NCBI GenBank assembly: GCA_937951625.1
Contig: CALFBP010000037.1
Location: forward strand, 1-64,000
Direction: 5' to 3'
From: an uncultured Thermoguttaceae bacterium
Lineage (GTDB): Bacteria > Planctomycetota > Planctomycetia > Pirellulales > Thermoguttaceae
DNA: 64,000 nt
A program made the position numbers and the translations under genes. Under the pieces are notes generated by a model. That model saw only the letters and a list, made by a program, of their open reading frames with translations. It was not told the origin of the DNA and did no database searches. Positions within the stretch are counted from its first letter, which is position 1. Each line of letters opens with the position of its first letter. This document shows, piece after piece, positions 1 to 64,000 of the stretch.

Positions 1-1074
1 TTGTGCAAACCCAGCGGTCGACGGGAGTAGGCCCAAGCAGACCATACTCAAAACCGAAACCCAAAAGGTACCGGCGTCTCGGACGTTTCTACCCGACATG
101 GGCCACTACTCCTGATTGGGCCAAACCACCTGGAAGCTCCATACCGGGCCACCCGGCTGGATCGGTTTGCGAAGGACCCAGGATCATTTGATCTTACGGC
201 CTTGGGCCCTTCATTTCCAAGCCTCGGAGCGCTCACTCTTTCCGACCATGGCAGGCTGGCGAAAGATGACTTATGCGCGATTATCTAACCCTAACTCACG
301 AACTGAAATCAAACCCAATTAACCTAAAATGGGAATTGTCGTACACCAATTTCAGGGAATCTTTGCGATTGATGGGCCGAAACCGTTTCGAAAGATTGAG
401 GTTCGTCGCTTTCGCATACGTCTAAGGGTTTATTTCGATCCCTCCTGTAATGGCAATGCGGCGATCGGAAAACCCGTTCATCGTCCAAGGCGATCATACC
501 GTTCTCGTTCAGGTCGGAAACCCGGCGTTAAGAGGAATCGCGAGCGGGTAGCACTGATGGCTTGTCCAGCAGTGCGACGGGAATTGGTTCAAACCGTTTT
601 AGTCGGGAGGTGTCCAGTGCCCGGTTTTCCTCGCAAGATTCCCCACCACAGCATTCCAATTCGGCGACTATCCAAGTTCTTGTGCTGGCGGAATTGTTCG
701 ACGCAGGCGATGAGCCCACCTCGACATTGCTGGTCAAGCCAGCGGCGGCGCCGGGTCGAGTAGCCCATGCCACCCTTGCTGGACAAGCTAACAAGGGCAC
801 TCGCCCACTCCAGCCCTGATGGACAAGCCGGCCAGAGGCGCCGGACGTCACCCTCCGCCCACTTTTCCAGCCGAGCGACTAGCGGAATAATTGTGCCAAC
901 CAGAATGTGCCTTTGAGAATCGGGGCAGTTCGCTTTGCGGACGAAGAGGCGCGAAGCCGGTTTTGGTTTCGTGGACCGAAACGAAAAGGCATATTCTTGT
1001 GTAGCTCGCCGTGGGCCTCGGAAAGGCCTGAGCAAGACTTTTGTTTCCAAACCTATTTTCCAGGAGAACAGCTC
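1..1074. other. Non-coding stretch with short repeats, no convincing gene
   Basis: Short open frames occur on both strands, but none shows a recognisable domain, a signal peptide or a good ribosome site. The stretch contains a small family of related 15-19 base repeats, listed separately, and otherwise nothing I can name. The last part carries the 5' leader of the peroxidase gene. Confidence 0.6.
560..828. repeat. Cluster of short degenerate repeats (GCTTGTCCAGCA-type)
   Basis: Four related copies of a motif close to GCTTGTCCAGCA are visible. One is on the plus strand at 560-574. Three are on the minus strand at 725-739 (GCTTGACCAGCAATG), 770-788 (GCTTGTCCAGCAAGGGTGG) and 810-828 (GCTTGTCCATCAGGGCTGG). 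The three minus copies are spaced about 40-50 bases apart. The first copy faces the others, so it could pair with them in a long hairpin. The copies are too degenerate and the spacers too short to be a CRISPR array. Confidence 0.5.
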
Positions 1075-1650
1075 ATGTCGTCGATAGGACCTTTCAGTGT
1101 TGCGTTTGGTTTCGCCTTCGTCTTGGCCTTGGCAAGTATCGCGAACGGCGAAAAGGTCTCGTCCGCGTTGGATTTCAAAGTGAAATCCATCAACGGCGAT
1201 GAGGTCGACTTGGGCGACTATCGTGGCAAAGTGCTATTGATCGTCAACGTGGCCAGCAAGTGCGGCCTGACGCCGCAGTACGAGCAATTGCAAGCCATGT
1301 ATAAGAAGTATGAACCCCAGGGGTTCGCAGTGCTTGCTTTCCCTTGCAATCAATTCGGCCAGCAGGAACCGGGCACGCCGGATGAAATCAAACAGTTTTG
1401 CAAAGTGAACTACGGCGTGACCTTCCCCTTGTTTGCGAAGATCGAGGTCAATGGCGACGGGGCTGCGCCGCTTTACAAGTATCTCACGTCGCTGGACGTC
1501 CAGCCCGCGGGCTCGGGGAAGATCTCGTGGAACTTCGAGAAGTTCGTCATCGGCCGCAATGGACAGGTCGTGGCCCGCTTCGCTCCACGCACGAAACCAG
1601 ACGATCCTGAGCTGGTGCGGGTCATCGAGGCCGAACTGGCCAAGAAGTAA
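1075..1650 (+). CDS. Exported glutathione peroxidase family protein (Cys type)
   Basis: A thiol peroxidase of the glutathione peroxidase family, 191 residues, that would reduce hydroperoxides. Residues 1-25 form a signal peptide, so it probably acts outside the cytoplasm. The catalytic set can be placed by family spacing: Cys63 in VASKCGL, Gln97 in the FGQQEPG segment, and Trp152-Asn153 in SWNFEKF. The peroxidatic residue is encoded by TGC, so this is the cysteine form and not a selenoprotein. Cys109 sits where Cys-type peroxidases carry the resolving cysteine, which suggests thioredoxin rather than glutathione as reductant (inference). The frame stays open further upstream, but the ATG at 1075 follows an AGGAGA ribosome site and begins the signal peptide. 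No partner gene is adjacent. Confidence 0.93.
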   Translation: MSSIGPFSVAFGFAFVLALASIANGEKVSSALDFKVKSINGDEVDLGDYRGKVLLIVNVASKCGLTPQYEQLQAMYKKYEPQGFAVLAFPCNQFGQQEPGTPDEIKQFCKVNYGVTFPLFAKIEVNGDGAAPLYKYLTSLDVQPAGSGKISWNFEKFVIGRNGQVVARFAPRTKPDDPELVRVIEAELAKK

Positions 1651-2038
1651 GGATTGAGGAAGGCCACGACTCGCTTCGCTCCATGCGTGGCGGGAGACGG
1701 CTGCGGGGTGGAGGCTTGGCGGGCTGGTGATGGGCTCTGCCTTCCCCGGCGCCATGCTGCCCCCCAAGCTACGCGGAAATTCGCGGGCGCGAGCAGTTTT
1801 TCCAGCCCGCGGCCGCTCGCGTCTTGCCCGCGTTATGAGGAATCGCCAAGATTAAATCTCTAAAAGGCGGCCCGCAAGATCGGCATCCGCTGGGGCAACC
1901 GGTTGGACCTCGGCTGATCAGCAAGAAGGGCTTCGAGTCGCAGGATAATCGTCCGAGGAGGTCCTTGTTGGGCAGTTTATGGCACGCGAAGCCGCTGCTC
2001 AGCGGCCGTGGCTTGTATCCAGTGGAAAAGGGCATTCG
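1651..2038. other. Intergenic region before mntP
   Basis: No gene is recognisable here. I looked for a manganese-sensing yybP-ykoY riboswitch, which often precedes mntP, and could not convincingly find its conserved loops. A GAGGAGGT sequence at about 1956-1963 is followed by an ATG at 1979 that is in frame with mntP, but family alignment favours the TTG at 2039. Confidence 0.4.
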
Positions 2039-2599
2039 TTGAACGGGCTCACCATTCTCGGGATCGCGTTCGGGTTGGCCATGGACGCATTTGCAGTGTC
2101 CGTGGCGGCGGGCCTGACCCTGGAGCAAGTCACTGCGAGACACCGTTTCCGCCTGGGATTCCACTTCGGCCTGTTTCAGTTTCTCATGCCGCTTCTCGGC
2201 TGGCTGGCTGGAAAGGGAATCGCAGCGCAGGTGCAGGCGTTCGATCACTGGGTAGCGTTCGGCCTGCTGTGTCTGGTGGGGGGAAAAATGATTTGGGAGT
2301 CTCGGGCGACGCACGAGGCACCGTCAGTTTCTCGCCATGATCCAACACGAGGCTGGTCCTTGGTCACGCTCTCCGTCGCCACCAGCCTCGACGCCTTGGC
2401 CGTGGGGTTCAGCATGGCAGCCCTGGGCGTTTCCGTCTGGAGTGCGAGTATTATCATTGGGTTAGTGGCGGGAGGTATGACGGTTGTGGGGTTGGGGCTC
2501 GGCCAACGTTTGGGAAGTGGCTGCGGACGCTGGGCTGAACGCGTCGGTGGGCTGGTGCTGGTGGGTATTGGAACCAAAATCCTGGTTTCGCACCTGTGA
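2039..2599 (+). CDS. mntP: Manganese efflux pump MntP
   Basis: A small integral membrane protein of the MntP family, which exports Mn(II). It has about six hydrophobic segments in two halves, each with a signature: GLAMDAFAVS near residue 15 and TSLDALAVGFS in the second half. Both carry the conserved membrane aspartate. I chose the TTG at 2039 (186 residues) because the distance from it to the MDAFA motif equals that in E. coli MntP and an AAAAGGG ribosome site lies 6 bases upstream. An in-frame ATG at 1979 would add 20 polar residues with no counterpart in the family. It stands alone. Confidence 0.92.
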   Translation: MNGLTILGIAFGLAMDAFAVSVAAGLTLEQVTARHRFRLGFHFGLFQFLMPLLGWLAGKGIAAQVQAFDHWVAFGLLCLVGGKMIWESRATHEAPSVSRHDPTRGWSLVTLSVATSLDALAVGFSMAALGVSVWSASIIIGLVAGGMTVVGLGLGQRLGSGCGRWAERVGGLVLVGIGTKILVSHL

Positions 2600-2660
2600 A
2601 AAGCAGCCCGGACTGCCCAAAACCCTAGGCCCTGCCATCCGATGATCCAGAGTGGCTTTC

Positions 2661-3707
2661 TTAGAAGGCGAATTCCACACTCGCCGTGGCCCCGTGCAGG
2701 AAGGCCGTACCCAAGTCGAGTTGGGCCGAAGGAGCGGTGAGGTCGGTTTTGCGGCTTTGGTTCGGCGCTAAAGCGACATGGCTCAGCCAGATCAACTCAT
2801 ATCCACCGCGGAGCGCGAAGGCCCGATTGATCCGATAGACAATCGTCAGCCCGGCCTCGCCGGCAAAGGCCGGCCCATCCCGCCCGGCTCGCACGCTGGA
2901 TCCGAGAAGCGGCGAGACCGTGGCTTGCGCGGCGTGATTGCCGTAGATGCCCGCCTTGATCAGACCATCCACCCGAAATGCCCCTCCCGCACCCATCACA
3001 TACGGCTCCGCCCCGATTTGAAAACCGTAAAGGTAGTTGTTTGTACGGTTTCCTAAGAGCAGGACCGAAGGCACGGAGTCGGTCTGCCAAAGCTCGAACC
3101 GTTCGTGCAACTGAAGACCGCGAAAGCCCAACACCAAAGGCATTCCCTCGGTCACCAGCGGCAGCACGTTGATCTCGAAACTATAAAGCCGCGAGGCGTA
3201 ATCGAGTTGCTCGGACGCTGCCGGCAGGGTCGCCCCGAAGCCCTCGAAACGCACCCCGCCACCTCCAACGTCGGTCACCACGCGGGAGGCCTTCCAATCG
3301 GTCACCCCGAAATATCGGGTCTCGATGCCCAGGGCGTTTTTCATCCGCACGATCGCTGTGACGTCCAAACCGAACCTTGTTCCCAGGTCGAGCTCACCCG
3401 CGTCGACGAGAAGACCGTCGTTGCTCTGGCTATAAAGTTTGCTGGTCGGCGCAGCCTGCGCGCGACTCCGCGTCAGGAATATTCCGCCGACCTGAAAGCT
3501 CCCAAAGAGGGCCGGAATCCGCACCCCTTCGTTGCAGAGCTGAAGTTCCCAATCCGGCAGCAACGTTTCACGGTCCCAAAACGTTGGTTGCTCAACTGAG
3601 CCATCACGGAGGTCAATCGTCGTTGCCGAGCGCAAATCGCCATTTCCGGCAATCGCGTACGACCCAAGTGCCAGCCAGGCCAACAGTTTTGCAGCGAGTC
3701 GAAACAT
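2661..3707 (-). CDS. Exported beta-barrel-like outer membrane protein
   Basis: 348 residues with an N-terminal signal peptide (MFRLAAKLLAWLALGSYAIAG). The rest is rich in alternating aromatic and polar residues, as in a beta-barrel, and the chain ends in Phe (VEFAF), the usual last residue of outer membrane barrels. Segments such as GSFQVGGIFLTRSRA, LDLGTRFGLDVTAIVRM and IETRYFGVTDW resemble large families of planctomycete barrel proteins (BBP7-like), though I cannot prove membership. No transport or enzymatic function can be assigned. It is convergent with mntP. Confidence 0.75.
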   Translation of the reverse strand: MFRLAAKLLAWLALGSYAIAGNGDLRSATTIDLRDGSVEQPTFWDRETLLPDWELQLCNEGVRIPALFGSFQVGGIFLTRSRAQAAPTSKLYSQSNDGLLVDAGELDLGTRFGLDVTAIVRMKNALGIETRYFGVTDWKASRVVTDVGGGGVRFEGFGATLPAASEQLDYASRLYSFEINVLPLVTEGMPLVLGFRGLQLHERFELWQTDSVPSVLLLGNRTNNYLYGFQIGAEPYVMGAGGAFRVDGLIKAGIYGNHAAQATVSPLLGSSVRAGRDGPAFAGEAGLTIVYRINRAFALRGGYELIWLSHVALAPNQSRKTDLTAPSAQLDLGTAFLHGATASVEFAF

Positions 3708-3834
3708 GGCGCGCGGCCCATTCCAAGGCCGCGGATCATATCGACCAAGTCGATTCGAGTCTAGTTAGAATGGGTAAAATCGGAAGTTTGGAGGTCCATG
3801 CCGATGGGGCGCGCCGATTGCACCCAAAAGGCGG

Positions 3835-4650
3835 TTAAAAAAACCTCGCCCAGATATACACCGCCGCCAAGACGCCTCCGCCCAAGGCAATGACCGCCAA
3901 GAGAACGAGAACTTGGGCAGCCGTTGAGGGAGTTGGATGTGGCGCTTGAAGCACGGTCGGAGCCAGAAAATCATCTCGGGGAGGATAGGGATCCGGTCCC
4001 AAGAGTGTATCGGGCGATTCGATGGTGGGATACATCTTGGCGGGAAAGACATCCCGCGCCGTCTTCCAATCCGTCCAACCGTCGCGCCAGACCATGCTCT
4101 CGGGCGGAATTCGCCCCTCGGCAAGCCACGTTCGCATCACTTCGTTGGTGGCTGGGCCGAACTGGCCACCACTCGGTGGGGAGACATACCATGTCGCGTT
4201 GGGCGACTCGCCGAAAGGGTCTGAAGTGCTCGGCGACGGAGAGGATGGAACGTTCAGCGGGATGGCGGCAGGCGAATGCAGCGACCCCGCCGGGAGCAAC
4301 TCGCCGGTGCCTTGCACGGGCGCAGCCTCCGAGGCCAGGGAGGGCAAAGGCGGCGGCTCCATCCCAAGCGGCTCCGGAACCGGTCGGAGGCCTTTCTTGC
4401 GCGGAACGGCGGCCCCATCGCCATATCCGCCGAAGCTCGAAACTTGGCCGCCGGCTTTCTCGACCTGACCCTCCTGAGAAAACTCGTTCACCTTCGGACT
4501 GGCGCTCGGCTTCTTTTTCGAGCTGGGCCGGGTGCTTTGCAAAGGGATATCCACCGAACACCCACAATGCGGACAAATCCCCCGCTTTCCCGCCTGGAAA
4601 GCCTTTACATGGAGCTTGCACCCGTTGGGACAATAGAAGCGAATGCCCAT
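3835..4650 (-). CDS. Zinc-ribbon and GYF_2 domain membrane protein
   Basis: 271 residues. The N-terminus holds a zinc-ribbon-like part with Cys8, Cys12, Cys26 and Cys29 (CPNGC and CPHC). A Pro/Ser-rich linker follows. Next is a GYF_2 (DUF4339) domain marked by TWYVSPPSGGQFGP and the WRDGWTDWKTA segment. One C-terminal membrane helix (VLVLLAVIALGGGVLAAVY) anchors it. GYF_2 domains are protein-binding modules that are very common in planctomycetes, and the partner is unknown. A TATAAT element ends 6 bases before the ATG, so the mRNA may be nearly leaderless. Confidence 0.85.
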   Translation of the reverse strand: MGIRFYCPNGCKLHVKAFQAGKRGICPHCGCSVDIPLQSTRPSSKKKPSASPKVNEFSQEGQVEKAGGQVSSFGGYGDGAAVPRKKGLRPVPEPLGMEPPPLPSLASEAAPVQGTGELLPAGSLHSPAAIPLNVPSSPSPSTSDPFGESPNATWYVSPPSGGQFGPATNEVMRTWLAEGRIPPESMVWRDGWTDWKTARDVFPAKMYPTIESPDTLLGPDPYPPRDDFLAPTVLQAPHPTPSTAAQVLVLLAVIALGGGVLAAVYIWARFF

Positions 4651-4656
4651 AAAGGC

Positions 4657-4662
4657 ATTATA
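4657..4662 (-). promoter_or_regulatory. Possible -10 element of the GYF_2 gene
   Basis: A perfect TATAAT lies on the minus strand just before the ATG at 4650. A TTGTTT at 4683-4688 could be a -35 element, but the 20-base spacer is long. Transcription would begin at or next to the start codon. Confidence 0.35.
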
Positions 4663-4984
4663 ATTCTGGGCGCAAACTATCGAAACAAACCTGAAAAATT
4701 AAAGGCCCGGCCTATAAACTCGCCTCTCCCGATTGGTGCAGAGCGGGGATGCTCCGATAGGCCCTTAGCTCGCCTTTTGTTATTTTTTACGAAGCGGCAA
4801 CGACCGAACTGCCATCGGCAAAAAAGCCCGTTGCTCGCAAAAGCAGGCGACTTATTGTTTCGGGTCACCACACCGGGTGAACCAGAAAGGAGACGCCAAT
4901 CCGAGGAGGAGTTGGCGCGGCGGAGGCGCGGCCCCAAGACTCCCCTCGACCTAGCACACAGGCGGTTCGGCGCGCTTTTAACCT

Positions 4985-5020
4985 CGTTTCCCAGGAAGAA
5001 ACTCGTCTTCCTGGGAAACG
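4985..5020. repeat. Perfect inverted repeat, 14-base arms
   Basis: The arms CGTTTCCCAGGAAG and CTTCCTGGGAAACG flank an 8-base loop. It lies about 140 bases beyond the 3' end of gdhA. Neither strand shows a T-tract after the stem, so it may be a transcript-stabilising hairpin or a protein site rather than a classical terminator. Confidence 0.6.
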
Positions 5021-5159
5021 CTGGTTATAGCTCAACCGAGTTCGCGTCCTTCTTCATCATCGCCGGCGACGGCCCGTGAAGGACCGCGGGGAATCACTCC
5101 CTGCCCCGTCTCCGGCGGACTCCGGCGGCGTTTCCCGCCGACTGTCGAACGGCGCCGTT

Positions 5160-6548
5160 TCATACGACGCCTTGGGCGAGCATGGCGTCGGCCACCTTGA
5201 TGAACCCGGCCACGTTGGCGCCCTGGACGTAATTTACCCAGTCTCCGACTTTGCCGTACCGCACGCAGTTTTCGTGGATCGACTTCATGATATTCTGAAG
5301 CTGGTGGTCCACTTCGTCGCGCGAGCGCCGCATGCAACCGCTGTTTTGATTCATTTCCAGGCCCGACACGGCCACGCCGCCAGCATTGGCCGCCTTGCCT
5401 GGTCCGTAGCAAATCTTGGCTTCAAGGAAGACGCGAACACCCTCGGGCGTGGTCGGCATGTTGGCGCCCTCGCAGACGCAGTGGCAGCCGTTGGCTACGA
5501 GCATCTTGGCATCCTCGCCGTCGATCTCGTTCTGGGTTGCGCTGGGGAAGGCCAAATCGCACTTGACCCACCAGGGCTTCTTGCCAGGGTAGTACTTGGC
5601 GGTCTTGAATCGTTCGGCATATTCGGAAATCCGCCCACGACGGACCTCTTTGAGCTCCATGACCCAGGCGAGCTTCTCTTCGTCGATCCCGGCTTCATCG
5701 ACGATCGTTCCGCCGGAGTCCGAAAGCGTGATTGGCTTGGCGCCGAGCTGTAAGAGTTTTTGGACGGTGTACTGGGCCACGTTGCCCGACCCCGACACCG
5801 CCGCCGTCTTGCCGCGGATCCCCTCGCCGCGTTGGGCCAGCATTTCCTGGGCGAAGTAGACGGCCCCATAGCCGGTGGCCTCGGGTCGCATCACCGAACC
5901 GCCGTATTGGATGCCCTTTCCAGTCAAGACGCCGCAGAACCGGGCCGTCATCTTCTTGTATTGTCCAAACAAAAATCCGATTTCCCGCCCGCCGACGCCG
6001 ATGTCGCCGGCCGGGACGTCGATGTCGGGCCCGATATGGCGGGCCAATTCGGTCATAAAGGCCTGGCAGAACCGCATGACTTCACCGTCGCTCTTGCCTT
6101 TGGGATCGAAATCCGATCCTCCCTTGGCCCCGCCCATGGGCAGCGTCGTCAGACTATTCTTGAACACCTGTTCAAACGCAAGGAACTTCAACACGCTCAA
6201 GGTCACCGTCGGGTGGAACCGCAAGCCGCCCTTGTAGGGACCGATCGCACTGTTCATCTGAACGCGATAGCCGCGATTGATCTGAATCTCGCCGCGGTCG
6301 TCCACCCAGGGAACGCGGAACATGATGACCCGTTCCGGCTCGACCATGCGTTCCAGAATCTTCGCCTTGCGATAGGCAGGGTTAGCCTGCACGACGGGCA
6401 TGATCGACTCGACGACCTCGCGCACGGCTTGATGAAATTCAGGCTGGCCAGGGTTCTTGGCCACGACATAGGCCATGAACTCTTCCACGGCATTGGGGCC
6501 CTTGCGAACGGTGTCTTCCAACGACATCGAGTTTGACGACTGGGACAT
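5160..6548 (-). CDS. gdhA: NADP-type glutamate dehydrogenase
   Basis: 462 residues, the usual length for hexameric bacterial glutamate dehydrogenases. It makes glutamate from 2-oxoglutarate and ammonium. Substrate-site signatures are PYKGGLRFHP (Lys106), PMGGAKGGSDFDPKG (catalytic Lys142) and PAGDIGVGGREIGF. The nucleotide domain has a Rossmann motif, SGSGNVAQY. The extended N-terminal helix region and the close match to the E. coli type point to NADPH-linked ammonium assimilation. The ATG at 6548 follows AGGAGAGAAAGGA. The gene stands alone. Confidence 0.95.
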   Translation of the reverse strand: MSQSSNSMSLEDTVRKGPNAVEEFMAYVVAKNPGQPEFHQAVREVVESIMPVVQANPAYRKAKILERMVEPERVIMFRVPWVDDRGEIQINRGYRVQMNSAIGPYKGGLRFHPTVTLSVLKFLAFEQVFKNSLTTLPMGGAKGGSDFDPKGKSDGEVMRFCQAFMTELARHIGPDIDVPAGDIGVGGREIGFLFGQYKKMTARFCGVLTGKGIQYGGSVMRPEATGYGAVYFAQEMLAQRGEGIRGKTAAVSGSGNVAQYTVQKLLQLGAKPITLSDSGGTIVDEAGIDEEKLAWVMELKEVRRGRISEYAERFKTAKYYPGKKPWWVKCDLAFPSATQNEIDGEDAKMLVANGCHCVCEGANMPTTPEGVRVFLEAKICYGPGKAANAGGVAVSGLEMNQNSGCMRRSRDEVDHQLQNIMKSIHENCVRYGKVGDWVNYVQGANVAGFIKVADAMLAQGVV

Positions 6549-7836
6549 GTTGTCCTTTCTCTCCTGAAGGTTTGCAAAAGTGGTGAATTACAGTCGAGGT
6601 TACGCTTTCATGTCGCTACGCAGGTTTCAGGCCATTTGCTGCGAATGAGATCTTTGAGGAATATGCCCATTTCCCGTGGTGTCTTTGGCGTGTCCGTTAA
6701 ATTTGCGCGGTGGGAACCTCAGCCGACCATCGTTGCCAGTGTTGGATCGTCTTGGCCGCCTCTTCGACGATCGCCGGGCAGAGGGCGACTCGAAACCACG
6801 AACTCCGCTCCAACGCCGCTGCTACCAGCGTACGCACTTGGCACACCGTGAACTCTGAATTCTTCTCCCCTTTTTTCGAGCCTGGGCCGAGAACAGGTAG
6901 CTATCAAACTGCTGTTAAGGTGCCGTTTCAATGCCAGCCAGAGGCGTTCATAGCATCGTCCCCTGGATGACGCGGCATCTCCGTTGACTCTCCATTTTCA
7001 CCAATTCACGCAGCAACAATCTTGCGCCGTGACACGCTCGTCCCGGTGAGTAACAGGGCAACCATCTTCGTTGTCCCATCTGCATTCGGTCTCCACGGTA
7101 ACCGCTAAGAAAGTAGACGTGTCGAACCTGGCTGACAGCCCGAGGCCAGCCCCCTAGCTCCCATCGCGTAACGCTAGATGTTCAGGTGGGAGTATTTCTC
7201 CGAATCTGTTTTGGGTCCACCGGCAGAGACCTCGCCGAATGGACTAGGATAGCTTAGATCGCGGCCGCGAAACGAGGTCTGGAACTCCTCGCAGTTGCCC
7301 TGGCAGCCGTCCACATTCCGCCAGCAAAGGTCTGGCTGCGGCGCCCCGCTCCGCAACGCCCGGTTCTTGGTCTGCGTCAGGTCGCTGGCATTGGGTTGTT
7401 ACAGAGTCAGCAAACACACTCTTCGCCACGGTCCCGCATTCGGATCAATCCCTGAAGTAGTCATTCTATCAACCGATGGAGTATTATACACCCGCCAAAC
7501 AGCTTATATTTAACATTAGTCATACTTATATTTTTTGGCGTGTCGTAGATGCTGTGCATGAAGCCATCGCTTGAAATTCGTCTGGCCAGATCGGCAGGAG
7601 GGTGGATCGATTTGGTTACTCTTGCTCCAATGGTGAGCTTTGGTACGCCGCCTGTCCACGCCGTACCCCAAAAAGGGAATCAGACAACTTGGGGAGGCCG
7701 CTGCTATACCGATCAGGCGGACAATGTTGACTGGCGAACGACGGGCTTTTCGAGTAGGCTCATAAATTCGTGGGCCTCGGCTTCGAGGCAAATGGTTTTT
7801 GCCAACCTTGGTTTTGTCTTAGCTCCCCCCCGGCAC
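6549..7836. other. 1.3 kb region without a convincing gene
   Basis: Several short frames exist, none with a recognisable domain. Around 7460-7545 the sequence becomes markedly AT-rich (TATTATACACC, CTTATATTTAAC, TTATATTTTTT), unlike its surroundings, and may hold the promoter of the EF-G gene. The EF-G frame is open back to 7549, but the 96 extra residues are not EF-G-like. Other than this I see nothing. Confidence 0.5.
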
Positions 7837-9912
7837 ATGTCATCTGATTTTGCATTAGAAAAATTGCGCAACATCGGGATTATCGCCCACATTGACGCGG
7901 GGAAGACCACCGTCACCGAACGAATGCTCTATTACTCGGGATTTACACACCGCGTAGGGGGGGTGGACGAGGGAACCACAGTCACGGATTACGATCCAGA
8001 GGAGCAGGAGCGGGGCATTACCATCAACGCGGCCTGTGTGACGTTTCCTTGGAAGGGGGTGACCATCAACCTGATCGACACGCCAGGCCACGTGGACTTC
8101 ACGGCAGAAGTCGAACGGAGCCTTAGGGTTCTCGATGGGGGGGTGGTGGTATTTAGTGCCCGGGAGGGGGTCGAGGCCCAGAGCGAAACCGTCTGGCGCC
8201 AGGCCGACAAGTACCACGTGTCGCGGTTGGCGTTCATCAACAAGATGGACCGCGAAGGGGCCGATTTTCACGGCACGGTGCAAGAGATCGAGAAGCGGTT
8301 GGAATGCTCTCCCGTGGTGGTCGCTCTTCCGGTTGGCGCAGGGCCCGCCCATACGGCCGACCCATTTCGGGGCGTGATCGACGTGATCGAGATGAAGATG
8401 CTCACCTTCGACCCCAAGGACGAGGGGGCAACGATCCTTACGCACGAGATCCCCGAGGAGTTGCGAGAGGAGGCGGAGATGTGGCGCAGCGCCCTGCTCG
8501 ATCGGCTCTCGCATCATAGCGACGAGTTGATCGAAAAGATGCTCGCCGAAGAACCTATTCCGCGCGAGCTGATCCACCGCGTGCTCCGCGAGGCCACGAT
8601 CCACAACATGGTGGTGCCGGTGCTTTGCGGATCAGCGCTTCGCGGCATTGGCGTGCAACCAATCCTCGACGCGGTCAGCCTATGGCTACCCAGTCCTGCC
8701 GACATGCCGCCGATCGAAGGCGTCGATCCCAAGAAGAACACCAAGATCCGACGCAAACCAGACCCCGAAGAGCCTTTTTGCGGCTTGCTGTTCAAAGTCC
8801 AGGCAGAGCGGCACGGAGACTTGGATTACGTGCGTGTGTACTCGGGCCGACTCAAGGCAGGCAGCCGGGTTTACAACCCTGGTAAAGATAAGAAGGAAAA
8901 CGTCCCGCAGTTGTGGCGCATCCAGGCCGATCGGCGCGAACAGGTCGACGAGGTTGCCGCCGGCGACATTGTGGGCATCATCGGTTTGAAGCATTCGGTG
9001 ACTGGCGACACGCTTTGCCACCCTCAGCATCCGATCCTGCTGGAATCGATCGTCTTTCCCGAGACCGTCATCTCCATGGCCATCGAGCCGGAGTCGTCGT
9101 TGGAGCGCAAAAAGCTGGCCGAAGTCTTGGAAATGATGAAGCGCCAGGATCCGACGTTCCGCGCCAAAGAGAGCGAGGAAACCGGTCAAACCCTGATCAG
9201 CGGCATGGGCGAGTTGCATCTCGAAGTGATCACCCATCGCCTGTTGCGCGATTTCAAGTTGAACGTCCGTGTTCACAAGCCTCGGGTGAGCTATCGGGAA
9301 ACCATCGAGAAGGCGGTGGAAGTCACGGGGCACTGCCACCGCACGATGGCCGGTCAACAGCTTTTCGCCGAATTGACGATTCGCATGGAGCCGTTCGCTC
9401 AGGGCGTTCGTCCCGTGACCGTGGTGGCTGCGTGCGGCGACGCTTTGCCAGCCCCCTACCTGAACGCGGCCATCCAGGTGCTGACGGAACAGGGCGAAGG
9501 CGGCGGGCTGTTGGGCTTCCCGTTGATGCGCGTCAAGATCAGCGTGCTGGGCGGCAAGGTTCACGAAACGGAATCCAACGAATTGGCCTTCCGGTTGGCG
9601 GCGGCCGACGCCTTCAACCGGGGCCTGCGCGAGGCCGGCATCGTGCTCCTCGAACCCATTATGCGGCTCGAAGTCACCGCTCCCGAAGAGTACTTAGGCG
9701 ATATCGTCAGCGATCTCCAGCAGCGCCGCGCCGAAATTACGCGGACCCAGACCCGCGGGCGGAACACGGTAATCGAGGCCCGCGCGCCGCTGGCCGAATT
9801 GTTCGGCTACTCGAACGCCATGCGGGGACTGAGCCAAGGTCGGGCGAGCTGCACCATGGAGCCCAGCAGCTACGGCCCCGCCCCGCCAGAAGTGCTCCGC
9901 TCGTTCCTCTAA
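7837..9912 (+). CDS. fusA: Elongation factor G-like translational GTPase (variant domain IV)
   Basis: 691 residues with full EF-G length and order: G domain, domain II, then domains III-V. GTPase motifs are AHIDAGKTT (residues 17-25), RGITIN (59-64), DTPGH (81-85), NKMD (135-138) and a CGSAL G5 motif. Domain III has SGMGELHLEV. In domain IV the usual G-G-R-G-Q-Y-G stretch is absent and reads HRTMAGQQLFAEL (about residues 496-508). Planctomycetes carry several EF-G paralogues, so this may not be the main translocase; the symbol is by family only. The ATG at 7837 starts four residues before the first conserved segment. No clear ribosome site precedes it. Confidence 0.88.
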   Translation: MSSDFALEKLRNIGIIAHIDAGKTTVTERMLYYSGFTHRVGGVDEGTTVTDYDPEEQERGITINAACVTFPWKGVTINLIDTPGHVDFTAEVERSLRVLDGGVVVFSAREGVEAQSETVWRQADKYHVSRLAFINKMDREGADFHGTVQEIEKRLECSPVVVALPVGAGPAHTADPFRGVIDVIEMKMLTFDPKDEGATILTHEIPEELREEAEMWRSALLDRLSHHSDELIEKMLAEEPIPRELIHRVLREATIHNMVVPVLCGSALRGIGVQPILDAVSLWLPSPADMPPIEGVDPKKNTKIRRKPDPEEPFCGLLFKVQAERHGDLDYVRVYSGRLKAGSRVYNPGKDKKENVPQLWRIQADRREQVDEVAAGDIVGIIGLKHSVTGDTLCHPQHPILLESIVFPETVISMAIEPESSLERKKLAEVLEMMKRQDPTFRAKESEETGQTLISGMGELHLEVITHRLLRDFKLNVRVHKPRVSYRETIEKAVEVTGHCHRTMAGQQLFAELTIRMEPFAQGVRPVTVVAACGDALPAPYLNAAIQVLTEQGEGGGLLGFPLMRVKISVLGGKVHETESNELAFRLAAADAFNRGLREAGIVLLEPIMRLEVTAPEEYLGDIVSDLQQRRAEITRTQTRGRNTVIEARAPLAELFGYSNAMRGLSQGRASCTMEPSSYGPAPPEVLRSFL

Positions 9913-9955
9913 ACCGAATGTCGTGACCTACCGATCCCCCGTGGCCCGCCCACGG

Positions 9956-10207
9956 TTACGGCAGTTGGAACGGCTCCGCTTCGCCCGTATGCCAGCGGTA
10001 GATACGGCGAATCGTATTGCCGACGAAATGGCCCGGGCGATCCGGCCGTTCGAGGAGCGGCATCTCCGCGATTTCCTCATCGGTATAGCAGCCCTGAGGA
10101 ATCATCACCGCCCCGGCATCCGGCCGCCATGCCGTGGCGCAGCCTGCGCAAACCAGCACGCTGGCGCCTAGGACCCCGAGACTGCCCGATAACGTTGCAT
10201 TCCGCAC
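9956..10207 (-). CDS. Small putative lipoprotein
   Basis: 83 residues. The N-terminus (MRNATLSGSLGVLGASVLVCAGC) looks like a lipoprotein signal peptide with the modified Cys at about residue 23. The mature part is short and polar, with no recognised domain. Small proteins of this form are common in planctomycetes. It runs opposite to the EF-G gene and ends 43 bases from it. A chance frame cannot be excluded. Confidence 0.5.
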   Translation of the reverse strand: MRNATLSGSLGVLGASVLVCAGCATAWRPDAGAVMIPQGCYTDEEIAEMPLLERPDRPGHFVGNTIRRIYRWHTGEAEPFQLP

Positions 10208-10519
10208 AATCGTTTCTCCACGAACGCCATGAGGACGAGGTCTGCCAAGTCTTATTTCGCAACCGCGACTAGGGGCACGTGAAACAAACCGCTCGCCCCC
10301 TTGCGATCTGCACCGCGCATCTTCTCGGCAACATCCTCACGGCAACGGCAAGCCGCATTTTCGCCTGGGCTACTACGGCTGACGGGGCGCGCGGTAGGTG
10401 GGGCCACTCAACGGCGGCGATCGGGTCTGCGCCAAGCCGGACCACTGGATTTTCGAAAGCGCCAGCATGAAGAAGGGCAATCGGATCGTGGGACTCGTCG
10501 GCTGGGAATACCGCGACGT
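10208..10519. other. Intergenic region, nothing recognised
   Basis: Lies between the small lipoprotein gene and the 3' end of floA. Short open frames on the plus strand show no domain, and no hairpin with a T-tract is evident. Confidence 0.4.
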
Positions 10520-11506
10520 TCAGCCCCGCGGGACCGCCTCCAAGTTGCCGCGGCGGAAGGCGGCGGCCATGGCCAGGGGCACCTCCGCCTCGGCGAGCAC
10601 CACTTGGGCCCGGTTCCCGGCCACCGCGGCCTTCATCTCCTGCTCTCGGGCGAGGGCCAAGGCGCGGCGTTCCTCGGCCTTGGCCCGGGCGACGCGCATG
10701 TCGGCCTCGGCTTGATCCGCCTGCAACCGGGCCCCGATGTTTTGCCCCACGTCGATGTCGGCAATGTCGATGGAGACGATTTCAAAGGCGGTTTGGGCGT
10801 CGAGGCCCCGGGCCAAGACTGCCTTCGAGATCTTATCCGGGTTCTCCAAAACCAACAGGTGCGTGTCGGACGAACCGATGGCGGTGATGATTCCCTCGCC
10901 GACTCGGGCAATGATCGTTTCTTCGGTTGCTCCGCCGATCAACTGCTTGAGGTTGGTCCGCACGGTGACGCGGGCCCGAACCCGCAATTCCACGCCATTC
11001 TTGGCGATCGCGCCCAAGGTGGCCTTGTGGCTTTTGGTGGGGTCGGGGCAGTCGATCACCTTGGGATAGACGCTGGTGCGAACCGCGTCGAGCACGTCGC
11101 GGCCCGCCAGGTCGATCGCCGCGGCGCGATCGAAGTTCAGGTCCAAATCCGCGCGATGGGCCGCGATCAACGCGCGGATGACATTCATCACATTTCCGCC
11201 CGCCAAATAATGAGCTTCCAACCGGCGCGTCGTGATGCCCATCACCTTTTCCGAGCCGATTCCCGATTGCATGGCCATGATCTTCGCCTGGACGATCAGC
11301 CGGGCATTCACTTGGCGAAAACTCATCCCGATCAAGTCCAGGATGCCGACCCGAGCGCTCGACATGTAGGCCTGAAACCAAAGATTCCCGTAAGCCACAA
11401 CAATAATTACGAGGAGAATCGCGAGAATGACGATGACCACGCCGGCGAGAAAGACCCAAGGGGCGGCGCCGGCCGCCAACGGAAAGGCATGGAGTAGGGA
11501 CGACAT
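10520..11506 (-). CDS. floA: Flotillin-like protein FloA
   Basis: 328 residues of the FloA (UPF0365 / YqfA) family, which scaffolds ordered membrane microdomains. A hydrophobic segment at about residues 17-40 anchors it. It is followed by the family's conserved body ([50 protein letters not shown]). The C-terminal half is an Ala/Glu-rich coiled coil ([21 protein letters not shown]). An AAGGAC sequence precedes the ATG. FloA usually neighbours an NfeD-type protein, and none is seen here. It is divergent from the GTPase gene. Confidence 0.95.
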
Positions 11507-11604
11507 CGAAATGTCCTTCTAGCGGGTTTGGGATTCTACGTCTGGGTCTCAGCATACCCCATCTGCCTTCTGCGGTATAGCCACCCTTTCGGCGTCAGAT
11601 TTGC

Positions 11605-11620
11605 CTCAGCGTGCGCTGAG
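11605..11620. repeat. Short palindrome in the floA / GTPase divergent region
   Basis: CTCAGCGTGCGCTGAG has 7-base arms and a 2-base centre. It lies 30 bases before the GTPase start and about 100 bases before floA. It could be an operator for a dimeric regulator, but nothing else supports that. Confidence 0.3.
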
Positions 11621-11649
11621 TTCAATGGCCGCCGCGTGCGCCGTCTGCT

Positions 11650-13455
11650 ATGTTTGAGCGTATGTCGCAAGCCGAATTGACCCACCTGGAATTGCTCGCG
11701 GAGCTTGACACCCTCGTCGACTCCCTCAAACGATGGGCAGAATCGCCACTTAAATGGGATGCCGCGCTCCCCGTCCGAGCTATGGTTCGGCGACTGATCG
11801 AGCGTTTGGGGGCGATGCGCATCCGGCTGGAGGCCCCAATCGTTTTGGGTGTATTGGGGGGGACTGGCGTTGGCAAGAGTGCGCTGGTCAACGCCCTAGC
11901 GGGGGCCGAGGTGGTGGAAACCGGAAAGTCGCGGCCCACGACGGGCCGTCCGATCCTCGTTTGTCGCCCGGATTGGACACCCGAGCTTTTGGGGATCGAT
12001 GCGTCGAGTGTCGAGGTAGTGCATCGCGATCTGCCCAGCCTTTCTCAGTTGGTCTTGGTCGATTGTCCCGACCCAGACACCACCGAGGCCGAGGATGTTC
12101 CCGGCACCAACTTAGCACGTTTGCGACAGATTTTGCCGCATTGCGACGCCTTACTGGTGGTGACGACGCAGCAGAAGTACCGCAGCGCTCGCGTGGCGGA
12201 CGAACTGGCGGCGGCGGCCCCTGGGGCGCGGCTGATATTTGTCCAGACGCACGCCGATGTGGACGAGGACATTCGGAACGATTGGCGGTCGCTGATCGAG
12301 CCTCGTTACGGCCCCTCGCCCATGTTTCGCGTCGATTCGTTGTCGGCGTTGGCCGATGCCCAAAAGGGCCTTCAGCCTCGCGGCGAGTTCGCCGCCCTGG
12401 TCGATCTGCTGACGCGCCAAGTCGCCGGCAGCGCCGCGGTCCGTATCCGCCGCGCGAACCTCTTGGCTCTGGTCGAGCAAACCCTGTTGGCCTGTCGTCG
12501 CCGCTTGGACGAAGCCCGCCCGGCGGTCCGGCAACTTGAAGAGGCGATCGGAAAACAGCGGGCCCGATTGGCCGCACGACTGGCCGAACAGATGCGCGCC
12601 GAACTGATTGTCAGCCGGCGGCAGTGGGAGAACCGCCTGCTCGGCGAAGTGCTTTCGCGTTGGGGGTGGAGTCCCTTTTCCGCGGTGCTTTGGGTATATC
12701 ACAGTTTGGGAGCTTTGGTGATTCGCGGGTTGGTGTTGCGGGCGCGGACACCAGCCCAAATGGCCCTTTGGGGAGTGCTCGAAGGCGTGCGGTCGTGGCA
12801 TGCCTATCGCCAGCAGCGTCAAGCGGACGCCGGGGCGGCTCAGGCGGTGGCCCACGGTTGGAGCGAAGCCGATCTGCGTAACGCCGCCCTAGTGGTCGAG
12901 GGCTATTCCCGCGAGGCGGGCATCAACCCTGACGCTGCACGTGCTGAAATTCTCTTTCACGAAGCGACCCGCGCCGCCGGCGAAGCCGCGGATTCTTTGG
13001 CCGCGGAACTCCAGACGCTGTTGAGCCGCGCCGCCCAAAGCCACACCGGCTGGTGGACCCGATGGCGCTACGATGGCCTCTTCCTTGCCGCGCTTGTCGC
13101 CCTGTTTTTCCGGCCGGCAAAAAACTTCTTCTATGATTCGTGGCTGGCCTCGCCGCCGGCTCCCTTGCTGGGGCTCGAGTTTTACGTGCTCTCTGCGTTC
13201 TGGCTGGTGGTATGGAGTGGCTTGTTATTGTGGAGTTTCACGAGCCGTTTGCGTCGCGGCCTGAAACGCGAAATCGACGCCTTGGCTGAAGGCTGGACGA
13301 GTCCTCGTCTGGCCCGAGCCATGTTCCATGGCTTGGAATCCGAGTGTCAGGCCGTCGATCGCTTTTGTGAGGACTTGGCCCGGCTAGAACAGCACGTGGC
13401 CTCGCTACGTCGCCAAATCGTTCAGCCGGTTGGGCTAGTCACAAGCCCTCGCTGA
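11650..13455 (+). CDS. Membrane-associated P-loop GTPase, unknown role
   Basis: 601 residues. A Walker A motif, GGTGVGKSALVNA, lies at about 70-82, and the G3 region reads VLVDCPDPDTTEAE, so the usual DxxG is modified. A helical, Arg/Ala-rich middle follows. Two hydrophobic segments lie near residues 476-490 and 508-530. The layout (small GTPase, helices, C-terminal membrane hairpin) recalls dynamin-like or YfjP-type GTPases. The substrate process is unknown. It starts at an ATG 143 bases from the divergent floA. A shared role in membrane organisation is conceivable but unproven. Confidence 0.8.
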   Translation: MFERMSQAELTHLELLAELDTLVDSLKRWAESPLKWDAALPVRAMVRRLIERLGAMRIRLEAPIVLGVLGGTGVGKSALVNALAGAEVVETGKSRPTTGRPILVCRPDWTPELLGIDASSVEVVHRDLPSLSQLVLVDCPDPDTTEAEDVPGTNLARLRQILPHCDALLVVTTQQKYRSARVADELAAAAPGARLIFVQTHADVDEDIRNDWRSLIEPRYGPSPMFRVDSLSALADAQKGLQPRGEFAALVDLLTRQVAGSAAVRIRRANLLALVEQTLLACRRRLDEARPAVRQLEEAIGKQRARLAARLAEQMRAELIVSRRQWENRLLGEVLSRWGWSPFSAVLWVYHSLGALVIRGLVLRARTPAQMALWGVLEGVRSWHAYRQQRQADAGAAQAVAHGWSEADLRNAALVVEGYSREAGINPDAARAEILFHEATRAAGEAADSLAAELQTLLSRAAQSHTGWWTRWRYDGLFLAALVALFFRPAKNFFYDSWLASPPAPLLGLEFYVLSAFWLVVWSGLLLWSFTSRLRRGLKREIDALAEGWTSPRLARAMFHGLESECQAVDRFCEDLARLEQHVASLRRQIVQPVGLVTSPR

Positions 13456-13544
13456 TCCGGCAGCTTGATTTCGATCGGCTTGCAGATCCCTCTTGCTTGG
13501 TTGGCCGATTGCGTTCAACAGTCCACTTCGTCGGGTGGGTATGG

Positions 13545-13574
13545 TTGCCAAACGGCTTGTCCAGGCGGTATTGT
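13545..13574 (+). promoter_or_regulatory. Possible promoter of the PQQ-propeller gene
   Basis: TTGCCA (13545-13550) and TATTGT (13569-13574) are separated by 18 bases and lie about 50 bases before the start codon. The match is moderate. Confidence 0.35.
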
Positions 13575-13623
13575 AGCGGCTGAAGAAATCCGGAGGATTT
13601 GGTCGCGCGGAGGAGTCAAGACC

Positions 13624-14877
13624 ATGTACCCATCTTACACCGGGAAAGTCAGCGTCTTGGTTGCGTTTTTGAGTTGGACGGGGCTGTGGCTGCCCGCCTC
13701 GGCCGAGGATTGGACGCAGTGGCGAGGTCCGAATCGGGATGGTCAGGTGGTTCAAATCGCCCCGCCCAATGCTTGGCCCAAGGCCCTTCAGCGGCGTTGG
13801 AAAATCGAGGTGGGCGAGGGCCATGCCTCGCCCGTGGTTTCGGGCGATCGGGTCTTTGTTTTTAGCCGCGAAGGGGAAGACGAGGTCGTTCGTGCGGTGG
13901 CCTTGGCGGATGGGCGAGAACTCTGGTCTCAACGCTATCCCGCCCCTTTCGAGATGAGTCCCTACGCCCGCTCTCACGGCAAAGGTCCAAAATCGACCCC
14001 CGTGGTCGCCGCGGGCACTTTGTTCACGCACGGTATCGACAGCATCGTGTCGGCTTGGGATGTGAAGACCGGGAATCGCCTTTGGCAGCACGATTACGCC
14101 AAGCGATTCACAAAGCAGTCGGAGCTTTTTTACGGTTCGGCGGCCTCGCCGATGATCGAGGCTGGGCGTTTGATCACCTTCGTCGGTCGAGTGGACGACG
14201 GGGCGCTGGTGGCCCTAAACGGCCAGACCGGCAAAACCCATTGGGAATGGACTGGCGATGGGCCTGGCTACGCCTCCGTGATTTGTGCGACTTTGGGGGG
14301 CGTCAAGCAGTATCTCACCCAGTCGCAAAAGGCGTGTCTTGCGATCTCGGCCTCCGATGGCTCGGTCCTTTGGAAGATTCCGTTCAAGACGGCTTACGAT
14401 CAGAACATCGTCACGCCGCTGGTGGCTAACGATACGGTTGTTTTCGCCGGATTGGGGCATCCGACGACGACCTATCGCGTGACGAAGACGGCCGACGGCT
14501 GGAAACCCGAGCCCCTTTGGGAAAACGCTGAGGCCGAAATGTACATGAGTTCTCCGGTGCTGATCGGCGACCGATTGGTCGGCTTTTCGTTGCGGCAGAA
14601 AGGCCAGTTCTTCTGTTTGAGCATGTCCGACGGTAAGCGGCTTTGGGCGAGCGAGGGACGACAGGGCGAAAACGCCGCCCTTCTGGCCTGGGGACGATGG
14701 GCTCTGGCCTTGACGACCAACAGCGAGCTTGTGGTGTTCGATCCGGCCGCCGCTCGGTTCGAACCGACCGCCCGGTATCGCGTGGCCGACAAGGCCACTT
14801 GGGCCCATCCTGCTCCTGTCGACGGCGGCTTGCTCGTCAAAGATGCAACCTCGCTGGCCCTTTGGACCTGGCGATAA
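13624..14877 (+). CDS. Exported PQQ-like beta-propeller repeat protein
   Basis: 417 residues with a signal peptide (ending near LPASAED) and then a beta-propeller built from PQQ-like repeats, seen as recurring A-x-D-x-x-x-G-x-x-x-W segments (ALADGRELWSQ, DVKTGNRLWQ, ALNGQTGKTHWEW, SASDGSVLWK, SMSDGKRLWAS). The start WTQWRGPNRDG is typical of the large planctomycete family of such proteins. No cofactor residues mark it as a dehydrogenase, and a binding or scaffold role is more likely. The ATG at 13624 follows GGAGGAG. It is 31 bases upstream of the glycosidase gene and is probably co-transcribed. Confidence 0.88.
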   Translation: MYPSYTGKVSVLVAFLSWTGLWLPASAEDWTQWRGPNRDGQVVQIAPPNAWPKALQRRWKIEVGEGHASPVVSGDRVFVFSREGEDEVVRAVALADGRELWSQRYPAPFEMSPYARSHGKGPKSTPVVAAGTLFTHGIDSIVSAWDVKTGNRLWQHDYAKRFTKQSELFYGSAASPMIEAGRLITFVGRVDDGALVALNGQTGKTHWEWTGDGPGYASVICATLGGVKQYLTQSQKACLAISASDGSVLWKIPFKTAYDQNIVTPLVANDTVVFAGLGHPTTTYRVTKTADGWKPEPLWENAEAEMYMSSPVLIGDRLVGFSLRQKGQFFCLSMSDGKRLWASEGRQGENAALLAWGRWALALTTNSELVVFDPAAARFEPTARYRVADKATWAHPAPVDGGLLVKDATSLALWTWR

Positions 14878-14908
14878 TCGAAAAATCATCCCTGGGGAGT
14901 CGACGGTC

Positions 14909-17374
14909 ATGAAGAACATCGCTTTTGGGATCGCCATTTGTTGGCTTTGCGGCAGCGTTGGGTCCGGAGCTGAGATCACGGTGCGAGTGCTCCAACGTCC
15001 AGCGACGGAGCCCAGCAATCAGCATTATGTGGGCAATCGCGCGCCGCTTGCGCCTAATCCATTGATCAAATTGCCGGTTGGCGCCGTCAAGCCGCGAGGA
15101 TGGCTCCGTAACCAACTGGAGCTGATGGCCGACGGCTTCACAGGACATTTGGACGAACTGAGCGAGTTTCTCCGTCCCGAGGGCAATGCCTGGCTGGATC
15201 CTCACGGCGAGGGCGACAAGAGCTACTGGGAGGAATTGCCCTATTGGCTGAAGGGATTCGGCGACCTGGGCTACTTGCTCGATGATCCACGGATCATTCA
15301 GGAAGCCCGGCGATGGATCGAACCGGCGTTTTCCAGTCAGCGGGAGGATGGATATTTTGGTCCGCGAAAAAATGCCACGCAGAGCGGTCACGTCAAGGCC
15401 GGCAAGCCAGACGTGTGGCCCAACATGGTGATGCTGAACGCCTTGCAGTCGTACTACGAATACTCGGGCGACGACCGCGTGCTGAAACTGATGACCAAGT
15501 ATTTCCGTTGGCAGTTGTCGGTCCCGGACGAAGACTTTCTGCTGCCTTTCTGGCAGCAGCAGCGGGCCAGCGACAACCTGGCGAGCGTGTACTGGCTTTA
15601 CAATCGGACGGGCGAATCGTGGTTGCTTGATCTGGGCGAGAAAATCCACCGCCGCATGGCCGACTGGACCTCGGGCGTGGCGAGTTGGCACGGGGTGAAC
15701 ATTGCCCAATGTTTTCGGGCCCCCGGCGTCTACTTCCAGCAGGCGAAGGACCCGAAGCTCCTCGCCGCCACGGAACGGAACCTTCAGACGGTGATGGATT
15801 TGTACGGCCAGGTGCCGGGGGGGCTGTTTGGGGCCGACGAGAATTGTCGCCCCGGTTACGACGACCCGCGCCAGGCCGCCGAGACCTGCACCATGGTCGA
15901 AATGATGCTTTCCGACGAGATGTTGCTGGCGATCACTGGCGAGTCGAAGTGGGCCGATCATTGCGAAGAAGTGGCTTTCAACTCGTTGCCGGCCTCGATG
16001 ACCGCTGATCTCAAGGCGCTGCGTTACCTGACCGCCCCGAACATGCCGCTTTCGGACCGCCGCGACAAGTCGCCGGGGATTCAGAACGGCGGGGCCATGT
16101 TCTTGTTCGACCCCCGCTCGCACCGCTGCTGCCAACATAACGTCTCTCACGGCTGGCCGTATTTCACCGAACATCTTTGGATGGCGACCGCCGGAAACGG
16201 TCTGGCGGCGGTGATCTACGCCCCGTGCGAGGTGCGGGCCAAGGTCGCCGACGGCGCCGAGGTCTCCATTGTGGAGACGACCGATTATCCATTCGGCGAC
16301 ACGATCGAGTTCAAGCTCACGATGTCCCGCCCTGCCCGGTTCCCGCTCCTGCTCCGTGTACCGGCATGGTGCAGCAAACCGATGGTGATGCTCAACGGCA
16401 GCGAGCTCCAGGTGGCTGCGCGTCCGTCGGTTTATCTCGCCATCGACCGCCTCTGGAACAACGGCGATCAACTCACGCTGACGTTGCCCATGCACGTCAC
16501 GGTGACCCGTTGGGCAAAGAACAAGAACTCGGCCTCCGTCTCGCGTGGGCCTTTGACATATTCGCTCAAGATCGGGGAAAAGATCGTACGGGTGGGTGGG
16601 ACCGACAAGTGGCCTGCCGTGGAAATCCATCCCACCACGCCGTGGAACTATGGCCTGGTGCTGGATGAGAAGAATCCGGCCGGGTCGTTCGAGGTTCACT
16701 CGAAGTCGGGCCCGTTACCGGCACAGCCGTTCGCCTGGGACGTTGCTCCCATTGAATTGGTCGCCAGGGCGCGACGGATTCCATCGTGGAAGTTGGACGC
16801 CAAGGGCTTGGTCGCAACGCTGGGGCCGAGCCCGGTGAAAACGTCCGAGCCGATCGAGACGGTTACGCTCATTCCAATGGGGTGCGCTCGGTTGCGGATT
16901 GCCGCCTTCCCGGTGATCGGCGATGGGCCAGACGCCCAGGAATGGCCGGAGCCGCCCCCACCACGACATACCGCCTCGCACTGCTTCGAGAACGATACCG
17001 TCGAGGCCTTGAGCGACGGGGCGGCGCCCAAGAACTCCAACGATCACAGTATCCGCCGCTTCACCTGGTGGCCGCGCCGCGGCAGCGAGGAATGGGTGAC
17101 GTACCGCTTCGACAAGCCGCGTCAAGTCTCGGCGGTAGAGGTCTACTGGTTCGACGACACGGGCGTGGGCCAGTGCCGCACACCGAAGTCGTGGCGCATC
17201 GAGTGGCTGGATGGCGACCAGTGGAAGCCCGTGGTCGCTTCGGTCGCGTATGCCGTGGAAAAGGACCGGTTCAATCGCGTGTCGTTCGCGGCGGTGACCA
17301 CCACTCAGCTTCGTCTCGTGGTGCAACTGCAACCGGAGTTCTCGGCTGGCATCTTAGAATGGCGGGTGGAATAA
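14909..17374 (+). CDS. Exported GH127-type glycosidase (DUF1680) with C-terminal beta domain
   Basis: 821 residues with a short signal peptide. The main part is a DUF1680 / GH127 (alpha/alpha)6 barrel, the beta-L-arabinofuranosidase family. The zinc-thiolate site of characterised members can be placed: Glu325 and Cys327 in AAETC, Cys407 and Cys408 in HRCCQHN, with the acid/base candidate Glu311 in GADEN. The last 150 residues (from about SHCFENDT) resemble a discoidin-like (F5/8 type C) carbohydrate-binding fold. The likely role is removing sugars from plant or algal polysaccharides, though the exact linkage cannot be read from sequence. An upstream GGGGAG favours the ATG at 14909. Confidence 0.9.
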   Translation: MKNIAFGIAICWLCGSVGSGAEITVRVLQRPATEPSNQHYVGNRAPLAPNPLIKLPVGAVKPRGWLRNQLELMADGFTGHLDELSEFLRPEGNAWLDPHGEGDKSYWEELPYWLKGFGDLGYLLDDPRIIQEARRWIEPAFSSQREDGYFGPRKNATQSGHVKAGKPDVWPNMVMLNALQSYYEYSGDDRVLKLMTKYFRWQLSVPDEDFLLPFWQQQRASDNLASVYWLYNRTGESWLLDLGEKIHRRMADWTSGVASWHGVNIAQCFRAPGVYFQQAKDPKLLAATERNLQTVMDLYGQVPGGLFGADENCRPGYDDPRQAAETCTMVEMMLSDEMLLAITGESKWADHCEEVAFNSLPASMTADLKALRYLTAPNMPLSDRRDKSPGIQNGGAMFLFDPRSHRCCQHNVSHGWPYFTEHLWMATAGNGLAAVIYAPCEVRAKVADGAEVSIVETTDYPFGDTIEFKLTMSRPARFPLLLRVPAWCSKPMVMLNGSELQVAARPSVYLAIDRLWNNGDQLTLTLPMHVTVTRWAKNKNSASVSRGPLTYSLKIGEKIVRVGGTDKWPAVEIHPTTPWNYGLVLDEKNPAGSFEVHSKSGPLPAQPFAWDVAPIELVARARRIPSWKLDAKGLVATLGPSPVKTSEPIETVTLIPMGCARLRIAAFPVIGDGPDAQEWPEPPPPRHTASHCFENDTVEALSDGAAPKNSNDHSIRRFTWWPRRGSEEWVTYRFDKPRQVSAVEVYWFDDTGVGQCRTPKSWRIEWLDGDQWKPVVASVAYAVEKDRFNRVSFAAVTTTQLRLVVQLQPEFSAGILEWRVE

Positions 17375-17528
17375 CTCCGCCTCGCCGCGTTGGCCGGTCC
17401 CGCGGCCGTGCCTCTGTTGGTTGGAAAGGCGGTCGGCCCGGATCCCTACTTGTCGGGAAAAGATTTTTCGGGTACTCTTTCGGAAGCTATCTCGGGTTTG
17501 TGTGTTGCGTGGACGTGAAACAACCGCG

Positions 17529-18284
17529 ATGAATAAGCAGACCATGTCTCGTGTCAACACTGGGCTTTTCCAAAACGAGCACAGCGATGGCGCCCGTGCT
17601 CGGAAAAAAAGCCTTCGAGGGCTGATCGAGGACCGGCTTTACCAGAGGGTGAGCTATCACGAATACCGGGAAAAAGTCCGCCACGTGTACGATGGCCCTC
17701 AAGGGGCCATCCTCGCCACGTGCAGCGTCCTTTCGCTGCACGTACCTTTGGGGGATCGTCTTTTGCGGGAACGGAAATTCGATCTGCGGGGCGCTCGCGA
17801 TATCCTCGATGTAGGGAGCGGAGCGGGGCAGATTGCCAGACACCTGCTGAAATATGCCGATCCCGAGGCGAAAATCACCTGCTTCGACCTCTCTTTGGAA
17901 ATGCTTCGTCGCGCCCGCGTGCGGCTGAAAAGTTCCCGGCCGCGCTTCGTGGCCGCGGACTTGAGTATGTTGCCCTTCGCCGACGCCTCGTTCGATTGCG
18001 TCACGTGTGGCTACGTCCTGGAGCATCTGCCTGACCCGCGAGTCGGTCTTTCCGAACTGGCCCGCGTCATGAAAAAGGGCGCCAAGATGCTCCTCTTGAC
18101 AACCGAGGACAATCTCTCCGGGGCTTGGACGAGCCGGATCTGGTGTTGCCGTACTTATAACCGCCGAGAATTGGCCCGGTTGTGCGCAGAACTCGGACTC
18201 CGCTGGCGGAACGAGCTGTGGTACACGCGGATGCACCAGATGTTGCGGGCAGGGGGCATTTGCGTGGAAATCGTCAAGGAGTGA
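17529..18284 (+). CDS. Class I SAM-dependent methyltransferase
   Basis: 251 residues. Methyltransferase motif I is DILDVGSGAGQIA (about 91-103), followed by an acidic residue after the second strand (ITCFDLS) and the ADLSMLPFADASFDCV segment of Methyltransf_11-type enzymes. The substrate is unknown; the family methylates lipids, quinones and small molecules. The N-terminal 60 residues are basic and polar. It converges with rpoN, with a probable shared terminator between them. Confidence 0.8.
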   Translation: MNKQTMSRVNTGLFQNEHSDGARARKKSLRGLIEDRLYQRVSYHEYREKVRHVYDGPQGAILATCSVLSLHVPLGDRLLRERKFDLRGARDILDVGSGAGQIARHLLKYADPEAKITCFDLSLEMLRRARVRLKSSRPRFVAADLSMLPFADASFDCVTCGYVLEHLPDPRVGLSELARVMKKGAKMLLLTTEDNLSGAWTSRIWCCRTYNRRELARLCAELGLRWRNELWYTRMHQMLRAGGICVEIVKE

Positions 18285-18293
18285 ATTTGGGGG

Positions 18294-18320
18294 AACGACG
18301 GGAGCCAGCGTCTCGTCGTT
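18294..18320. terminator. Probable bidirectional terminator
   Basis: The stem AACGACGGGA / TCTCGTCGTT (10 pairs, one wobble) has a 7-base loop and is followed on the plus strand by TTCTCCTT. It lies between the convergent methyltransferase and rpoN genes. Confidence 0.5.
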
Positions 18321-18340
18321 TCTCCTTGGATCGGTGCTCG

Positions 18341-19828
18341 CTACGTGCCTTGGACCTTGCTCCAGTCGCGCCGCTCGCGGGAACTCGGGATGTTCATCGC
18401 TTTGCGGTACTTGGTGATGGTGCGGCGCGCGACCTTGATCCCCTGCTTGGCAAGTTCCTCCACGAGTTGATCGTCGTTGAAGGGATTCTTTTTGTCTTCG
18501 GCGGCGATGATTTCCTGAAGCTTGCGTCGCACATTGTCCCAAGTGACTTCCTCACCATCGGCGCTGACCGTGCCGCTACAGAAAAAGCGTTTGAGCGGGA
18601 ATATCCCGCGCGGCGTCTGGATCCACTTGTCGTCGACCGCGCGGCTCACGGTCGTGACGTGAACGCCGACTTTATCGGCGATTTGCTGCATCTTGAGCGG
18701 TTCGATGGCCTCGGGACCTTTTTCCAGGAACGCCGTCTGATGGTCCATGATGGCCTGGGCAACCTTCGTGAGCGTGGCGCGGCGCTGCTCGATCGCATCG
18801 ATCAACCATTGGGCGGAGTTGATTTTCTGCTTGATGAACTCCCGCGCCTTCTCGTCGCCGGTCATCAAGAGATTCCGGTAGTAGGGGCTGATGGACAAGT
18901 TGGGGGTCTTCCCATCTTCTAGGCGGACCCTATAGCGCCCGTCTTCCCCCTGCTCGACAAAGATATCCGGGACGACGGGAGGGGCCGTCGCGTTGTTGAA
19001 TTCCGCCCCAGGGTTTACCTTGAGGCAGCGCATCTGCTGGATCAGCTCCTGAATCAGCGGGATCGAATAGCCCGTCTTCTTAGCAATCTGCGGAAGGCGG
19101 TTGTGCTCCAAATCCTCGAGGTGATCCGAGATCAACCGCTTGAGTTGCTCATAATGGGGCATCCCGGGCGTGAGCTGGAGCAACAGGCATTCCCGGACGT
19201 CGCGGGCGGCGACGCCCGGCGGGTCCAACTTCTGGACCAACGCCAGCGCCTGCCGCGCCAATTCCAAGTCCTCGGCCGAAGCGTCGGCGCCGAGCAAGTC
19301 CTCCAAGCTACTTTGCAAACGGCCGTTGGGATCGAGATTGTAGATGATGCGATCGCACATCGCCCGGAGCTTCGGGTCCAACTCGAACCAACTCAATTGG
19401 TCGTGGAGGTAGTCGTGCAGCGATTGCGGCCGGTCGGCCATGTTGGCCATCGCGTCATGGTGACGTTCGTCGACCTCGTCGAGCCGGTTCCGCGAAGGGC
19501 GAGTCCGTTCCTCGAAGTGGTCGGGCCATTCCTCGTCCATGCGCAGCAGCCGCTCGAAATCCTTCTGCGAGTCGCGGTCGTCGATCACCAGCTCGCGCTC
19601 GTCCTCGGTGGGGGCGTCGGGAGGGCCGGGATCAACGGCCTCGTCGACGGGGAGGTCAGGGTCCTCCTCCTCCCTGAACTCGAGCGTCGGGTTCTCCGCC
19701 ATCTCCTGCTCGATCCGCTCCTCCAGGGCCTGAATCGGCAATTGCAGGATCTCCATCGATTGGATCATGCGCGGGGCCAGAATCTGCTTCTGAACCATCC
19801 GCATCTCTTGACCAAGCGACAAACGCAT
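18341..19828 (-). CDS. rpoN: RNA polymerase sigma-54 factor
   Basis: 495 residues with the full sigma-54 layout. Region I is Gln/Leu-rich (SLGQEMRMVQKQILAPRMIQSMEILQ). It is followed by an acidic region II, the core-binding domain, a helix-turn-helix (KVGVHVTTVSRAVDDKWI) and the RpoN box ARRTITKYRK at about 467-476. It directs transcription that needs AAA+ activators. Its start lies 15 bases after the end of recR, which suggests co-transcription with the dnaX cluster. Confidence 0.97.
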   Translation of the reverse strand: MRLSLGQEMRMVQKQILAPRMIQSMEILQLPIQALEERIEQEMAENPTLEFREEEDPDLPVDEAVDPGPPDAPTEDERELVIDDRDSQKDFERLLRMDEEWPDHFEERTRPSRNRLDEVDERHHDAMANMADRPQSLHDYLHDQLSWFELDPKLRAMCDRIIYNLDPNGRLQSSLEDLLGADASAEDLELARQALALVQKLDPPGVAARDVRECLLLQLTPGMPHYEQLKRLISDHLEDLEHNRLPQIAKKTGYSIPLIQELIQQMRCLKVNPGAEFNNATAPPVVPDIFVEQGEDGRYRVRLEDGKTPNLSISPYYRNLLMTGDEKAREFIKQKINSAQWLIDAIEQRRATLTKVAQAIMDHQTAFLEKGPEAIEPLKMQQIADKVGVHVTTVSRAVDDKWIQTPRGIFPLKRFFCSGTVSADGEEVTWDNVRRKLQEIIAAEDKKNPFNDDQLVEELAKQGIKVARRTITKYRKAMNIPSSRERRDWSKVQGT

Positions 19829-19843
19829 GGCAATCCCCCGGCT

Positions 19844-20455
19844 TCAAAAGGCCTGACGCCCCAACAGGGCGTCGGTCAAGATTTCACGATTCGCCAATTC
19901 CAAGACGCTGCCCGGCGTGATCCCCCGCGCCAGCCGAGTCACCCGAATCGGCAGCTCCGAAAGCAAGTTGGAAATATACAACGCCGTGCCGTCGCCTTCC
20001 GTGGTCGGGTTCGTCGCCATGATCACCTCCTCAAAGGCTCCCGTCCGGACGCGCCGCACGAGGGCGTCGATCGTGAGTTGTTCGGGACCGATCCCATCCA
20101 AGGGCGCGATGCGCCCGAGCAACACGTGATACAGTCCCTGATAAATGCCCGTCTGTTCCAGCGCGATCAGGTCGCGCGGCTGTTCCACGACGCACAATTG
20201 GTCTTGCCTTCGCTTCGGGTCACGACAGATCGAGCAGGTTTCTTCTTCTGATAAATTGTAGCAGACGGCGCAGTAACGGACATTTTCCTTGACCCGCCGG
20301 ATGGCCTCGGCCAAGGCGAGGGCCTCGGAGGCGTGGACCCTCAAGATGTGATACGCCAGGCGCTCCGCCGACTTTTTTCCGATGCCCGGCAGCTTGTTGA
20401 ACTCATTGATCAGATTGGCGACCGAGTCGGTAAGTTCCGGCACAGCGCACCCCAC
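19844..20455 (-). CDS. recR: Recombination mediator protein RecR
   Basis: 203 residues, the normal length. It has a helix-hairpin-helix (LPGIGKKSAERLAYH), a four-cysteine zinc finger (Cys62, Cys65, Cys74, Cys77) and a Toprim domain starting at CVVEQPRDLIALE. With RecF/RecO it loads RecA on gapped DNA. It follows ybaB by about 36 bases in the order dnaX-ybaB-recR that is conserved in many bacteria. Confidence 0.97.
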   Translation of the reverse strand: MGCAVPELTDSVANLINEFNKLPGIGKKSAERLAYHILRVHASEALALAEAIRRVKENVRYCAVCYNLSEEETCSICRDPKRRQDQLCVVEQPRDLIALEQTGIYQGLYHVLLGRIAPLDGIGPEQLTIDALVRRVRTGAFEEVIMATNPTTEGDGTALYISNLLSELPIRVTRLARGITPGSVLELANREILTDALLGRQAF

Positions 20456-20491
20456 GACTGCGTGACCTTGTGAATCAAACCGACTTTGCGT

Positions 20492-20896
20492 TCACGTGTT
20501 GGCGTCAGGTTCTTCCGCTGGCGGGGAACTGCTGGGTCCCGCGTTTCCCACGCCTAAGAACTTGGCCAAGGCCTGTTCAATGCCCGGCAAGGGAATGCCA
20601 CCGGTGATGGAACGCATGGTTTCCGCGTGGAGCTCCTTGGCTTTAGCCACCGCTTGATTGACGGCCGCCGCGACCAAGTCTTCGAGCAGCTCTTGGTCGG
20701 GCTGGGTGAGGAGTTTGGGGTCGATGCGGCAGCGGAGGACCTCGACCAGGCCGTTGACTTCGATTTCTACCAAGCCGCCGCCCGCCGAACCGGTCGCACG
20801 CCGGTTGCGCAGTTCCTCCGTGAGCCCTTGCACCCGTCCGCTAATCGCCTGAGCGTGCTTCAAGAGCGATCCTAAACCGGCGAATTCCTTGAACAC
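20492..20896 (-). CDS. YbaB/EbfC family nucleoid-associated protein
   Basis: 134 residues of the YbaB/EbfC DNA-binding family: an N-terminal helix (GSLLKHAQAISGRVQGLTEEL), a beta core (GLVEIEVNGLVEVLRCRIDP) and C-terminal helices with NQAVAKAKELHAE. The start is a GTG at 20896, which has an AAGGAG ribosome site 7 bases upstream and gives the expected MFKEFAGLGSL beginning. The frame continues upstream, but that part is not family-like. The Pro/Ser/Glu-rich tail is not conserved. It sits between dnaX and recR. Confidence 0.93.
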   Translation of the reverse strand: MFKEFAGLGSLLKHAQAISGRVQGLTEELRNRRATGSAGGGLVEIEVNGLVEVLRCRIDPKLLTQPDQELLEDLVAAAVNQAVAKAKELHAETMRSITGGIPLPGIEQALAKFLGVGNAGPSSSPPAEEPDANT

Positions 20897-20981
20897 GACA
20901 AACTCCTTGTGCTCGGCCCTATTCGGCGACCAACGCAAGTGATCCGTTTGCCCGCTTTCATCCTGTTCCCGCGTTCCCGCT

Positions 20982-22742
20982 TCAACCTCGGCTTGGCACG
21001 TCGATACGTTCTGGAAAGGCCTCGAACAACTCCATGGCCCGGCGCACCAAGGGATGCTGAGCAACCTCGGCCCGGCGCTGGATAGGCGATTTGCCTCGTG
21101 CGGGGGAGGTTTCTTCCCGCTCCGGCCGATCATCCCCAGCGGTGACAAACTCCAAACGGATTCGCTCGCCAGTCAGTTGCGACAACACCCGCTCGAAATG
21201 CGCCTTTTGTTCAGGGGTGTCGCAGATCGACTTCGACAAAGTATACTCTTTCGCGAAAGCGATTGCCAAGTGATTTGGCGCGCGGATTGCAGCATCCACA
21301 AAATGCCTGGCGTGCTCCCCAACCAAACCGGGTGTCCGTTCCACGACCTGAAGCCAGACGTTCCTGGCATTCTCGGCCGTCAGGGGGGTTCGGACCCCAG
21401 GGAACTCAATCTCAGCGGCTGCTCCCTGTTCCGAGGAGACGCCACACGCCAATGGGGTGATCAGCTCAGGTCCTTTTTTTTTCCGGCCTTCTGTGGCAAG
21501 CGGGGATGGCGGGCTGGTCGCCGTGGAACGATTTTCAACGGCCGGGGGTGGTCCGTGTTGAAGTTGGGACACCACCTCGCCCAATTCCACAACGTCGCCC
21601 AACGTGGCAATCCGCACCAAAGCCAGTTCGGCGAGGATTCGCCCCTGCGTGCTGTAACGCAGCCGGGCCAGCGTCTGATCCAAGATCTGCATCACGGCTA
21701 GGATGTTTTCGACGCCGAGGCGGCTGGCAAGCTGGGCCACCTCTGGCCATTGGTCCGGCGTGGCGTGCAGCAATAGCTCGGCAGAACAGCCCGCGGCCGA
21801 AACCATCATATCGCGATAAAACCCGAGGAGCTGTTCCACCAAAAGGCCCGCATCAACGCCCTCCTGAATAGCCACGTCGAACTCGCGTAGGACCTCGGCT
21901 GGATTGCCCTCGGCCAGGAACCGCACAAGCCGAAGGAGGCGGTCGCTCCCGGCGATCCCGAGCATCGCGTTCACGTCCGCAACGGTAATCTTCCCGGGGG
22001 CGAAGGCGAGGAGTTGTTCCAGGAGCGATTGGCTGTCGCGCATCGAGCCGGCGGCCCGCCGGGCCAATAGTTGCAAGGCCTCGGGTTCTGCGGAGACCTT
22101 TTCGGCCTCGACAATCTGCGCCAAGCGCTTAACGATGGCTTCAGTTTGAATCCCGGCAAAGTCGAATCGTTGGCATCGAGAGAGGATGGTGACCGGGATT
22201 TTGGTCGGCTCGGTGGTGCAGAAGATGAACTTAACGTGTTCAGGGGGTTCTTCCAGCGTTTTCAGCAAGGCGTTGAAGGCCTCGCGCGTCAGCATGTGGA
22301 CTTCGTCGATGATGTAGATTTTGAACCGCTCGCGGCTGGGACGGATGTTGACGTTCTGCCGGAGTTGCCGTATCTCGTCGATCCCGCGGTTGCTGGCCCC
22401 GTCGATTTCCAATACGTCCACATCCTCGCCGGCACTGATGGCCTCGCAGACATCGCAGCGATTGCAGGGGTTGGGAGTAGGCCCGGTCGGGCAGTTCAAC
22501 GCTTTGGCTAGAATCCTGGCGGCCGACGTCTTGCCCACCCCGCGGGCGCCCGTGAACAGATAAGCGTGGCCTACACGCCGCGTGCTGATCGCATTGGAAA
22601 GGGCCTTCGCCACATGCTCCTGGCCCACGAGTTCATCGAACGTTTGCGGGCGATAACGTCGGGCAACGACGACGTAGTCGTGGGGGCGCATGGACGGCTG
22701 TTCGCGGGGGACGTCGGTGTTGGTCGAAAGCTGGGACGACAT
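20982..22742 (-). CDS. dnaX: DNA polymerase III subunit gamma/tau
   Basis: 586 residues. The clamp-loader AAA+ domain has Walker A GARGVGKT (65-72), a zinc module with Cys84, Cys93, Cys96 and Cys99, Walker B IIDEVHML, and the sensor segment VTILSRCQRFDF. The C-terminal 200 residues form the tau-like extension with a variable Pro/Ser-rich linker. The frame runs on to 22802, but that would enter the SRP RNA gene, so I place the start at the ATG at 22742; the ATG at 22691 (MRPHDYVVV) is also possible. No slippery A-tract for programmed frameshifting was noticed. Confidence 0.95.
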   Translation of the reverse strand: MSSQLSTNTDVPREQPSMRPHDYVVVARRYRPQTFDELVGQEHVAKALSNAISTRRVGHAYLFTGARGVGKTSAARILAKALNCPTGPTPNPCNRCDVCEAISAGEDVDVLEIDGASNRGIDEIRQLRQNVNIRPSRERFKIYIIDEVHMLTREAFNALLKTLEEPPEHVKFIFCTTEPTKIPVTILSRCQRFDFAGIQTEAIVKRLAQIVEAEKVSAEPEALQLLARRAAGSMRDSQSLLEQLLAFAPGKITVADVNAMLGIAGSDRLLRLVRFLAEGNPAEVLREFDVAIQEGVDAGLLVEQLLGFYRDMMVSAAGCSAELLLHATPDQWPEVAQLASRLGVENILAVMQILDQTLARLRYSTQGRILAELALVRIATLGDVVELGEVVSQLQHGPPPAVENRSTATSPPSPLATEGRKKKGPELITPLACGVSSEQGAAAEIEFPGVRTPLTAENARNVWLQVVERTPGLVGEHARHFVDAAIRAPNHLAIAFAKEYTLSKSICDTPEQKAHFERVLSQLTGERIRLEFVTAGDDRPEREETSPARGKSPIQRRAEVAQHPLVRRAMELFEAFPERIDVPSRG

Positions 22743-22785
22743 CGTTTGGCCCCCGGGCCCGAAGAGCTGCTCCAAAGCGGCGTTG

Positions 22786-22881
22786 GATGAGAGGCCCACC
22801 ACACATGGGGGTTACTGCTTATGGCTGCTGACTTTCGCCCCTGACCAGGTTCACAGCTCCCCATTGCGGGGGCCCCTCATC
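22786..22881 (-). ncRNA. ffs: Bacterial signal recognition particle RNA (4.5S type)
   Basis: Read on the minus strand, a 96-base RNA closes on itself: the 5' end GATGAGGGGCC pairs with the 3' end GGCCTCTCATC, with one wobble. The apical domain reads GGTCAGGGGC-GAAA-GTCAGCAGCC. It has the same length as the E. coli 4.5S core and keeps the CAGG / AGCAG symmetric loop bound by Ffh, with a GAAA tetraloop. It lies 44 bases before dnaX, the same neighbourhood as scr-dnaX in Bacillus. Confidence 0.95.
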
Positions 22882-22909
22882 GAACGCCGCACGGCGTCTC
22901 CGCCTGTAC

Positions 22910-22938
22910 TTTGTAAGCTCTGTAGCCTTTCACGTCAA
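22910..22938 (-). promoter_or_regulatory. Promoter of the SRP RNA
   Basis: TTGACG (22933-22938) and TACAAA (22910-22915) are 17 bases apart on the minus strand. The expected start is about 20 bases before the mature 5' end of the RNA, so a short leader would be trimmed. A small hairpin (ACGCC / GGCGT) lies in that leader. Confidence 0.6.
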
Positions 22939-23026
22939 AGGGGTGTGTCGATGTTTTCCTCCCTTTTGGCCAACGCTTGCGATTTCGACTCGAATCGCGG
23001 AAACTTTTCCTAGGAGTCGCAAAATC

Positions 23027-23974
23027 ATGTTTCTCAATCAACGCGCTTGGGCGCTTTGCGAGGGTGGAATCGGCGACGCGGAGCGTCTTCGGATTGCGGT
23101 ACACTGCAATCCGGACGGCAGCCGGGTGGTGGATTGCGGGGTTGCCGTCCGCGGTGGCCTGGAGGCAGGACGCCTGATGGCCTCGGTCTGTATGGCGGGC
23201 TTGGGCGAGGTCGCCATTCTGCCTCCGCAAACCCCTTGGGCCACTCCGCTTGTCGCCGTGCGGACCGACCATCCCACGGCCGCTTGCATGGCCTCGCAGT
23301 ATGCCGGTTGGCGCATTTCGGGCGAGGGATACTTCGCGATGGGTTCCGGTCCGATGCGGGCCTTGGCCCGACGGGAACCGCTGTTCCAGAAGATCGACGC
23401 ATGCACGCAGCCGGAAACCGTCGCGGTAGGCGTGTTGGAGGCCTCGCGGCTACCGCCCCCGGCAATTTGCCAAAGTCTGGCTCAGCAGTGCGGGGTCCCG
23501 CCATCGGCCCTGCTTTTGCTCGTTGCACCCACGGCCAGTCAGGCGGGCACGGTTCAAGTCGTCGCCCGATCCGCCGAAACGGCGATGCACAAACTGGCCG
23601 AACTCGAGTTCGACCTGGCCCGCGTGGAAAGCGTCCTCGGGACGGCTCCGCTGCCGCCCGTGGCCCAAAACGACTTCGAGGCCATGGGCCGCACCAACGA
23701 CGCGGTGCTCTACGGCGCGGAGGTCACCCTTTGGGTCCGCGGTGACCAGGCGAGCTTGGAGCGGCTTGGGCCGCAAATCCCCTCGAGCGCTTCGAAAGAC
23801 CACGGCACTTCCTTCGTCGAACTATTCCGTCGTTGCGGGGGGGATTTCTACCGCATGGATCCCATGCTCTTCGGACCGGCCGTGGTGACGATCCATAATC
23901 TGGATACGGGCCAGACGCTCCGCTTCGGGAAGCTCGTCCCGGAATTGGCGTGTCCCCATAAGACTGCGGGATAG
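23027..23974 (+). CDS. mch: Methenyltetrahydromethanopterin cyclohydrolase
   Basis: 315 residues, the normal length for Mch. It interconverts methenyl-H4MPT and formyl-H4MPT in the methanopterin-linked C1 pathway. Family segments include NPDGSRVVDCGVAVRGGLEAGRL, CMAGLGEV, ASQYAGW, GEGYFAMGSGPMRALA and the C-terminal FYRMDPMLFGPA. The ATG at 23027 has TAGGAG 10 bases upstream. In planctomycetes this pathway is thought to handle formaldehyde. The next gene is a RimK-like ligase, as in the C1 clusters of methylotrophs. No other H4MPT gene is inside the window. Confidence 0.95.
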   Translation: MFLNQRAWALCEGGIGDAERLRIAVHCNPDGSRVVDCGVAVRGGLEAGRLMASVCMAGLGEVAILPPQTPWATPLVAVRTDHPTAACMASQYAGWRISGEGYFAMGSGPMRALARREPLFQKIDACTQPETVAVGVLEASRLPPPAICQSLAQQCGVPPSALLLLVAPTASQAGTVQVVARSAETAMHKLAELEFDLARVESVLGTAPLPPVAQNDFEAMGRTNDAVLYGAEVTLWVRGDQASLERLGPQIPSSASKDHGTSFVELFRRCGGDFYRMDPMLFGPAVVTIHNLDTGQTLRFGKLVPELACPHKTAG

Positions 23975-24050
23975 GCCTTCAGGGGCAGCGGCGACGCAGC
24001 CTTTGCTCCCCATGGCGACCAGGTCACAACGATCTGAGGGCTTTTTTCCC

Positions 24051-24989
24051 ATGCGACTGGTAGTTCTTGCCTCGCCCGAAAGTTGGTACTTGGCTGACCT
24101 GCGTCGCGCCGCGGGCCAGCGGCACGAGATTCTTCGCGCCTCTTTCAGCCAATTGGTGTCGCGGCTGGATGAACAGGGTTGTACGATCGCTGCGGGCGAC
24201 GTCGACCTGGCGGCGGTCGACGGCGTGCTCGTTCGGACCATGCCGCCAGGCTCGCTGGAGCAAGTCGTTTTCCGCATGGACGCGCTGGCGCGACTGGAGG
24301 CCATCGGTGTTCCGGTGGTCAATCCGCCAAAAGGCCTCGAGGCTGCGGTCGATAAATACCTCGCGTTGGCCAGGCTCCAGGCGGCCGGGCTGCCGACGCC
24401 ACGCACCATCGTTTGCCAAACCGTCGACGACGCCATGGCGGCGTTCGAACGCCTGGGGGGCGACGTGGTGATCAAGCCGCTCTTCGGCTCCGAGGGACGC
24501 GGCCTTGTTAGGGTCACCGAGGACGCCTTGGCGCTGCGAGTGTTCAAGGCCTTGGTGCAAGTGCAATCGGTACTCTACCTTCAGGAGTTCCTCCCCCACC
24601 CAGGCTTCGATTTGCGTTTGTTTCTGGTAGGCGAGCGGGCGCTAGCCATGAAACGAACGAATCTCAACGATTGGCGCACGAATGTCGCCCAGGGTGCAAT
24701 CACCGAGCCATTTGAAGCTACGGACGAGATGATCGGTTTGGCGCGATCCGCGGCTCTGGCCTTGGGGACGCCGTTGGCGGGCGTCGATTTGCTCCCGGCC
24801 CGCGATGGACGCCTCTACGTCCTCGAGGTGAATGCCGTTCCAGGCTGGAAGGCCTTGGCCGCCACGCTCCAAGTGGACGTGGCGGCGTTGGTCCTGGAAC
24901 ACCTACAGGAGGTTTGCCGCCGCGGAGACGGAGGGCTGTCCGGGTACATGCCAGGCAACTCTCCAGCAGGGGGGCGTTCAGCTAGTTAA
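24051..24989 (+). CDS. RimK-like ATP-grasp ligase (probable methanopterin pathway)
   Basis: 312 residues of the RimK / alpha-L-glutamate ligase ATP-grasp family. Recognisable segments are NPPKGLEAAVDKYLALARLQAAGLP (pre-grasp), VVIKPLFGSEGRGL (ATP lid), YLQEFL, and the metal-binding end GVDLLPA...YVLEVNAVPGWKAL. ATP-grasp genes next to mch are known in methylotroph C1 clusters and needed for tetrahydromethanopterin synthesis, so I infer it adds an amino acid, probably glutamate, to the cofactor. The ATG at 24051 is 76 bases after mch, which suggests one operon. Substrate is not proven. Confidence 0.85.
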   Translation: MRLVVLASPESWYLADLRRAAGQRHEILRASFSQLVSRLDEQGCTIAAGDVDLAAVDGVLVRTMPPGSLEQVVFRMDALARLEAIGVPVVNPPKGLEAAVDKYLALARLQAAGLPTPRTIVCQTVDDAMAAFERLGGDVVIKPLFGSEGRGLVRVTEDALALRVFKALVQVQSVLYLQEFLPHPGFDLRLFLVGERALAMKRTNLNDWRTNVAQGAITEPFEATDEMIGLARSAALALGTPLAGVDLLPARDGRLYVLEVNAVPGWKALAATLQVDVAALVLEHLQEVCRRGDGGLSGYMPGNSPAGGRSAS

Positions 24990-25104
24990 TGGGGGAAAGC
25001 TGGAATTGTCGTCAGGTCGGGTGGCAAGGTACAATGCCGCCCCGCCCGGTGGCAGCTTCGGCTTGCGCGGACAGGGGGAGGGCTACACGGAGGAATCTCG
25101 GGTC

Positions 25105-26181
25105 ATGAAGACCTTGCGACGGTGGAGCGCGGCGGTCGTTTTAGCGTTCGGTTTGGGAGTCGTCAAGGCGACGTGCGCGTTGGGTCAGGCGGGGCCCGCA
25201 CCGCCTCAGGAGATTTGGACCCCTGAGGCGGGGATCGTCGACGCCGCAGGCGACGTGCTTCGGGAAATCATGAGCATCCCCATGCGCTCCATCCCGGCCA
25301 CCTTATTGGCCGAGGCCCGAGGCCTGGTCATCGTGCCGCGGATGCTGAAAGGGGCCTTCTTGGTGGGCGTGCGGCACGGCCGGGGCCTGGTGCTCCGTCG
25401 CGACGAGGCGGGAGAGTGGCGTGGGCCGGTTTTCATCACCCTCACGGGCGGGAGTTTCGGCTGGCAAGCGGGCATCCAGGAAACGGACGTGATCCTAGTG
25501 TTCGTCACCCGGCAAAGTGTTGAAGGATTGCTGCGCGGCAAGTTCACCATCGGGGCCGACGCAGCGGCCACGGCGGGGCCGGTGGGACGCGAGGCCAGCT
25601 TGGCCACCGACCACACGCTCCGGGCGGAAATCTACTCGTATTCATTGAGCCGGGGATTGTTTGCCGGGGTGGCCCTCGATGGTTCGGTCCTTCAGCCCGA
25701 TGCCTACGCCACGCACCGCTATTATGCCGCATCGGGCACGACGGCGGCGGCCGTACAGTCGGGCGAAGCGAAGCAGCTCCCGCCGTCGGCTGTTCGCCTA
25801 TTGGACGAACTCAAGCGCTGGACCCCCGCCCGACTCGCCGATGTCCCCGCCTACGCCGGCCCGATGCCCGGCAACGTTGAGCAGCAGCGGCAAGCCATCC
25901 AACGGCGCCTAGCCGATGCCGCTCGACGGCTTGAATCCCTCCTGGACGACTCCTGGAAAAAATACCTCGCCCTCCCGAGCGAGGTCAGCGATGCCGAGCG
26001 TCGCCCGAACGCGGAAGCCCTCCGCGACACGCTCGTCCGGTTCCACACGGTGGCGACGACACCGTCCTATCGGGCCCTGGTTCAGCGTCCGGAGTTTCAA
26101 GAGACTTATGCCCTGTTGCAGCGCCTAGCTGCCTTGGAAAACAGTTCAGCGCGATTGGCCTTGCCCCCACCACCAAAGTAA
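25105..26181 (+). CDS. Exported SYLF (Ysc84-like) domain protein
   Basis: 358 residues with a signal peptide. The SYLF / DUF500 domain spans about residues 45-230: the opening helix (VLREIMSIPMRSIPATLLAEARGLVIVP), GAFLVGVRHGRGLVL, the GGSFGWQAGIQETDVILVF segment and YSYSLSRGLFAGVALDGSVL, which is the family's signature. SYLF domains bind phosphoinositides in eukaryotes; in bacteria the exported forms have no settled role. The rest is helical and not recognised. The ATG follows CGGAGGA. Confidence 0.88.
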   Translation: MKTLRRWSAAVVLAFGLGVVKATCALGQAGPAPPQEIWTPEAGIVDAAGDVLREIMSIPMRSIPATLLAEARGLVIVPRMLKGAFLVGVRHGRGLVLRRDEAGEWRGPVFITLTGGSFGWQAGIQETDVILVFVTRQSVEGLLRGKFTIGADAAATAGPVGREASLATDHTLRAEIYSYSLSRGLFAGVALDGSVLQPDAYATHRYYAASGTTAAAVQSGEAKQLPPSAVRLLDELKRWTPARLADVPAYAGPMPGNVEQQRQAIQRRLADAARRLESLLDDSWKKYLALPSEVSDAERRPNAEALRDTLVRFHTVATTPSYRALVQRPEFQETYALLQRLAALENSSARLALPPPPK

Positions 26182-26280
26182 ATTCTGGTGGTTCGCCTAC
26201 AGAGAAGCCCGGCAAAAACGGCGACCGTGGGGGGATAAGATTGCCCGCCAGGATTGCTTCGCCGGGCGAAGCGGATAACC

Positions 26281-27216
26281 CTAAAGGTCCACGGGCGGCA
26301 CCGGGTTCACCTGGGGCACTTCGCGCCGCTTGACCATCGTGATTTCGTTGCCCTTCTCGTTGAAGCTCACCTCGTCCATGAAGGTGCGGATGAGGGCCAG
26401 CCCGCGCGGCCCCTCGGGCTCTACGGCCAGCCGCTTCTTGGGATCGTAGATCTTGGCCACATCGAAGCCGTTGCCATCGTCGCGGATCACGAAGCGGGCC
26501 TCTTCGGCGCTGATGCGGATATCGACGTACACCTTGCGATCCTTGTACTCGGGCCTCATGCGGTGCTCTTCGACCAGGCTGAGGTCGTTCTCCTCGATCA
26601 ACCCTTGCTGCACATTCTTGATTTCCTCCGTACTGATCTCCAGATTTCCGTGGAAGATCGCGTTCAGGAGGGCTTCCTTCAAGGCCACGCCGATTTGCAG
26701 CCGCCCGGTAAAGTCGCACAAGGCGACGCTGGCCACCATCTGTTGCACCAGATCCACCAGCGGATCCACCAGGTTGGGCTCATTTTCCAGCACGAACTCG
26801 AAATGGGCCCTCGTCAAGCAATGGATCAACTGCTCGTAGCTGCGATGCACAAAAGTCATCGAGAGCACGTTCTGAATCGTGCTGGGCAACTGCGCAGCAA
26901 GTTGCGACTTGGGCACGTAGGTTGCCGCCCCCTTGGCCAAGGCCTCGACGGCCAATGCCTCGCTGCCGTAGGCCGTCATCAACACGATCGGCACCTCCGG
27001 GTGATGGTCGCGAACGTAATTGACCAATTCCAGCCCGTCCATGACCGGCATGTTGAGGTCGGTGAGAATCAGGTCGGGCAGCTCCCCGTGCATCTGGGCC
27101 AGGGCTTCCACGCCGTTGGCTGCGTACTGCACGCTGCATGGCAAGACCTTTTGGACCAAGCCCCCCACGAGCCGCCGGTCCACCGCCGAATCGTCGACCA
27201 CAAGAATGGTTGCCAT
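26281..27216 (-). CDS. Response regulator receiver fused to HATPase_c (RsbW-like) domain
   Basis: 311 residues. The receiver domain (about 1-120) has the acidic pair Asp8-Asp9, phospho-acceptor Asp53 in LTDLNMP, Thr81 and Lys103. The second part is a GHKL ATPase: N-box KEALLNAIFHGN, then IRDDGNGFD and RGLALIRTFMDEV. There is no phospho-acceptor His region, so this is not a histidine kinase; the ATPase resembles anti-sigma kinases such as RsbW. It may switch partner binding according to receiver phosphorylation (inference). No sensor kinase or anti-anti-sigma gene is nearby. The ATG at 27216 begins the classic receiver start MATILVVDDS. Confidence 0.88.
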   Translation of the reverse strand: MATILVVDDSAVDRRLVGGLVQKVLPCSVQYAANGVEALAQMHGELPDLILTDLNMPVMDGLELVNYVRDHHPEVPIVLMTAYGSEALAVEALAKGAATYVPKSQLAAQLPSTIQNVLSMTFVHRSYEQLIHCLTRAHFEFVLENEPNLVDPLVDLVQQMVASVALCDFTGRLQIGVALKEALLNAIFHGNLEISTEEIKNVQQGLIEENDLSLVEEHRMRPEYKDRKVYVDIRISAEEARFVIRDDGNGFDVAKIYDPKKRLAVEPEGPRGLALIRTFMDEVSFNEKGNEITMVKRREVPQVNPVPPVDL

Positions 27217-27264
27217 GCAGGAGACCTTAACTCCAAAAGGGCACAAAATCGCAAAGCGCGTTGC

Positions 27265-27293
27265 AGCATATCCCGCAAAACGCCTTTTTTCAA
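27265..27293 (-). promoter_or_regulatory. Promoter of the response regulator gene
   Basis: TTGAAA (27288-27293) and TATGCT (27265-27270) are separated by exactly 17 bases on the minus strand. The predicted transcript start lies about 40 bases before the ATG. Confidence 0.5.
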
Positions 27294-27478
27294 GACCCCC
27301 TCCACAGCCGGGAAGGGTGGGTGCTTGCGGTCTTGTTCCCGCTTGCCAGGCCCGGCGCGGTAAGCGCCCGCTGGTCAGTTTTCGTAGGACGCTCTGGGAT
27401 CGCCGTTGAAGCACGTTTCCACTGTGGCACCGATCACGCCCCTAGCCAAGCAGCCGTCGCTTGCCTTACGACGGATTT

Positions 27479-30028
27479 TCAACGGTTGGGGTCTAATGCA
27501 ACCACGCCTTGGGCCTCGGCGGGCACCCCGACCACCTGGCCGTTGACGAGGATCTCGAAGCCAAGCCCCTTCGGCGATTGGATGTAGGCCGTGCCTTCGC
27601 GAATGCTCACGGGGAAGGGTGCGGCCACGCGGTGTTTGCCCTCGACCGCCACGGCCAATGAGTCCACCTGGCCGTCGAGCACCATGCGGAGGCTGACCAG
27701 GGCGCAGGGGTTGATGCGAGCAGGGATGCGGGTCTGCGACTTGATGGCGAAGGAGTCGGGCAGCAGCCCAATCCACTCGCCGTCCGGGTATTGCTGCTGT
27801 TCCGCGGAAATGAGGATGCCCCGCGCTAAGTGGTTCCAATCGACCGTTTGGTCGTGCGGCGCCAAGAGTGTCAAGGCGTAGGCGTACACCCCGCCCACCC
27901 ATTGAACCGGAAGTCCAATCCAATTGTGCCGCCAATGCGTCGCCCCGAAGACAGGCGGAGTGCTGTAGAGCATGATCGGGTAGCGGCTCCATAGGTAGGT
28001 AAAGGGAATCCCGGAGAGGGCCCAACGACGCGCCTCGGCCAAGTAGTCCTTTTTGCCTGTAAGCTGGTAGCCTCGAACATAGGCCCAAACGGAATTGGCC
28101 GAGGCCAACTGGTCGGGGGTGTGAAGCGGGACTTCCCAAGTCTGGGCGCCGCGGGGAACATCGAATCGCTTCATGTATTCCAACGTGCGGCAGCCGGCGG
28201 CCAGGGCTTCCTGATCGCCTGTCAGCCAAGCGTATTCCAGCATGAGTTTCGCAGGGTGCGCGCAGATGCCGCTGGCGGTGTTCTCGAAGTGCCCGCGGCG
28301 GAAAGGGCCATCATAACGATACGAACCGTCGGGCTGCTGCGCGCGGATTTGCGATTGGACCTGCGCGTGCTGGTGCTGCAACCATTCGGCCGCGCGGCCG
28401 GTCACGAAGTAGATGCTCGCGTTCTCCACATGCGCCCCGCCAGGCACAAGCTTGGGCAGATCGGGGACCTTGCCGGTGAGCCGCCAGATCGTCGAGGCCA
28501 TGTCGGCAAAGGGGGCCCGGCCCCAGTTCGGCTCGGCGCAATGCCCCCAGCCGGCCTCGGTCTTCAGCGGCCCGTGCAGGGCCTTCAGACAAATGTCCCA
28601 TTGTTGCTCGGTCGAACGTGGGGCGGGCGGAAGCGGCGGCAGACCATGTTTGCCCACCGCCCAGGCGATCGTTTCCTCTACCGGCACGCTGTCGATTCGG
28701 ATCGTGGCCGCGATCTTTTTTCCCCGCAAAGCCATGCGGTGGTCCGGCGTCCCCTCGAAGAAGTTCGGTGTGGCGTAGATCGGCTGCAAGCCCATATCCC
28801 TCCACGTCATCGCCACGGTGGCCAACTCCGTGACGAAGCTCATGAGCGGCATGGTGACGTGCAACGGGTCGGGGGCGAAGCGGAGGTGCTCCTCGGTCTC
28901 GATGTCCAGCTTCGAAGAACTCCACTCGCCCGCTCCCAGATACTCCACCCCCGAAAGCAAACCTTGCTTCAACGGCCCAAAGGCCCGCACCACCGGTCCC
29001 TCGCACTCCCGCTCGGACGTGATGCTCAGGTTGATCTCTTTCTCATGCACGCTGATTTCCAGCGACACGCCCTCGCCCTCGAACCGCAACAACGGCTTCT
29101 CGTCCACCAGCTTTAGCGCCGGCAAGCGGCCTTCCCAATGCACCAACGGGGCCAAGGCGGCGATTACCCGGTCGCCATCCCGGGCGCGGGCCGCCGTGCC
29201 ATCGCGGGCCACGTCCAGCACGAAGCCCTCGCCCTTTAGTTCGAGAAACTTGCCTTGAGCTTCAGGATGAAACAGAAAGGTGGTCCGCGAGATCGGCTTT
29301 GAGGGTTTCAGGTCTGGCCGGTTGTTTTCGTCGGCGTCCACAACGAGCTCGGCGCGCACGGTTTCCAGAAGACCTTTGCCGAGAACGGGCCGTTCGACGG
29401 GGACCGTCGCGTGGCCGCCAATCGTGTACGACTCGCCAAACGCCGTGAAACGTAAGGGGGCTTCCTCGTGGTTCTTCACTAGGAACCGCACCTGGCGCGG
29501 CCCAACCTCCACTTTTTCAATGCTCAACGGGTGCCAATGGCGGCGAGCCAGGCGAATCCACTCGATTTCCACCAGGCCAGCGTCCGTGCCCGGGTCGATC
29601 CGTAAATCGGTCAGCGTGCCTGGGGCGGAAAACTCCACCGCATATTCCCGCCACTGGCCATCATGAATTAGGGCAAAGCCGCGGGATTTGTCCGGCCCAC
29701 GTACTGGCGACCGGTCCGTGGTCCAGAAAATCTCGCCCGGGCCTTGACTGCTCGCCCGGGCCCGAAGTCGCAAAACCAGTTCGCCGCCGGGAACTTGCAT
29801 CGGCCGGTGGAAAAAGGGATCGAAACCCGTATTGCGAACCTTCAGTATCCCGTCCACCACGGACAATTCGCAGGCGTGTTGGGCCCGCCACCCCTCGCTT
29901 CCCCGATCGAACTTCCATTCGGCGAGGATCACCTCGGGAAGCGGCTGCCGCGGAAAGGGATTGATTTCAGGTCGGGCGGGGTCCTCGGCGCCGAGAAGGA
30001 TACAAAACACCGCGAGAACATTCGACAT
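27479..30028 (-). CDS. Large exported protein, possible carbohydrate-active
   Basis: 849 residues. The short hydrophobic start (MSNVLAVFCILLGA) is a possible signal peptide. The first 180 residues look like a beta-sandwich of the carbohydrate-binding type (LAEWKFDRGSEGWRAQH, GGELVLRLRARASSQGPGEIFWTTD). The C-terminal half, with repeated helices and segments such as FENTASGICAHPAKLMLEYAWLTGD and NSVWAYVRGYQLTGKKDYLAEARRW, resembles the (alpha/alpha) barrels of glycoside hydrolases and polysaccharide lyases. I cannot identify catalytic residues or a family, so function is open. The ATG at 30028 has GAGGAG upstream. Confidence 0.75.
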   Translation of the reverse strand: MSNVLAVFCILLGAEDPARPEINPFPRQPLPEVILAEWKFDRGSEGWRAQHACELSVVDGILKVRNTGFDPFFHRPMQVPGGELVLRLRARASSQGPGEIFWTTDRSPVRGPDKSRGFALIHDGQWREYAVEFSAPGTLTDLRIDPGTDAGLVEIEWIRLARRHWHPLSIEKVEVGPRQVRFLVKNHEEAPLRFTAFGESYTIGGHATVPVERPVLGKGLLETVRAELVVDADENNRPDLKPSKPISRTTFLFHPEAQGKFLELKGEGFVLDVARDGTAARARDGDRVIAALAPLVHWEGRLPALKLVDEKPLLRFEGEGVSLEISVHEKEINLSITSERECEGPVVRAFGPLKQGLLSGVEYLGAGEWSSSKLDIETEEHLRFAPDPLHVTMPLMSFVTELATVAMTWRDMGLQPIYATPNFFEGTPDHRMALRGKKIAATIRIDSVPVEETIAWAVGKHGLPPLPPAPRSTEQQWDICLKALHGPLKTEAGWGHCAEPNWGRAPFADMASTIWRLTGKVPDLPKLVPGGAHVENASIYFVTGRAAEWLQHQHAQVQSQIRAQQPDGSYRYDGPFRRGHFENTASGICAHPAKLMLEYAWLTGDQEALAAGCRTLEYMKRFDVPRGAQTWEVPLHTPDQLASANSVWAYVRGYQLTGKKDYLAEARRWALSGIPFTYLWSRYPIMLYSTPPVFGATHWRHNWIGLPVQWVGGVYAYALTLLAPHDQTVDWNHLARGILISAEQQQYPDGEWIGLLPDSFAIKSQTRIPARINPCALVSLRMVLDGQVDSLAVAVEGKHRVAAPFPVSIREGTAYIQSPKGLGFEILVNGQVVGVPAEAQGVVALDPNR

Positions 30029-30558
30029 GGGCAGCTCCTCGTCAAAAGGTGGGTAGGGTTGATAGGTTGGATGGAAACTCGGCGGGTTCCGTGAACCTAG
30101 CCGACAACGCATCGCGCGTCAACCGAGGGACTGTCTTCGGTCGGGCTTCACGGCTTCGGACACATACGGAAGGCCCGCGGCATTCGCATTCGCGCGTTGC
30201 CCTGCTGGCCGCGCCAATCACGCGCAACCCCAGGGTATTGGCTTAGGGCGTTCAGTCTCCATCCCGAATCCAGTGCTTATGGCTTATGAATCGATTGCGA
30301 GTCACTATCGAAGGACTCGCTTGACATGTCCATAGCCGCCTGCGAAACTAAGGGGACTTGGCAAGTAGGGAGAACCTGCCTGGGGATGTTGCCCGGTTGG
30401 TTGCGGCGAAGCCGCTTGAAGACGTGATGGTTTCGTCCTCGGCCGCGTGGAGAGATCGCGTGGTCGGCAGCGCGGTCGACGTGATGGCAAGAGACTCCGG
30501 AGGAAAACTCTCTCCCGTCCAGGTGACGAAAAGTTTCAGTCGAAAGGAGAGTTGGAAG
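30029..30558. other. Divergent intergenic region
   Basis: Lies between the large exported protein and the cytochrome gene. The cytochrome frame is open back to 30358, but the upstream part lacks a signal peptide and its own ribosome site. No clear promoter pair was found. Confidence 0.4.
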
Positions 30559-31347
30559 ATGGCGTATCGTAAGATTCTGGGAACAACTTTGGCGACAGTT
30601 TCGGCGGCTCTCGTGTTGGCCTGGGCAATGGCGGCGGAACCGCCGGCGGCGCCAAAGGTTTCGACGTTCGCTCCGGCCAAGGATGTGGTCTCCCAGATCG
30701 ATGCGTACATGGAGCGTCTGGAACAAGCCGTGGCTTCGGAGGAAGAGTTCAAGGAGTCTGAGGCGAAACTGGCCAAGGACGCCAATACGATGATCCTTCT
30801 TGCCTTGGCCGCAGGGCTGCACGATGAGGATAACAAATACAAGGCAGCGGCGCCCGCGCTTTTCAAGGCCTCGCAAGAATTGGCCAAGGCCAAGGGATTT
30901 GCCGCCGCCAAAGCCGGTGTGGCTGCTGTGAAGAAGTCTCTCGAATCGACCGAGGGCAACCCGGCCGACCTGAAATGGGTCAAGGCGGCCTCGCTCGAAG
31001 AATTGATGAAGCAGGTGCCGTTGGTGAATAGCCGCCTGAAACGGAATCTCCGTGGGGCCAATTTCAAGAAGAAGGCCAGCAGCAACGCGGGCGACTCGGC
31101 CACGTTGGCCATCATCGCTCAAGGGTCGATGGCGGACACCTCGGAGGCCAAAACACCGGAAGAAATTCAGAAATGGTACGGCTTCTGCGTTCAGATGCGC
31201 GATGCCGCGGCCGGGCTCAACAAGGCGATTCACGCCGGCGATCAGGCGGCGGCTGAAAAGGCGATGAGCGCACTGAATCAGAGCTGCGACGATTGCCACG
31301 CCGTCTTCCACACGGAGGCGGCCAAGGAATCGGGAAAGGACGAGTAG
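30559..31347 (+). CDS. Cytochrome c'-like exported protein with internal duplication
   Basis: 262 residues with a signal peptide ending near AMAAEPP. The C-terminal half carries one heme-attachment site, CDDCHAVF (Cys243, Cys246, His247), placed at the end of a helical domain as in the cytochrome c' / c-556 family. The first half repeats the same helical pattern: DANTMILLALAAGL with ASQELAKAKGFAAAKAGVAAVKKS parallels DSATLAIIAQGSMA with AAGLNKAIHAGDQAAAEKAMSALNQS. In place of CxxCH it has LESTEGN. This reads as a tandem duplication in which the first copy lost its heme. The role may be electron transfer or gas binding. AAAGGAG precedes the ATG. Confidence 0.85.
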   Translation: MAYRKILGTTLATVSAALVLAWAMAAEPPAAPKVSTFAPAKDVVSQIDAYMERLEQAVASEEEFKESEAKLAKDANTMILLALAAGLHDEDNKYKAAAPALFKASQELAKAKGFAAAKAGVAAVKKSLESTEGNPADLKWVKAASLEELMKQVPLVNSRLKRNLRGANFKKKASSNAGDSATLAIIAQGSMADTSEAKTPEEIQKWYGFCVQMRDAAAGLNKAIHAGDQAAAEKAMSALNQSCDDCHAVFHTEAAKESGKDE

Positions 31348-31827
31348 CCCGATCGGCAGGGCGAGGCCCGAGACGAGGCCGTAAAGTTAAGCGGTTCCGC
31401 GGACAAGGACCAATCTACCGGCGATGCGCGTTCGCAAGCGGTTTTTGCCGTGCGGCCGATCGCTTGGCTCGACGGATCTGACCTTGGCGGATGGCAAGCC
31501 GTTTCTCCGGCTGGCCATCCGCTTTTTTGCAGTCTTTTTTGCAGGTCGGCAAACCGTACCGTTTGGACCGAATTGCGCCTAGGAAAGCTCGCCGCAATAA
31601 AAACAGTCAGCCAAAGGGTGAGTTCTTTCCCAACTGCTAAACTCGCCGCCTTCCGAAAACCGCCCGTCGATTCGGTTGGATCGTGCCGATTGACCGGGCG
31701 CTTGCGCCCGAATTCCATTTAGCCATTGCAGTTACCGAAAGAATATGAACCAGAAGACTGACACTGCTTCCGCGATTGTCCTATTGTTGTTTAGCGTTGC
31801 AGCGAAGACCTGGTTCACGGATGCAGC
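31348..31827. other. Intergenic region with a terminator
   Basis: Holds the intrinsic terminator at 31487-31528 and then a moderately AT-rich leader before glgX. No gene is supported; short minus-strand frames have no domain. Confidence 0.5.
31487..31528 (+). terminator. Intrinsic terminator after the cytochrome gene
   Basis: The stem GCGGATGGC / GCCATCCGC, continued inward by GCCG / CGGC with small internal mismatches, is followed at once by TTTTTT. A second TTTTTT follows 10 bases later. It lies 140 bases after the cytochrome stop codon, so the transcript has a sizeable 3' tail. Confidence 0.85.
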
Positions 31828-34038
31828 ATGGCTACTAATTTGCACGCTTGGTGTCCTCCCGATGTAGGATTTCTGTTGGGGCATCCCTACACCCCCGCAA
31901 CCATGTTCGATCGTCCCCCATCCCTGAGGTTTGCCCACGCCCTCCCCTATGGGGCTATCTTGCATGACGATGGGGTGCAATTCACGGTCTTCAGTCGGTC
32001 GGCAACTCGGATGCGAGTCTTGCTTTACGATCGGGTGCAAGACTTGGATCCCTCGGAGATCATCGAGTTCGATCCGGAACTGAATCGCTGGGGCGACGTG
32101 TGGAGCATTTTCGTTCCCGGCATGGGTGCTGGTCAGCTCTACCATTTTCAAGCGGACGGCCCTTATGCCCCGGAAGTGGGCCATCTTTTTCACCCTCGGG
32201 CACGACTGATCGACCCCTACGCCAAGGCCTTGGCGGGGGATTTCCTGCCGGCTCGCGATGGAATCCTCCGGCCGCCGAAGTGCGTCGTGGTCGACGACGA
32301 ATTCGACTGGAAGGACGATCGCCACCTCCGCCGCCCCTTATCCGAGACGGTGATCTACGAAATGCACCTCGGCGGATTTACCAAGTCCAAGACCAGCAAG
32401 GTGAAACACCCAGGTACGTACCGTGGAGTGATCGAAAAAATCCCTTATTTGCAGTCGTTGGGTGTGACGGCGGTGGAATTCATGCCGGTGCATGAGTTTC
32501 CCATCAGGGACTGCCTCGGCAACGAACCGGAACGGCGCAACTATTGGGGCTATGATCCGCTGGCCTTTTTCGCCCCGCATCGAGGCTACGCCTCGGGAGA
32601 TGAGCCGGGTTGCCAGGTCCGCGAGTTCAAGGAAATGGTCCAGGCCTTGCACCGCGCCGGGATCGAAGTGATCCTCGACGTGGTCTTCAACCACACCGCG
32701 GAAGGCAATGAGGACGGACCGATCCTTAGCTTCAAAGGGCTGGAGAACCGTGTTTATTACATGCTCGATCGAGGCCGCCACTACAAGAACTACAGCGGTT
32801 GCGGCAACACGATCAACGGCAACCACCCGATCGTCCGCGAGCTGATCTTCCATTGCCTCCGTTATTGGGTCCACAACTATCACGTGGACGGATTCCGCTT
32901 CGACCTGGCGTCGATCCTGAGTCGCGACCGCAACGGCAACCTGCTACCAAACACCCCGGTGGTCGAGGCGATCAGCGAGGACCCGCTCCTGGCCGACACC
33001 AAGATCATCGCCGAGGCCTGGGACGCGGCCGGTGCTTACCAGGTGGGCACCTTTGCCACGCACCGCTGGGCCGAATGGAACGGCCGCTACCGCGACGATG
33101 TCCGCCGCTTCTGGCGAGGCGATCCGCACATGGTCGGTCCGCTCGCCACGCGGCTGGCCGGCTCCAGCGATCTTTATCAAGGCACGGGCCGGCGCCCCTA
33201 TCACAGCATCAATTTCATCACCTCGCACGATGGCTTCACGCTCAACGACTTGGTGAGCTACAACGAGAAACACAACGAGGCCAACGGCGAAGGCAATCGC
33301 GATGGCGAGAATAACAATTACAGCTACAATTACGGCGTCGAAGGGCCAACTTGGCGACGCGACATCGGCCGGGTACGGCTCCGCCAAATCAAGAACATGC
33401 TGGCCACGCTGCTGTTGAGCCAAGGCACGCCCATGCTCCTCTTTGGCGATGAGTGCCGCCGTACCCAGCGGGGAAACAACAACGCCTACTGTCAGGACAA
33501 CGACATCGCCTGGTTCGATTGGCGTCTGGTCCGCAAGCACCGCGCCCTGCGGCGGTTTTGCCAGGCATTGATCGCTTTCCGCAGGGCCGAACCCGCGGTG
33601 CGTCGCACCGATTTCCTCACCGGCAAGCCGGTCTTTCCCGGCGGACTGTGCGATGTGAGCTGGTACAATCCTCAAGGCGGGCCGGTCGATTGGAGCAACG
33701 GGGACCGCAGCCTGACATGTCTGTTGGCCGCCGTCCCCCGATCCCAGCTCCTTGGCGACGACGTTTTGGATTGTTGCGCCCGCTCGGCTGGACCCGCGGA
33801 GCCGGAGGGAAACTCCGGCCATCACGTGTTGATGATGCTGCACGCCGGCTTTGAACCTTGCCGGTTCTCGTTGCCCGGCGCCGCCCGCGATCTCCCTTGG
33901 CGGCTGTTCATCAACACCGCCAACAAGAGTCCGCACGATATCTACCCCCAGCTCGACGGCCCGGAACCACCAGCCGACGGCACGATCGTGCTCGAAGCTC
34001 GTTCCTTCGTCTGTTTCGTCGCCCCGGCCGACTATTAA
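31828..34038 (+). CDS. glgX: Glycogen debranching enzyme (isoamylase type, GH13)
   Basis: 736 residues of the GlgX / TreX group, which cleaves alpha-1,6 branches in glycogen. An N-terminal CBM48-like domain (ILHDDGVQFTVFSRSATRMRVLLYD) precedes the GH13 barrel. Catalytic residues are nucleophile Asp359 in GFRFDLAS, acid/base Glu396 in IIAEAWD, and Asp468 in TSHDGFTLND. The NYWGYDPLAFFAPHRGYAS segment is typical of the group. An ATG at 31903 (MFDRPPSLRF) is an alternative start and may be the better one, as the first 25 residues are not conserved. No other glycogen gene is adjacent. Confidence 0.95.
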   Translation: MATNLHAWCPPDVGFLLGHPYTPATMFDRPPSLRFAHALPYGAILHDDGVQFTVFSRSATRMRVLLYDRVQDLDPSEIIEFDPELNRWGDVWSIFVPGMGAGQLYHFQADGPYAPEVGHLFHPRARLIDPYAKALAGDFLPARDGILRPPKCVVVDDEFDWKDDRHLRRPLSETVIYEMHLGGFTKSKTSKVKHPGTYRGVIEKIPYLQSLGVTAVEFMPVHEFPIRDCLGNEPERRNYWGYDPLAFFAPHRGYASGDEPGCQVREFKEMVQALHRAGIEVILDVVFNHTAEGNEDGPILSFKGLENRVYYMLDRGRHYKNYSGCGNTINGNHPIVRELIFHCLRYWVHNYHVDGFRFDLASILSRDRNGNLLPNTPVVEAISEDPLLADTKIIAEAWDAAGAYQVGTFATHRWAEWNGRYRDDVRRFWRGDPHMVGPLATRLAGSSDLYQGTGRRPYHSINFITSHDGFTLNDLVSYNEKHNEANGEGNRDGENNNYSYNYGVEGPTWRRDIGRVRLRQIKNMLATLLLSQGTPMLLFGDECRRTQRGNNNAYCQDNDIAWFDWRLVRKHRALRRFCQALIAFRRAEPAVRRTDFLTGKPVFPGGLCDVSWYNPQGGPVDWSNGDRSLTCLLAAVPRSQLLGDDVLDCCARSAGPAEPEGNSGHHVLMMLHAGFEPCRFSLPGAARDLPWRLFINTANKSPHDIYPQLDGPEPPADGTIVLEARSFVCFVAPADY

Positions 34039-34154
34039 AAAGCGGCGAGGGTTCGAAATCGGGCAGCGTTCAGGAATAAGCCCACAAGCCGCTAATTTTA
34101 GGGGAAAGCGGCGACGGACCCACATCCTCCTAGGCGGCTGGCTTTGCGACCGCC

Positions 34155-35558
34155 TCAAACGAAAAACCAAAAAAACCACCACGCCAGGAGAATCAATACC
34201 ACCACGCTCAAGGGAAAGAGGACAAAGGCGGCGAAAGGGGCAAGGATGGCATGCCGCGGCCCTTGTTCCAAATTGGTCAAGCGGACCCGACGATAAGTGT
34301 CCTCCCCATGGACCGTGACGGGACAGGTGCTTTGCCCAACTTGTCCGGATAAATCCTTCGAGGGGGGCGCCACCTCGGGGAGGCCGGAAACGCTGGGCTG
34401 AGTGTCCTCGAGTCCGGTCGCTGTAGGCTGGCCTGCGTAAAAAGCCTGAGTGGTCCAGGAGAGGTGGGCCGCATGGCCCACTCGTATAGCGTTCCGGGCC
34501 GCGTTGGCGTCGCGATCATCGTGACCTTCGATCCAAGGGGCCAACCGCTCTGCCACCTGCTTTGCCGTCGGAATCCGCTCGGCTGGATTTTTTGCCATCA
34601 TGTCGGCAATCACGTCGACGAACCGGTCGCTCAACCGCGGGTTGAGCCGCCGAGGGTCCAATGGCCGCAGTTGCAAGTGTGCCCGGCACTTGTCGCTCGC
34701 CGATCCGCCCGGAAACGGCACCTTGCCCGTCACCGCATAGTACAGCGTGCAACCGAGGGAATAGATGTCCCAGGCAGGGGTGGGATTCCAGGGGGCCTCG
34801 ATCTGATCGGGCGCCAAGTAGTCGGGCGTGCCGACGATCCGGCCCAAGCGTGCATCCGATTCCCCATCGGAATGCCGGGAACCGGCCAGTCCCAGGTCCG
34901 ACAGCTTCGCCCGACCGTCCGGCGTCACCAACACGTTGCCGGGTTTGACGTCGCGATGAATCAAGCCTTGATCGTGGGCGTGTTGAAGGGCCCGCGCGAC
35001 CTGCGAAATGATGCTCGCCGCCTGACCCATTTCCAGCGGCCCTTTGGCCCGAACCAACTTGCGCAAATCCAGTCCGGGGACGTACTCCGTCACCAAGTAG
35101 TAACGATTCCTTCCGTCGTCTCCCGCATCAAACGCGCGGACCAGGTTTTCGTGGTCCAACCGGGCCAAGAGTCGGGCCTCGCGGAGGAAATTGGCGATGT
35201 CTTCAGGATTCGACTTGTTGCGAGGAAGGATCTTGATGGCCACGGCTCTCTCGAGGATGCCGTGCGTGGCCTTGTAGACCTCGCCCATCCCCCCCCGCCC
35301 GATGTAGTCGACAATCCGATAGCCACCGAGATTAAAGTCGTCTTTCCCCTCTAGAAGCTGCTTGGCCTGCCAGGCGTTGAGCCAACCCAGCTCCACGACT
35401 TTGGCTGCCAAGACCGCATCGCGCGAGGGGGCTTTCTCGCTTGCAACCCCCTGCTCTGAGCGTTCAATGGCCGCCCACGCCTGTTGGATCTGCTCCTCCC
35501 GAAGCAGTCCGCTGGCCAAGGCACAACGCTCGAAGACGGATTCCCTCGACACTCTCAT
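34155..35558 (-). CDS. Membrane-anchored Ser/Thr protein kinase
   Basis: 467 residues. An N-terminal helical region of about 75 residues comes first. It is followed by a Hanks-type kinase domain: Gly loop GRGGMGEV, Lys109 in AVAIKIL, catalytic Asp203 in HRDVKPGN, and Asp221 in SDLGL, a DLG in place of DFG. The APE-like segment is YLAPDQIEAPW. A polar linker leads to one C-terminal membrane helix followed by an aromatic end. The kinase domain is cytoplasmic, but no extracellular sensor domain follows the helix, so the signal is unclear. I chose the ATG at 35558 because residues upstream are low-complexity basic and not family-like. Confidence 0.92.
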   Translation of the reverse strand: MRVSRESVFERCALASGLLREEQIQQAWAAIERSEQGVASEKAPSRDAVLAAKVVELGWLNAWQAKQLLEGKDDFNLGGYRIVDYIGRGGMGEVYKATHGILERAVAIKILPRNKSNPEDIANFLREARLLARLDHENLVRAFDAGDDGRNRYYLVTEYVPGLDLRKLVRAKGPLEMGQAASIISQVARALQHAHDQGLIHRDVKPGNVLVTPDGRAKLSDLGLAGSRHSDGESDARLGRIVGTPDYLAPDQIEAPWNPTPAWDIYSLGCTLYYAVTGKVPFPGGSASDKCRAHLQLRPLDPRRLNPRLSDRFVDVIADMMAKNPAERIPTAKQVAERLAPWIEGHDDRDANAARNAIRVGHAAHLSWTTQAFYAGQPTATGLEDTQPSVSGLPEVAPPSKDLSGQVGQSTCPVTVHGEDTYRRVRLTNLEQGPRHAILAPFAAFVLFPLSVVVLILLAWWFFWFFV

Positions 35559-35839
35559 CGGTTCGACGCCAGGCCCTCTCCTCGTTCCGGGAACCTGCTG
35601 TCCAACCGCGACGCTCAACGATGATTCTCTGACCAAGCGGCCCACCCTTGTCTGACGGACCGCAACTCTTACGATAACCCGGCGGTCCAAATCGCGCCAA
35701 GGCAGCGCACGACACGATCTTGCGGAGAATGGCGGCCTCGCCTCCGATCCACGTCCCCGGCCACGCTACGACCACCTATTTCGGCTCCCAAAACCCAAAC
35801 TCGCCGCGGAAACCTCCAGACCGTGCCATATCGGCTCGG

Positions 35840-36529
35840 TCACTGAGGGATTCGAACGCCATACGCGGTCCAAGCTCGGGGCAGAGGGGCCGCGAATTCC
35901 ATACTTTCGCCGCGCGTTGGGTGCTCCAGCGTCAGGCTCCGAGCGTGCAACGCGATGCCCGAGGGGAATCGGCGCCGACTTCCATAGCGCTCATCGCCTA
36001 CGATGAACCAACCTCGACACGCCAATTGTACGCGAATTTGATGCTTCCGGCCTGTCAAAAGTTCCACTTCCAACAGCGAAAACTCGGAAAACGTCTGAAG
36101 CAGCCGGTAATTCAACTCCGCGCGTTGTGCCCCGAATGCGTTTTCGGACACCAATTCCATCCGGCGCGCATTCTGGTTGTAACGCAGCCAATCCACACAC
36201 TTGCCCGTCGCGGGCGATGGCCGATCCTCGATCAACGCCCAATAGCGCTTGCGAACCTCCCGAGAACGGAACTGTTCGGCCAGTCGTCGAGCCGCCTTGG
36301 AAGTCCGGGCGAGAACGACCACCCCGCTCACCGGTGCATCCAGCCGACTTACAACCCCGACGTAGACGTTGCCCGGCTTGTGAAATTTTTCCTTGAGATA
36401 CGACCTTGCCCAAGTCACCAGTGAATCGCCCTGCGGGCCGGCGCCCTGGGTCGGCATTCCAGGCGGCTTGCTGACAACCAACAGGTGGTTATCTTCGTAA
36501 ACAATGCGAACGCCGTGCCACCAGACCAT
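35840..36529 (-). CDS. RluA-family RNA pseudouridine synthase
   Basis: 229 residues. The catalytic motif SRLDAPVSG (Asp64) corresponds to HRLD-x-x-TSG. Other family parts are VYEDNHLLVVSKPPGMPTQG, KRYWALIED and LLTGRKHQIRVQLA. It has no S4 domain, so it resembles the short RluA/RluC-type enzymes of unassigned position specificity. The ATG at 36529 gives the usual start next to the first strand. It is divergent from maf. Confidence 0.93.
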   Translation of the reverse strand: MVWWHGVRIVYEDNHLLVVSKPPGMPTQGAGPQGDSLVTWARSYLKEKFHKPGNVYVGVVSRLDAPVSGVVVLARTSKAARRLAEQFRSREVRKRYWALIEDRPSPATGKCVDWLRYNQNARRMELVSENAFGAQRAELNYRLLQTFSEFSLLEVELLTGRKHQIRVQLACRGWFIVGDERYGSRRRFPSGIALHARSLTLEHPTRGESMEFAAPLPRAWTAYGVRIPQ

Positions 36530-36681
36530 AGAAAAATAATCGCGCTTGGAAAGTTTTATTCCACAACCTGAGAGACTTCTTGCTTCAGAGAAGACGCTCC
36601 CCCATTTCACCCACTTTAAGCTGTTGCGCAGGTCTCCAAAAAGGTAGGGGATCGTCTACTAAACTCAGAACGGCAAATCCA

Positions 36682-37263
36682 ATGACGTCCGCTCGGCTTC
36701 GACCCCATATCATACTGGCAAGCCGATCTCCAAGAAGACGGGAACTGCTCATGGGAGCTGGCTACCCAGTCCAGGTGATTTACCCTGCGGAGTCGTCCGA
36801 AGATGGGGCTCGTCCTGGCGAAAGTCCAGCGGAGTTGGTGGCTCGACTGGCCCACCAGAAGGCAGCTAACGTTGCAACAAAGGTTCCTACAGGCATCATT
36901 TTGGGCTGCGATACGGTGGTCGAATGCCGTGGTCGGATACTCGGTAAGCCCGATGACGAAAACCATGCCAGACAAATACTTAGAGAGCTTCGTGGACGAC
37001 GGCACCGTGTGCTGAGTGGGCTTTGTTTGTGGAGAAGACCTGACGATTTTGCATTAGTCCGGGTCGCCGAAAGCCAGCTCGAGATGGACTACCTCAGCGA
37101 CCATCAGATCGAAGAGTATATCGCTAGCGGTCAATGGGTGGGCAAAGCAGGAGCATTTGGATATCAAGACCGTTTGGGCTGGGTCCGAGTTATCGAGGGT
37201 AGCGAGTCCAACGTCGTCGGGCTGCCCATGGAACTTTTAGAAGAAATGATTCTGGAAATTTAG
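36682..37263 (+). CDS. maf: Maf family nucleotide pyrophosphatase
   Basis: 193 residues of the Maf / YhdE family, which hydrolyses dTTP, UTP or modified nucleotides and is linked to septum control. Motifs are LASRSPRRRELL, ILGCDTVVE, GKPDDENHA, GKAGAFGYQD and EGSESNVVGLPM. The ATG at 36682 gives the expected short lead to the first strand. The base composition is less GC-rich than in neighbours. Confidence 0.95.
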   Translation: MTSARLRPHIILASRSPRRRELLMGAGYPVQVIYPAESSEDGARPGESPAELVARLAHQKAANVATKVPTGIILGCDTVVECRGRILGKPDDENHARQILRELRGRRHRVLSGLCLWRRPDDFALVRVAESQLEMDYLSDHQIEEYIASGQWVGKAGAFGYQDRLGWVRVIEGSESNVVGLPMELLEEMILEI

Positions 37264-37477
37264 GATGGAGGGCGAAAACAGAAGCTTTGAGTGAATTTTT
37301 CTTGGGCGATGGGCTTTCTTCGCGTCACTTTGCCGAAAGAAACGATTATTGCAAAGACGCTGGGTCTGCGTGTTATTGTGGACTTGGCGGTATGCCGCTG
37401 TGTCTCGTGGCCGGTTGGCCGCGGAGAATTGCACGACGCGCTAAGCGATTCAGCAAGGGCGCGAGGTCGAAGACGCG

Positions 37478-39085
37478 ATGCTTGGAATTCGCCGACAGTG
37501 CCTGAGCATCATCGTGACTACGGTGCTACTCTCCGCCTCTGGCTGCACGAACTTGAGAGACTACGTTCGCAACGGGTTCAAGGTCGGCCCAAACTATAGC
37601 CCGTCCCCCGCTGAAACGGCCGACCGGTGGATCGACGAATACGACGTCCGAGTACGGACGGACGGTGATGTCCCCACCCACTGGTGGACGGTCTTTGGCG
37701 ATCCGACGCTAAATGGGTTGATCGAGTGCGCCGCAAGCCAGAATCTCTCGCTGCGCGAGGCGTGTTTTCGCGTCTTGGCCGCTCGTTATCAATTAGCCAT
37801 TGCCAAGGGCGGCCTGTTTCCGCAGCAGCAGAGTATGAAGGGGTCCTATAGCCGGGTGGCCAATCCTGGGACCATCTTCGACACCCCTCCATTCGAAATC
37901 CCGCAGCCACCGCCAAATCCCCCGATTCAGGTTCCTTCCATTCGCCTCGATTTCCTTCAGCGATTCACCGAGAATTGGTCGCTTGGTTTCAATCTGGGCT
38001 GGGAACTGGACTTCTGGGGGAGATTACGTCGGGCGATCACATCGGCCGAAAGCAGTCTGGACGCCTCGATCGACAACTACAACGACGTGTTAGTGACGCT
38101 GTTGGGCGACGTGGCGGGCACCTACGTACAGATTCGCACGATCCAGGAGCGCATCCGGCTTGTCGAGGAGAACCTCGAACTCCAACGCGGGATCCTTAAC
38201 ATTGCCCAACGACGATTCGAGGCTGGGGCGAGAAATGAATTGGACGTTGCTCAAGCCAGCGGGAACCTGCATCAGGCGGAATCGCAAATCCCGCAGTTAC
38301 AGGCAAGCCTCCGCGACGCCTGCAATCGCATGTGCGTGCTCTTGGGTATTGCCCCACTGGACTTGGAGGCCCGCTTGGGCCGAGGACCCATTCCCACCGC
38401 CCCTCCGGAAGTGATCATCGGCATTCCCGCCGATCTCTTGCGTCGCCGGCCCGATGTCCGCCGCGCGGAGCGGCTGGCCGCGGCCCAGGCCGAGCGGATT
38501 GGCATCGCCGAGGCGGCGTTGTATCCGGCCATCGCCATCAACGGAACGTTGGGTTGGCAAGCGGAGGAGTTCTCCGAGCTGTTCAGCAACCGACGGTTTG
38601 GCGGCAGCCTAGGACCCGCCTTCCAATGGGACATCCTGCACTATGGCCGGATTCGCAACAACGTCCGTCTTCAGGAGGCGAGGTTTCAAGAGTTGGTGGC
38701 GAACTATCAGAACACCGTGCTTCGCGCGGGGGCCGAGGTGGAAAGCGCGATCGTGCGATTCCTTCGCGCCCACGAGGTCGCCCAGCTTATGGATCGCAGC
38801 GTGGCTGCCGCCCAGAGGGCCGCCGAGATCGTGGGCCGCCAATACAAAGAGGGCGAGGTGGATTTCAACCGGGTGGCGTTGATTCAACAGACGCTGGTCG
38901 AACAACAAGATCGCCAGGCCTTGGCCCATGGCGAAATCGCGCAGGGCTTGATCCTGGTGTATCGCGCCGCCGGCGGCGGCTGGGAGGTCCCCATCCCCGA
39001 ACGGTCGCTCGACGAAATCCCCAAGGCAGAGCCTGTGGCATGGACCTCGCCCCAAGGGCTTCCGAACGCTCCCCTGCCCCGCTAG
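37478..39085 (+). CDS. NodT/TolC-type outer membrane efflux lipoprotein
   Basis: 535 residues. The lipobox LSASGC places the modified Cys at about 23. Two OEP repeats form the TolC barrel and tunnel: WWTVFGDPTLNGLIECAASQNLSLREA opens the first, and LLRRRPDVRRAERLAAAQAERIGIAEAALYP opens the second, as in the NodT family. These are the outer membrane exits of RND pumps. No RND or adaptor gene is next to it, and the neighbour downstream is a glycosyltransferase, so the partner pump must lie elsewhere. Confidence 0.93.
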   Translation: MLGIRRQCLSIIVTTVLLSASGCTNLRDYVRNGFKVGPNYSPSPAETADRWIDEYDVRVRTDGDVPTHWWTVFGDPTLNGLIECAASQNLSLREACFRVLAARYQLAIAKGGLFPQQQSMKGSYSRVANPGTIFDTPPFEIPQPPPNPPIQVPSIRLDFLQRFTENWSLGFNLGWELDFWGRLRRAITSAESSLDASIDNYNDVLVTLLGDVAGTYVQIRTIQERIRLVEENLELQRGILNIAQRRFEAGARNELDVAQASGNLHQAESQIPQLQASLRDACNRMCVLLGIAPLDLEARLGRGPIPTAPPEVIIGIPADLLRRRPDVRRAERLAAAQAERIGIAEAALYPAIAINGTLGWQAEEFSELFSNRRFGGSLGPAFQWDILHYGRIRNNVRLQEARFQELVANYQNTVLRAGAEVESAIVRFLRAHEVAQLMDRSVAAAQRAAEIVGRQYKEGEVDFNRVALIQQTLVEQQDRQALAHGEIAQGLILVYRAAGGGWEVPIPERSLDEIPKAEPVAWTSPQGLPNAPLPR

Positions 39086-39130
39086 GATGCAGGCTGGGGC
39101 TGACCGTCGCAAACGTGGAATCCGCAGCGC

Positions 39131-40789
39131 GTGATCCCCAACGTTTTCCATTTCTGTTACGGCTTCCTCCCCGAGCCGCAGTTCGGTTTCCTGGAATATC
39201 TGGCCATCAAATCGGCCTACGAGCTGAACCGGCCCGAGCGGATCTACTTCCACTATCAACACGAGTGTACCGGGCCGTGGTGGGAGAAGGCCGCGGAAAT
39301 GCTGACCCTGAATCGGGTCGAGCCGCCGCGAGAAATCTTCGGGCGGAAGTTGATCCACTTCGCGCACCGCAGCGACGTGTTGCGTTTGCAACTGCTCCTG
39401 CAATACGGCGGCATCTACATGGACATCGACACGCTTTGCGTGCGCCCCTTCACGCCGCTGTTGAAACACTCCTGCGTCATGGCCTGGCAAGGCAGCCGGG
39501 GCTTGTGCAACGCGGTGATCTTGAGCGAACCGGGGAACGTCTTTCTGCGTACCTGGCTCGATACTTACCGCAGCTTCCGCTCGACGGGAAAGGATCAATT
39601 CTGGGACGAGCACTCGGTCCTTGTACCGGGCCGTCTGGCCCGACAGCCTTCAATGCGGCCGCACGTCACGCTTTTGAGCCACCGGGCATTCTTCTTCCCT
39701 CTCAGCGACGAAATGGACAAGCTGTTCGAGTCCACCGATCCAACGGGGTTCGAGGAGTCGTACTGCATCCACTATTGCGAGTCGGTCACGCGGGCACGCT
39801 GGCTGAGCCGGATCACGCCGGAAAACGCGGCGCAAGGCGACACCAATTTTTCCCGCTTTGTCCGGCGCGTGCTAGAGAGCGAGGGCGAGACGGCCGACGA
39901 CCGGCAGCAGCCGCCGGTCATGGGTTTGCGTCGCCGATCGCTGGCCCGCCTCGGCGCGAGGCTCTCCCAGCTTCAAGCCATCGATTCCCTTCGGCACAAA
40001 GCCCGGTGGCTGTTTCGCCGTGCCCGGGAACTCGTTTGGCTCCCGCACCTTGTGGCCAACTTGGGATTCGTTCCCACCCTGATCTACGTCGCCAACTGGC
40101 TCCGCTTGGTGGCGGCGTGCCCGACCAAAAAGCCGTTCCTGATGTTGCGGAGCAAGCGGGCCGCGCATCCCCTGCTCTGCCGGGGGTTTGCTGACTTGGC
40201 GGCCTTCGATCGCGTGTTCCTTCAACGGCGCTACGCTTGTCTCGACCACGCGCGCGACGTGAAACGCATCGTGGACTGCGGGGCCTACGTGGGGTATGCA
40301 TCTGCCTACTTCCTCACTCGATTCCCGGAAGCCTCATTGATCGCCGTGGAACCGGACCCGGACCACTTCGCCGTACTTCAGGCCAACCTCGCCCCCTTCG
40401 GCGCCCGCGCTCGAGCCATTCGCGGCGCGATCTGGTCCCATGACGCGGACCTCGTGCTCGTGGAGGCTGGTGCAAGCGGATCGCAACACGACAAGGCACG
40501 TGTGCGATTACCCCGGGAAGGCGAACAACCTAATGTAGAGGGACACGCTTTGGCTTCGCTGCTGAAACAATCTGGAAGCCCGCGGGTCTCCCTTTTGCGC
40601 CTGAATCTCGGCGGCTTGGAAACTGCCTTGTTCCCGTCGGGCGATGCAAGCTGGCTGGATCACGTGGACCGCCTGCTTGTCGAGCTTCACAGCGCGGAGA
40701 GTCCCTCAGTTTTTGAGGCAGCACTGGAAAAAGCCGGTTGGCGGACCGTGGCGTTTGGCCCGGTCCTCTTGGCCTCGCGAAAGGCGTAG
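39131..40789 (+). CDS. GT32-type glycosyltransferase fused to FkbM methyltransferase
   Basis: 552 residues with two enzymatic parts. Residues 1-240 match the sugar-binding DXD glycosyltransferases (GT32): start IPNVFHFCYG, then AHRSDVLRLQLLLQYGGIYMDIDT with the DXD at Asp98 and Asp100. A basic linker follows. Residues from about 360 form an FkbM-type methyltransferase with the SAM motif RIVDCGAYVGYAS, IAVEPDPDHFAVLQANL and the C-terminal LLVELH. The protein could add a sugar and then O-methylate it in surface polysaccharide synthesis (inference). The start is a GTG at 39131, which gives the usual family beginning. Confidence 0.88.
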   Translation: MIPNVFHFCYGFLPEPQFGFLEYLAIKSAYELNRPERIYFHYQHECTGPWWEKAAEMLTLNRVEPPREIFGRKLIHFAHRSDVLRLQLLLQYGGIYMDIDTLCVRPFTPLLKHSCVMAWQGSRGLCNAVILSEPGNVFLRTWLDTYRSFRSTGKDQFWDEHSVLVPGRLARQPSMRPHVTLLSHRAFFFPLSDEMDKLFESTDPTGFEESYCIHYCESVTRARWLSRITPENAAQGDTNFSRFVRRVLESEGETADDRQQPPVMGLRRRSLARLGARLSQLQAIDSLRHKARWLFRRARELVWLPHLVANLGFVPTLIYVANWLRLVAACPTKKPFLMLRSKRAAHPLLCRGFADLAAFDRVFLQRRYACLDHARDVKRIVDCGAYVGYASAYFLTRFPEASLIAVEPDPDHFAVLQANLAPFGARARAIRGAIWSHDADLVLVEAGASGSQHDKARVRLPREGEQPNVEGHALASLLKQSGSPRVSLLRLNLGGLETALFPSGDASWLDHVDRLLVELHSAESPSVFEAALEKAGWRTVAFGPVLLASRKA

Positions 40790-40927
40790 TGGGTGGGAGA
40801 GTTGGGGGTGGGATGGCGGGTGAGCAGGTGGGCCAACCGGTAAAACGCCTCCACCTGGCAAAGACTCACTCCGCCTGCATTACTCCGGTTGCCGCCAGGC
40901 CGACGCGAAGTCTCGCCATCGAGCCAG

Positions 40928-42121
40928 TCATGTGTGGTAGTCGGCGTTGAGCCGGACATACTCGACGGTCAGGTCCGTGGTCCAGAACCGCCCCTTGGCG
41001 TTGCCTTCGCTGAGTTGGAGCTGGATGTAGGTGTCGCGGCTGTTGCGGATGGAATCGCTGACGGCCTTGGAGTCGAAATCAGCCGGGGCCCCGCCTTGGT
41101 AAAGGAGATGGCCGTTCAAGTGGAGGGTGATTTTGTTGGGATCAAAGGCCACGCCCGCGTACCCGGCGGCCGAAACAATCCTCCCCCAATTCGGATCGGC
41201 GCCGTAGATCGCGGTTTTGACGAGGGGGCTATTGGCGATGGTGCGGGCGATTTGGAGGGCGTCCTCGCGTGTGGCGCAGCCGCCGACCTCGATGGTGATG
41301 AGGTGGCTGGCGCCTTCGCCGTCGGCCGGGATGGCCCTGGCCAGTTCGGCACAGACTTCGTTGAGTTGCTGGCCGAAGGCGAGCAGGTCGTCGCCGCTGA
41401 GGGGCCCGCCCCCCGCCTCCCCATTGGCCAAGAGCAAGACCGTGTCGTTGGTGCTCATGTGGCCGTCGACATTGATGCAGTTGAAGCTGTCGGCCACGGC
41501 GGTCCGCAAGGCGGCGTCGGCCGAGGGGATGTCGAGGACGGCATCGGTGAGGATCACGCCCAGCATAGTGGCCAGGTTGGGTCCCATCATCGCCGCCCCT
41601 TTGACCATGCCGGTGATCTGGATTTCCCGCCGCTTGAGCGAAAAGGTGCGGCCCGCCAACTTGTGGACCGTGTCGGTGGTCATCATGCCCCGCGCCGCGG
41701 AAATCAGGGCCTCTTCATCCGAACCGAGTTGGGCCCTGGCGGCTTCGATCCCCCGGGCAATCAACTCCATCGGCAGGTAGTGCCCAATCACGCCGGTGGA
41801 GAGCACCAGGGCCTGGTCCTCTTGAGCGCCGCAGGCCTCGGCGGCAAGCCGGGCCATTTCGTGGGCATCACGCAGCCCGCGCTCGCCGGTGCATGCATTG
41901 GCGTTTCCAGAGTTGATTACCACCACCCGCATCCGATCGCTGGGCGTGCGGGCCCGGTCCAAGGCGACCGGCGCGGCGTAGACGAGGTTTTGCGTATACA
42001 CGCCCACCGCGACCGCCGGAACCTCGGACACGATCAGCGTCAGGTCTTGCTTGCGCAAGTCCCGTTTCAGCCCGCAGTGGACGCCAGCCAACAAGTATCC
42101 CTTGGGAACGCGGATTGCCAT
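40928..42121 (-). CDS. argJ: Bifunctional ornithine acetyltransferase / N-acetylglutamate synthase
   Basis: 397 residues. ArgJ recycles the acetyl group between acetylornithine and glutamate in arginine synthesis. The self-cleavage site is Ala184-Thr185 in GPNLATMLG, and Thr185 becomes the nucleophile of the beta chain. Other signatures are NSGNANACTG, GVIGHYLPM, TTDTVHK and YGADPNWGRI. Whether it makes N-acetylglutamate as well cannot be told from sequence alone. It lies 138 bases after argC on the same strand and is probably in one operon. Confidence 0.97.
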   Translation of the reverse strand: MAIRVPKGYLLAGVHCGLKRDLRKQDLTLIVSEVPAVAVGVYTQNLVYAAPVALDRARTPSDRMRVVVINSGNANACTGERGLRDAHEMARLAAEACGAQEDQALVLSTGVIGHYLPMELIARGIEAARAQLGSDEEALISAARGMMTTDTVHKLAGRTFSLKRREIQITGMVKGAAMMGPNLATMLGVILTDAVLDIPSADAALRTAVADSFNCINVDGHMSTNDTVLLLANGEAGGGPLSGDDLLAFGQQLNEVCAELARAIPADGEGASHLITIEVGGCATREDALQIARTIANSPLVKTAIYGADPNWGRIVSAAGYAGVAFDPNKITLHLNGHLLYQGGAPADFDSKAVSDSIRNSRDTYIQLQLSEGNAKGRFWTTDLTVEYVRLNADYHT

Positions 42122-42259
42122 CGGTGTTGAAGTCTCCTCAATGCCCCAGGCGAAAATAGGGAATCGAAGTTTTTCGGGATGCGTTCATCGCAGCCAGCCC
42201 AGACGCTCCCTCGACCATTGCAGCCGCGATGCCGTCCCGCATTCTTGCAGGTGCCTCAT

Positions 42260-43267
42260 TCACAGCGCCGTCGTCTCGGGATAGCCGTACATCAAATTGA
42301 AGTTCTGCACGGCGGCCCCCGATGCCCCCTTGATCAAGTTGTCGATGCAACTGATGGTGATGATTCTTCCCCGGACCACGCGGGCGGTTACATCGCAGAA
42401 GTTCGTGCCTAGACTATCCTTCGTGCCGGGAAGGTGCTCGATCACGCGCACAAAAGGCTCGTCGGCGTAAAAGTCCCGCAAGGTTTGCAAAACTTTTTCT
42501 TCGGAAACCTGGACAGTCGGCACGCTGTAGGTCGTGGTGAGGATGCCGCGGTCCATGGGGATCAAGTGCGGGGTGAAAATCACCTCGACCTTCGCGCCCG
42601 AAATCCGGCTGAGCACTTGATCGATCTCCGGCGTATGACGGTGCCGACCGACGTTGTAGGCCGAAACACTTTCGTTGCACTCGGGATAATGCGTGGTCAG
42701 TTTCAATGTCCGCCCCGCCCCAGAAACACCGCTTTTCGAGTCCACCACAATCCCCGTGGGCTCGATCAGGCCCGCTTTGAGCAAAGGGGCCAAGGCCAGG
42801 ATCGCCGACGTGGGATAGCAGCCCGGATTGGCCACCAGATTTGCCCCTACGATCTGCTCACGAAACAACTCCGGCAGACCGTACACGACCTTCCCTAGCC
42901 GCTCTGGGTCGGGATGTTTCTCGCCGTACCAGGTGGAAAACGATTCCGCGTCCTGGAGCCGATAGTCCGCGCTGAAGTCGATCACCTTACGACCGGCCTC
43001 CAGCAAAGGCCGAATCGCCATCGCGCTGGCTCCATGCGGCAGACAACTGAACACACACTCCGCCCGGGAGACAATCTCGCTTGGTCCTAGATTCTCGAGA
43101 TTCAAATCCAGCCGACCGTGCAGCGAGGGATGAATCATCCCCACCGGAGGATTGCCCTCTTGCCGACTGGTCAGGGCGGTGATCTCGGCGTGCGGGTGGC
43201 GCAGAAGGATCTTGATTAACTCCAGTGCGGTATATCCTGTGGCCCCAAGGATGGCAATGCGGGTCAT
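42260..43267 (-). CDS. argC: N-acetyl-gamma-glutamyl-phosphate reductase
   Basis: 335 residues. It catalyses the NADPH-dependent third step of arginine synthesis. The Rossmann motif [14 protein letters not shown] opens the protein. Catalytic Cys150 is in NPGCYPTSA, and KSGVSGAGR and HRHTPEIDQ are further family parts. It is the first gene of the argC-argJ pair. Confidence 0.97.
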
Positions 43268-43627
43268 TGGAAAAGATCAGTCTTTAGATGGTGATGCGGC
43301 AACGCGGCCAATGCACGCCGGGGCAGGCGTCAGGAACGCAAACCTTTCGCCCGTTCGGCAAGCCAGGCTGCTCCGAAAAGTATAATGGCGGTCCGATCCA
43401 TTCGCCAAGGGGGGGATCAATTGGCAAATGTGGGCCGATGCCAGCGACCGGACCGACAGACGCAGCATGAGGAGGGCCAGGAAAAGCCTGACTCCCAAAA
43501 GTGTCCCGACGCGCCATTGTCGAACTGGCCAGACTGTAAATCAGGGATTGACTGGTCCAGCCGAGATCCGCCGCGTGTTGGGATTCGTCACGCCGGGTTG
43601 GCGGCCGCCGTTCGCCGCTGACCGGGG
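43268..43627. other. Intergenic region upstream of argC
   Basis: Contains a TATACT sequence on the minus strand (43379-43384) that could be a -10 element for argC with a roughly 100-base leader, but no good -35 partner. Nothing coding is supported. Confidence 0.35.
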
Positions 43628-44773
43628 CTATTTCAGCCGCAGCATGTAGCGGGTCATCTCCGCGTCGAGTTTGCCCAAATCCGAGCCGAAGGCCTGCTGG
43701 AATTCGCGGAGCCGGGTTTCCGGATCATCCCACTCCATGGGCTTTTTGGCCGAGAGCGTCTTCAAGTACGTCACATATTGCTTGGGGCGCTGCTTCAAAA
43801 GGAAATAGGTCAAGGCCCAAGCCTCGGCGTAGGCGTCCAGGCCATTCTTGGTGTCCCGAAGGCGGACGTCGTCGCGAATCAAGGAAACCAGCGAATCGGG
43901 GGCTCGCCGCGCCGCATACTCCTGAAATCGCTGCAACCGCGGACGATTCACGCCGCCGATCGTGCTCCAGCCTTTGGCGCTGGTCAAATCCGGTGTCTCG
44001 AAGTACAAGGCGATTCCTTCGCTGAACCAAAGTGGGCAGTCGCTGTAGCGGGTGTGCAACCCGCAGTTGAAGGCGATCTGATGGGTGGCCTCGTGAACGA
44101 TCGTGGCCACGTTCCGTTCCGAATCGGGATGGGAGAGGATGCGATTAATCTGGGCCGCCGAGGCGGCTCGACTCCCGCGGGCGGCGCTCGCCGTGCCCGT
44201 CAGATCGAACATCGTGATTCGGTTCGTCCGCAGGCTATAGTACCCGATGATCGCCTGGACGCCCTCGCCCAATTCGCCCTTGGCGAATTCGGCATACGAG
44301 GCCTTGTCGGCGAACACGATTGCCGTCAAAGGGAACTCGGGCGACTGGAGTTCGAACCCTCGCCGGCTCCAAAAGTTGGTGAACGCCATGTAGAGGCGCT
44401 CGAATAACGAACCGCACCAAGCAGCGTATTCCCGAGAGGTGTTGTAGAAGATGAGGTAATGCGAGGTGCGATAGACGTCGAATCCTCGGGGCAGTTCGCC
44501 CAAGACACGCTGCGTCATCTCCTCGGCCGTCAGCGGCGTAAAAGGGGACTCGTCCGTACTGTGCTCGATGAGTTCGTTGGGTTGGACGATCCAAAGCACG
44601 CCGTCGGTAGCCAAAAGAAGCAACCCTCCGTCCTGGGCCGTAACCAATACCTTCCCGGCTACCGTAGCTTCGCGCCCATCTTGCTGGAACCTTACGCGGT
44701 CCATGGATTTGGCCGGTTGGCCAAGGACGGCGACGAGGAGGAGCAATTTGCCCAATACAGTGGTATTTGACAT
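43628..44773 (-). CDS. DUF1570-type putative exported metallopeptidase
   Basis: 381 residues with a signal peptide (ending near LGQPAKS). The first part has a small beta region. The second is a gluzincin-like peptidase fold: the HEATHQ segment supplies the HExxH zinc motif, and LWFSEGIALYFE follows 20 residues later with the third-ligand Glu. This matches the DUF1570 family, widespread in planctomycetes and without known substrate. The frame remains open upstream to 45322, but that part overlaps the divergent HEAT gene and is a shadow. Confidence 0.85.
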   Translation of the reverse strand: MSNTTVLGKLLLLVAVLGQPAKSMDRVRFQQDGREATVAGKVLVTAQDGGLLLLATDGVLWIVQPNELIEHSTDESPFTPLTAEEMTQRVLGELPRGFDVYRTSHYLIFYNTSREYAAWCGSLFERLYMAFTNFWSRRGFELQSPEFPLTAIVFADKASYAEFAKGELGEGVQAIIGYYSLRTNRITMFDLTGTASAARGSRAASAAQINRILSHPDSERNVATIVHEATHQIAFNCGLHTRYSDCPLWFSEGIALYFETPDLTSAKGWSTIGGVNRPRLQRFQEYAARRAPDSLVSLIRDDVRLRDTKNGLDAYAEAWALTYFLLKQRPKQYVTYLKTLSAKKPMEWDDPETRLREFQQAFGSDLGKLDAEMTRYMLRLK

Positions 44774-44956
44774 GCTTCGCAGGAAGGGGTTTGCAGTTGT
44801 TCGCCAAATCCGATTCCCTTGCAGTATACCATGTTCGGGCATCCTCAAGATTCCCCGCGACTCCTCTTGGCGGTTGGACCGAAGGTTTGCTATAGTTCCG
44901 CCCTCCTCTCCCGGGAATGACCACGAGTTGCGGGGCCGAATCAGGCGAACGGGCCG

Positions 44957-45697
44957 ATGTTCCAGCCTTTTTGGGGCGCTATTTGGCGACGAGACGCACA
45001 AATCTGGCTCAATCTGCGCGGCCTCGGCAGGTGGTGGGGGACGGCCATGGTTCTGGTCGGCCTTTGTCTGGGGACTCTGGGTTGCAAATCCCCCTGGCCC
45101 TTGGGCGGGAAGGTCTCCGACACGGTGCCGGGGATCACGCCGCCTCGGGAGCGGATTGCCGAGTTGCGAAAGCTGAGCAAGCAGGCCGCTTCCGCCACTC
45201 CCGAGCAGCGAGAACAAATCGCCGCCCAAGTTGCCGCGGCTTATCCCCACGAATCCGACCCACTGGTGCGACTCGAAATGGTCCGCACCTTGGGTAATTG
45301 TCCAGGGCCGACGGCCGAACACGCCTTGCGGGGGGCCGCCAAAGACAAAGACGCCGATGTCCGCGCCGAGGTGTGTCGGGCGTTGGGAAAACAGCCGGGT
45401 GCAACGGCCTCCGAAGTCCTCCGCGAGCGTCTGGCCAGCGACTCGGACATCGATGTCCGTTTGGCCGCGGCGGAGGCCTTAGGTTCGATTCGCGATCCGA
45501 GTTCCGTGGCTGCCCTTGCCGTGGCCTTGGAAGACCGTGATCCCGCCATGCAATATCGGGCGGTGCGGTCCTTGCGCCGGGTGGCGCCTGTCGATCTGGG
45601 CAACGACGTGGACCGTTGGCGTCAATACGTCAAGGACGGCTCCATCGCCCCGCCCAAGCCCTTCTCCTTAGCAGAGACGATCCGCAACCTATTCTGA
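44957..45697 (+). CDS. HEAT-repeat lipoprotein
   Basis: 246 residues. After a basic N-terminal segment, VLVGLCLGTLGC gives a lipoprotein signal with the modified Cys at about 43. Three or four HEAT repeats follow, for example DPLVRLEMVRTLGN, DADVRAEVCRALGK and DIDVRLAAAEALGSI. The repeats form a binding surface for an unknown partner. The 3' end overlaps the convergent MnmE-like gene by 9 bases. Confidence 0.85.
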   Translation: MFQPFWGAIWRRDAQIWLNLRGLGRWWGTAMVLVGLCLGTLGCKSPWPLGGKVSDTVPGITPPRERIAELRKLSKQAASATPEQREQIAAQVAAAYPHESDPLVRLEMVRTLGNCPGPTAEHALRGAAKDKDADVRAEVCRALGKQPGATASEVLRERLASDSDIDVRLAAAEALGSIRDPSSVAALAVALEDRDPAMQYRAVRSLRRVAPVDLGNDVDRWRQYVKDGSIAPPKPFSLAETIRNLF

Positions 45698-46822
45698 ACG
45701 GTGCAGCATCGCCTCCAACGTTTCGGCCGCGCCCGCCACATCGGCCTGCACGAGCTGGTCGATTCCGCGAAGGAGCCCCTCCGCTTGATCGGGTGTGAAG
45801 GGCACGGCCTCGCCTGGTTCGGGCGGGTTGGGAACCAGCCGCAAGGAAATCTCGCGGAGCAAGTCCTCAAGCCCACTTTGCCGAAGGGCGCTGAGGTGGA
45901 GGCCTTGCGGACGAGAACCGACGGAGGCGGCGTCCAGGTCCGCCTTGTTGTGGACCACAATCGCTCCCGGCTCGGTCGCGACCAGGGCCTCGTCGGCTGC
46001 CGACCAAGAGGCAGCACGATCGAAGACCAACACGACCAGGTCCGCCTCGGACAAAGCCTGGCGGGCAACCGCTACACCGGCTTGTTCCACGGGATGCGCC
46101 GTGTCGCGCAGGCCCGCCGAGTCGCAAAGCTCCACCAGCCAGCCGTCCACCGCCGTCACCGAGCTTACCAGATCGCGCGTGGTGCCTGCTTGCGGATCGA
46201 CGATTGCTCGGCCAAAGCCAACGATCGCGTTCAGCAGCGTGCTCTTTCCGGCGTTGGGGGGGCCGGCGATCACCACACGCCAGGGGCGGATCAGATGCAG
46301 GCCGATGGGAACGCGGAGGAGAAGCTGTTGAAGCCGTCGGCCAGCTTCAGCCGCGCCCCCGTTGCGAAGAAGCTCAACCACCGATTGGATCGCTCGCGAC
46401 AATGCACCCTGAAACTGGTCCAGTAGGATGGCGGCGGTTCGCTCAGTTCTCGCTTCGGCCAGGGCGATCCAGGCCGCGGTGCGAATCGCATCACTGGCGT
46501 GCCGCTGGACCCAGGATTGCCAGGGGAGGCAGTGGCATCCTTGCTCGACCAGGGCCTGTTGTATCCGAGCCACGGCTGCCCGGCCGCCGTGGCAGTGGAC
46601 TTCGACCGAATGCTCGGATCGCACGCGGACGACCACGGGTTCGGCCGGTTCAGCCCCCCAATTCCCGAAGAACAGTCGATCGGGGACCTTGTCACTCAAC
46701 GGGCGACCGCTAGCGGAGTGGAACAGAGCCTGCGCCCGTCGCAGGGCGCCGGGACCTTCGATCAGCAGGGAGGCGATGGCTCCCCGGGCTGTCGGCGTCA
46801 AGTGGACTACCGTGTCACGCAA
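45689..46822 (-). CDS. Divergent MnmE (TrmE)-like GTPase
   Basis: 377 residues from a TTG at 46822 that overlaps the end of the rhomboid gene by 8 bases. The N-terminal part keeps the MnmE pattern DTVVHLTPTARGAIASLLIEGPGAL and VEVHCHGGRAAVARI. The G domain has the P-loop GPPNAGKST (187-195), AGTTRD, DSAGLRD and NKAD. Two hallmarks of true MnmE are missing: the GEFT-x-RAF segment of the helical domain, and the C-terminal Cys-x-Gly-Lys, where the chain ends in LEAMLHRSE. It is also about 70 residues shorter than E. coli MnmE. It may not perform the classical tRNA U34 modification. Start codon choice is tentative. Confidence 0.82.
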   Translation of the reverse strand: MRDTVVHLTPTARGAIASLLIEGPGALRRAQALFHSASGRPLSDKVPDRLFFGNWGAEPAEPVVVRVRSEHSVEVHCHGGRAAVARIQQALVEQGCHCLPWQSWVQRHASDAIRTAAWIALAEARTERTAAILLDQFQGALSRAIQSVVELLRNGGAAEAGRRLQQLLLRVPIGLHLIRPWRVVIAGPPNAGKSTLLNAIVGFGRAIVDPQAGTTRDLVSSVTAVDGWLVELCDSAGLRDTAHPVEQAGVAVARQALSEADLVVLVFDRAASWSAADEALVATEPGAIVVHNKADLDAASVGSRPQGLHLSALRQSGLEDLLREISLRLVPNPPEPGEAVPFTPDQAEGLLRGIDQLVQADVAGAAETLEAMLHRSE

Positions 46823-47696
46823 AGCGATCTTTAGAACTTTGGCGGCGCTTCTGATATTGACGGCTGGCGGCTTCGAGCGTGCTGCGTTCCTGCCGCGTGA
46901 GGCTGGCCTCGCCAGAGCGGGAAATCTTTTCCAGAATCCGGTCGACTTCGGCACTCAGGTCGTCCGGCGGATCCTTTTCTTTTTCCTCCGGGGTGTGAAC
47001 GCGGAGTTTGGGTTGTCGCCGGAGCCAGCGCAATGAGAATCGGGGCCACCACCGGCCAAAGTTGAGGCCCAAGGCATAGTAGGCCAAGGCCAAGGCCGCG
47101 CCGCCTAGGTGGACGGCATAGGCTACCCGGGCGCCTTCAGATCGGGCGACCGCGCCATAGGCGTCGCCCGCCACCAGCAGCACGCCGGCGAACCAAGCCG
47201 GCACGGGGATCACGAAGTACAAGGCCAAGGTGCGGCGAGGGAAAATCAAGGCATAGAGCATGACGATCCCGGCCACGGCGCCCGACGCCCCCACACAGCC
47301 CAATTCGGCAGGTGCTTCTTGCAGCGTTCCCGCAGCGGCCCAGACCACCCCGCCGAACACGATCATCGCCACGTACACCCGGAGGAATTCTTTCGTCCCG
47401 TAGAGATCCTCAATGTCGCGGCCCAAAAAGAATAGCCCCAGCATGTTTGCGAGGATGTGCCAGGGTTCGCGGGAGTGCAGGAATCCGTAGGTGAGGAACT
47501 GCCACCAGTCCCAGGGCCGGACTAACGTGGCGACGCGGAGCTTGCACCAGGAGGTCAATCGGCCATCCAAGAGCACCCAATCGACCAGATACACGACGAC
47601 GTTGGCCAGCACAAGGGCCCCAACCGCCGAACGAGGGGCCCAGGCGGTTCCCGCCGGAACCTCCCGACGGTAGTACTCTCGGTCGTAAATGCCCAT
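46815..47696 (-). CDS. Rhomboid family intramembrane serine protease
   Basis: 293 residues with about six membrane helices. The catalytic pair is Ser138 in GASGAV and His196 in HLGGAAL, and the conserved HILANMLGLFFLG segment fits the helix 2 His/Asn region. The cytoplasmic tail of about 70 residues is charged and helical. The ATG at 47696 gives the start MGIYDREYYRRE seen in planctomycete rhomboids. Its stop overlaps the start of the MnmE-like gene. Confidence 0.92.
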   Translation of the reverse strand: MGIYDREYYRREVPAGTAWAPRSAVGALVLANVVVYLVDWVLLDGRLTSWCKLRVATLVRPWDWWQFLTYGFLHSREPWHILANMLGLFFLGRDIEDLYGTKEFLRVYVAMIVFGGVVWAAAGTLQEAPAELGCVGASGAVAGIVMLYALIFPRRTLALYFVIPVPAWFAGVLLVAGDAYGAVARSEGARVAYAVHLGGAALALAYYALGLNFGRWWPRFSLRWLRRQPKLRVHTPEEKEKDPPDDLSAEVDRILEKISRSGEASLTRQERSTLEAASRQYQKRRQSSKDRFA

Positions 47697-47803
47697 CTTT
47701 CCGTCTACATGCCGCAAGCCGCGCGTCGCCCAATCCGCCGGCCCTCCCGGGCCGTGCTTCGTCAATCCAAAAAGGGCGAGCGACGCGTGTCCGTCGCCTC
47801 ATC

Positions 47804-48727
47804 CTACGGGGCAAGCCCGACCTGAGCCAGTTTGCTGGTCCGGGCGTCAATCCGTTGAATGGCTTCGAGCTGTAAGCGAGCCAATTCGCTGGCCGCCGCA
47901 CGATTGGCCTGTTCGGTTTTTTGAATCGCGTCCTGCAACTCGGCGAGTTTCGCCTCCAACTCCGCTTGATGCTTGGCGACTAGGGCATACTCTTCCTGCA
48001 TCGCCTGGATGTCTGCCTTGGTCGCGGCAATCTCCTTTTGAAGCAGGTCCACACCCTGACGAGCCGAGGCTTCTGCTCGTTCCACGGCGTCGGCATCTAA
48101 GGTTGTGGCGGCGATTAGATCGTCCAGATAGACCCGCTGCCGATAGTAATCGTTCAATAACACCAAATAATCGACCTCGCCGGCCTCGGAGTCGATGGGT
48201 TCGCCGGGCATGACCTCGTAAAGCGACCACGGACCGCGATTGCGGCGGAGCCGCTCTCGTTCGTCATCCGTCATTGGCCGCACCGGTTGCAACTGCCATT
48301 GCTGCCCGGCCACGGCTGCCACGGAGAACTCGCCCAGATACACCGCCGGCCCTTGAGCCGTGGGTTCCTGAAACACAAACATTTGGGCTTTCAAGGCATC
48401 GGGGTGCGGGACGGGGAGCTGGGTGACCACCGTGGCCTCACCCGTCTCGGGATTCACGACCTTCGGGACCGATCCCCGCCACACCCGGCCGCGGCCAATC
48501 ACCAAGCGATGCACCTCTTGCGCAAGTTGCCGGACGCCGGGCTTGTCTTCGCTCTCGCCTTCCATCAAAAGCTCTTGTTGCCGACGTGTGGCGGCGATGG
48601 CCTCCTCATACTTTTGAACGGCCTGACCCCAGTAGCTCCGGGCCTTCAGAGCCTTTGCGGCAAAGTACCAATAGGCTAGCGCCACAACCATCACCAGCCC
48701 AACGAGGACCTTATTCCAAGTGCTCAT
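47804..48727 (-). CDS. Membrane-anchored coiled-coil protein, unknown function
   Basis: 307 residues. One N-terminal membrane helix (VLVGLVMVVALAYWYFAAKAL) is followed by a mixed domain of about 160 residues and then a long coiled coil (about 215-300) rich in Ala, Glu, Lys and Gln. No domain name fits. The gene lies 107 bases before the rhomboid gene on the same strand, so the three genes may form one unit. It could bridge membrane and periplasm, but that is a guess. Confidence 0.75.
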   Translation of the reverse strand: MSTWNKVLVGLVMVVALAYWYFAAKALKARSYWGQAVQKYEEAIAATRRQQELLMEGESEDKPGVRQLAQEVHRLVIGRGRVWRGSVPKVVNPETGEATVVTQLPVPHPDALKAQMFVFQEPTAQGPAVYLGEFSVAAVAGQQWQLQPVRPMTDDERERLRRNRGPWSLYEVMPGEPIDSEAGEVDYLVLLNDYYRQRVYLDDLIAATTLDADAVERAEASARQGVDLLQKEIAATKADIQAMQEEYALVAKHQAELEAKLAELQDAIQKTEQANRAAASELARLQLEAIQRIDARTSKLAQVGLAP

Positions 48728-49251
48728 GAGAAGCTCGGCCCAGTCCGGAAAAGTTCCTTTTTAGGGAGCACCCTGCGGTCATCCGGTCGGCGACCGGAGG
48801 CGCACCACCCCGCTTCAGCAAACCTCCTGTCCCGCCTCGTCGCAGCCCCGCACGGTCGGGGCATGGCGTCCATAACCTCGATGGTATTCACGGCCCATGC
48901 GACTGTCAAGCTTCTTTCCAATCCGCAAAAATTACGCAACCTATTGACTTGCCTTACCTTGCTGAATGACCTTACGCCGCAACCCTCACTTAAGCCGCAC
49001 AATCGTTTAAGTCTCCCCAGTCGGGCGACGAAAATCTAACTGAGAGTTTTCCTCTCGGTGCCGGAAGGGCTGGTCGAGGGCGCATCTTTTCTTGCCTGAG
49101 GGCCTTCGGCCACGATTCCCGGAATAGGGAGGAGCCACTCTTTAAGGCCTCCTCGTGGTGGCGCCGAGCCACAGGTTGAGTACCGATCGCCATAATGGGC
49201 CGCCGGACGGCCACCCCAGAAGTGCGGTGTTTTACAGCGGCGAACATTGGA
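48728..49251. other. Divergent intergenic region
   Basis: Separates the coiled-coil gene from the TolC-like gene. It contains an AT-rich patch near 48905-48950 but no promoter pair I would defend. No gene is supported. Confidence 0.4.
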
Positions 49252-51789
49252 ATGTCCAATTGCAGGGGGCACACGGAGCATTGTGGCGGTCTTGGCCTTG
49301 GAGGGACCACGTGGGTCGTCCTCTTGCTGGCAGCCGCCGTCGGCTGTAATCGTGCCCATTATCGCTGTCAGGCCGACCGCGAGGTGTATGGCGCCGTCGC
49401 CTGCGCCACGGCGGATCCCCGGTGGAGCCTGGAGGATTTTTCCATTCAGCCGGATCCCGCCTCGCGGATGTACGATCCCGACGACCCAGACGCCCCGCCC
49501 ATGCCGCCGGACGATCCCGAATCGCACGAGCGGATGCACTACGTTGACGGCAAGCGCGGTTGGAAATACTGGCACCGCAACGGCGACACACCCTATGTGG
49601 AGAATCCCGTCTGGCGCGTGTACCTGCCGCGCGACGACGACGGTGTGGTGAACCTGGACCGTCAGGGGGCGATGCAACTGGCGCTGTTGCACTCGCGGCA
49701 ATATCAGTCGCACTTGGAGGAACTCTATCTCTCGGCCCTGCAAGTCACGTTCGAGCGATTCCGTTTCGACACCCAGTTTTTCGGAGGCACGACCACGAAT
49801 TACGCGGCGGACGGCCCGCTCCGTTTCGGCAATTCCCAAAGCACGTTGAGCCACGTCAACGAGCTCGAAGCCCGACGATTATTCGCCTCGGGCGGCGAAT
49901 TGCTCGTCGGCCTGGCCAATTCGCTGGTGTGGCAATTTTCCTCGCCTGATACCTATCGCACGAACACCTTGCTGGACTTCTCGTTGGTGCAGCCGCTATT
50001 GCGTGCTGGGGGTCGGGCGGTGGTGATGGAGCGTTTGACCGCGTCGGAACGGGCCCTGCTGGCCAATGTGCGTCAAATGGAGCAATTCCGACGGGGATTC
50101 TACTTGGAAGTCGTGGCGGGGCGAAACGCTGGACCTGGCCCCGCCCGTGCCGGCGTGGGAATCCCTTCCATCTCCGTTAGCGGTGGTGGGATCGGGGGCT
50201 TTTTGGCGTTGTTGCAGCGGCAGATCGTAATCCGCAACCAGCAAGTCAACGTGCAAGTCGTGCAAAGCAACCTGGATCAGCTCGACGCCTTGTTTCGTTT
50301 CAATCGTCTGGACTCGCGGACAGGCAAGCTTCAAGTCGAGCAGGCCCGCCAACAGTTGCTGGACTCGCAGAGCCAACTTGTCGCCCTGGAAGCGGATTAT
50401 GGCGATCGGTTGGACAGCTTCAAGGTGCTGCTTGGGCTTCCGCCCGACCTGGAAATGAAAATCTCCGACCCGCTTTTGGACCGCTTCAACCTGATCGCGC
50501 CCACCACGTCGCGGACGAGCGAAATGGTTTCGCGGTTGCTGGGAAAAATTCGGCAGAAAGACGAGCCCATCCCGCCCAACCTTGCCCAGGAAATCGACGC
50601 CATCCGCCAAAGCGTGCTTACCCAACTGGAGGTGGTGGCGGAGGATCTCAAGGCCTTTCACGCTGCGCTGCCCGAACGACGCAGGGCCTTGGAACTGCTG
50701 AGCAGCCGAGAAGAAATCCGCTCTGGCAAGATCAATCCAAACGCCTTCCGGATCGAGGGCCCCACGGATCGGGAGTCGCTTCGTGGCAAGACGCTTGCCG
50801 AGCTGGCGTTGAACCAGCGGGCGGCGTTGCCGACCTATGAGCTGCCGGAATTGAGTGAGCGGGTGCGAGCCACGCTGGCCGAATTGGGGCGTTTGGTGCT
50901 GTCGAAACCGTCGCCTTCGGCCAAGCCCCCTGGGACGCCTCAGGAGTCGGAAACTGAAGATTCGCTCCGTTCGCAGCTTACCGCGCTGTTGGATACGCTT
51001 TCGGACCAGATGCTGCAATTGACGCTGATTCAAGCGGCCGCGCGGCTCGACACCGTCTCGCTCACCTGGATCGACATGAGCCCAGAGGAAGCATTCCGCA
51101 TTGCCCGCGTTAACCGTCCCGATTGGATGAACGCCCGTGCCGCGCTGGTCGATTCCTGGCGGCAGATCGAAGTGCTGGCCAACAGCCTGCAAAGCAACCT
51201 GAACGTCACATTCAGCGGCGACGTGAACACGGTGAACAACAACCCGCTGGAATTTCGCGGCTCGACGGGCCGATTGAGGGTGGGCTTGGAGTTCGACGCC
51301 CCCTTGACACGCGTAGCGGAACGCAACGCCTACCGCGCGGCGCAAATCGCCTATCAACAGACGCGGCGTCGCTATTACGCCTTCGAAGACGCGATCCACC
51401 AATCCCTCCGCGCCACGTTGCGCGACATTCGGCTGGCGCAACTGGATTTCGAGTTGCGCCGCGCGGCCGTGTTCGTGGCGATCACGCAGCTCGACTTGAC
51501 ACGGCTGGGCCTCCAACGTCCACCGCGGCCTGGCGAAACCGGCCAACTAGGCGCGACCACGGCGCGAGACCTGTTGCAAGCCTCCTCCGCGCTGTTGAAC
51601 GCCCAAAACAACTTTTTGAACGCCTGGCTGAATTACGAAGTCCAGCGGATGGGCCTGGACTTCGACTTGGGCACGATGCGTCTGGACGAAAACGGCATGT
51701 GGATCGATCCGGGACCCATCCTGTCCAGCGACGCCGTCGCCGAGCCTGCGGACGAAACCGCGATCGCCCCGCTGCCGCCAAACTTCTGA
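49252..51789 (+). CDS. Very large TolC-like outer membrane lipoprotein
   Basis: 845 residues, nearly twice the usual TolC length. The lipoprotein signal VVLLLAAAVGC sets the modified Cys near residue 31. A leader domain rich in Asp and Pro follows (YDPDDPDAPPMPPDDPE). Two OEP-type repeats are visible, one from VNLDRQGAMQLALLHSRQYQSHLEELYLSALQ and one from MSPEEAFRIARVNRPDWMNARAALVDSWRQIEVLANSLQ. Between them lies a long helical insertion of about 250 residues. No pump or adaptor gene neighbours it. The ATG at 49252 gives the signal peptide; the frame opens at 49195. Confidence 0.85.
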   Translation: MSNCRGHTEHCGGLGLGGTTWVVLLLAAAVGCNRAHYRCQADREVYGAVACATADPRWSLEDFSIQPDPASRMYDPDDPDAPPMPPDDPESHERMHYVDGKRGWKYWHRNGDTPYVENPVWRVYLPRDDDGVVNLDRQGAMQLALLHSRQYQSHLEELYLSALQVTFERFRFDTQFFGGTTTNYAADGPLRFGNSQSTLSHVNELEARRLFASGGELLVGLANSLVWQFSSPDTYRTNTLLDFSLVQPLLRAGGRAVVMERLTASERALLANVRQMEQFRRGFYLEVVAGRNAGPGPARAGVGIPSISVSGGGIGGFLALLQRQIVIRNQQVNVQVVQSNLDQLDALFRFNRLDSRTGKLQVEQARQQLLDSQSQLVALEADYGDRLDSFKVLLGLPPDLEMKISDPLLDRFNLIAPTTSRTSEMVSRLLGKIRQKDEPIPPNLAQEIDAIRQSVLTQLEVVAEDLKAFHAALPERRRALELLSSREEIRSGKINPNAFRIEGPTDRESLRGKTLAELALNQRAALPTYELPELSERVRATLAELGRLVLSKPSPSAKPPGTPQESETEDSLRSQLTALLDTLSDQMLQLTLIQAAARLDTVSLTWIDMSPEEAFRIARVNRPDWMNARAALVDSWRQIEVLANSLQSNLNVTFSGDVNTVNNNPLEFRGSTGRLRVGLEFDAPLTRVAERNAYRAAQIAYQQTRRRYYAFEDAIHQSLRATLRDIRLAQLDFELRRAAVFVAITQLDLTRLGLQRPPRPGETGQLGATTARDLLQASSALLNAQNNFLNAWLNYEVQRMGLDFDLGTMRLDENGMWIDPGPILSSDAVAEPADETAIAPLPPNF

Positions 51790-51966
51790 CCGATCCCGGA
51801 ATCGTCCTTTTAAGCGCCGTGAGGGGGTCGTGAACGGTCACCGATTCCCCCCTTCGCTTTCAAAAAAACGGCGAGGACCACCTGTCGTCTATATTCGAAA
51901 GCCGGTCCTGTAGGGCCCCATCTCGATGGAATGGGAAACAGCCCACCTCGCCCTTCAGGAAAGCCC

Positions 51967-53232
51967 CTACTGGGAAGGCTCCTTGACACGCGAAGCCTTG
52001 GCTTGTGCCAGTCGGGCCGAGAGCTTTTGGATACGTTCGTCGGGATCGGCTGCTGCGAGTTTGCGCACCGTTTCCAGCAAGGCGGGATCACCGGTTGTAG
52101 CCAGGAGCGTCATGGCTTCCAGGCGGACATCAGGGTCCGGGTCGCGGCTCAGTTCCACAAGCCAAGGGGCCGCGTCTAAGCCCGCCACGTCCGGCAAGCT
52201 GCGGACCAACGCTTGGCGAACCGCGGCGTCGGAATGACGAAGCTGCTTGAAAATTTGGATTTCAGTTGCCGACCACCCCAAGTCTGCCAGCCGCTGGCAC
52301 GCGGCCGCTTGTCGCTGCGGATCCTGCTCGTTCAATTCAGTAACGAGGTGCGCGACTTCCGCAGGTTCCGGCGAGTCTCTTGTCATGCTTCCCGGAACAA
52401 TAGGGCCTTCGACACTTGCTTGCCGAACACCCGACAACAAGCGAGGTTCATTTGCCGTCGCGCCTCTCGGCGTGCTCTGTTCAGGAGCTTTCTCCTCGAC
52501 GGCGTTTACTGCCGAACCCATAGCGGGCAACGGGCTGGGCAAGGCTCCCCCTTGAGGCAGAGGTGCAGGCCTTACAGTCTCCGTATCCGCAACCAAGCCC
52601 TCCGCACGCCGAGGGCAATCCAGTGCATGCACCCCTGGAGGTGTCTGAAGTGATTGCCCAAAGCTCGCGCCGCTGGTTTGGTTTCGCATTTGCGCGGTGA
52701 TCCTGCTTAGCAACTGATCATTGAGCGATTCTGCTTGGCGTGGCGTGAGGGAACGCAACACCTCGGCGCAGGCGGCTAGCAGCGGTGCGTCCTCTCGCGC
52801 AGCGTCCGAGATGCCCGCAGAAACCAGTTCACGCAGCAGCTCTGCGGCAACCAATCGCGATGGACCCTGCAAACGTGGCCACGCCTCCACAAGGCCCATA
52901 GCCAATTGACGCCGCCGCGACGCCCGGATCCGCGCCGGCAGTGACTCCCATTGCTTCAACTGACGGCAAATCGCCTTGGCGGCGGCGCGGGAAGCCGATT
53001 CACGCTGGGACTGCAAAACGTCGACCAACGCCGGGACCGCTTCATCGCCCAGTTGGCTGATCCGCTCGACCAAACCTTCGACTTCGCGTTCCGGGGCCTG
53101 TTCCAATGCGTTTCGCCAGGTGTTGGCTAAAAACACGGCGGATTGGTTCCACGCCCAGTGAGCTATCCAGCAGAACCCGATGGTGGAAAGCATGGTGACA
53201 CCGAGGAGTGAGCTTTGACGCACGGCCGACAT
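51967..53232 (-). CDS. Membrane-anchored HEAT-repeat protein
   Basis: 421 residues. One hydrophobic N-terminal segment (LLGVTMLSTIGFCWIAHWAW) is followed by two HEAT-like regions, about 50-190 and 310-410 (for example DAAVRQALVRSLPDVAG and DPDVRLEAMTLLATTGD). A Pro/Ser-rich, poorly ordered linker joins them. It is likely a periplasmic or surface scaffold. An AAGGAG ribosome site precedes the ATG. It is convergent with the large TolC-like gene. Confidence 0.82.
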   Translation of the reverse strand: MSAVRQSSLLGVTMLSTIGFCWIAHWAWNQSAVFLANTWRNALEQAPEREVEGLVERISQLGDEAVPALVDVLQSQRESASRAAAKAICRQLKQWESLPARIRASRRRQLAMGLVEAWPRLQGPSRLVAAELLRELVSAGISDAAREDAPLLAACAEVLRSLTPRQAESLNDQLLSRITAQMRNQTSGASFGQSLQTPPGVHALDCPRRAEGLVADTETVRPAPLPQGGALPSPLPAMGSAVNAVEEKAPEQSTPRGATANEPRLLSGVRQASVEGPIVPGSMTRDSPEPAEVAHLVTELNEQDPQRQAAACQRLADLGWSATEIQIFKQLRHSDAAVRQALVRSLPDVAGLDAAPWLVELSRDPDPDVRLEAMTLLATTGDPALLETVRKLAAADPDERIQKLSARLAQAKASRVKEPSQ

Positions 53233-53544
53233 GCCCCAAACTCCTTATCCCCCCCAATTTCTCTGTCTGTTTGCGATGTGGGGGCATTGTCCCTGAAATC
53301 GTAGGAGCGCGACAAGATCGATTACGATCTGTCATTTTGGGAAACGGACGATGCGTGGGCAAACGAAGCAAGCTTTACCAGACAGGGCTTGACTAGCCGC
53401 AAGACCCGGGACTAAGAGCATTTCAGGCGAGGGTGAACATTTTGACTGACCCTACTAGCCCAATCAAGCCGAATAAATGGGACTATCGGTTGCGCCACCT
53501 TGGACGCCGCGCTGCGGTTGCGCCCGCGAGGAGCACACGGAATC
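53233..53544. other. Divergent intergenic region, nothing recognised
   Basis: Lies between the HEAT gene and the exported hypothetical gene. It should hold both promoters, but no clear -35/-10 pair was found. A GAGGAG at about 53528-53533 serves the downstream gene. Confidence 0.35.
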
Positions 53545-54504
53545 GTGAGACGGCATCTTGGTTCCCGATCTTGGTTCGCTCCCTGGCTGGCAGCCCTGAC
53601 GTTGGCTGCCACGACTCTGAGTAGCAATGCCTGGTCGCAAAAAGCCGCGCCCAGCCAAAAGGCAAGCGCCAGTCTGGCCTCTCGGCGTGAGGCGATTCAG
53701 GCCATTCCCATGGATCGCCTGGGGCCGGAGGCTCGGGCGAAGGTCAAATGGGTGCTGGAAAACACAAGCGTGTATCGTCGCTTGCCGCTCCGCGTGGTGC
53801 TTTGCGACGCCGACCTGTACCGCTTTCTGGTCCAGCACCCCGACGTGGTGGTCAACATCTGGCAAGCCCTGGGAGTGAGCCATTTGTCGATGCGTCAACT
53901 CGACGCGGAGACGTACCAAGTGGACGACGACGCGGGTACATCCGGCACGCTGCAATTCTTATATCGAAGCCGCGATCTACAACTGGTTTATGTCGATGGC
54001 CGCTACACCGGACGGGTGTTTGGCCACCACGTCCGCGGCCGTGGCATCATGATGCTCCGCAGCGGCTTCGTCCAGGACACGGAGGGCCGCAGCCTGGTGA
54101 CCAGCCGGCTGGATGCCTTCATGAACATCGAGCCGGAAAGCGCCGAGTTCCTCTCTAAGACGTTCTTGCCGGTGGTGGGCAAGGTGGCCGATTTCAATTT
54201 TGAGCAGGCGGCCGATTTCCTGGGCAGCCTGTCGAGGACCGCGGAGGTCAATCCCGCGGGCATGCAGCGCCTGGCCAGACGTCTGGAGAAAATTTCGCCC
54301 GAGGTCCGTCAACAATTCGCCCAGCTCGCCGAGCAAGTGGCCCAACGCCGCAGCCAAGCCGGGCCAGGGCAAGTGTCGCAATACTTGGAAATCACCGACG
54401 CCGATGCTTCGGCCCAGCCGCAGGTACGCATCGCCCAACGCGACTCCCTCCTTGAACCAGCGGCCCTCATTCCCCCCTCGCCTTCGCCTCCGCCAAAATT
54501 TTGA
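53545..54504 (+). CDS. Exported protein, unknown function
   Basis: 319 residues from a GTG at 53545, chosen because GAGGAG lies about 11 bases upstream and a signal peptide (WLAALTLAATTLSSNAWSQ) follows. The mature part begins with a helical region and then a well-ordered domain (PLRVVLCDADLYRFLVQHPDVVVNIWQALGVSHLSM, QLVYVDGRYTGRVFGHHVRGRGI) that looks conserved but matches no family I know. The tail is Pro-rich and disordered. The last 38 bases overlap the convergent acyl-AMP ligase gene. Confidence 0.75.
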   Translation: MRRHLGSRSWFAPWLAALTLAATTLSSNAWSQKAAPSQKASASLASRREAIQAIPMDRLGPEARAKVKWVLENTSVYRRLPLRVVLCDADLYRFLVQHPDVVVNIWQALGVSHLSMRQLDAETYQVDDDAGTSGTLQFLYRSRDLQLVYVDGRYTGRVFGHHVRGRGIMMLRSGFVQDTEGRSLVTSRLDAFMNIEPESAEFLSKTFLPVVGKVADFNFEQAADFLGSLSRTAEVNPAGMQRLARRLEKISPEVRQQFAQLAEQVAQRRSQAGPGQVSQYLEITDADASAQPQVRIAQRDSLLEPAALIPPSPSPPPKF

Positions 54505-56074
54505 GTTTCCGCAGGTCCAACTTGCCGGTACCCAAAAGGGGAATTTCCGGGACTTGGTAGAAGCTGTCGGGCGAGGGGATGAATAGCGGCGGCAGTCCCA
54601 TCGCGGCCAGTTCGCGGCAGATCTGCTCCGGCGGCTTCGTCAGGCCGGTGTGGAGCACCACCAGCCGCTCCCCTTTGCGTTCGTCGCATACGCCAGTGAC
54701 CGCCAGCGAAACCTTGTCCTCGTCCAAGCCGAGGATTTTTCCCAAACACTCCTCGATCCGCAGATGCGGCACCATTTCCCCGCCGATTTTCGAAAAGCGG
54801 CTTTCCCGGCCCGTGATGCGAATGTAGCCCTCGTCGTCGATCTGTGCGACATCGCCGGTGACGTACCATCCATCGCGGATCACCTCGGCGGTTTTTTCGG
54901 GCTCGTCCAAGTAACCTTTCATGACATTGGGGCCTTTGACCAGGAGCATGCCGTCGTGGCCCGACGGCAGGTCCTCGCCGGTCTGGAGGTCCACGACCTT
55001 GACTTGCACCCCGGGAATGGGACGGCCGACCGTGCCTTCCTTCCATTGGGCGGCTTTGTCCGGGGCGCGGCCGGGCGGGATGTTTACCGACACTACCGGC
55101 GATAACTCACTCGTGCCATAGCCCTCGATCGGCCGCACGCCGAATTTCTTCTCGAAGGCGTCGGCCAGTTCCCGGGGCAGCTTCTCCGCCCCCGTCACCA
55201 CCAATTCGAGCGACGCGAAATCCTCGGCCGGGACACGGCGGAGATACGACCGCAGAAAGGTCGGCGCGGAAATCAAGAGCGTTGCCCGATGCTTCCGCGC
55301 GATCTGACCAACCGTGGTTGCATCCAAAGGATTGGTGTGATAGACGACTTTGGGCGGGAGCATCAATCCGGCGCACATCGCGACCGTATACCCGAACGAG
55401 TGAAAAAACGGCAGAATTCCGATCAGCGTATCGCTCTCCTTCAACCGCAGTGCCTCATGGAATGCCGCGACATTCGAGCCCACGTTGCGGTGCGTGAGCA
55501 TCACGCCTTTCGGATCGCCCGTTGAGCCCGAGGTGAAAATCAACGTCATGAGATCGTCGGGATGGATCTCAGCGAGGCCGAACCAACGGTCCAGAAAGTT
55601 CAGTGGCGCCATCCAGGCCAGTGCGGCCGCCGCCAGCTTGTCGGCCAACGTTACCCGGTGCTTGAGGTCCTCGAGGTAAACCAGCTCCGCGTTGGGCCGC
55701 AAATGCTCGAACCGCTCCATGGCCTTGCGGCTGGTCAGCACCCGGCGGATGCCTGCCCGCACAATACACTGATTGAGCATTTCGCTCGAAACCGTGTAAT
55801 TCAAGTTCACGGGAACGCGCCGCGCCAACAGCAAACCTGCGTTCGCGAGCACGGTGGGCACGGTGGGCGGGAGCAACAGCCCCACGTTCCACTCGTCCGG
55901 CGAAAGGACCTCGCGGAGCAACAGGCGGCGAAACAAGATCGCCCTCAATAACAGCCCCGACCCAGTCAATTCCATGTCGAACGAGTCCGCCACTTTGGGC
56001 CGCCTCATGGCTTGGCGGCACATGCGCATGAAGCGACGAGTCGGGATGAACCATTTTTGCTCGTCGTGCGGCAT
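54467..56074 (-). CDS. AMP-dependent acyl ligase (Aas C-terminal-half type)
   Basis: 535 residues of the acyl-AMP-forming family. Core motifs are FTSGSTGDPKGVMLTH, YGTSELSP, VTGDVAQIDDEGYIRITGR and the catalytic-lysine segment GTGKLDLRKLK. It resembles the ligase half of the two-domain Aas protein (acyl-ACP synthetase) but has no acyltransferase domain. It could activate fatty acids to acyl-ACP or acyl-CoA for phospholipid repair. The ATG at 56074 begins MPHDEQKWFIPT; upstream residues look like linker. Confidence 0.88.
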   Translation of the reverse strand: MPHDEQKWFIPTRRFMRMCRQAMRRPKVADSFDMELTGSGLLLRAILFRRLLLREVLSPDEWNVGLLLPPTVPTVLANAGLLLARRVPVNLNYTVSSEMLNQCIVRAGIRRVLTSRKAMERFEHLRPNAELVYLEDLKHRVTLADKLAAAALAWMAPLNFLDRWFGLAEIHPDDLMTLIFTSGSTGDPKGVMLTHRNVGSNVAAFHEALRLKESDTLIGILPFFHSFGYTVAMCAGLMLPPKVVYHTNPLDATTVGQIARKHRATLLISAPTFLRSYLRRVPAEDFASLELVVTGAEKLPRELADAFEKKFGVRPIEGYGTSELSPVVSVNIPPGRAPDKAAQWKEGTVGRPIPGVQVKVVDLQTGEDLPSGHDGMLLVKGPNVMKGYLDEPEKTAEVIRDGWYVTGDVAQIDDEGYIRITGRESRFSKIGGEMVPHLRIEECLGKILGLDEDKVSLAVTGVCDERKGERLVVLHTGLTKPPEQICRELAAMGLPPLFIPSPDSFYQVPEIPLLGTGKLDLRKLKILAEAKARGE

Positions 56075-56332
56075 GGAAGTGCTCCCAGTCAACGCCTCGT
56101 GTGCAAGACCTTCTTCCCGTACCGGGAACCGCCGCTCGGGCTTTGCCGTGAGTCGTTCGCCCCAAACCACTCCACCAACAGGATGCCAAACCCCTTGTCA
56201 AGGGGCAATCTCCCTGCCGGTTCCCTGGCTGGTATTCCCGGCTTCGGCAGGGGCGCGGTCGCGACTTCGGCGAAAGCCGAGCCGCCCTTGCGCAAAGTAT
56301 ATTAGAGTAGTTGACCTCGGGGAGCCTCAACG

Positions 56333-56980
56333 ATGAAAACTTCTTTGGCATGGTCGCTCATCGGCGCAGCGGTCACGGCATTCCTGGCGTCGGGTCCGCT
56401 TTGGGCGGCCAAGCCACCTTCGCCCACCGCAGTCAAAGCGCTCCAGCGTGTGGCTGAACAGCAGGGCCATCCCCAAGCGGCGGTGAGAGACTTGAAGAAT
56501 TTCGGGCATTCAGCCACGAAGGAAGTCGAGGCGGCAGCGGCCGGCGTGAAGGTCGACGCGATCCGCCGAGCCGGCGAACAAAACGGTCCCTTGACCGCCC
56601 GGCTCGAAACCGCCCGGGGTAAGAAGCTCTCTCCGGAACAATCGCGACGCATCGTTGCGGCCGAGCAGGAACATCTTCGGCACATTCAGTCGCTTCGCTC
56701 CCAGTATCACCAAGTGGTGGCCAAAGCCCTGAGGCTACCGGAGGCGAAAATCCAACAGGCGCTCGCCCGCGACCAGGGCGAAGTGGATCGCGAACGCCAG
56801 GTCCTCTCGCAATTGGAGAAGCTTCTCGCGCGTCGCTTGACGGCAAGCGAGGTCCAACGCATCCGTGATGCCGGCGACGCTTTTCGTGACGCAATGGCAT
56901 CCCAGCGCGACGCCCTCGCTGCGGAGATTGGCAAAATATCAGGTTTGCCTGCTTGGGTGGTGAAGGAGTTGCTGCGTTGA
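56333..56980 (+). CDS. Exported alpha-helical protein, unknown function
   Basis: 215 residues with a clear signal peptide ending at LWAAKPP. The rest is almost wholly helical and rich in Ala, Gln, Arg and Glu. It contains two related segments, LSPEQSRRIVAAEQEHLRHIQ and LTASEVQRIRDAGDAFRDAMA. No domain is recognised. It stands between the acyl ligase and aat genes without obvious linkage. Confidence 0.72.
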   Translation: MKTSLAWSLIGAAVTAFLASGPLWAAKPPSPTAVKALQRVAEQQGHPQAAVRDLKNFGHSATKEVEAAAAGVKVDAIRRAGEQNGPLTARLETARGKKLSPEQSRRIVAAEQEHLRHIQSLRSQYHQVVAKALRLPEAKIQQALARDQGEVDRERQVLSQLEKLLARRLTASEVQRIRDAGDAFRDAMASQRDALAAEIGKISGLPAWVVKELLR

Positions 56981-57104
56981 CGATCCCGGCGAAGCAGGGT
57001 TCAAGATCATTGGTCTGCGGTCAGTCGGCGTGCGTTGCACTAGGCAAAGCTCCATCACCTGCCACCGCCAGGCGGAATTGACTGTCGTCAGGGGATTTCT
57101 CCAA

Positions 57105-57797
57105 TCAGATGGAGTAGTTTTCGAGGTGGTCGCCAAAAGTCACCGGCGATTGAATCGCGTGAGCCAAGCGGCGCAAATACTCGGATCGCGGGATCTCCAC
57201 GGCGCCAAACCGGGCCGTATGGGGAGTTAGCTGTTGGATGTCGAGGAGCTGGTACCCCCTGGAGCGCAAATGCCCAACCAGGGCGACCAGCGCGACCTTC
57301 GAGGCATCGGAGACGCGGTAGAACATCGATTCGGCCGCAAACAGGCCGCCAATGGCTACTCCGTAAACCCCTCCGGCTAGGGAACCTTCATACCAGGCTT
57401 CCACGCTGTGGGCGTGGCCGAGCTGGTGAAGCTTGAGGTAAGCCTTAATCATTCGGGGGGTGAGCCAAGTGCCCAACTCTCGGCCTGGGCCGGTGGCACA
57501 GCCGCGGATTACCCCCGCGAAATCGCGGTCGCAAGTCAGTACGAATTTGCCGGTCCGGCAAGTCGTACGGAGTCGGCGGGGCACGTGGAAGCGGTCGAAT
57601 TCGATGATTGCCCGCGGATCCGGGGAAAACCACATCATAGGATCGTCAAAGTCGGCGTGGGGCCAAGGAAAGATGCCGTGCTGATAGGCGTCGAGCAGCC
57701 ATTGTGGCGACAGGGAGCCGCCCAGCGCCAGCAGGCCGTGCGCGTCGGCCTGCTCGGCCGGAGGGAAAAAGCGAGAAGGCGGAAGTTCACTCATCAC
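57105..57797 (-). CDS. aat: Leucyl/phenylalanyl-tRNA-protein transferase
   Basis: 230 residues. Aat attaches Leu or Phe from tRNA to proteins with N-terminal Lys or Arg, marking them for ClpS/ClpAP in the N-end rule. Signatures are RFFPPAEQADAHGLLALGGSLSPQWLLDAYQHGIFPWP, MWFSPDPRAIIEF, HSVEAWYEGSLAGGVYGVAIGGLFAAESMF and the C-terminal LLDIQQLTPHTARFGAVEIPR. ClpS is not in the window. Confidence 0.95.
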   Translation of the reverse strand: MMSELPPSRFFPPAEQADAHGLLALGGSLSPQWLLDAYQHGIFPWPHADFDDPMMWFSPDPRAIIEFDRFHVPRRLRTTCRTGKFVLTCDRDFAGVIRGCATGPGRELGTWLTPRMIKAYLKLHQLGHAHSVEAWYEGSLAGGVYGVAIGGLFAAESMFYRVSDASKVALVALVGHLRSRGYQLLDIQQLTPHTARFGAVEIPRSEYLRRLAHAIQSPVTFGDHLENYSI

Positions 57798-57909
57798 CGG
57801 ATTTTTCCTTGGGTGCTGACAAAAAAATGATTATACCGCGTCGCAGGACCAGACGGGGGGCCTTCCCCAAACGCGCCTCCCGTCTGCTAGAATAGCGACT
57901 TCGCGTAGG

Positions 57910-58773
57910 ATGGAACTCGAGGCCGACATGTGGCATTGCAAGACAGTCGCGATCGTGGGTGTCGGGCTGATCGGCGGTTCGATCGGCATGGCCTTGCGCC
58001 AGCGGGGCTTGGCAGACGTGGTGGTGGGGATCGGGCGGAACTCGGCGAGCTTGAGGACCGCGCGCCGCGTGGGAGCGGTGACTACCACGACGGTCGATCT
58101 CGCGAAAGGCGTCGCCAATGCGGACATCATCGTGGTTTGCACCCCGGTCCATCGTATTGTCGATCGCGTGCGCGAGGCCGCCAAGCATTGTCCCGAAGGC
58201 GCGCTGATCACCGATGCCGGCAGCACTAAACAGGCCATCGTCGAGGCCCTGGACGGGGCGTTGCCTCGCGGGTGCAGGTTCCTGGGCAGCCACCCCTTGG
58301 CCGGCAGCGAAAAGACTGGGGCCATGCACGCCAGAGCCGATTTGTTCGAGGGCCGCATCGTCGTCCTGACGCCGACCAAGAATACCCAGGCCAAGGATTA
58401 TGATGAGCTGGAATCGTTCTGGTCGGCTTTGGGCTCCGTGGTCATTCAAATGTCGCCGGAAGACCATGATCTGGCCCTAGCCGTCACCAGCCACGTGCCG
58501 CACCTGCTGGCCGCCGCGATGGCCGCCTGCCTGCCCGAACACTGGTTCCGGCTTACGGGCACGGGCGTGTTGGACACGACGCGCATCGCCGCAGGCGATC
58601 CCGACTTGTGGACGCATATCGTCCTCCAGAACCGCGATAACGTGTTGGCTGGGTTGAGTCGGTTCGAACGAGAGGTGGCGGCACTTCGGGCGGCGATCGA
58701 AAACCGGGACGAAGACCGGCTCCGCGAGCTTTTGGCTTTGGCAAAGAAGAATCGCGATGCTTTGGGAAGTTGA
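57910..58773 (+). CDS. tyrA: Prephenate dehydrogenase
   Basis: 287 residues. It oxidises prephenate (or arogenate) in tyrosine synthesis. The nucleotide motif is [14 protein letters not shown]; the catalytic region has [19 protein letters not shown] and the SHVPHLLA segment. There is no chorismate mutase or ACT domain. An alternative start is the ATG seven codons in ([11 protein letters not shown]), which would fit the Rossmann start more tightly. Its last 17 bases overlap purL, so the two are probably translated in a coupled way. Confidence 0.93.
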
Positions 58774-61663
58774 CATTTACCCTCGGCCCGACCAGCCCAA
58801 CCTGGCCGCCCAACGCCTCAAGGCCGAGGCCGCGGACCTCGGCTTGGCCCCAGCGCTGGCCATAGCGGCCGGTTGGGGGTACCTGATTCAGGGGAATTTG
58901 GACCGTTCCCAGGTCCTCCGCCTCGCCGCCGAGTTGCTCGCCGATCCCATCGTGGAAGAGACGGTGGTGGCGCCCGTGGGCGACGAAGTTCTCCATCGGC
59001 CTCGCGCAGGGCTCCAACAAGTGATCCACGTCCTTCTCAAGCCGGGCGTCATGGATCCCGTGGCCCAAAGCGCCAAGGCCGCCATCGCGGACTTCGGCTT
59101 CGAGGTCGAAGCAGTCCGCACGCTGAAGAAATACTGGTTCTCGCCGTTGCCCGAGGAAACGTTGCAGTGGCTGTGCGCCAAGGTCCTAGCCAACGACGCC
59201 ATCGAGCAGGTGCTCGTCGGCCCTCTCCGTTTGACCCATCTGGGCACGGGCTCGTCCTACGAGTTCAAACGGATCACAGTTTCCATCCGCGCGATGGACG
59301 ACGCCGCCATGGAAAGGTTGAGCCGCGAAGGACAACTCTTTCTTTCGCTGGCGGAGATGAAGGCCATTCAAGAGCACTTCCGCGCCTTGGGCCGCGATCC
59401 GACGGACGTGGAGCTGGAGACCCTGGCACAGACTTGGAGCGAGCACTGTAGCCATAAGACGCTCAAGGGCCGGATCCACTATCGGGACGAGTCGGGCGAG
59501 CGGCGGTTCGACAACATGCTCAAGGAGACGATTTTCGCCGCAACGGCTGAGATTCGCCGTCGCTTGGGCCAACGCGACTGGTGCGTGAGCGTGTTTGCAG
59601 ACAATGCTGGCGTGGTCCGCTTCGATGAGCAGTATCATGCCGTTTTCAAGGTCGAAACGCACAACCACCCCTCCGCCCTCGAACCCTACGGCGGCGCCAA
59701 CACCGGGATTGGCGGCGTGATTCGGGACCCGATGGGCACCGGTTTGGGGGCCAAGCCGGTCGCCAATACGGACGTCTTCTGTTTCGCCCCGCCCGACTTT
59801 CCCGCCGAGCGACTCCCGCCGGGCGTGCTTCATCCGCGGCGGGTGATGCGCGGGGTGGTGGCAGGCGTCCGCGACTATGGCAACCGAATGGGGATTCCCA
59901 CGGTCAACGGCGCGATCTATTTCGATCCCCGCTACCTCGGCAACCCCCTGGTTTTCTGCGGCACCATCGGCCTGCTTCCTGTCGACAAGGCGCGGAAGGA
60001 GGCCCGAGCCGGCGATCTGATCGTGGCCATTGGCGGGCGAACCGGCCGGGACGGCATCCACGGGGCCACGTTCAGCTCCGCGGAACTCACTAGTCAAAGC
60101 GAGTCGCTTTCCGGCGGCGCGGTCCAAATCGGCAACGCCATTACGGAAAAAATGCTCCTCGACGTACTCCTCGTGGCCCGCGATCGCGGCCTGTATCACG
60201 CGGTCACGGACTGCGGGGCGGGCGGGTTTTCCAGCGCCGTGGGCGAGATGGGCGAGCACCTCGGGGCCGAGGTCTGGCTTGAACGCGTGCCTTTGAAATA
60301 CGAGGGCCTCTCTTACACCGAGATTTGGATCTCCGAGGCCCAAGAGCGGATGGTCCTGGCCGTGCCTCCCGACCACTGGGAAGAATTGTCGGCCCTCTGC
60401 GCCTCGGAAGGCGTGGAGGCCACGGTGATCGGCCGGTTCGTGCCCTCGGGTCGCTTGGTGCTCAAATACCAAGACCAACAGGTGGCCGACTTGGACATGG
60501 AGTTTCTCCACCATGGTCGCCCACCGGTCATCCGCGAAGCCGTGTACCGTCCCCCGGCTATTCGTCCGCTGCTTGTCAGTCAGTGGCCGGAGAACGATGC
60601 GACAGGCACGTTGCTGAAGATTCTCGGTTCGTTGAACGTGGCCAGCAAAGAGTGGGTCATCCGCCAATACGACCACGAGGTGCAAGGCGGCAGCGTGATC
60701 AAGCCCCTGGTGGGCGAAGCCAGCGACGGACCGAGCGATGCGGCCGTGTTGCGGCCGCGCTTGGATTCGCGCCGCGGACTGGTGGTGGCCTGCGGCATGA
60801 ATCCGCGTTATGGCGAGCTCGATCCCTATTGGATGGCGGCCAGCGCGATCGACGAAGCGGTCCGCAATTGCGTCGCGGTGGGCGCCGATCCGGAACGCAT
60901 CGCCATCCTCGACAATTTTTGTTGGGGCAACACCGACCGGCCGGAAACGCTCGGTTCCCTGGTCCGCGCAGCGTTGGCCTGCCACGACGTGGCGATCGCC
61001 CTAGGCACGCCTTTCATCAGCGGCAAGGACAGCCTGAATAACGAGTTTCGCCCCGAAAGCGGTGAGCCGATCGCCATTCCGCCCTCGTTGTTGATCAGTG
61101 CGCTCGGCCAGGTGGACGACGTGGGTCAGTGCGTGAGCATGGACCTCAAGGAGGTCGGCAATGAACTCTATCTCGTTGGTCTGACCCATGATGAACTGGG
61201 CGGCTCTCATTTCGCCTTCGTCGAGGACCTCTCTGGCGGTCAAGTCCCCAAGGTCGATGCGGTTCGTGCGCGGGAGGTGTTCAAGGCGGTGCATCGGGCC
61301 ATCGCCACAGGGTTGGTCCGCGCCTGCCACGACTTGAGCGAAGGGGGACTTGCCGTGGCCGCCGCGGAAATGGCCTTCGCCGGCGGACTGGGGGCCGAGC
61401 TGCATTTGGAAAGAGTGCCCGCCGACGAACAAGCCCGACACCCCGCGGCGCTGCTCTTCTCCGAGTCCAACACGCGATTCCTCATCGAGGTGCGGCCCGA
61501 TCGGACCGCCGCATTCGAGAACTGCCTTGCTGGGATCGCCTGGGGGCGTGTTGGAAAAGTGACGGGCGGCGACCGCCTGGAGATCATGAACCATGGCTCG
61601 CCGGTGATCTCGGCCGATCTGAAACTCCTCAAGGAAACCTGGCAGAAACCCCTGCGATGGTGA
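58757..61663 (+). CDS. purL: Phosphoribosylformylglycinamidine synthase, PurS-PurL fusion
   Basis: 968 residues. The N-terminus has two PurS-like units, about 1-80 and 88-165, the second starting [21 protein letters not shown]. The PurL catalytic part follows, with [15 protein letters not shown] from about residue 225, [42 protein letters not shown] and a second ATP-like half with [10 protein letters not shown]. There is no glutaminase domain; that is supplied by purQ downstream. The size falls between small PurL (about 740) and the E. coli fusion (about 1295). It overlaps tyrA by 17 bases. Confidence 0.95.
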
Positions 61664-61781
61664 CTTGCCTGAGACGATCGAATCATCAGTGGATCACGGG
61701 CGGAAGCAATTCCGCTGCCCTCGCAGACACTCATCCCCGCTTTCTCCTTGGTAACATCGTTTGATCTTTTTCGATCCATCC

Positions 61782-62576
61782 ATGTCTGCCCGACCACGCG
61801 TCCTGATCCTTCGAGCCCCCGGAACCAACTGCGACGTGGAGACCGCCTTCGCCTTCGAGCGGGCGGGCGGCCAAGCCGAGCGCTGGCACGTGAACCGTTT
61901 GTTGGAAGCCCCGCAGCGGCTCGCCGAATTCCAGATCCTTTGCATTCCCGGCGGTTTCAGCTATGGCGACGACGTGGCGGCGGGCCGCATCTTTGCCAAT
62001 CAACTGCGGAGGCATTTGGCCGATGCCGTCCGGCAATTCAAGGATGCCGACAAGCTGATCCTGGGCATCTGCAACGGCTTCCAAGTGCTGATCAAGTCCG
62101 GACTGTTGCTGGACGACGACCCGGGACTCGGCCCTCCCGCCACGCTGACCTGGAACGACTCGGGCAGGTACGAGGACCGCTGGGTACGTTTGCGGGTCCG
62201 CAGCGCGAAGTGCGTGTTTCTTCGGGGGATCGAGACGATGCTGTTGCCGGTGGCCCACGCCGAGGGAAAATTCGTCCCGCGCGACGGCGTCGCTTTAGAA
62301 GCCTTGGCCCGGGAAGAACAACTTGTGCTCACCTATTGCCCGCTTCGCGACGAAAACGCCGGTTTCGAGACGGGGACGCCCTATCCCGACAATCCCAACG
62401 GCTCGGTGGCCGACGTGGCGGGCGTGTGCGACAAGACCGGCCGGGTGTTCGGTCTGATGCCCCATCCGGAACGACACATCGATCCCTTCCAGCATCCGCA
62501 ATGGACCCGCGGCAAGGCCCGGGAACCCGGCGACGGCCTTCAAGTGTTCCAAAACGCCATCACGTATTTTTCGTGA
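61782..62576 (+). CDS. purQ: Phosphoribosylformylglycinamidine synthase glutaminase subunit
   Basis: 264 residues. It releases ammonia from glutamine for PurL in purine synthesis. The class I glutaminase triad is Cys97 in LGICNGFQ with His228 and Glu230 in MPHPERH. The start APGTNCDVETAFAFERAGG is typical of PurQ. The ATG at 61782 is preferred over an in-frame TTG at 61761. It is 118 bases downstream of purL and probably in the same transcript. Confidence 0.96.
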   Translation: MSARPRVLILRAPGTNCDVETAFAFERAGGQAERWHVNRLLEAPQRLAEFQILCIPGGFSYGDDVAAGRIFANQLRRHLADAVRQFKDADKLILGICNGFQVLIKSGLLLDDDPGLGPPATLTWNDSGRYEDRWVRLRVRSAKCVFLRGIETMLLPVAHAEGKFVPRDGVALEALAREEQLVLTYCPLRDENAGFETGTPYPDNPNGSVADVAGVCDKTGRVFGLMPHPERHIDPFQHPQWTRGKAREPGDGLQVFQNAITYFS

Positions 62577-62681
62577 CTTTCGGGAGGCAGGGGTTAAGCA
62601 AAAGGCAGCGGCCGCATGATGCTTGCTTCGCCCCTGTGGGATTGCCACTCTTAGTTGAACACAAAGGGCCGGAAACATCCG

Positions 62682-63533
62682 TCATGAATCGGGCAATCCG
62701 CCCGCGGCCTCGAACAGCAGCAACGCCTGGCGGACCTGGCGCACGTCGTGGACGCGGATCACCTGCACGCCTTGGCGGGCCAGCGCCAAGGCAACCCCAA
62801 TCGTGCCCGGTAGTGGATCGGCCTCGTCCTCGTCGAGCACCCTCCGAATAAAGCCCTTGCGGGAGTGGCCCACCAGCACCGGGCACCCTAACGCGTGCAG
62901 GCGGAAGGCGTGGGACAGGAGCTGCACATTATGTTCGGTTCGCTTGCCGAAGCCGATCCCCGGGTCCAAGGCGATTCGATCTTGGGGCATCCCTGCGGCC
63001 ATCAGCGCATCGCGGCGGCCGCGAAGATAGGCCCCGACCTCCTCGACCACGTCTTCATAGGTCGGGTTGTCCTGCATGGTTTGCGGCGAGCCTCGCATGT
63101 GCATGGCGCACACGGCCGCAGCGGTCCGCACGGCTAACGGAACCATCTGCGGATCGCCTTCCAGCCCCGTCACGTCGTTGATGATTTCCGCCCCGGCGTC
63201 GATGGCGGCCTGGGCGACGACTGCCTTCGAGGTGTCGATGGACACCGGCCGATCGCATTGCGAGCAAAGGGCCTTGACCACGGGCAGGACGCGGCGGAGT
63301 TCCTCTTGGGCCTCCACGGGCTGGGAGTAGGGGCGGGTGCTCTCACCGCCCACGTCCAAGATGTCGGCCCCTTGGGCGGCCAATTCCAGAGCATGAGCGA
63401 CGGCCGCGCCGGGATCGAGAAATCGCCCGCCGTCCGAAAAGCTGTCGGGCGTGACGTTGATGATCCCCATCAGCAAGGGACGCCGGCCGAAAGAAAGCGT
63501 CCGCCGCGGCAGCGACCAGTGATCCGCCCTCAT
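62682..63533 (-). CDS. folP: Dihydropteroate synthase
   Basis: 283 residues. It joins p-aminobenzoate to the pterin precursor in folate synthesis. Motifs are GIINVTPDSFSDGG, DILDVGGESTRP, DTSKAVV, INDVTGLEGD, DPGIGFGKRTEHN and GHSRKGFI. Because this lineage also seems to use methanopterin, a pterin step is of interest here, but this enzyme has the standard folate form. The start lies one base after the lptE stop, so the two are co-transcribed. Confidence 0.96.
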   Translation of the reverse strand: MRADHWSLPRRTLSFGRRPLLMGIINVTPDSFSDGGRFLDPGAAVAHALELAAQGADILDVGGESTRPYSQPVEAQEELRRVLPVVKALCSQCDRPVSIDTSKAVVAQAAIDAGAEIINDVTGLEGDPQMVPLAVRTAAAVCAMHMRGSPQTMQDNPTYEDVVEEVGAYLRGRRDALMAAGMPQDRIALDPGIGFGKRTEHNVQLLSHAFRLHALGCPVLVGHSRKGFIRRVLDEDEADPLPGTIGVALALARQGVQVIRVHDVRQVRQALLLFEAAGGLPDS

Positions 63534-63534
63534 C

Positions 63535-64000
63535 CTACCAAGGCGCCTCCATCATCGACACGATCTGTTCAGCAAGCCGGTGGATCGCCTGTTGCTGGGC
63601 CGTCGCCACGGAGTGCCCCGCCTCCGGAACCAATAGGGCAGTTTCGCGGAGGGTGGCCACCTCGTCAGGCAAGGGAATCGCGGCGGCTTCGCGGATGAGG
63701 TTGTTTTGGCGGTCCAGCCAGCGGACCTCGACCTGGAGGCTGACTTCGCTCTCGCGCGGATCGTGGTACCGATTGAGCACCAGGACCCGTTTGGTCTCAT
63801 GCGTGATGCGCCCGGCCAGGATGCTGTCGGCATTGCTGTCGCCCGTCACCTTATAGGGCGTTTTCAGCTCGATTTCCTTGATCACCGCCTCGGTAAGCCG
63901 TTCGCCCAAATTCCGGCGGAAACTGTCGGACTCGAACACCGGTACGTACACCGTGCGGATGCTGACAGGATACAACGATTCGGCGCCGATCCGATAGCCG
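63535..64000 (-). CDS. LptE-family lipoprotein, cut by the window edge
   Basis: A partial gene: the frame is open to the end of the window and its beginning lies outside. The visible part reads GYRIGAESLYPVSIRTVYVPVFESDSFRRNLGERLTEAVIKEIE..., which matches the LptE family after its lipidated Cys. LptE partners LptD in placing lipopolysaccharide in the outer membrane. A TTG at 63975 would give a shorter protein but is internal to the conserved GYRIG...LYP start and not likely real. I give no symbol because the family assignment rests on this segment only. Confidence 0.75.
   Translation of the reverse strand, partial: GYRIGAESLYPVSIRTVYVPVFESDSFRRNLGERLTEAVIKEIELKTPYKVTGDSNADSILAGRITHETKRVLVLNRYHDPRESEVSLQVEVRWLDRQNNLIREAAAIPLPDEVATLRETALLVPEAGHSVATAQQQAIHRLAEQIVSMMEAPW

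Follow-up and report, generated by a model that had tools for sequence, protein, structure and literature searches.

A mch-linked ATP-grasp gene pair in a Thermoguttaceae bacterium and the probable role of its ligase in methylofuran tailoring

Introduction

Methenyltetrahydromethanopterin cyclohydrolase (Mch) is encoded directly upstream of an ATP-grasp ligase at positions 23027-24989 of the window, the 64,000-nucleotide stretch of DNA from an uncultured Thermoguttaceae bacterium analyzed here. The pair raises the question of which coenzyme the ligase tailors. An earlier note on this DNA placed both genes in the tetrahydromethanopterin (H4MPT) C1 pathway and proposed that the methanopterin may carry a different side chain, determined by the ligase. 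A second coenzyme of the same pathway is methylofuran (MYFR). In Methylorubrum extorquens, Hemmann et al. 2021 showed that its glutamate tail is extended by Orf5, an ATP-grasp protein with 33% identity to MptN, which they named MyfB (PMC8141765). The same authors argue against an action of MyfB on H4MPT: the form made by M. extorquens is dephospho-H4MPT, in which the alpha-hydroxyglutarate moiety that receives glutamate from MptN is missing (PMC8141765).

The H4MPT/methanofuran C1 pathway of planctomycetes is already published (Chistoserdova et al. 2004, as cited in PMC5020050) and is also treated in PMC3505017. Going by that citation, the genes described here belong to the same pathway in the same phylum. 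They differ in that the 2021 MyfB assignment is now applied to the lineage, and no earlier application of this kind was found in the literature surveyed.

Results

The mch gene occupies positions 23027-23974 of the forward strand, with an open reading frame of 315 amino acids that starts at ATG 23027 and whose stop codon ends at 23974. In a domain profile search, its product scores 378 bits against PF02289 (cut-off 25) and 366 bits over residues 3-307 against the TIGR03120 equivalog (cut-off 228.8). By this full-length equivalog score the product is Mch, and cyclohydrolase activity is predicted. It is the only copy in the genome. An alignment of eight sequences indicates that the invariant Arg and Glu are retained (R180 and E183 in the M. 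kandleri fragment), which we take to correspond to the catalytic R183 and E186 of the Archaeoglobus enzyme. In the Mch tree, the proteins of the same phylum group together in a single clade (99/96), and its neighbor is proteobacterial Mch (93/99).

The ligase gene lies at 24051-24989 on the same strand and encodes 312 amino acids in an open frame. Its ATG at 24051 is the start that matches the alignment with relatives, while an alternative TTG in the same frame, at 24003, would lengthen the protein by 16 residues. The genes are 76 bp apart (23975-24050), compared with 30-139 bp in 18 related genomes, and co-transcription is predicted. The open frames and profile scores thus confirm that mch is followed by an ATP-grasp ligase, as had been read from the sequence. 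Upstream of mch, divergent genes on the reverse strand (19844-22802) encode dnaX-like (DNA polymerase III gamma/tau), YbaB-like, and RecR-like proteins, as judged by eye from their translations. Downstream of the ligase, a SYLF/Ysc84-domain protein (PF04366) is encoded at about 25105-26181 on the forward strand and looks unrelated to C1 genes.

The ligase is a RimK-type ATP-grasp protein that scores 80 bits against PF08443 and 172.6 bits against TIGR00768, above the cut-off of 143.4. Its best NCBIfam match is the MptN model NF040720 at 225.8 bits, under the equivalog cut-off of 350 bits, which some true archaeal relatives likewise fail to reach. It is the sole RimK-type ligase in the genome, with three further matches at E 4.7e-4 or weaker. 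The protein is 32-36% identical to proteobacterial MyfB, 28-34% to MptN, 25-27% to RimK, and 24% to GshB. Its AlphaFold2 model has a pLDDT of 92.8, and among solved structures its fold comes closest to RimK, LysX, and ArgX (TM 0.77-0.81). Because the general residues K102, K142, D246, E259, and N261 are intact and the model matches these folds, the ligase is probably an active enzyme.

The remainder of the pathway was sought, one gene family at a time, in the source genome (4.59 Mb, 105 contigs, 97.9% complete), as the earlier note had proposed. The gene fae is located on contig C49, directly followed on its 3' side by a Mpt_N methylene-H4MPT dehydrogenase of the mtdB/C type (31-36% identical to proteobacterial MtdB); close by, the opposite strand encodes a MyfA-like ATP-grasp_3 ligase. 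Four further contigs hold fhcA (C39, 722 bits), fhcB (C26, 435 bits; locus L212, 1501-2751), fhcC (C100, 228 bits), and fhcD (C35), and mfnB is found on C25. One genome therefore contains fae, mtd, mch, and fhcABCD on scattered contigs; adjacency of fhcA, fhcB, or fhcC to fhcD or mch is ruled out by their separate contigs. Beside mfnB on C25, the stretch 7568-9201 of locus L207 encodes a restriction endonuclease of the BglII type (PF09195) along with an N6/N4 DNA methylase.

RFAP synthase was matched only by its N-terminus. A TIGR00144 search of the genome returned no match, but an alignment of bacterial-type RFAP synthases recovered an N-terminal fragment at C22:1-153 (locus L211), beside a DUF447 homolog, and the idea that the enzyme is missing was rejected. 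Its apparent absence is explained by the contig end that cuts the gene and by the failure of TIGR00144 to detect the bacterial type. The H4MPT/methylofuran formaldehyde pathway is near-complete in this genome, and the membership of the pair in an H4MPT C1 pathway, as first proposed, is upheld by fae, the mtdB/C-type gene, fhcA-D, and mfnB elsewhere in the genome.

FhcB carries TTSGSHGP where solved FwdB proteins have TASVCHGP, with Ser in place of the Cys that ligates Mo/W, and is otherwise Fwd-like in sequence. The cysteine ligand of the metal in FwdB has been described (PMC11656701), and lack of the Mo/W cofactor is a mark of the scaffold-type FhcB in the hydrolase complex (PMC10100899). By this motif, FhcB should be of the hydrolase type (Fhc) rather than a Fwd dehydrogenase, and because the metal-ligand Cys is lacking, the complex should release formate and not CO2. 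The Chloroflexi FwdB/FhcB proteins (L103, L114) retain the Cys; since these genomes also carry the ligase, the MyfB-like ligase is not tied to a hydrolase-type complex.

Among 294 genomes sampled from the phylum, 28 contain mch. All 28 also encode the ligase, with at least 212 bits against the window protein, versus none of the 12 mch-less genomes tested, a non-random convenience set in which no match exceeds 105 bits. The ligase gene lies directly 3' of mch on the same strand, at gaps of 30-139 bp, in 18 of the 27 other mch genomes, and elsewhere in the genome in the remainder. This recurrent order, together with co-occurrence with mch, rules out that the two are chance neighbors. The sample includes one further genome of this family (G167, single-contig, 99% complete); unlike the source genome, it lacks both mch and the ligase, so the C1 pathway is patchy within the family.

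Gene order in relatives sets the pair in a larger island. The window has only mch-myfB, while the order mch-myfB-orf7 is kept in deep-branching genomes of the phylum (L215-L221). The island reads fhcD-fhcC-mch-myfB-orf7 in L215 and L216 and comprises mtdC, fae, myfA, mch, myfB, orf7, and DUF6513 in L219; mfnB, orf9, or orf17 is part of it in L215, L218, L219, and L221. Five plasmid clusters from Proteobacteria have the ligase gene immediately 3' of mch, with orf7 (triphosphoribosyl-dephospho-CoA synthase-like) and then fae next in line, which bears out the parallel to methylotroph C1 clusters drawn in the earlier note. These plasmid ligases are annotated as RimK-type in four clusters and as hypothetical in the fifth (L035). 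An OrfY/MyfA-type gene sits 5' of mch in all five, and a HisA-like orf17 comes after fae in three (L033, L034, L037). In M. extorquens PA1, orf5 is Mext_1832 and orf17 is Mext_1835 (PMC8141765). The plasmid ligases are taken as MyfB because their gene order fits the spacing of these locus numbers.

The pair also extends beyond these two phyla. One Chloroflexi locus (L114) has the order mtdC-myfA-fhcB-fhcA-fhcD-fhcC-mch-myfB, and two Nitrososphaeria-type archaea (L104, L077) have fhcC-mch-myfB, so the mch-ligase pair spans both domains. A MyfB-like ligase adjoins mch, often after fhcC, in three Chloroflexi loci (L101, L103, L114) and in both archaeal ones (L077, L104).

The ligase tree comprises 78 ATP-grasp sequences, in which MyfB is represented by the proteobacterial plasmid ligases, assigned by synteny, and not by the M. 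extorquens protein. The 28 proteins of the phylum form a single clade (100/99), next to which lie Chloroflexi (93/84), a TACK/Asgard archaeal clade (98/94), and proteobacterial MyfB (90/80). In the best tree, all four make up one group (90/80). Outside this group lie the main, Methanosarcinales clade of MptN (100/98) and the RimK clade (99/94), which includes other ATP-grasps from related genomes. The AU test does not reject an alternative in which MptN lies inside the group and proteobacterial MyfB outside (p = 0.189). The trees called for earlier thus place Mch in a same-phylum clade and the ligase outside RimK, with MyfB in the best tree.

Two codons mark residues that distinguish these groups. 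Glu97 (24339-24341, forward strand) is common to MyfB and occurs in no sampled MptN, RimK, or LysX. Trp266 (24846-24848, forward strand) follows the conserved E259-x-N261 motif and is Gly in MptN, Leu in RimK, and Phe in LysX; the region after this motif presumably contributes to substrate choice in LysX and ArgX. Both residues are common to all 28 same-phylum proteins, 3 from Chloroflexi, and 5 proteobacterial MyfB proteins, and four of five archaeal clade proteins have W266. The signature E97, D101, and W266, picked post hoc with the alignment already in view, is shared by the ligase and MyfB and is found in none of 10 main-clade MptN sequences, which have no Glu at 97, Asn at 101, and Gly at 266.

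Discussion

The pair is probably a two-gene remnant of an H4MPT/methylofuran formaldehyde-oxidation island, with the ligase a MyfB ortholog that extends the polyglutamate tail of methylofuran. The ligase is assigned to methylofuran because tree, synteny, and specificity residues put MyfB nearest among its characterized relatives. The MyfB reading draws further on the co-occurrence with mch (28/28 versus 0/12) and on the MyfA-like ligase, MfnB, FhcA-D, and hydrolase-type FhcB of the genome. Like MyfB of M. extorquens (PMC8141765), the ligase is a RimK-type ATP-grasp protein with E97 and W266, encoded after mch and, in relatives, before orf7, in a genome that also has FhcABCD, MfnB, and a MyfA-like ligase. 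It differs in its 32-36% identity to proteobacterial MyfB and in its separate deep clade nearer Chloroflexi. The earlier proposal that the ligase decides the methanopterin side chain is accordingly disfavored; tree, synteny, and residues point to the methylofuran tail instead.

That proposal survives as an unlikely alternative, in which an MptN-type ligase adds glutamate to methanopterin itself and gives the phylum a different methanopterin side chain. MptN, the methanogen H4MPT:alpha-L-glutamate ligase, belongs to the same ATP-grasp subfamily and supplies the best curated HMM match; its identity to the ligase is only slightly under that of MyfB, the neighboring mch encodes an H4MPT enzyme, and the MptN-side placement is not rejected by the AU test. 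Yet the score stays below the MptN cut-off, the ligase lacks the Asn at 101 and Gly at 266 of MptN, and its own E97, D101, and W266 are foreign to main-clade MptN. No sampled Methanosarcinales MptN has mch within 1.5 kb, whereas the ligase is linked to it. The H4MPT known from bacteria, in phyla other than this one, is moreover dephospho-H4MPT, without the carboxylate that would accept glutamate (PMC8141765).

Rather less probable is that the ligase performs another methylofuran step, adding the first or a branch glutamate while a different enzyme elongates the chain. The formation of tail branches is left unexplained in PMC8141765 and a MyfA-like ligase is also encoded, but the ligase is the only RimK-type one in the genome and matches MyfB in position and residues. 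Very improbable is an enzyme of the RimK, LysX/ArgX, or glutathione-synthetase type beside mch by chance. The general RimK domain (PF08443), the general catalytic residues, and the fold nearest to RimK and LysX fit such an enzyme, but RimK, LysX, and ArgX fall in separate clades and carry other residues at 97 and 266, and identity to RimK and GshB is low. The adjacency to mch also recurs in 18 of 27 related genomes and three other lineages, and co-occurrence with mch is complete among the genomes tested. A RimK/GshB origin is ruled out by tree, identity, and HMM scores. Both a grouping of the ligase with RimK or GshB and a genome devoid of other H4MPT genes had been named in advance as grounds for abandoning the C1 interpretation; both were looked for and neither was obtained.

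Most likely, Fae, the Mtd enzyme, and Mch convert formaldehyde to formyl-H4MPT, with Mch, which interconverts methenyl-H4MPT and formyl-H4MPT, running here toward formyl-H4MPT. MyfB would use ATP to activate a carboxylate and then join glutamates one by one to the methylofuran tail. Anchored by this tail, MYFR would stay attached to FhcABCD, the formyltransferase/hydrolase complex, and FhcD would move the formyl group from formyl-H4MPT onto the bound methylofuran. By analogy with M. extorquens, the tethered methylofuran may swing between two sites, carrying the formyl group to the hydrolase site, where FhcA would release formate. We infer methylofuran as the substrate, together with the length of the tail, its linkage type, and the direction of flux.

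These assignments correct the likely coenzyme tailored by the ligase from methanopterin to methylofuran and add a further bacterial phylum to the range of MyfB, whose biochemistry was worked out in M. extorquens. The archaeal enzyme that adds further glutamates to methanofuran is stated to be unidentified (PMC8141765), and the FhcC-Mch-MyfB order in Chloroflexi and TACK archaea offers candidate genes for this ligase. While the ligase type itself is already known, no description of the cross-domain gene order was found in the literature surveyed. A tentative proposal, which may well prove wrong, is that the MyfB-like clade found beside mch in this phylum, in Chloroflexi, and in Nitrososphaeria-type archaea represents the missing class of enzyme for lengthening the glutamate chains of methanofuran-type coenzymes in both domains. 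If so, the clade would predate the point at which Fwd lost its dehydrogenase function, because Chloroflexi pair it with a Cys-bearing FwdB. An FhcB that is Fwd-like apart from its change from Cys to Ser suggests that the transition from dehydrogenase to hydrolase can be traced within the lineage.
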